The translations under genes were made by a program, and so were the position numbers. Below, piece after piece: positions 1 to 20,811 of a stretch of DNA of 20,811 bases; positions within the stretch are counted from its first letter, which is position 1; each line of letters starts with the position of its first letter. Location of the stretch: positions 4,212 to 25,022 of the IMG/VR virus record IMGVR_UViG_3300030116_002612. One strand, given 5' to 3'. Origin of the DNA: a virus. A model generated the notes under the pieces. The model ran no database searches. It was given only the letters and a program-made list of their open reading frames with translations, and was not told the origin of the DNA.

Positions 1-16
1 CTGCCCCTCTCACTAT

Positions 17-376
17 CTAAAGATAAAGTGGTGGTGGGTATCCTAAACCTCCTGCTTTAGCTTTACCCCACAATAAAAGTCTTATGTAGTGAAATGCTTT
101 TTCATCTTTGCCACCGATATGCCACATATCAATATCTTCTTTATCTAAACCATCAACTGGGTCGTAATTCTTTCCGTCTTTCCAGTTGTAAATTGTAGCA
201 ACTGTTTTGTCAGGAAATTCAAACACCCATTCGCATAGTATTTTTTTATCCAAACTCTCGCCCAAATGTTCTTTTCCAAACACTGAAACAAGTTTGTCAT
301 AGGATATATTTATATGCCCTTTGAAACTACATCCAAAGTCGTTATGAGTTGGTTTGATTCTGATTGCTGTCAACAT
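17..376 (-). CDS. Hypothetical 119-residue protein
   Basis: A complete small reading frame on the minus strand. An in-frame ATG also exists at 397, but the purine-rich ribosome binding site AAGGAGGAT lies at 391-383 inside that longer version, seven bases ahead of the ATG at 376, so I place the start at 376. The product is soluble, mixed alpha/beta, with many charged and aromatic residues and no signal peptide or membrane segment. It ends in a Gly/Pro-rich tail (GGLGYPPPLYL). I do not recognise the family and assign no function. It lies downstream of the 51-residue gene at 461-616, separated by a strong hairpin, and both probably belong to a leftward operon that diverges from the packaging genes. 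The codon pattern and ribosome site make it a believable gene. Confidence 0.75.
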   Translation of the reverse strand: MLTAIRIKPTHNDFGCSFKGHINISYDKLVSVFGKEHLGESLDKKILCEWVFEFPDKTVATIYNWKDGKNYDPVDGLDKEDIDMWHIGGKDEKAFHYIRLLLWGKAKAGGLGYPPPLYL

Positions 377-382
377 GATTAA

Positions 383-391
383 ATCCTCCTT
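383..391 (-). promoter_or_regulatory. Ribosome binding site that decides the start at 376
   Basis: On the minus strand this reads AAGGAGGAT, a near-perfect anti-Shine-Dalgarno match seven bases before the ATG at 376. The alternative ATG at 397 would place this site inside the coding region. Confidence 0.75.
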
Positions 392-401
392 CATCATGAT
401 T

Positions 402-451
402 ATTTTTTACTAAAACGGCAACGGTTGGAGGCTTGCGAAACCCCAACCGTT
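402..451 (-). promoter_or_regulatory. Intergenic hairpin plus conserved tail (copy 1)
   Basis: On the minus strand AACGGTTGG (451-443) pairs with CCAACCGTT (428-420). Inside, GGTTT and AAGCC form a second five-pair stem around a CGC loop, with one bulged T between the stems. One inner pair is G-U only when read on the minus strand, which supports that strand. After the stem comes CGTTTTAGTAAAAAAT (417-402), shared with copy 2. The U-rich tail is weak for a factor-independent terminator, so it could be a leaky terminator, a processing site or an mRNA-stabilising structure between the two minus-strand genes. Confidence 0.6.
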
Positions 452-460
452 ACAATCAAA

Positions 461-616
461 CTAAACTTTGTTAGTCTGAACTCTCTCACAGAACATACAT
501 TTAGTTTTTGCAGTTCCATCGTCCAACCTTTCAATGATTTCACTGACTGGGTGTGAACAATTGAATTGCTCCATTGTGAATTGTTCTGGGTGATTATTAA
601 CTATCCATGATGCCAT
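461..616 (-). CDS. Small putative zinc-binding protein, 51 residues
   Basis: ATG at 616, preceded four bases away by GGAGG (625-621), and stop TAG at 463-461. The 51-residue product begins MASWIVNNHPEQFTMEQF and carries Cys20-Ser-His22 and, eighteen residues later, Cys40-Met-Phe-Cys43. Four possible metal ligands in a CxH...CxxC arrangement suggest a small treble-clef or zinc-ribbon-like fold; such mini-proteins are common in phages but their roles vary (DNA or RNA binding, host takeover). There is no membrane segment. It is followed by a hairpin (451-420) and then the gene ending at 17, and is preceded by another hairpin (679-652), so it appears to be the first protein gene downstream of the leftward promoter at 1328-1357. 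Function unknown. Confidence 0.7.
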   Translation of the reverse strand: MASWIVNNHPEQFTMEQFNCSHPVSEIIERLDDGTAKTKCMFCERVQTNKV

Positions 617-632
617 GGTTCCTCCATTGCTA

Positions 633-679
633 ATTGTTTACTAAGACGAAACCAAGCGACAATTTGGAGGGTCGCTTGG
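633..679 (-). promoter_or_regulatory. Intergenic hairpin plus conserved tail (copy 2), possible terminator
   Basis: On the minus strand CCAAGCGAC (679-671) pairs perfectly with GTCGCTTGG (660-652) around a ten-base loop, followed by TTTCGTCTTAG. The tail CGTCTTAGTAAACAAT (648-633) matches the tail of copy 1 at 14 of 16 positions although the stem sequences are unrelated. It may end the putative leftward RNA starting near 1321, or act as a leader element of the gene at 461-616. The U-rich tail is interrupted, so termination would be imperfect. Confidence 0.55.
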
Positions 680-1321
680 CGTTGTCATTGATTCTATCGT
701 TTCGGATTATTAGTCTTTGCATTTAATCCAAGCGTTGCCACTTGGAACCATCCACCATCAATAGGTTCGGTTGCATTCCTGACTTTCACAGTTCATCAGC
801 TAGTAATTTTTTATGAAATAATCTAGTCTTCCAACGTTTCTGACTCTTCACAGATTTCTTAGGTTCTGAACTGCGTAATCCAATCGCATAGAGTAGTTTT
901 CCGATGTCAGTATTTTAGTCAATCTCAACCAGTGAAATATAAAAAATAGTGACTTGTTTAACATTCGATTATTTATTTGTAAGTGACTTTTTGCATTCTG
1001 TCACGATGTGGTTTCTCTGGCTCCCCGAACTCGACTCTCACGATTGGAGGCATCCCAGTTGACTACTTAGGCTCATTAAAGGATTTTAGGTATCAATCCT
1101 CTGGTAACTATCGATTCACCTTCCTCGGGATGAGTAGTCCCTTCCAGCAACCTGCGAGGTTCGGGGTCTGAGAGGTGAGCCTAAGCTACTTTGCTTTGAC
1201 CCCTCATCTTTGGTGTTCTACTCAACCTACTTACCGAACCCAACCTGTTTCAATCCTAGTGTATTTGTTGGGGCTTGCTAGCCCTAACTAACCTGAGATT
1301 TAACTTCATCAACTAACCACT
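652..1321 (-). ncRNA. Candidate large structured non-coding RNA
   Basis: This stretch of about 670 bases has no convincing gene on either strand. It is visibly richer in G and C (especially 1020-1285) than most of the surrounding AT-rich genome, and a near-consensus promoter at 1328-1357 fires leftward into it. Many stems can be drawn: 1267-1275/1280-1288, 1149-1153/1157-1161, 1080-1085/1095-1100, 1103-1107/1116-1120 (complete only on the minus strand because of a G-U pair), 727-732/741-746, and the long-range 1066-1075/1176-1185. The end is set tentatively at the hairpin 679-652. Size and phage context recall large ornate phage RNAs such as GOLLD or ROOL, but I cannot recognise either family from sequence. 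Alternatives are a long leader of the minus-strand operon or a cluster of regulatory elements. The strand is inferred from the promoter. Confidence 0.4.
1267..1288. other. Strong hairpin
   Basis: GTTGGGGCT (1267-1275) pairs with AGCCCTAAC (1280-1288) around the tetraloop TGCT. All nine pairs form on the plus strand (one G-U); on the minus strand one A-C mismatch interrupts the stem. No U-run follows on either strand, so it is not a standard terminator. It lies about 35-55 bases inside the putative leftward transcript. Confidence 0.55.
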
Positions 1322-1327
1322 AAAATC

Positions 1328-1357
1328 ATTCTAACACCATATAAAATAATATGTCAA
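1328..1357 (-). promoter_or_regulatory. Sigma-70-type promoter, leftward
   Basis: On the minus strand a perfect -35 box TTGACA (1357-1352) is followed after 18 bases by TAGAAT (1333-1328), five of six matches to the -10 consensus, in an AT-rich background. Transcription would begin near 1321 and run into the non-coding, hairpin-rich region and then the two small minus-strand genes. It diverges from terS. This is the best promoter I found in the window. Confidence 0.65.
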
Positions 1358-1425
1358 CACCTAATTTAAAACGGGATAATGTGGCACATTCATTTAAATA
1401 TATTTACAACCTGATAAAATAGTAA

Positions 1426-1944
1426 ATGACTATGAGCAGGAAAATACAATTAGATAATAAAAAGATAGATTTAATAAAGCAGGATATAGAACGGCTTGGA
1501 CTACACCCTACAAGTGCCATAATTAGACGCTGTGGGGTTTCTGAGTCTGTGGCTATGGGTTGGCTCCGTTTCGGTGAAAAAGTCCGTGTAACATTAGATA
1601 CAGAAACAGATACAGATACTATAGATACAGTAACAGTAACAGATACAAAGAACCTGAATCCCAGTGACAGATACAAGCAACTGACACTAAAACTTCATGA
1701 TACTGTTACAGAGGCTGTAACTGAGTTTGAGGCTTTGCAACTAACGGAATTAACGACTGCACAGAATGAGGCTGTTAAGAGTAAAAATAGCCAGTGGCTC
1801 CTGTCTAAAAAATACCCTGACAGATACGGTGACAATAAGAACCAGACGACAATAGACGACCAAGCAAACGCCCTAATCCAAGCATTAATAAATATAAATG
1901 TGCCAATCTCCGAAGATAAAAAGCCAATAGAGGACACGGCGTAA
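1426..1944 (+). CDS. terS: Terminase small subunit (probable)
   Basis: A 172-residue protein directly upstream of the large terminase. The N-terminal 55 residues look like a helix-turn-helix DNA-binding domain (IIRRCGVSESVAMGWLRFG around 37-55). Residues about 60-75 are a Thr/Asp/Val-rich low-complexity linker (TETDTDTIDTVTVTDTK). The next part resembles the oligomerisation region of small terminases, with SQWLLSKKYPDRYG near 122-135, a pattern typical of TerS. TerS rings bind the packaging site and hand the DNA to TerL. Two ATG codons, at 1426 and 1432, are possible starts; neither has a clear ribosome binding site, so the exact start is uncertain. A seven-pair hairpin overlaps the stop codon. 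The assignment rests on fold-like motifs and position. Confidence 0.75.
   Translation: MTMSRKIQLDNKKIDLIKQDIERLGLHPTSAIIRRCGVSESVAMGWLRFGEKVRVTLDTETDTDTIDTVTVTDTKNLNPSDRYKQLTLKLHDTVTEAVTEFEALQLTELTTAQNEAVKSKNSQWLLSKKYPDRYGDNKNQTTIDDQANALIQALININVPISEDKKPIEDTA
1596..1652 (+). repeat. ACAGATACA-type low-complexity repeat inside terS
   Basis: Near-tandem units of GATACA, ACAGATAC and ACAGTA encode the Thr/Asp/Val linker of the small terminase. The repeat sits between the DNA-binding and oligomerisation parts and has the look of replication slippage. Confidence 0.6.
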
Positions 1945-1962
1945 CGCTATATAAAACGCCGT
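1936..1962. other. Perfect inverted repeat over the terS stop codon
   Basis: ACGGCGT (1936-1942) and ACGCCGT (1956-1962) are exact reverse complements around a 13-base AT-rich spacer, and the terS TAA lies at the start of the spacer. CGTAAC occurs directly after the start of each arm. There is no U-tract, so it is either an mRNA structure or a protein-binding site at the edge of the gap. Confidence 0.5.
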
Positions 1963-1980
1963 AACATCATAAAGGACAAA

Positions 1981-2310
1981 ATTCCAAACAGTTGGGAATC
2001 ATTCCAAACTAAAGAGGGACATTCTCAAAAGCATTCTAAATAACAAAATGGGAACGAATGGGAACGTAAGGCACAATGAGGCATGATACCCCCAAAGCCC
2101 CAAAGTCCCGTCTATGAGCCTCTGAGAGCCTCTGAGAGGTGCGTATGATTCGGATTCGGAAAAAAAAATGCGTGTGGTGGGGTGGATGGGTGGTGGTGGT
2201 TGATGGGTGGTCTGGTGTCTGTCTGTGTCTGTGTGTCGGTGTCAGTGTGTCGGCTGCAAGGGGGGTGGTTCTTGTGGTCGCTTGCTGGTCTGTGTCTGTG
2301 GTACTACCTC
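1981..2310. other. Candidate packaging site (cos/pac-like repeat region)
   Basis: The terS-terL gap holds consecutive short direct repeats: ATTCCAAAC at 1981 and 2001, CATTCT-A-AA-type units near 2019 and 2031, AATGGGAACG twice in tandem (2047-2066), CCCCAAAG twice (2090-2105), GAGCCTCTGA twice (2116-2135) and GATTCG twice (2147-2158). Then come A9 (2160-2168), a G-run stretch (about 2176-2210) and TGTC-type repeats to about 2260. In many phages the sequence recognised or cut by terminase lies in or beside the terminase genes. The function here is inferred from position and repetition only; a recombination hotspot or slippage-prone spacer is the alternative. Confidence 0.4.
2176..2210 (+). 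repeat. G-run stretch, possible two-tier G-quadruplex
   Basis: Nine closely spaced runs of two to four G separated by one to three T or A bases occur on the plus strand, which is the coding strand for terL. Four such runs can form a two-layer quadruplex in DNA or RNA. Most of the surrounding 140 bases contain very few A or C residues, a strong strand asymmetry. Confidence 0.45.
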
Positions 2311-2338
2311 CTGTAAATTTTATGCTAAAATGTGTCTC

Positions 2339-3748
2339 ATGATACATGAACAACGTGATGCCCTATTCAGTGCCATAGGTTACACACCTACGGCTGCACA
2401 GCTTGATATTCTCAATGATGATGCTAGATTCAAACTGGTTGCCGGTGGCGTGAGAGCAGGTAAGTCCAATCTTGGTGCTATGTATATGTTTGAGAAGATA
2501 ATGTCCAAGATTGTAGAAGACCCTGATGCTGCTTCGGGCAGTGTCTATTGGCTAGTAGCTGCTGATTACGAAAGAACTAGGGGTGAGTTTGACTATCTTG
2601 GAGATGCCTTCAACAGGCTAGGTGTAATTAAACGTGCCACGAGGCAGGTTGACCCCGGATACATCGAGGTGTCCGTTGGTTCTAAGAACCTAAAACCGTT
2701 GGTAATCAAGACTAAATCTGCGACTGACTACAGAAAACTTGCGATGGAAGCCCCGATGGGCATCGTTGCTTGTGAGGCTTCGCAGTTAGACCAAGAAAGT
2801 TATTGGCGATTGATGGAGAGAGTGGCAGAAAAGCGTGGTTGGGTATTCCTAGAAGGTACTTTTGAAGGTAGTCTAGGATGGTACCCCCAACAATTTACGT
2901 CATGGCAATCACCGGGTATACAAAATTTAGAGAGTGCAAAAAGTTTTTCACTACCTACATGGACTAATACGCATATATTTCCGTTGGGAGAGCACGACCC
3001 TGAAATAGAAAAGATGAGAAATGAGCATTCCGAGGAGTGGTTTAATGAACGTGTCGCCGGAATCCCGAGTCCTCCGAGTGGATTGGTGCATCCGTCATTC
3101 AATGTAAACGTTCATGTGAGAGAAGTTGAGTATGACCCAGACGAGATTGTGTATCTTGCAGTTGACCCGGGGTACTCAAGGATGACCGAAAGTGCGTATG
3201 CCGTTGAGGTGTGCCACATAATCGATGGGCAGGTGCAGGTATTTGACGAAATTTACGAGAGAGAATTGATTGCTTCCGACATTATCGAGGTAGCCAAGAA
3301 AAGATTTTGGTGGAATAACACGGATAAGTTTGGCGTGATTGACGTTGCAGGAAATGCACACGCTGGAGCCATGCCATCAAACACTGAGATATGGTTCAAA
3401 GAAGCAAATATAATTATGCAAAGCCAGCCCGTAAAGATTATTGACGGTATTGAGAGAATGAACAGTATGCTCAAGCCAGACCCAATAGACATGGAGCCCG
3501 GAATAGTCATTGACCCTACTTGCAAAGGACTGATTTCTGAACTTGGAGGAGGACCAAATCCGTTTGACGGACAGGTCAGAGTTTACAGTTGGCAGATGAA
3601 CCGAGAAGGTGGGGTAGTTGGAAATGTTCCGAGAGACAAGTATAATCATGCTGTAAAGGCATTAACTTATCTGATGGTAAATCAGTTTGGTTATGCCGGT
3701 AATGAAAACTATTCAAGGGAGATTATCCCAGTGACGAGATTTAGATAA
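2339..3748 (+). CDS. terL: Terminase large subunit (packaging ATPase and nuclease)
   Basis: A 469-residue protein with the order expected of TerL. The ATPase half has a Walker A loop GGVRAGKS at 36-43, a Walker B-like strand GIVACEAS at 141-148 (acidic Glu146) and a coupling-type motif FLEGTFEG at 170-177. The RNase H-like nuclease half starts with VYLAVDPGYS (Asp276) and continues with FGVIDVAGN (Asp335). At the C-terminus YNHAVKALTYL (435-445) occupies the place where an acidic third metal ligand is common. The frame extends upstream to 2207, but that part is a Cys/Val/Gly-rich translation of the GT-rich repeat tract; I chose the ATG at 2339, with 2330 as alternative. Neither has a good ribosome binding site. 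The stop overlaps the portal ATG (TAATG). TerL powers DNA entry through the portal and cuts the concatemer. Confidence 0.92.
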   Translation: MIHEQRDALFSAIGYTPTAAQLDILNDDARFKLVAGGVRAGKSNLGAMYMFEKIMSKIVEDPDAASGSVYWLVAADYERTRGEFDYLGDAFNRLGVIKRATRQVDPGYIEVSVGSKNLKPLVIKTKSATDYRKLAMEAPMGIVACEASQLDQESYWRLMERVAEKRGWVFLEGTFEGSLGWYPQQFTSWQSPGIQNLESAKSFSLPTWTNTHIFPLGEHDPEIEKMRNEHSEEWFNERVAGIPSPPSGLVHPSFNVNVHVREVEYDPDEIVYLAVDPGYSRMTESAYAVEVCHIIDGQVQVFDEIYERELIASDIIEVAKKRFWWNNTDKFGVIDVAGNAHAGAMPSNTEIWFKEANIIMQSQPVKIIDGIERMNSMLKPDPIDMEPGIVIDPTCKGLISELGGGPNPFDGQVRVYSWQMNREGGVVGNVPRDKYNHAVKALTYLMVNQFGYAGNENYSREIIPVTRFR

Positions 3749-5676
3749 TGGCTAGAAAGACACAAGACGAAATAGTTGGCGATGTTTTAAATAAAATAGA
3801 AACACTATTTGACCAAGACCAACCTTTACATGACAGAATGGACATGGATTACTCCTCATGGAGATTAACTCACTTTGTCCCAGACGAAGAAGAAGGTGTC
3901 GACCCAGAAGATGCTTACACAACTAACTCACTAAGAACATTAGCAGACAAGATAGAAAGTTTTATTTCTGGTTCTGAGCAAGTTGTAAGAGTGCACAATG
4001 ATGCTGCAGACGAACAGAAACGTGCTGCAAATGACAACTTAGAAAGATTAGTCATTGGAATGCACAGGCAAATAAACAAGAGATTGCAAAGAAAAGGTGA
4101 GCCTTTGCTTGTATCTCAGCTTGCTTGGTACTCTACGGTACGAGGTGGTAGGATAGCAGCGAGGTCACTGCTCAGAAAAAGACCAAACGGTGATACTTTT
4201 GCAGAGATAAAACCACTAGACCCAAGACATTTGGTTGTCCAGTACGGAGAAGAAGAACCAATCTTTGCAGCCTACAGAATGACTCAAACAAGGTCAGAGA
4301 TAAGAGACACCTACAAGAATTTTAAATTTTACGATGTAACGCTTGACGATGGTCACGAAGTAGAGTTTGTTTACGACTGTTACGAAAGACAGATTGTAAA
4401 CGGTGAAGTCAAATACATGAACTATGTAATTATTGATGACCATTATGCCAAGAAACCTGCAGACACTTTTGCAATGATGTTCCCGATATGTACTGTTCCT
4501 GTTGGGAGTGTACCCTTACTTGCTACATCTGACACAGGAATGCGACAGATTGATAGTATGGCAGACATTGAAGACCCAATTAAAGACTTCTCAGAATCAA
4601 TTTTTGCTCCTAACAGGGACATCATTAAGTTTAAAAACAGAGTTTTCTCGTACAGGATGGCACTTGCTGCAAGAGCAGTAGACCAAGCCTACAAGGTTTC
4701 ATCGTTAGACGGAACTAAGGCATTAGAAGACAACCCGTCAAAGAAGGGGTCACAAATAAATGTGTCAACTCAAAACCAAGAAGACGTACAGCCACTACCG
4801 TTGTCACAATCACCAAGAGATGCAGACGTATTGCTTGGTGCAATTAATGACGATGAAGTAGACGGTGGATTACCACCACAGGCTTTTGGAATATTGCAAG
4901 CACCAATATCTGGTTATGCAATGAGACAGCTTGGAACTAACATAGAACAGAAAGTTATTCCAAGACTTACAGCAGTTCAGAACTTACTTGAGATGTCTTT
5001 TGAACATTTGATTATGATGTACGAAACTAAATCGTACAAGGCGTTGAATGTATCGGGTAAAACATACGCAAAGATGCCTTTTGATGGACCGATAAAACCA
5101 GATGACATAAAAAACCACGGTGATTTAACATTTACTTTACTGCCTGCACTACCAGAAGATGATATGCAAAGATATTCAATTGCACAGATGGCAACTCAAC
5201 CTACAGCAACTGGTGAGTCGCTTGTGTCAATGGACTTTGCAAGAGATAGAATCTTAAGAATGCAAGATGCAGATTTAGAAAGACAAAGAATATACGAACA
5301 GATTGCAAGAACATCGACACCGATTATGCAGTTAGTTCAGCTTTACACTGCAGCAATGAAGAGTGGTGATGAGCAAATGGCTCAACATTACTTGCAAGAA
5401 ATTAAACTTGCTGAAGAACAAAAACAGATGCAGGAACTTGCACAACGTATGACATTTATGCAACAATATGGACAGATGCAGCAACCAATGGCACCCCCTC
5501 AGCAGGGAGCCCCTACATCGAATGGAGTAAGACCAGAGGTCATGCCTAATGCAGCCATGGGAGGCATACCGAATACTCCATCACCTAACCAAGGCAATAA
5601 CACGGCAGCACCCAGACCCGGAGCCCAAAGTGAAAGAACTCAATTACTTAGAAGTATAGGATTAGAAGAAGAATGA
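3748..5676 (+). CDS. Portal (head-tail connector) protein
   Basis: A 642-residue protein directly after terL, sharing one base with its stop codon (TAATG), which suggests coupled translation. Features typical of portals: an acidic N-terminal helical region (DEIVGDVLNKIETLFDQ), the segment NSLRTLADKIESFISG near 60-75, a middle beta-rich part with IKPLDPRHLVVQYGEEE near 152-169, and a long central helical part with the motif QAPISGYAMRQLG near 384-396. From about residue 540 the chain becomes a Gln/Met-rich coiled helix, then a disordered Pro/Asn/Gly-rich tail. Twelve copies would form the ring through which DNA is pumped and ejected. The length and tail fit podovirus-like portals. Family assignment is from position and these patterns. 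Confidence 0.88.
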   Translation: MARKTQDEIVGDVLNKIETLFDQDQPLHDRMDMDYSSWRLTHFVPDEEEGVDPEDAYTTNSLRTLADKIESFISGSEQVVRVHNDAADEQKRAANDNLERLVIGMHRQINKRLQRKGEPLLVSQLAWYSTVRGGRIAARSLLRKRPNGDTFAEIKPLDPRHLVVQYGEEEPIFAAYRMTQTRSEIRDTYKNFKFYDVTLDDGHEVEFVYDCYERQIVNGEVKYMNYVIIDDHYAKKPADTFAMMFPICTVPVGSVPLLATSDTGMRQIDSMADIEDPIKDFSESIFAPNRDIIKFKNRVFSYRMALAARAVDQAYKVSSLDGTKALEDNPSKKGSQINVSTQNQEDVQPLPLSQSPRDADVLLGAINDDEVDGGLPPQAFGILQAPISGYAMRQLGTNIEQKVIPRLTAVQNLLEMSFEHLIMMYETKSYKALNVSGKTYAKMPFDGPIKPDDIKNHGDLTFTLLPALPEDDMQRYSIAQMATQPTATGESLVSMDFARDRILRMQDADLERQRIYEQIARTSTPIMQLVQLYTAAMKSGDEQMAQHYLQEIKLAEEQKQMQELAQRMTFMQQYGQMQQPMAPPQQGAPTSNGVRPEVMPNAAMGGIPNTPSPNQGNNTAAPRPGAQSERTQLLRSIGLEEE

Positions 5677-6461
5677 GATTTTACCCGATAACAATAAGAA
5701 CCCCTCAAGGGACAACTCAAACCTTTTTTGTTCGTGCTGGTTCTGAAGCTGAAGCAAGGTCTGAAGCTGAAAGATTGTATGGTGGACAACTAGGTACTGG
5801 AGAAAACCAAACTCAAATCGTAACGATTGGAGACCCACAAGATGAAATACCAACCGGTCAAACCGGTAGAGGTCCACTTGGAATCATGGAACCCGGTGGT
5901 GATGTAACAAGATTAGGTGCAGATATTGGTGGAATACCTGAAGAAAGCATCCGTGGTGAAAGTGGAATGTTTCAAAGAGCATTCAATGAGTTGTTTCCAA
6001 ATGTGCCTACAGCATTTAACAGAACAATAAGAGGTCAATTTTTTTCTCCACTTTTAGCAGTTGGTGATGTAGCATCAGCATTAGGGAGAGGTTTTGGTGG
6101 TTCAATAGGAGCACTTCGTAATGTTGGACCAGAAAACGTTTATAGTACAGCAAGAAATTTATTTTCTGAATTAGTGCCTTTATCAAGAGACCCTAACCAA
6201 GGTCAGTTTAGTGAAGATATAAGAAACTTGGTTAATCCACAAGTTACTGTAGATGATGCTGGTAGATTTACACTAGGTGCTGGTGCACAACAAGCATTTA
6301 ATCTTGCAAGAGCAGGTGCAGCAGATAGGCTTGGTAGATTTACTGCTGGTAGACTTGTTCCGGGTAATTTTAATCAAATACAAGATGAATTTGCTGCTTC
6401 TGATTTACTACCACAACAAGGTGGATATTTACAATTCTTACAAAATAGATTTGGACTTTAG
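5673..6461 (+). CDS. Unknown virion-module protein, 262 residues
   Basis: The ATG overlaps the portal stop codon (ATGA), indicating translational coupling. The first 40 residues form a compact strand-strand-helix-like unit (MRFYPITIRTPQG, then GSEAEARSEAERLYGG). The rest is Gly/Ala/Phe/Arg-rich and largely low-complexity, with a mildly hydrophobic Gly/Ala stretch near 125-150 (SPLLAVGDVASALGRGFGG) and a C-terminal LLPQQGGYLQFLQNRFGL. I do not recognise a family. Position between portal and scaffold, and a composition similar to the two following proteins, suggests that this group forms an internal core or portal-associated set. No catalytic motif is visible. Confidence 0.8.
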   Translation: MRFYPITIRTPQGTTQTFFVRAGSEAEARSEAERLYGGQLGTGENQTQIVTIGDPQDEIPTGQTGRGPLGIMEPGGDVTRLGADIGGIPEESIRGESGMFQRAFNELFPNVPTAFNRTIRGQFFSPLLAVGDVASALGRGFGGSIGALRNVGPENVYSTARNLFSELVPLSRDPNQGQFSEDIRNLVNPQVTVDDAGRFTLGAGAQQAFNLARAGAADRLGRFTAGRLVPGNFNQIQDEFAASDLLPQQGGYLQFLQNRFGL

Positions 6462-6471
6462 GAGGCTGTAA

Positions 6472-6789
6472 ATGGTAATGGGACAAAACCCATTTAGTGA
6501 TTTCTTTGAGAAAGATGCTTTCGGAAGACAAGCTGCTTTTGGTGGTATGTTGCCAATGGGTGGCACATTTAATCAAGAAAACTTTTTTAGAAATCTTTAC
6601 AAACCTGTATTTACAGATTACTTAGGTGCTGTTGGTAGAGCAGGTATGCAAGGAACTAAACCACCAGACTTTACAGAGTTCTTACAAGGAATAGATTTTA
6701 GTCAAAGATTTAGAGATGCACCCATGAGTGTTACAGGAACAGGTACCAGAGGTATTACATCTCAGGGTAGATTCTTCTATGGAAGGTAA
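6472..6789 (+). CDS. Unknown small Gly/Phe-rich protein, 105 residues
   Basis: Starts at an ATG six bases after a clear GGAGG site (6462-6466); a second in-frame ATG two codons later is also possible. The product is rich in Gly, Phe, Arg and Thr, for example MLPMGGTFNQENFFRNLYKP and the C-terminal GRFFYGR, with no membrane segment or known motif. It ends two bases before the next start, so it is tightly packed in the same operon. Its compositional similarity to the flanking genes suggests a structural partner of the 1425-residue protein. Function not assigned. Confidence 0.75.
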   Translation: MVMGQNPFSDFFEKDAFGRQAAFGGMLPMGGTFNQENFFRNLYKPVFTDYLGAVGRAGMQGTKPPDFTEFLQGIDFSQRFRDAPMSVTGTGTRGITSQGRFFYGR

Positions 6790-6791
6790 GA

Positions 6792-9700
6792 ATGACATTT
6801 CAAAACTTTCAACAAGAAGACGAGTATCTAAATAGAGTTGCAAAAGAGGCTATTGGTCCAGATGTAAAAGTAAAAGATTCCGGATTATTTAGACAATTTA
6901 TTAATTTTGTTGGCGATACTTATGGTTCTTTTACAGGAGGAATCACCCGGCAAAACCAACCTTTAGATGATGGTTCTAAAGAATTTATTGGTCCGGGTGG
7001 ATACATTGACCCACAAGTTACAGGCGAAAGATTTAGAGAAACTGGAGCAGCACTTGCATCATTATTATCAAGAGGCACATTAGGTGATGAAATATTTGGT
7101 GTTCCAGTTGAAATGGGTAATTTATTTCAAGGTCCAATAGATGTTCAGGATGCAAGAGATTTTGGTGCTAAGTTTGGCACTGAAATACCAGAGGCTATAC
7201 CTTTTGTTGGTGGGCAAACACCAGCAGAACTTGCATTTGGAACTGGAGCAAGTCTTCTTAATTTACCAGACATAGCATTGACAGGATTAACTGCAGGTGC
7301 AGGACCAACAATATTAAGAAGTCTTGGAGGCACAGGTGCAGGAAGCAGAATTGCAAGAACATTTTTAGAACCTGTTGCAGGTGGACCATTTCAAAGAAGA
7401 TTAGCAGCAGAAACTGCAATTCAAGCACCAACACTGGCAACAATATCAGGTACAGAACAAAGACAACTAGAAGGTATTGCACAACCATTTGAAAATACAT
7501 TTTCTGCTTTAGCAGCAGGTGTTATACCAACTGCAGGAGGTGTTGCTGCACTAAGTAGACGAAATCTTAATCCAAGAATTTTTCCTGAACCCCCAGTTGA
7601 AGCACCAAGTGTTTTGAGGCAACAACAATTAGAAGGTGAACCAAGAGAAGAATTTTTAAGAGAAAGTTTATTTCCTGACTTTACAACTGCACCAAGTGCA
7701 CAAACTCGACAAATATTTATATCGCCAAATGTTGAAGGCACAACAAGGCAACCTGCAACAAGATTATTTCCACAACAATTTGTAGACCAAAGTAATCAAT
7801 TAAAAACAACACTTGAAAATGAAGGTGCTACAGCAAGAAACGAAGTATATACGAAATTATCAGCATTAAATGCAAATGCTGCACAATTCTTAAGTGAGCA
7901 AAATAGAAACTTACAAAACTTAGAACTCGGTTACTCTCCTGCAAATTTTAGAATGTCTATTGGTAGTTATTTTGGAACACCAGAACCAAGTATAAGAACA
8001 ACAATTGAAAACCCAGCAAACTCTGAATTGTCTGTTGCAAGAATAGTTGACATAGGTGACAAAGACCTTAAACAAGATGCAATAATTATTGTTGATAATA
8101 TAACTTCATCAGAATTACAACCAAGAACAGTAACAGACAGATTTGGCACAGAAATATTTTCAGAAAGAGATAATTTAAGAAATCTTACTTTTGGTGAAAC
8201 AATTGAGCCCGGTGTCACAAGAGATATAGCTTTTAGAATAAACTTTTCAGGCAGATTAAATGATGAAGATATTGCAGCAATTGATGCTTTAGCAAGACAG
8301 TTTGAATTGCCCGGATTTAGTGTCGGTGCAAACTATCAAAGTATTGACTACAACACTTTAAGAGCATATAATCCAGACTATATTAATGAAATAAGAAAAT
8401 TGGAGGAATTTGGACAAGAAATCAATAACTACTTTCGGAGACTTGGAAGACCTATTCTTGGAACTGAGGAATTCTCGCCGACAAAAGCAAGGCTTATCTC
8501 CAGAGAACCGTCAGATTTTAGTCAGTCGTACACCGAGTACAGAAATAACAATGCTAACAGGCTTGAGCAAATCCTCGAAAGCCAAGGAATCAAACAAGGA
8601 CTAAATCAAGACGGCTCAATAGACTTTGAAGCCATTAGACTTGCACGACCACAAACCCCTGAACAATTAGCACAACCAATTGATTTGGGTGCATTTGGGC
8701 AAAATCAAAGAAAATTAATCGTTGGTGGTGATGGCACGGATATCCCTGAAGATATATTTAAAAACTTACCAAAGAATTTAATTGATGATAAAGAATTTGT
8801 ATTTAGACTTCAATATGTTACCGATGCAGAAAAAGAGTTCTTACGACCATTCTTAGATAGAGCAAATGCTCGTGCAAGAAGAGGTGAGGCAAGAGTTCTT
8901 ACTGAAAGTGAGATTGGTTTTGTTAAGAGAAGATTTCTAGCAAGAACAAACAGCAGAATCAATGAAGACTTTAGACCATGGGAAACTGGCAACGTACAAC
9001 CCGAAAGAAGAGTAACACCACAAGAGATTGGTAACTTCTTACAAGATGTTGCAATGTTTATACCAAACACAATTGCTAGAACTAGATTTCTTGAGTCATT
9101 TGTAAAACTAGCAGACAGAGTTCCTAAACTTACTGACATAGATATTAAAAGACTAAGAAGGTTCTTTGGTAAAGACAATAAAATGGTTGATGGGGCAGAA
9201 CAAATAGTAAATGACCCACGAGCAGCAAAACCAAAGATAGATAGAGGTCTATGGAATAACTCAGTGTTTCTTGCAAAAGCAATTAGAGGTACATTAGATT
9301 TTGGTGCAGTTCTAAGACAAAACGCAATATATACAGTATCAAGACCATTTACTACTGCTAAGTCTTTTGGGCAAGCATTAAAAGCAGCTTTGAGTGACGA
9401 TGCAGTTTTAAGAAACGAGCAACTACTTGAGCAAAACCCAAACTATAATAAGTTAATTGAGTCTGGAATGCGTTGGAACAAGACCGGACAAGATGTTGCT
9501 GCTGATAGAAGAGCAGAAGCATTCATGTCAGACTTTATTGAAAAGCTACCAAAGGCATCAGTTATTGGACCTATACTTAGAGCATCTGCTAGATTCCATA
9601 CACACTTTTTAAATAACATGAGGTTTAATGTAGCAAACCAAATGTTAAGTCAAAGACGACTTAGAAAAGCAACATCACAAGCAGAGATTGATGATTTATA

Positions 9701-11069
9701 CAGACAAGTTTCAGAAATAGTAAATATCTTTACTGGAGAAGCTGATTTAAAAACAATACCAATAGCAGGTAAAAAGAAAGTTATTAGAGATGTAATGTAT
9801 CAAACAATGTGGGCACCAAGGCTTTGGTGGTCAAGAATATATTTACCAATATCAATATTAAAAAACCCAATCGTTAGAAATGAAGCAGCACTTGACTTAG
9901 CAAAATTTATTGCTGTAGGTGGAGGTATATTAACACTTGCAAACATGGACCCAGATATAAGAGTAAATTATCGTAAAGGTGAGATAGCATTTGAAGATGG
10001 AACTAAATTTAAAATATGGGGTGGATTTGAACAATTTATAAACTATGCTTTTGATTTAGCAAGAGACTACAAAACAAGTAGCACTGGTACTTACTATAAA
10101 GTTGGTGACATGGGCAATCTTGCAAATAGATGGTGGAAACAAACATCACAATATATGAGAGGTAAAGCAAACCCTGTCTTAGGAGAATTAATTGACCATA
10201 TATCTGGAGAAGATTTTTTTGGTGAAGATGCTTATGACAGATATAAAATTGAAAACTGGAAATCAATTAGTTCAAAAAACCCTGCAATACAATCATTAGC
10301 ACCGTTAGTTCTTGCTGAGATAGTTGAACTTATTGAAAATACAGATGACCCATACATGATAGCAACTGGTGCTGCAGGTGCTATGTTTGGTGTAAACGTT
10401 AACTCATACACAAACAAAGAAGATGCAGCGTTAGATGTTTATAACAAAAGATATGTTGAGTTAGAACCTTTTGAACAAAGAGTAACAAATTTACATTATT
10501 ATGCAGAAGATACAACTAGGTCTGTTCCTGAAAGCTATAAATCTTTAAGTAATATGCAAGTAAAAATGAAAGCAATCTTTGGTACTTACAATAATAATAG
10601 TGACAGAATTAGAGCATACTATGATGCAAAAGCAGAGTCTTCTAAGGAAAGAAGAGCAATCGCACAAGAAGAAGGTTTTGATTATGACGACCCGTTTTAC
10701 AAGAATCAAATAAGAAATGCAGGTACTGATGCTGAACGAGCAGCACTTGAAACTTATTACTCATTGATGGAGCAGACTACTACAGAAGATGGACTGTTTC
10801 TTTATGATGATTTTAACAGAGCAAGAGATACATTTTTGAGAGGACTGACAAAAGCAGAAAGGTCATACATATCACGAAATACTAATTTTCATGCTGAAAC
10901 AATACCTCAAGAACTATTTAGAATACTCCCCGGCAGTGAAAGAAAAAAACTATTAGATTCAATCAATGAACGTGCAAAATTAGACAGATTAACCTTGCAA
11001 CCAATTGACCAACAAATAAAAGATAGTTTTGAATCTCTGGCAGATAAGATTGAAAGCCAAGAAGATTAG
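6792..11069 (+). CDS. Giant putative internal virion protein, 1425 residues
   Basis: The largest gene, about a fifth of the window. GGAAGGTAAG precedes the ATG. Residues about 140-255 contain Ala/Gly-rich hydrophobic stretches (GASLLNLPDIALTGLTAGAG; FSALAAGVIPTAGGVAAL) that could interact with membranes. The middle (about 260-720) is hydrophilic and Asn/Arg/Glu-rich. Residues about 990-1150 look the most family-like: MWAPRLWWSRIYLPISILKN, then IAVGGGILTLANMDP, FKIWGGFEQF near 1073-1082 and LGELIDHISGEDFFGED. From memory, this combination (a W/P-R-x-x-x-S-R segment, an xWGGFxxF motif, then a GEDFFG motif) recurs in very large phage virion proteins annotated with polyvalent-protein-associated domains. 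I see no lysozyme, transglycosylase or protease signature. Likely roles are internal core or ejection protein; tape measure is less likely given the position before scaffold. The last 250 residues are charged and helical. Confidence 0.8.
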   Translation: MTFQNFQQEDEYLNRVAKEAIGPDVKVKDSGLFRQFINFVGDTYGSFTGGITRQNQPLDDGSKEFIGPGGYIDPQVTGERFRETGAALASLLSRGTLGDEIFGVPVEMGNLFQGPIDVQDARDFGAKFGTEIPEAIPFVGGQTPAELAFGTGASLLNLPDIALTGLTAGAGPTILRSLGGTGAGSRIARTFLEPVAGGPFQRRLAAETAIQAPTLATISGTEQRQLEGIAQPFENTFSALAAGVIPTAGGVAALSRRNLNPRIFPEPPVEAPSVLRQQQLEGEPREEFLRESLFPDFTTAPSAQTRQIFISPNVEGTTRQPATRLFPQQFVDQSNQLKTTLENEGATARNEVYTKLSALNANAAQFLSEQNRNLQNLELGYSPANFRMSIGSYFGTPEPSIRTTIENPANSELSVARIVDIGDKDLKQDAIIIVDNITSSELQPRTVTDRFGTEIFSERDNLRNLTFGETIEPGVTRDIAFRINFSGRLNDEDIAAIDALARQFELPGFSVGANYQSIDYNTLRAYNPDYINEIRKLEEFGQEINNYFRRLGRPILGTEEFSPTKARLISREPSDFSQSYTEYRNNNANRLEQILESQGIKQGLNQDGSIDFEAIRLARPQTPEQLAQPIDLGAFGQNQRKLIVGGDGTDIPEDIFKNLPKNLIDDKEFVFRLQYVTDAEKEFLRPFLDRANARARRGEARVLTESEIGFVKRRFLARTNSRINEDFRPWETGNVQPERRVTPQEIGNFLQDVAMFIPNTIARTRFLESFVKLADRVPKLTDIDIKRLRRFFGKDNKMVDGAEQIVNDPRAAKPKIDRGLWNNSVFLAKAIRGTLDFGAVLRQNAIYTVSRPFTTAKSFGQALKAALSDDAVLRNEQLLEQNPNYNKLIESGMRWNKTGQDVAADRRAEAFMSDFIEKLPKASVIGPILRASARFHTHFLNNMRFNVANQMLSQRRLRKATSQAEIDDLYRQVSEIVNIFTGEADLKTIPIAGKKKVIRDVMYQTMWAPRLWWSRIYLPISILKNPIVRNEAALDLAKFIAVGGGILTLANMDPDIRVNYRKGEIAFEDGTKFKIWGGFEQFINYAFDLARDYKTSSTGTYYKVGDMGNLANRWWKQTSQYMRGKANPVLGELIDHISGEDFFGEDAYDRYKIENWKSISSKNPAIQSLAPLVLAEIVELIENTDDPYMIATGAAGAMFGVNVNSYTNKEDAALDVYNKRYVELEPFEQRVTNLHYYAEDTTRSVPESYKSLSNMQVKMKAIFGTYNNNSDRIRAYYDAKAESSKERRAIAQEEGFDYDDPFYKNQIRNAGTDAERAALETYYSLMEQTTTEDGLFLYDDFNRARDTFLRGLTKAERSYISRNTNFHAETIPQELFRILPGSERKKLLDSINERAKLDRLTLQPIDQQIKDSFESLADKIESQED

Positions 11070-11109
11070 ATATACAATGTAACCAAAATTAAATATTTTA
11101 GGAGTTGTA

Positions 11110-12003
11110 ATGGTAACAGACAAACAACCTGAGAATTCAACATCTCCTGACTCGCAGCCAGAAATTTCTGAGCCTGCTGAAACTACTTCAGGCGTTGTAG
11201 ACAATACTGACCCTGCTGTGAACGAACAACTACAGCAACAAGGATTGATACAAAATGGAGCAGAGCAAGCAGAACCTACAGGAACTTCAGAGCCCGAATC
11301 AGTCGGTGCAGAACTACCTCAAAGCGTTGAGCCAACAACGAGTGTTGAAGACTCTCGTTCTTATTCGCAAGATGAATGGAGGAAAGCACAATCATCTTAC
11401 GATAAACAAATAGCAGACTTGCAAAAGTCCCAACAGGACTTGCAGGCACAATTGCAACTGAGTCAATCAGAAGCAACGATAGAAGCTAAGAGAAGAGAAC
11501 TTCAACAGCAGTATGAGATGCAAGGATATGCTCCTGAGCAGGCACAACAACTTTCTACACAAGCTGCATCACAAGAGAGGCAAATGCTTCAGATACAGCA
11601 GGAGAAAGATAGACTGCTTGCACAACAGCAGCAATTATCTCAATCATCAGAACATACTGCAAAGGTAGCAACGGCAAGGCAATTGCTTTTGGAGAAGGGC
11701 ATTAAGCCCGAACAGAAAGTAGGCAAGAGCACAGCTTATGATGTGTTAATGTCAACTGTCGACCCAACTGCAATGCAGTCAATGGCTGAAAGTATCGCTG
11801 ACTTAACAGTCCAGCAGCAACGTGTACTTGATGCACAGCAGAGCAAGGTACCGAGTACGGGACCTTCGCAGGAACTTCAGTCAGGACAGCCTTCGCCTGC
11901 AGCACCATTAAATGAGAAAACTTTAATGGAACGCTACTTAGCAGGTGACAATGACCCGAAGGTTATTGAATATGCAAGAAGAGTAGCTTCCGGTGACATA
12001 TAG
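11110..12003 (+). CDS. Capsid scaffolding protein (probable)
   Basis: A 297-residue, strongly hydrophilic protein immediately before the major capsid gene, the usual place for scaffold. AGGAG lies just before the ATG. The first 85 residues are acidic, Ser/Thr/Pro/Glu-rich and likely disordered. Residues about 85-185 are Gln/Glu/Lys-rich heptad-like helix (DEWRKAQSSYDKQIADLQKS; QIQQEKDRLLAQQQQL), a probable coiled coil. A Pro/Ser/Gln linker leads to a C-terminal helical end (NEKTLMERYLAGDNDPKVIEYARR), of the kind that binds coat protein in other scaffolds. Scaffolds direct capsid assembly and then leave or are degraded; no protease gene is visible nearby. Assignment rests on composition and neighbourhood. 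Confidence 0.82.
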   Translation: MVTDKQPENSTSPDSQPEISEPAETTSGVVDNTDPAVNEQLQQQGLIQNGAEQAEPTGTSEPESVGAELPQSVEPTTSVEDSRSYSQDEWRKAQSSYDKQIADLQKSQQDLQAQLQLSQSEATIEAKRRELQQQYEMQGYAPEQAQQLSTQAASQERQMLQIQQEKDRLLAQQQQLSQSSEHTAKVATARQLLLEKGIKPEQKVGKSTAYDVLMSTVDPTAMQSMAESIADLTVQQQRVLDAQQSKVPSTGPSQELQSGQPSPAAPLNEKTLMERYLAGDNDPKVIEYARRVASGDI

Positions 12004-12016
12004 GAGATAAACGAAT

Positions 12017-12889
12017 ATGGCAACCACAGCAACTACTGGGAATTTAGAAAATGCCCAGAACATAATAATTACTGCTGCTAGGTTTACTGAAGAGCACAAT
12101 GCTCCTGCTATGGCTTTGATTGAGCAAATGAATTTGCCAAAAGGGGCTAAACAGGTAACTGTGCCAAAAGTAGGTCAAATGACTATTTCTGATTTACAAG
12201 ACGGATTCGACATTGTTGATGACGAAGAAATCGGAATGACAACTGTAGACCTCACTGCTTCAGAAGTCGGAGCAAAAGTAGTTTTGACAGATAAATTAAT
12301 CAGGCAATCTGCAAACAACATTTTTTCAATTGTAGGTAGACAGCTTGGTGATGCAATGGCAAGAAAAAAGGACACTGATGTCCACGCATTGTACTCAGGA
12401 TTAAACGGTGGTACTACTTTTGGTGCTGCTGGTGCAACAATGAGTCTTGCAAACATAGCAGGTGCAATCGCAAATGCTAAAGGACAAAAGTTTGGTTCGC
12501 AGATTTACATCTTGCAACACCCTTTTGCAACCTTTGACATTGCTAACACAGCAGTAACAGCAACAGGTGCAGCAGCCGGTATTCCGGATGGATTTGCAAC
12601 TGACTTGTTAAATAACTTCTTCTCAAACATTAGACCACTTAACGGTGTTCCAATCTTTGAAGATGGTAACTTGTCAGTTGACTCATCTGATGATGCAGTT
12701 GGAGTTATTGCAGACAAATCAGCACTAGGTGTACTTAAATCAGTAGACACTAGAACTGAAAGACAAAGAGATGCTTCAATGAGAGCAACTGAAATTATAA
12801 TTACAGCAGACTACGGTGTGTTTGAAATTGATGATTCAAAGGGTGCACCTTTGACATTTGATGCTTCAGCCCCTGCATCTGGTGCGTAA
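12017..12889 (+). CDS. Major capsid protein, HK97-like fold (probable)
   Basis: A 290-residue protein following the scaffold gene; GGAG (12003-12006) serves as ribosome binding site. The sequence starts with a helix (LENAQNIIITAARFTEEHNA), then beta-rich segments (KQVTVPKVGQMTISDL), a conserved-looking helix (VVLTDKLIRQSANNIFSIVG) and a Gly/Ala-rich core (ALYSGLNGGTTFGAAGATMS), followed by YILQHPFATFDI, NGVPIFEDGNL and a C-terminal strand region (EIIITADYGVFEIDD). The order N-arm, E-loop-like strands, spine helix and A-domain fits short HK97-fold capsid proteins of marine phages. There is no long propeptide, which agrees with a separate scaffold gene. It should be the most abundant virion protein. 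Confidence 0.88.
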   Translation: MATTATTGNLENAQNIIITAARFTEEHNAPAMALIEQMNLPKGAKQVTVPKVGQMTISDLQDGFDIVDDEEIGMTTVDLTASEVGAKVVLTDKLIRQSANNIFSIVGRQLGDAMARKKDTDVHALYSGLNGGTTFGAAGATMSLANIAGAIANAKGQKFGSQIYILQHPFATFDIANTAVTATGAAAGIPDGFATDLLNNFFSNIRPLNGVPIFEDGNLSVDSSDDAVGVIADKSALGVLKSVDTRTERQRDASMRATEIIITADYGVFEIDDSKGAPLTFDASAPASGA

Positions 12890-12904
12890 ACATTAGGAGA
12901 ATAG

Positions 12905-13291
12905 ATGGATACTAGAGAACGTGCAGAAAAGAGACAAGAGTTAATAGCTTCGGGCTATGCTTGGGACATGATTGATAACTGGCAATCTAAAACAGATTTG
13001 TTCTGGCACATCGATAAAAAGAATGCTACTGGAGGAATAGGTTTTAAAAAAGGCACAGTGATTAAGAATGTACCGGGGACACCTGACTACTTACTTAAGA
13101 TGGCTCGTAAAGGTGCGTACTCCTATCCACCTACTACTAATTGTGAATGCAATCATTGTAGTTACGAAAGAAAAAAAGAAGAGGCAGTGGATGTAACCAT
13201 TGACCGAGTTCCTGCCTCTTCTTCAAATAAACAAATATCGGTTGATGACGGGGTGTATAATAAACCCGAGGAAAAACAGGAGATAATATAA
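12905..13291 (+). CDS. Hypothetical Cys-cluster protein, 128 residues
   Basis: Starts after an AGGAG site (12895-12899) downstream of the capsid gene. The N-terminal half is helical and charged (TRERAEKRQELIASGYAWDM); the centre contains the cluster Cys80-Glu-Cys82-Asn-His84-Cys85, which could bind a metal or make a disulfide. The C-terminal 35 residues are polar and probably disordered. The stop overlaps the next ATG by one base (TAATG). Position between capsid and decoration-like gene suggests a capsid or head-completion role, but no family is recognised. With only one cluster a complete zinc site would need ligands from another chain or from upstream His residues. Confidence 0.8.
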   Translation: MDTRERAEKRQELIASGYAWDMIDNWQSKTDLFWHIDKKNATGGIGFKKGTVIKNVPGTPDYLLKMARKGAYSYPPTTNCECNHCSYERKKEEAVDVTIDRVPASSSNKQISVDDGVYNKPEEKQEII

Positions 13292-14022
13292 TGTCATTTC
13301 CACAAACAATTATGGGTAAACCGGGATGGGAGAAGCAAACTTCTACATCTCAAAAACATAAATTAGGAACACCAATGCAAGTTGGTGAAAGAACCTTTAG
13401 ATACGTTGAAGCTGGTGAAGCTATCGTTGCTGGAAACCTTACTATGGGTAAAGCAGGAACAGCAGCACACCAAGTTGACTTGGCTGTTGAAGCAGCATCA
13501 GTAGGTGATACAACTATCACACTATCTGGTTCGCTTACAATAACTGAAGACTTATACAAAGATGGATACTTAATCTTCAATGACGTTGGAGAAGAAGGTC
13601 ATTTTTACAAAGTAAAAGGTAACACTGCTGTATCTTCAGCAACAGGTTGTGTAGTTACAATCGATGAAGAAGATGGTCTAGTAACTGCGATTACTACATC
13701 ACAGCAAGTAGGACTTTACGAAAATCCTTACAAGGATATAGAAAAACATGATGGTAGCGATATTGACCACGCACCACTCGGATGGACTTGTGTTGACATA
13801 GCATCAGGTTCATACGGTTGGATTTGCGTAAGTGGATTCACTGCTGCATTAATTGAAGGAACTCCGGGAGCAGGATTACCATTAGTTGCATCTAACAGTG
13901 CAGATGGTTCTGTTGAAATCTTAGATTCTGATGATGATGCAGAAGGAACTATCGTTGCATACATGGGTCCAATCGCTGGTGTTAACGGTGAGTACGGACT
14001 TATCAAAGCAAACTTAGAATAA
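13291..14022 (+). CDS. Capsid decoration-like structural protein, 243 residues
   Basis: Overlaps the previous stop by one base, with GGAG ten bases upstream. The protein is almost entirely beta-rich. Residues about 68-148 form one unit (GDTTITLSGSLTITEDLYKDG, then GHFYKVKGNT and a GLYENP end) and residues about 160-243 a second one (PLGWTCVDI, YGWICVSGF, GTIVAYMGPIAG). The acidic, Thr/Gly-rich composition and the location one gene after the major capsid protein fit a capsid-stabilising or decoration protein. The first unit resembles a segment of the adaptor encoded at 18122-19396. A strong hairpin terminator follows the gene, so it probably ends the head transcription unit. Function is inferred. 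Confidence 0.7.
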   Translation: MSFPQTIMGKPGWEKQTSTSQKHKLGTPMQVGERTFRYVEAGEAIVAGNLTMGKAGTAAHQVDLAVEAASVGDTTITLSGSLTITEDLYKDGYLIFNDVGEEGHFYKVKGNTAVSSATGCVVTIDEEDGLVTAITTSQQVGLYENPYKDIEKHDGSDIDHAPLGWTCVDIASGSYGWICVSGFTAALIEGTPGAGLPLVASNSADGSVEILDSDDDAEGTIVAYMGPIAGVNGEYGLIKANLE

Positions 14023-14035
14023 CATCTAATGGCAT

Positions 14036-14076
14036 AAGTGGGAGGATTGTTTCCTTTCGGTTCTCCCACTTTCTTA
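14036..14076 (+). terminator. Hairpin terminator after the head genes
   Basis: AAGTGGGAG (14036-14044) pairs perfectly with CTCCCACTT (14063-14071) around an 18-base loop, followed by TTTCTT. Nine pairs plus a U-rich tail fit a factor-independent terminator, possibly partial, that separates head genes from tail genes and allows different expression levels. Confidence 0.7.
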
Positions 14077-14080
14077 AATT

Positions 14081-14452
14081 ATGGTTACAGAATATAACGG
14101 AAACATAGATGGACTTTGGACCCCACAGGGTTCAGTTGTAACTCGTGTCGTAGACTTAGGTGGAGACACAGGTGCAAAAGTTTATCATTTCAAGGTTAAA
14201 GACCCTGTAACCGGTAAACTCTTTGAACTAAGGGTGCTTGGAGACGACACTCATAGTAAAGCAGAGATAGAAGACTTAGCAGGTAATGCTTATGAAAAAT
14301 GGCTTTTAGATATGAGAGCAAAAGAACATAAGAGAAAACCTACAGCAGAGGAAAAAAAAGAAATTGGTAAAATCATCCGTGAGATGAAAGAATATTGGAA
14401 GAAGAGGAATGAGTCTTCAACTGGTAAATTATATTTTGAAGGAGCCAAATGA
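14081..14452 (+). CDS. Hypothetical protein, 123 residues
   Basis: The ATG lies five bases after the U-rich tail of the terminator and has no purine-rich ribosome site of its own, which is unusual in this operon. The first half is beta-rich (GSVVTRVVDLGGDTGAKVYH; GKLFELRVLGDD), the second half is a Lys/Glu-rich amphipathic helix (EEKKEIGKIIREMKEYWKKR). It ends in an ATGA overlap with the following gene. The position at the start of the tail block suggests a head-completion or tail-assembly protein; a chaperone-like role is possible but not shown. No family recognised. Confidence 0.75.
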   Translation: MVTEYNGNIDGLWTPQGSVVTRVVDLGGDTGAKVYHFKVKDPVTGKLFELRVLGDDTHSKAEIEDLAGNAYEKWLLDMRAKEHKRKPTAEEKKEIGKIIREMKEYWKKRNESSTGKLYFEGAK

Positions 14453-14826
14453 CATTACAACAAGTACATGATAGTTTAAATATCCACAGTGCATCCATTC
14501 CTTTTTATTTGGAAACAAGTTTTAGTGCTGATGATACAGACAATCATGATTTTATTTTTAGTGGGAACGGAAAATCCGTTCAAACAATTCATGTAAACAA
14601 TGCAAGCAATCAGACTGCAACTATAACTTTATACGGTTGTCAGGCATCTGATTCAACTGTCGGTTCCACAACTGCAGTTCAGATAGGTTCGTTTACAGTA
14701 GCAGCAACAAGTGGAGGCTATGAATGTTGTAGTGACCCATTTCCGTATTACATTGTAAGGATTGCTTACAGTTCTACACCAGATGGTTCAACTACTAAAT
14801 TATTTATAAACACAGGGGTGGATTAA
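14449..14826 (+). CDS. Hypothetical beta-rich protein, 125 residues
   Basis: Starts within the end of the preceding gene (ATGA overlap). Short Ser/Thr-rich strands dominate (TIHVNNASNQTATITLYGC; AVQIGSFTVAAT), with a Cys-Cys pair near 98-99 (YECCSDPFPYYIVRIAY) and another Cys near residue 64. The profile looks like a compact jelly-roll or immunoglobulin-like domain, as in small tail or fibre-associated proteins. It is directly followed by the long fibre gene with no spacing, consistent with a fibre-base or fibre-capping partner. No family recognised; structural role is inferred. Confidence 0.75.
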   Translation: MTLQQVHDSLNIHSASIPFYLETSFSADDTDNHDFIFSGNGKSVQTIHVNNASNQTATITLYGCQASDSTVGSTTAVQIGSFTVAATSGGYECCSDPFPYYIVRIAYSSTPDGSTTKLFINTGVD

Positions 14827-17721
14827 ATGTTAGGAGTAAAAGCTGCCAGTCTTGGCAAGATGGGGTCGCACACACTTGATGGTGCTTCCCATACAGATGT
14901 AACAAGTATGTCTGAGGCTAAAGGTGATATTTTAGTCTACACAGGCAGCACTTGGGATAAATTAGCAATAGGTACCAACAATAAAATACTTATTGCAGAC
15001 TCAAGCACATCAACAGGTTTAGCTTGGGCAGAAGATATTACGATTGGTGGTGACCTAACAGTATCTGGTGACACAATCACGGCAAACGTTGCAACCATTC
15101 AGGTTGAAGACAAGAACATGGAGTTGAACAAAGTTGGTTCTCCTAGTGATTCTAATGCTGATGGTGGTGGTCTAACGATAAAAGGTACCTCTGATAAAAC
15201 AATTACATTTACAAACGCTACTGGTGACTTTGATTTTTCAGAAAACGTAGATATAGCCAGTGGTAAAACATTTAAAGTAGCCGGCACTACAGTTCTATCA
15301 AACAATACTTTAGGTAGTGGAGTTACATCTTCATCACTAACAGAACTTGGAACAATAACTACAGGTGTTTGGAACGGTACTGCAATAGGTTTAGCTTATG
15401 GTGGTACAGGACTTGTTGGTGCTACAGACGGTAAAATAGTTGTAGCAGACGGCTCTGGTGCTCCAGTAGCAGTTCAAGCTATGACTGCTAACGATGGTAC
15501 TTTTAAACACGAAGTAGGTGGTATTGAGGCAGATATATCAGCAATAGCCAAAGGTGGATTAGTTGCTGGTTCTGGTAGTGGTTCAATGGCAATTAGAACT
15601 GTTGGAAGCAACGACCATGTACTTACTGCAGACAGCAGTGAAGCTACTGGTATGAAATGGGCAGCAGCAGCATCAGGTGCAGTAACTGCACTAAACAATG
15701 CTACAGCAAACGAATTAGTTACAGTTGGTTCTACAACAACAGAATTAGATGCAGAAGCTAACCTTACATTTGATGGCTCAGGAGACCTTGAGATAGGTGC
15801 TGGTTCATCTGGTGACCCTAGAATTACGTTTGACATAAACAGCACAGACGAATGGACTGTGGGTGTTGATGACAGTGATAGTGATAAATTTAAAATAGAC
15901 ACTGGTGCTGCAGTAGGTGGAGCAACTAAATTTAGTTTAGATAGTTCTGGTAATGCAGTTATCGCTGGTGCTCTTACTTTAGGTTCAACCTCTTTTGCAA
16001 ACTCTGACGGAGTTCTTCAAGTAGCAGGTCAAACAAACATTACATCATTAGGAACACTTACTGCTTTGACAGTTGACGACATTGGTTTAGATAGTAAGAC
16101 AGTTACAATGACTGGTTCTTCTGGTGACACAGCAACATTAGTAGTTGCAGCAAATGGTGCATTCTCAATAAATACTAACGATGCTTCTGCATCAGCAGCA
16201 CATCTTACAGTAGATATTGACGGTGATATAACATTTGATGCACACACAGGTATATTTAAGTTCTTTGATGCTGGCAGTGAAGTATTTAGAATCACTGAAA
16301 GTGGTTCTGGCGACATTACCATGAAAGTAGAAACAAATGAAAAAGACCTTATCTTTACAGACAATGGTGATAATGAAGGCTTTAGAATACTAGACAATGC
16401 AGCAGGTGTTAAAGTTGCAGGTACCATAGAACTAGGTCATGCTTCAGATACTACAATAGCAAGAGCAAGTTCGGGTGCTATTACAGTTGAAGGCACTGCA
16501 GTATTACTTGCAGGTGCACAAACAGGCATTACCACAATATTAAACACAAGCACTAAAGTTGGTAGAGATGCACACAATCTAATTGATTTTACTACTGATG
16601 ATACAATTGCATTACGACTGAACAACAATGATGTTTTGAGTTTTACTGAATCATCTTCAGATGTAATTATCAAACCACTTCAAGATTCAAAAGATATAGT
16701 ATTCCAACAGTACGATGGAACTGAAGTAGCAAGAGTAGAGGACAATGGAACATTTAATATAGTAACTGACAAGTTAGCAATTAATGGAACAGCAGTTACA
16801 TCAACAGCAGCAGAGCTAAACATACTTGATGGAGTAACCTCTACTGCAACTGAATTAAATATTTTAGATGGTGTAACGGCTTCTGCTACTGAATTAAATA
16901 TCTTAGATGATGCTACCGTTACTACAGCAGAACTAAATTTACTAGATGGTGGTACATCAGTTGGTGGTTCTATTACAGTTGGGGATTCTGATGGATTTAT
17001 TGTAAATGATGGTGGAACAATGAAAACTATCCCTGCATCAGATGTAAAGACTTACGCAGGTGGTAGTGGTGGTGCTTATTCCCTTATATCTAGCACTAAC
17101 TTTGGTGCAAGTAGCACTATGACACATGAATTTCAAAATATATTTACAGAAGAAAATGCAAACTACAGAATATATCTCCAGATGGGTCAATACAACCAAA
17201 GTGGTACTCCATTTCCATATTTAAGATTGTATACAGATACAGGAACAACTGAAGGTTCAAATGTTAGATATCATGGTAGAAGTGTTGGTTCAGGTGGTGT
17301 GTCTACAGAAACTAATTTAGGAACAGCAAATAGTATTGGTTCTTCTGGTGATGAATGGTCAATGATATGTGCAACTGATACTAATGCTGGTGTAATTCAA
17401 GGTGATGACTTTCCAGCTTATCATGCAGTTATAGATATATTTAATGCTAGACATACAACTGGAACTAGCCAAACAACAAATAGAGATAGAGTAACTTCTA
17501 TTTCATGTCATGGTGGTTATATGGATATGGCAGGATACTTTAAACAATTTAGTTTTGAAATTCACATGGATGAAGCAAAAGAATTATTTGGTTTCGGTAT
17601 ACATACATCAAGATACTATCCTGACTCTGATGGTGCTTTAGGTACAAACCTGCATGGTTCAAATAATCCTACTGAAGGTATGGCAGGGCAATTTGATTTA
17701 TATAAAATAAGTGTTACATAG
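14827..17721 (+). CDS. Long tail fibre-like protein, 964 residues
   Basis: The ATG follows the previous stop without a gap; GGGGTGG just upstream may serve as ribosome site. The protein is Ser/Thr/Gly/Asp-rich with regularly spaced short strands, typical of trimeric fibres. Recognisable fibre motifs are GTITTGVWNGTAIG followed by AYGGTG (about 178-198), TSLGTLTALTV (about 405-415) and four 13-residue units of the AELNILDG type at 658-709. The last 210 residues differ: richer in aromatic residues and AT-richer codons (ANYRIYLQMGQYN; PYLRLYTDTG; FGFGIHTSRYYP), ending in QFDLYKISVT. They look like a globular beta-sandwich, the probable receptor-binding tip. No chaperone-type autocleaving C-terminus is visible. 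Confidence 0.82.
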   Translation: MLGVKAASLGKMGSHTLDGASHTDVTSMSEAKGDILVYTGSTWDKLAIGTNNKILIADSSTSTGLAWAEDITIGGDLTVSGDTITANVATIQVEDKNMELNKVGSPSDSNADGGGLTIKGTSDKTITFTNATGDFDFSENVDIASGKTFKVAGTTVLSNNTLGSGVTSSSLTELGTITTGVWNGTAIGLAYGGTGLVGATDGKIVVADGSGAPVAVQAMTANDGTFKHEVGGIEADISAIAKGGLVAGSGSGSMAIRTVGSNDHVLTADSSEATGMKWAAAASGAVTALNNATANELVTVGSTTTELDAEANLTFDGSGDLEIGAGSSGDPRITFDINSTDEWTVGVDDSDSDKFKIDTGAAVGGATKFSLDSSGNAVIAGALTLGSTSFANSDGVLQVAGQTNITSLGTLTALTVDDIGLDSKTVTMTGSSGDTATLVVAANGAFSINTNDASASAAHLTVDIDGDITFDAHTGIFKFFDAGSEVFRITESGSGDITMKVETNEKDLIFTDNGDNEGFRILDNAAGVKVAGTIELGHASDTTIARASSGAITVEGTAVLLAGAQTGITTILNTSTKVGRDAHNLIDFTTDDTIALRLNNNDVLSFTESSSDVIIKPLQDSKDIVFQQYDGTEVARVEDNGTFNIVTDKLAINGTAVTSTAAELNILDGVTSTATELNILDGVTASATELNILDDATVTTAELNLLDGGTSVGGSITVGDSDGFIVNDGGTMKTIPASDVKTYAGGSGGAYSLISSTNFGASSTMTHEFQNIFTEENANYRIYLQMGQYNQSGTPFPYLRLYTDTGTTEGSNVRYHGRSVGSGGVSTETNLGTANSIGSSGDEWSMICATDTNAGVIQGDDFPAYHAVIDIFNARHTTGTSQTTNRDRVTSISCHGGYMDMAGYFKQFSFEIHMDEAKELFGFGIHTSRYYPDSDGALGTNLHGSNNPTEGMAGQFDLYKISVT
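16798..16953 (+). repeat. Four 39-bp tandem repeats in the fibre gene
   Basis: Four consecutive 13-codon units encode TSTAAELNILDGV, TSTATELNILDGV, TASATELNILDDA and TVTTAELNLLDGG. Synonymous changes between copies show that they are old rather than freshly duplicated. Repeats of this AELNxLDG type occur in fibre-like proteins of many aquatic phages and probably form a rod or hinge. Confidence 0.85.
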
Positions 17722-17729
17722 GAGATAAT

Positions 17730-18122
17730 ATGGCTACATGGAAAGATACAGATGGTTTTACAGATGCACAAGTCGCTGTGTTAAATAATTTAAGTGATTC
17801 AAGATATAACAATGATATTTATAATTGGTCAAATGAATACTTTCAATCAAGCCTTGTTGATACTGATGTAGAAAATTTAAGAGCAATGGTAAATATTACA
17901 AACTATCAATTAGTAAGTGTTAATCCATCTGTTTTGCAAAGCACTTTAAATGTTACATACGATAGTGCTAGTGATTATACAGACCAAGAAAAGTCTTGGA
18001 TTGCAGGTTGGAAATTTAATAATGCAGGAAAAATAGGTTTTGCAATAGCAAGGGCTAAAAGATTATCAGCACTTTCCTATGCAGACCAAACTATTATAGA
18101 CCTTTTAGGAGAATCATTGTAA
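17730..18122 (+). CDS. Hypothetical protein, 130 residues
   Basis: GGAGATAAT precedes the ATG, eight bases after the fibre stop. The protein is mainly alpha-helical, Asn/Ser/Tyr-rich at first (QVAVLNNLSDSRYNNDIYNW) and ends with helices (EKSWIAGWKFNNAGKIGFAI; DQTIIDLLGESL). Its stop overlaps the adaptor ATG by one base (TAATG), so the two are probably coupled. A head-tail joining or fibre-attachment role would fit the position, but I recognise no family and assign no function. Confidence 0.78.
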   Translation: MATWKDTDGFTDAQVAVLNNLSDSRYNNDIYNWSNEYFQSSLVDTDVENLRAMVNITNYQLVSVNPSVLQSTLNVTYDSASDYTDQEKSWIAGWKFNNAGKIGFAIARAKRLSALSYADQTIIDLLGESL

Positions 18123-19396
18123 TGGCAGCGATACAATCAAAAAATAGAGCAGAACTAAGACAGTCAATAGGCTACCAGCTTGGTGCTTGTACTGTGGGTA
18201 CTGCTACTGCAGATGGAGATACAACTACTTTTAAAGATACAGTAAATCTTTTTGGTGGAGACGATGAGTACAATGGTTCATGGCTTGTAGTTACAGATGC
18301 TACAGACAACACTGTAAACATAAGAAGAATAACTGACTATGCTTCTAGCACTAGCACAATTACAGTATCACCTGCACTTACTTTCAACGTTGCTACTGGA
18401 GATGCTTACGAAATATATGACAACGATTTACCACCTGCAAGAATACACGATTTTATAAACAGGGCTATATCTGGGATTACAAGAAAAGGTGCCCCACAGA
18501 CTACTGACTTTAGTTTACATTCATCATCTGAAGTATATGCTTACTCATTACCTTCAGATTTAGTTGGATTACAAAAGGTAGAATACAGAAAAAAATACTT
18601 TGGTAAATCATTACTTACTTGTGATGCTGTCTTTGATGAAGTAACAACTGGTGTTTCAAGCGTTGTAGTAGATGAAGAAGACCACAGAGAAGGTCAAGCT
18701 GCAAACAAAATGGTTATTCCTGACTCTACTGGCATAAATACAATATTAATATCTGATTCAATAACATCAACAAACATATCAGGTTATACTCATTTAGAAT
18801 TTTTTATAAAAACAAACGTTGCACTTACAGCAGGTCAATTTGCAGTTAGACTATCTGCAGTAGCAAACAACGCTACAAGTGGTGTCTATGAAGACGTAGC
18901 AGTGCCTGCAACATCAGCAGACACATGGACTCATCACAGAATAGCTTTGAGTAGTGCAGAGAACCTAACGGCTATAATATCTGTTGGCTTGATACAAGTA
19001 GCAGACATTGGTGCAGCAACTGTATCAATAGATGATATTAAGGTATCAAGAGACTACGGTGCAGCATACGAAGAAATACACAGAAACTTTTACACAATAG
19101 ACAGAGCAAACAGAAGATTAGTGTTTGATGAGAATGCTAGAGCAGTTGTAAGAAACTCTTTGCTCAAACTTACAGGAGTAAAAAAACCTACACTGCTTAC
19201 ATCTGACACAACAAGTTGTGATGTAGAGCCAGAGTTTATTATCCAAAAGGCATCATCAATGGCGTTGCTTGCTAGGTCTGACAGGTCTGCTGAAAGAAGA
19301 GAAGCAGCACAATTAGATAGTGAAAGAATGAATTTACAAGCAGAGCAAACGTTAGCAAGGAGTCAAACTCCACAGAGGTGTGTTTGGATTGATTGA
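18122..19396 (+). CDS. Head-tail adaptor-like (tail tube A-like) protein with inserted beta domains
   Basis: A 424-residue protein of patchwork design. Residues 1-20 are a helix (NRAELRQSIGYQLG). About 22-100 is a small beta domain (GDTTTFKDTVNLF ... ITVSPALTFNVATGD). About 104-125 returns to helix (PPARIHDFINRAISGI), followed by VYAYSLPSDLVGLQKVEYRK near 138-157, a pattern typical of phage tail adaptor proteins. Residues about 163-309 look like an inserted carbohydrate-binding-type beta sandwich (YTHLEFFIKTN; TWTHHRIALSS; ATVSIDDIKVS). The C-terminus (about 310-424) is helical and ends in RCVWID. In T7-like phages such an adaptor binds under the portal and receives the nozzle, which agrees with the next gene. 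Adjacent stop and start codons overlap on both sides. Confidence 0.68.
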   Translation: MAAIQSKNRAELRQSIGYQLGACTVGTATADGDTTTFKDTVNLFGGDDEYNGSWLVVTDATDNTVNIRRITDYASSTSTITVSPALTFNVATGDAYEIYDNDLPPARIHDFINRAISGITRKGAPQTTDFSLHSSSEVYAYSLPSDLVGLQKVEYRKKYFGKSLLTCDAVFDEVTTGVSSVVVDEEDHREGQAANKMVIPDSTGINTILISDSITSTNISGYTHLEFFIKTNVALTAGQFAVRLSAVANNATSGVYEDVAVPATSADTWTHHRIALSSAENLTAIISVGLIQVADIGAATVSIDDIKVSRDYGAAYEEIHRNFYTIDRANRRLVFDENARAVVRNSLLKLTGVKKPTLLTSDTTSCDVEPEFIIQKASSMALLARSDRSAERREAAQLDSERMNLQAEQTLARSQTPQRCVWID

Positions 19397-20811
19397 TGGC
19401 AACAAGAGTAGTAGACGAAAATGAAATAATATTAAATGGTGTTTACTACCGTGTATCTAATCCTGTAAGAAGATTTATCACAAGTCAGTTTCCCGGCAAG
19501 ATTACTCTTGGTGATTACAACCTAGAGTCAAACCCTATTACATCTACGTTTGTATCTAGTGACCACAGAGGTGGTATAGGTATAGAACGTATGGACCCAT
19601 CAAAAGATTTAGATAGAGTCTGGTGGTCTACTGGTCAACTAAGACACAAAGACCACTTTGTTTTACCGAAGCTGGCAGTTGCTAGTGGTAGTGACCCTGA
19701 TACAACCTTAGAGCAATTTTTAACCTTCAAAGGGGTGCTGTATGCAGCAGGAGGAGGATTCCTGCATACATACAACACAAACAACACTTGGACAACTATT
19801 GAAGTGTCAACGACAACACCAATTGACAGTGCAACAGATGCTGAGGTTGGAATGGTAAATAGTGTACCAACAGCAGTTTTTGCAAATAATAGGGGTGTAT
19901 ATTACAGCACAACAGGTTCTGGTTGGGCTTCAAACTCAACTGCAAGCACACCGTTTATAGCATTTTTTAAAGACCAAATATATGCAATAGACAAAGACGG
20001 ACAACTAAGACGTTCATCTGATTTGTCAGGCAGTTGGACTAATGATGCTCTACTTCAATTAGATGATGACTCAATAGTAGGTTTAATTGTCGCAAGAAAT
20101 GCAAGTCAAGATAGAGTCTTATACGCAGTGACTCAACAAGGTTTATATGTGCATGATGATGCCAACACAAGATTTATTAAAACAGATTTTATTATTCCAA
20201 AAAATAAAGATAATGGAATAGGCACAGCAACATGGAGAGGTAGTATTTATTATCCATCAAGCATGGGTTTATATAAAATAAATGTAGGTAGAGATGCAAC
20301 AGTGGTTACAACTGTTGGTCTTGATAAAGATGATGGTGTGCCCCAAGTTTACAGAGGAAAAATTACAAAGGTTATTCCTACACTTAACGAGTTATTATTA
20401 GTTGTAAATGCACAAGAACAAGACACAACTCCTTTGACAAGTAAGATACACGCTACTGCAGGTAGCCGGTCCAGAATGAATACACAAATAGGTGGAGGTC
20501 TAACTGGGTTTTCTTATATTGCAGCTTTTGATGATAGAGGCTATGAGATAAAACATATTACAGGTTCTAGTTCAGCAGGTATTACAGGTGCATTTGTTGG
20601 CACAGACCAAGACCAATATAGGTTGTGGGTAAACTATGATAACAATGCTTACTATGTAAATTTATCAACAGATGTCATTAATCCAAGTCAGATTGCTGAC
20701 CAAACTTATGCAAGTTCAGCAACTCTTGAGACACCATACTTTGATGCAAACGTTATTGGTCAAGACAAAGTAGCACTAGCACTTAGAGTAGAAACAGAAA
20801 ATCCTACGACT
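19396..20811 (+). CDS. Nozzle-like / beta-propeller tail protein, 3' end outside the window
   Basis: Begins at an ATG sharing one base with the adaptor stop (TGATG) and stays open for 472 codons to the window end. After an N-terminal part of about 90 residues (NGVYYRVSNPVRRFITSQF; DRVWWSTGQLRHKDHFVLPK) come repeated four-stranded-sheet-like units: LTFKGVLYAAGGGFLHTYN, AVFANNRGVYYSTTGSGWA, AFFKDQIYAIDKDGQLRRSS, RVLYAVTQQGLYVHDD and ATWRGSIYYPSSMGLYKINV. This spacing of about 40-45 residues resembles a beta-propeller. In T7-type phages the nozzle protein, which follows the adaptor, contains a propeller and is about 800 residues, so more should lie beyond the edge. A minor tail protein of another tail type is the alternative. 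Confidence 0.72.
   Translation, partial: MATRVVDENEIILNGVYYRVSNPVRRFITSQFPGKITLGDYNLESNPITSTFVSSDHRGGIGIERMDPSKDLDRVWWSTGQLRHKDHFVLPKLAVASGSDPDTTLEQFLTFKGVLYAAGGGFLHTYNTNNTWTTIEVSTTTPIDSATDAEVGMVNSVPTAVFANNRGVYYSTTGSGWASNSTASTPFIAFFKDQIYAIDKDGQLRRSSDLSGSWTNDALLQLDDDSIVGLIVARNASQDRVLYAVTQQGLYVHDDANTRFIKTDFIIPKNKDNGIGTATWRGSIYYPSSMGLYKINVGRDATVVTTVGLDKDDGVPQVYRGKITKVIPTLNELLLVVNAQEQDTTPLTSKIHATAGSRSRMNTQIGGGLTGFSYIAAFDDRGYEIKHITGSSSAGITGAFVGTDQDQYRLWVNYDNNAYYVNLSTDVINPSQIADQTYASSATLETPYFDANVIGQDKVALALRVETENPTT

Follow-up and report, generated by a model that had tools for sequence, protein, structure and literature searches.

What is specified by a long stretch without a convincing gene, lying beside the terminase genes of a compact tailed phage? 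The locus belongs to a 25 kb IMG/VR virus record (IMGVR_UViG_3300030116_002612), of which positions 4212-25022, a stretch of 20,811 nucleotides referred to here as the window, were analysed. A first-pass annotation, made from the sequence alone, had proposed that about 650 bases on the minus strand are transcribed from a promoter into a large structured phage RNA. Our analyses support this proposal as largely right, with transcription being only inferred. The reading that we favour, to which we assign a probability of about 0.62, is a previously undescribed, stand-alone large structured phage RNA composed of two domains and heading an operon; conservation, promoter, covariation, folded strand, domain exchange and junction array are demonstrated, whereas its transcription, processing, action in trans and function are all inferences.

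Promoter, coding content and distribution of the locus

The window is part of a tailed-phage genome, as reflected by a large terminase (2339-3748), which matches large PHROG terminase families, and a major head protein (12017-12889). The RNA region is found on the minus strand between a divergent gene and a small gene of the leftward operon:

1426 to 1944, plus strand: divergent gene of 172 aa in the small-terminase position (named from its position; no family match)
1328 to 1357, minus strand: sigma-70-type promoter TTGACA-18-TAGAAT, which agrees with the consensus at 11 of 12 bases and has an extended -10 TG; predicted start at about 1321
461 to 616, minus strand: nearest gene downstream of the RNA; unknown product of 51 aa; GGAGG ribosome site

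The near-consensus promoter previously claimed at 1357-1328 of the minus strand was confirmed. Of the seven promoter-like sites in positions 1-2340 of the window, a total not exceeding that of shuffled sequences, this was the only one to score above 9/12, the other six scoring 9/12, and the record's first 6 kb contained no other such site. Furthermore, a TTGAC(A/T) -35 box occupies the same position in 13 of 13 distinct homologues. The claimed absence of a convincing ORF held as well: the RNA strand contains no ORF of at least 40 aa in the region, its longest open frame having 38 codons, and the open frames present in homologues are unrelated, none being common to them, even to close sisters. 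The preservation of a reading frame among homologues was specifically checked and not found, and the proposal was not refuted on this ground. A 121-codon ORF running through the RNA of two relatives (L003 and L020) is absent from their sister L041 and is probably due to chance. Structure was also supported, both by the covariation described below and by single-sequence folding, which was better than in dinucleotide shuffles, none of 20 reaching so low a value (z -2.57). The claim of raised GC failed, the value for the region (0.42) not being strikingly high.

Homologues were gathered by terminase search, by motif scan and by search with the neighbouring gene. Besides this record, 15 related IMG/VR contigs fully cover the locus, one of them as two adjoining pieces (L004 and L047), and all of them carry the element, i.e. 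promoter, RNA region and terminal hairpin; two further contigs (L002 and L013) are partial at the locus. Depending on the analysis, these provided 10-13 distinct sequences. The element measures 684-831 nt, and in every relative it neighbours the terminase genes and is divergent from them. No other viral contig with the element was identified at the sensitivity of the motif scans and model search used, and blastn against phage genomes returned only chance matches of 22-36 bp for the window and none for the relative L010. Its presence in all covering relatives and absence elsewhere therefore indicate that the element is constant in a single clade (terminase identity of at least 87%) and so far confined to it. 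Two sets of apparent hits were discarded as chance: a motif match in a Desantisbacteria genome (L209), located inside a 196-codon gene, and some 80 matches of a looser motif scan, nearly all of them within genes.

The model search detected no family member in terminase relatives at approximately 50% identity, despite their upstream ORF-free gaps. Such gaps, 0.5-1.7 kb in length and mostly AT-rich, are frequent upstream of the terminase in these phages (L059, L061, L067, L071, L075, L094 and L106). One of these phages (L071, positions 2440-2520, minus strand) includes, within a long ORF-free stretch, a core resembling a hammerhead ribozyme (CUGAUGAGUCCAAAAGGACGAAAC), on which Rfam is silent at gathering score. 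In the window itself, a G/T-rich low-complexity stretch with runs of GTGTCTGTGTCTG and GGTGG lies between the two terminase genes (2140-2300).

A conserved 3' domain with a covarying, pseudoknotted core

The promoter and the 3' part of the region are common to all homologues. The following features were assigned to this conserved part:

651 to 1004, minus strand: conserved 3' domain
983 to 1004, minus strand: opening hairpin of the 3' domain, GUGAC-AGAAUGCAAAAA-GUCAC, with a conserved GAAUGnnAAAA loop
774 to 785, minus strand: invariant motif AAGUCAGGAAUG, present even in the very diverged relative L024
718 to 775, minus strand: helix 1, 775-772 with 721-718 (UGCA/UGCA; UGAA/UUCA and UGCU/AGCA in relatives)
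747 to 771, minus strand: helix 2, 771-768 with 750-747
687 to 762, minus strand: helix 3, a pseudoknot, 762-757 (AUUGAU) with 692-687 (AUCAAU); GUGGG/CCCAC in relatives
727 to 746, minus strand: helix 4, a hairpin, 746-739 with 734-727, with a GCAA (GNRA) loop and a closing pair that is G-C, C-G or U-A

In the alignment of the 3' core (A3), 94% of the cells are paired under a five-helix structure, and 15 pairs have changed on both sides, compared with 0-6 in controls with slid partners; none of 500 column shuffles reached this figure. The stem of the opening hairpin (983-1004) likewise covaries (CUG/CAG, GAG/CUC, GUG/CAC). Because kinship among sequences inflates covariation counts, a blind helix scan of the 3' core alignment was evaluated against a null of tree-shuffled substitutions. 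The scan returned four helices containing 14 doubly compensated pairs, a count attained by none of 1000 null replicates (mean 1.7, maximum 10), and retrieved the helices that inspection by eye had first revealed, two of them interlocking as a pseudoknot. When the divergent sequence L017 was left out, the result was matched in 1 of 500 replicates, and no helix was detected in two stretches of the neighbouring coding gene scanned as a control. No single base pair was significant alone over all column pairs, as expected from only ten sequences. Covariation among homologues, whose absence had been named as grounds for refutation, is thus established. Moreover, paired positions contain 30 G-U cells and 2 A-C cells, and therefore the molecule that folds is the minus-strand RNA and not DNA.

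The diverged relative L024 fits the core weakly, as about 10% of shuffles yield a pseudoknot equal to its own, and the family model does not find it. Extension of the 3' core to this phage is possible, but only tentatively so.

An exchangeable 5' domain and a repeated junction element

The boundary between the two domains lies directly before the hairpin with the GAAUGnnAAAA loop. Upstream of it, the window carries one of several unrelated 5' domains, and the RNA ends in an element that recurs along the operon:

1008 to 1320, minus strand: type-W 5' domain, which can be exchanged; sister phages have unrelated sequence here
1315 to 1320, minus strand: 5' strand of P1, GUGGUU, first nucleotides of the RNA, pairing with the segment that immediately precedes the common hairpin
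1008 to 1013, minus strand: 3' strand of P1, AACCAC
651 to 680, minus strand: 3' terminal hairpin, with CCCUCC in its loop; it exists and covaries, and opens the series of gene-junction hairpins
638 to 649, minus strand: boundary motif UCGUCUUAGUAA after the hairpin, repeated at downstream gene junctions

Type W is common to the window, L039, L023/L021 and L002, type B occurs in L010, L005 and L007, and type C in L012, L011 and L013. Four relatives (L003, L020, L041 and L047) have the second half of type B after a different first half, while the 5' part of L024 differs from all of these. The window and L010 share 91% and 97% identity in the neighbouring genes and 84% in the final 210 bases of the RNA, whereas their 5' domains cannot be aligned and show no detectable similarity. 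In L039, a promoter matching that of L007, which has type B, precedes a type-W 5' domain. Unrelated 5' domains beside near-identical neighbours, together with the combination found in L039, are best read as the likely outcome of cassette exchange by recombination rather than of gradual drift. Searches for type-W 5' patterns elsewhere gave only chance matches.

P1 would make the 5' domain a closed unit. It represents the best partner segment in types W and B and in L017, but is weak in type C and is not chosen by single-sequence thermodynamic folding. In the type-B module, a blind helix scan was equalled in 3 of 1000 tree-shuffled replicates. A group I intron-like look of this module (GAGATAGTCC) was discarded because no Rfam intron model matched.

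At its other end the RNA is bounded in the same way as the genes that follow. The terminal hairpin formerly placed at 679-652 exists (680-651), but its reading as a unique terminator needed correction: it does not score as an intrinsic terminator and is one of 10-14 junction hairpins. The junction element consists, in order, of a hairpin, a few bases, the motif UCGUYUUAGUAA, a Shine-Dalgarno sequence and a start codon. Each record contains 10-14 copies of the motif, allowing no more than one mismatch, solely on the RNA strand, and a consensus of 65 copies, the core of which is fixed by the search pattern, revealed A-rich downstream flanks. Junction elements of the window are located at 417-455 and 638-680 (minus strand), and others occur in the leftward operon of L043, L045, L010, L024 and L050, the genes of this operon being small and mostly of unknown function. 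Since the hairpin at the RNA end is the first copy of the gene-junction element, the RNA is likely to be the first unit of the leftward operon. The junction element may be an RNA processing site, a weak terminator or a phage promoter; most of its hairpins have no U-tract and fail to score as intrinsic terminators. CCUCC in the hairpin was considered as an obligatory anti-Shine-Dalgarno and dropped, as many copies lack it. In L024 most copies of the motif read UAGU instead of UCGU, a concerted change which suggests that the motif might be read by a factor acting in trans.

These observations can be assembled into a putative mechanism. Starting at the strong promoter (1357-1328), host RNA polymerase would proceed leftward through an operon of small non-structural genes, of which the RNA would be the first unit. 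Since the 3' end of the RNA is marked by the junction element of the downstream genes, hairpin and UCGUYUUAGUAA, it would probably be released as a separate RNA of approximately 670 nt (up to 820 nt in relatives). The first and last bases of the 5' module would pair and so close it into a unit, and the 3' module, with its pseudoknotted core, would carry the common function. The 5' module, swappable as a cassette, would probably provide a variable binding or assembly surface; its exchange between near-identical phages fits a surface with a variable partner, the partner being inferred. A bolder, merely possible scenario is that the 5' half constitutes a rapidly exchanged specificity module (e.g. 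against a factor of the host or of a rival phage) attached to a constant 3' platform, and that the RNA is cut from a polycistronic transcript at a phage-specific UCGUYUUAGUAA signal which is read by a trans-acting factor and also separates the operon genes.

Alternative explanations and known RNA families

The most serious rival, which remains possible, is a very long cis-acting 5' leader operating on the polymerase or on its own mRNA, e.g. through processive antitermination past the junction hairpins. In its favour, the RNA heads an operon with 10-14 such hairpins on the same strand, and antitermination by RNA only is known in phage HK022 (PMC9378689). Known antitermination RNAs are, however, far shorter than the new RNA. 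As most junction hairpins are not intrinsic terminators, there may be nothing to antiterminate, and wholesale exchange of the 5' half would be unexpected for a cis element acting on a conserved RNA polymerase. The HK022 put RNA is similarly a structured RNA heading an early phage operon, but it is much smaller, and cis action of the new RNA is not established. We favour the stand-alone two-domain RNA over the leader, its function being inferred only.

That the element serves packaging together with the adjacent terminase genes, either as an RNA like the phi29 pRNA or as a packaging site, is very unlikely. The element adjoins the terminase genes, and is divergent from them, in every relative, but it matches no known packaging RNA family in Rfam, the terminase hits large PHROG families and not a phi29-type motor, and the 5' domain changes completely while the terminase stays 97% identical. 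A packaging site made of DNA is disfavoured by the 30 to 2 excess of G-U over A-C.

It is equally improbable that the element is a diverged member of GOLLD (or ROOL) missed by the Rfam models, in spite of its size class, its phage location and its conserved 3' and variable 5' halves, which in GOLLD fold as separate domains (PMC12286853). Rfam searches of the window and of relatives of each type, at gathering score and at E up to 10, returned no relevant match, in agreement with the first-pass annotation, which could name no family and suggested that the RNA may be new. The GOLLD model, whose gathering score is 150 bits, gave nothing better than stretches of 7.9-9.5 bits lying outside the RNA, and in control genomes it likewise produced weak matches below threshold; the ROOL model gave no match, one such search having been run without a positive control. 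No tRNA was found near the element in the stretches scanned. Finally, the idea of a decayed coding region or mobile element that folds by chance, for which open frames of up to 133 codons in individual RNAs (L003, L020) might speak, is all but excluded, being refuted by significant covariation and universal presence in the clade, with frames not common even to close sisters and no match to group I or II intron models.

The suggestion that size and setting fit the large ornate phage RNAs was supported by the length and domain layout of the element. Such RNAs, among them GOLLD and ROOL, occur in abundance and assemble into cages made only of RNA, that of GOLLD being a 14-mer nanocage, and their function is unknown. 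Like GOLLD (RF02032), the new RNA is large, phage-encoded and structured, with a conserved 3' and a variable 5' region, a layout confirmed here by comparison of the relatives. Unlike it, the new RNA does not match the GOLLD model, is shorter than the many GOLLD members exceeding 800 nt, and heads an operon beside terminase genes; GOLLD is located in phages or prophages, often near tRNA genes; the new RNA has a phage location, with no tRNA in the stretches scanned. It shares with ROOL (RF03087) a large size, a phage origin, a pseudoknot and an unknown function, but does not match the ROOL covariance model. The 5' and 3' regions of ROOL are intertwined and co-evolve, whereas the new RNA exchanges its 5' domain while the 3' domain stays. 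The junction element, in turn, recalls the start-associated sequences of cluster K mycobacteriophages, in which upstream inverted repeats are found (PMC3203893). That motif recurs within a single phage ahead of many of its start codons, and some copies are preceded by an inverted repeat. Both systems thus have a repeated motif and an upstream inverted repeat before start codons, but the sequence and the phages differ, and here the motif also bounds a large RNA.

An independent family would add to the large phage RNAs of unknown purpose. A constant 3' domain accompanied by at least four types of 5' domain in otherwise near-identical phages constitutes a natural domain-swap experiment, which allows one to ask which half assembles, what each half binds and whether diversifying selection acts on the 5' half. 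Given the small genome (approximately 37-38 kb) and an operon with a repeated junction signal, deletion and transcript mapping should be straightforward once the host is found.

Abundant large unclassified RNAs have also been reported in Vibrio phage ICP1 (approximately 800 nt) and Staphylococcus phage K (lnc001 and lnc002) (PMC7567579, PMC9241854). These resemble the new RNA in being phage-encoded, ORF-free, of similar size and outside the large-RNA families of Rfam, but they were detected as transcripts, whereas the new RNA is known only by comparison; the model of the new family finds nothing in them. The abundant ICP1 RNA (L210, positions 60-1130, minus strand) has no match among the large RNAs of Rfam, and therefore large phage RNAs outside Rfam do exist in cultured phages.
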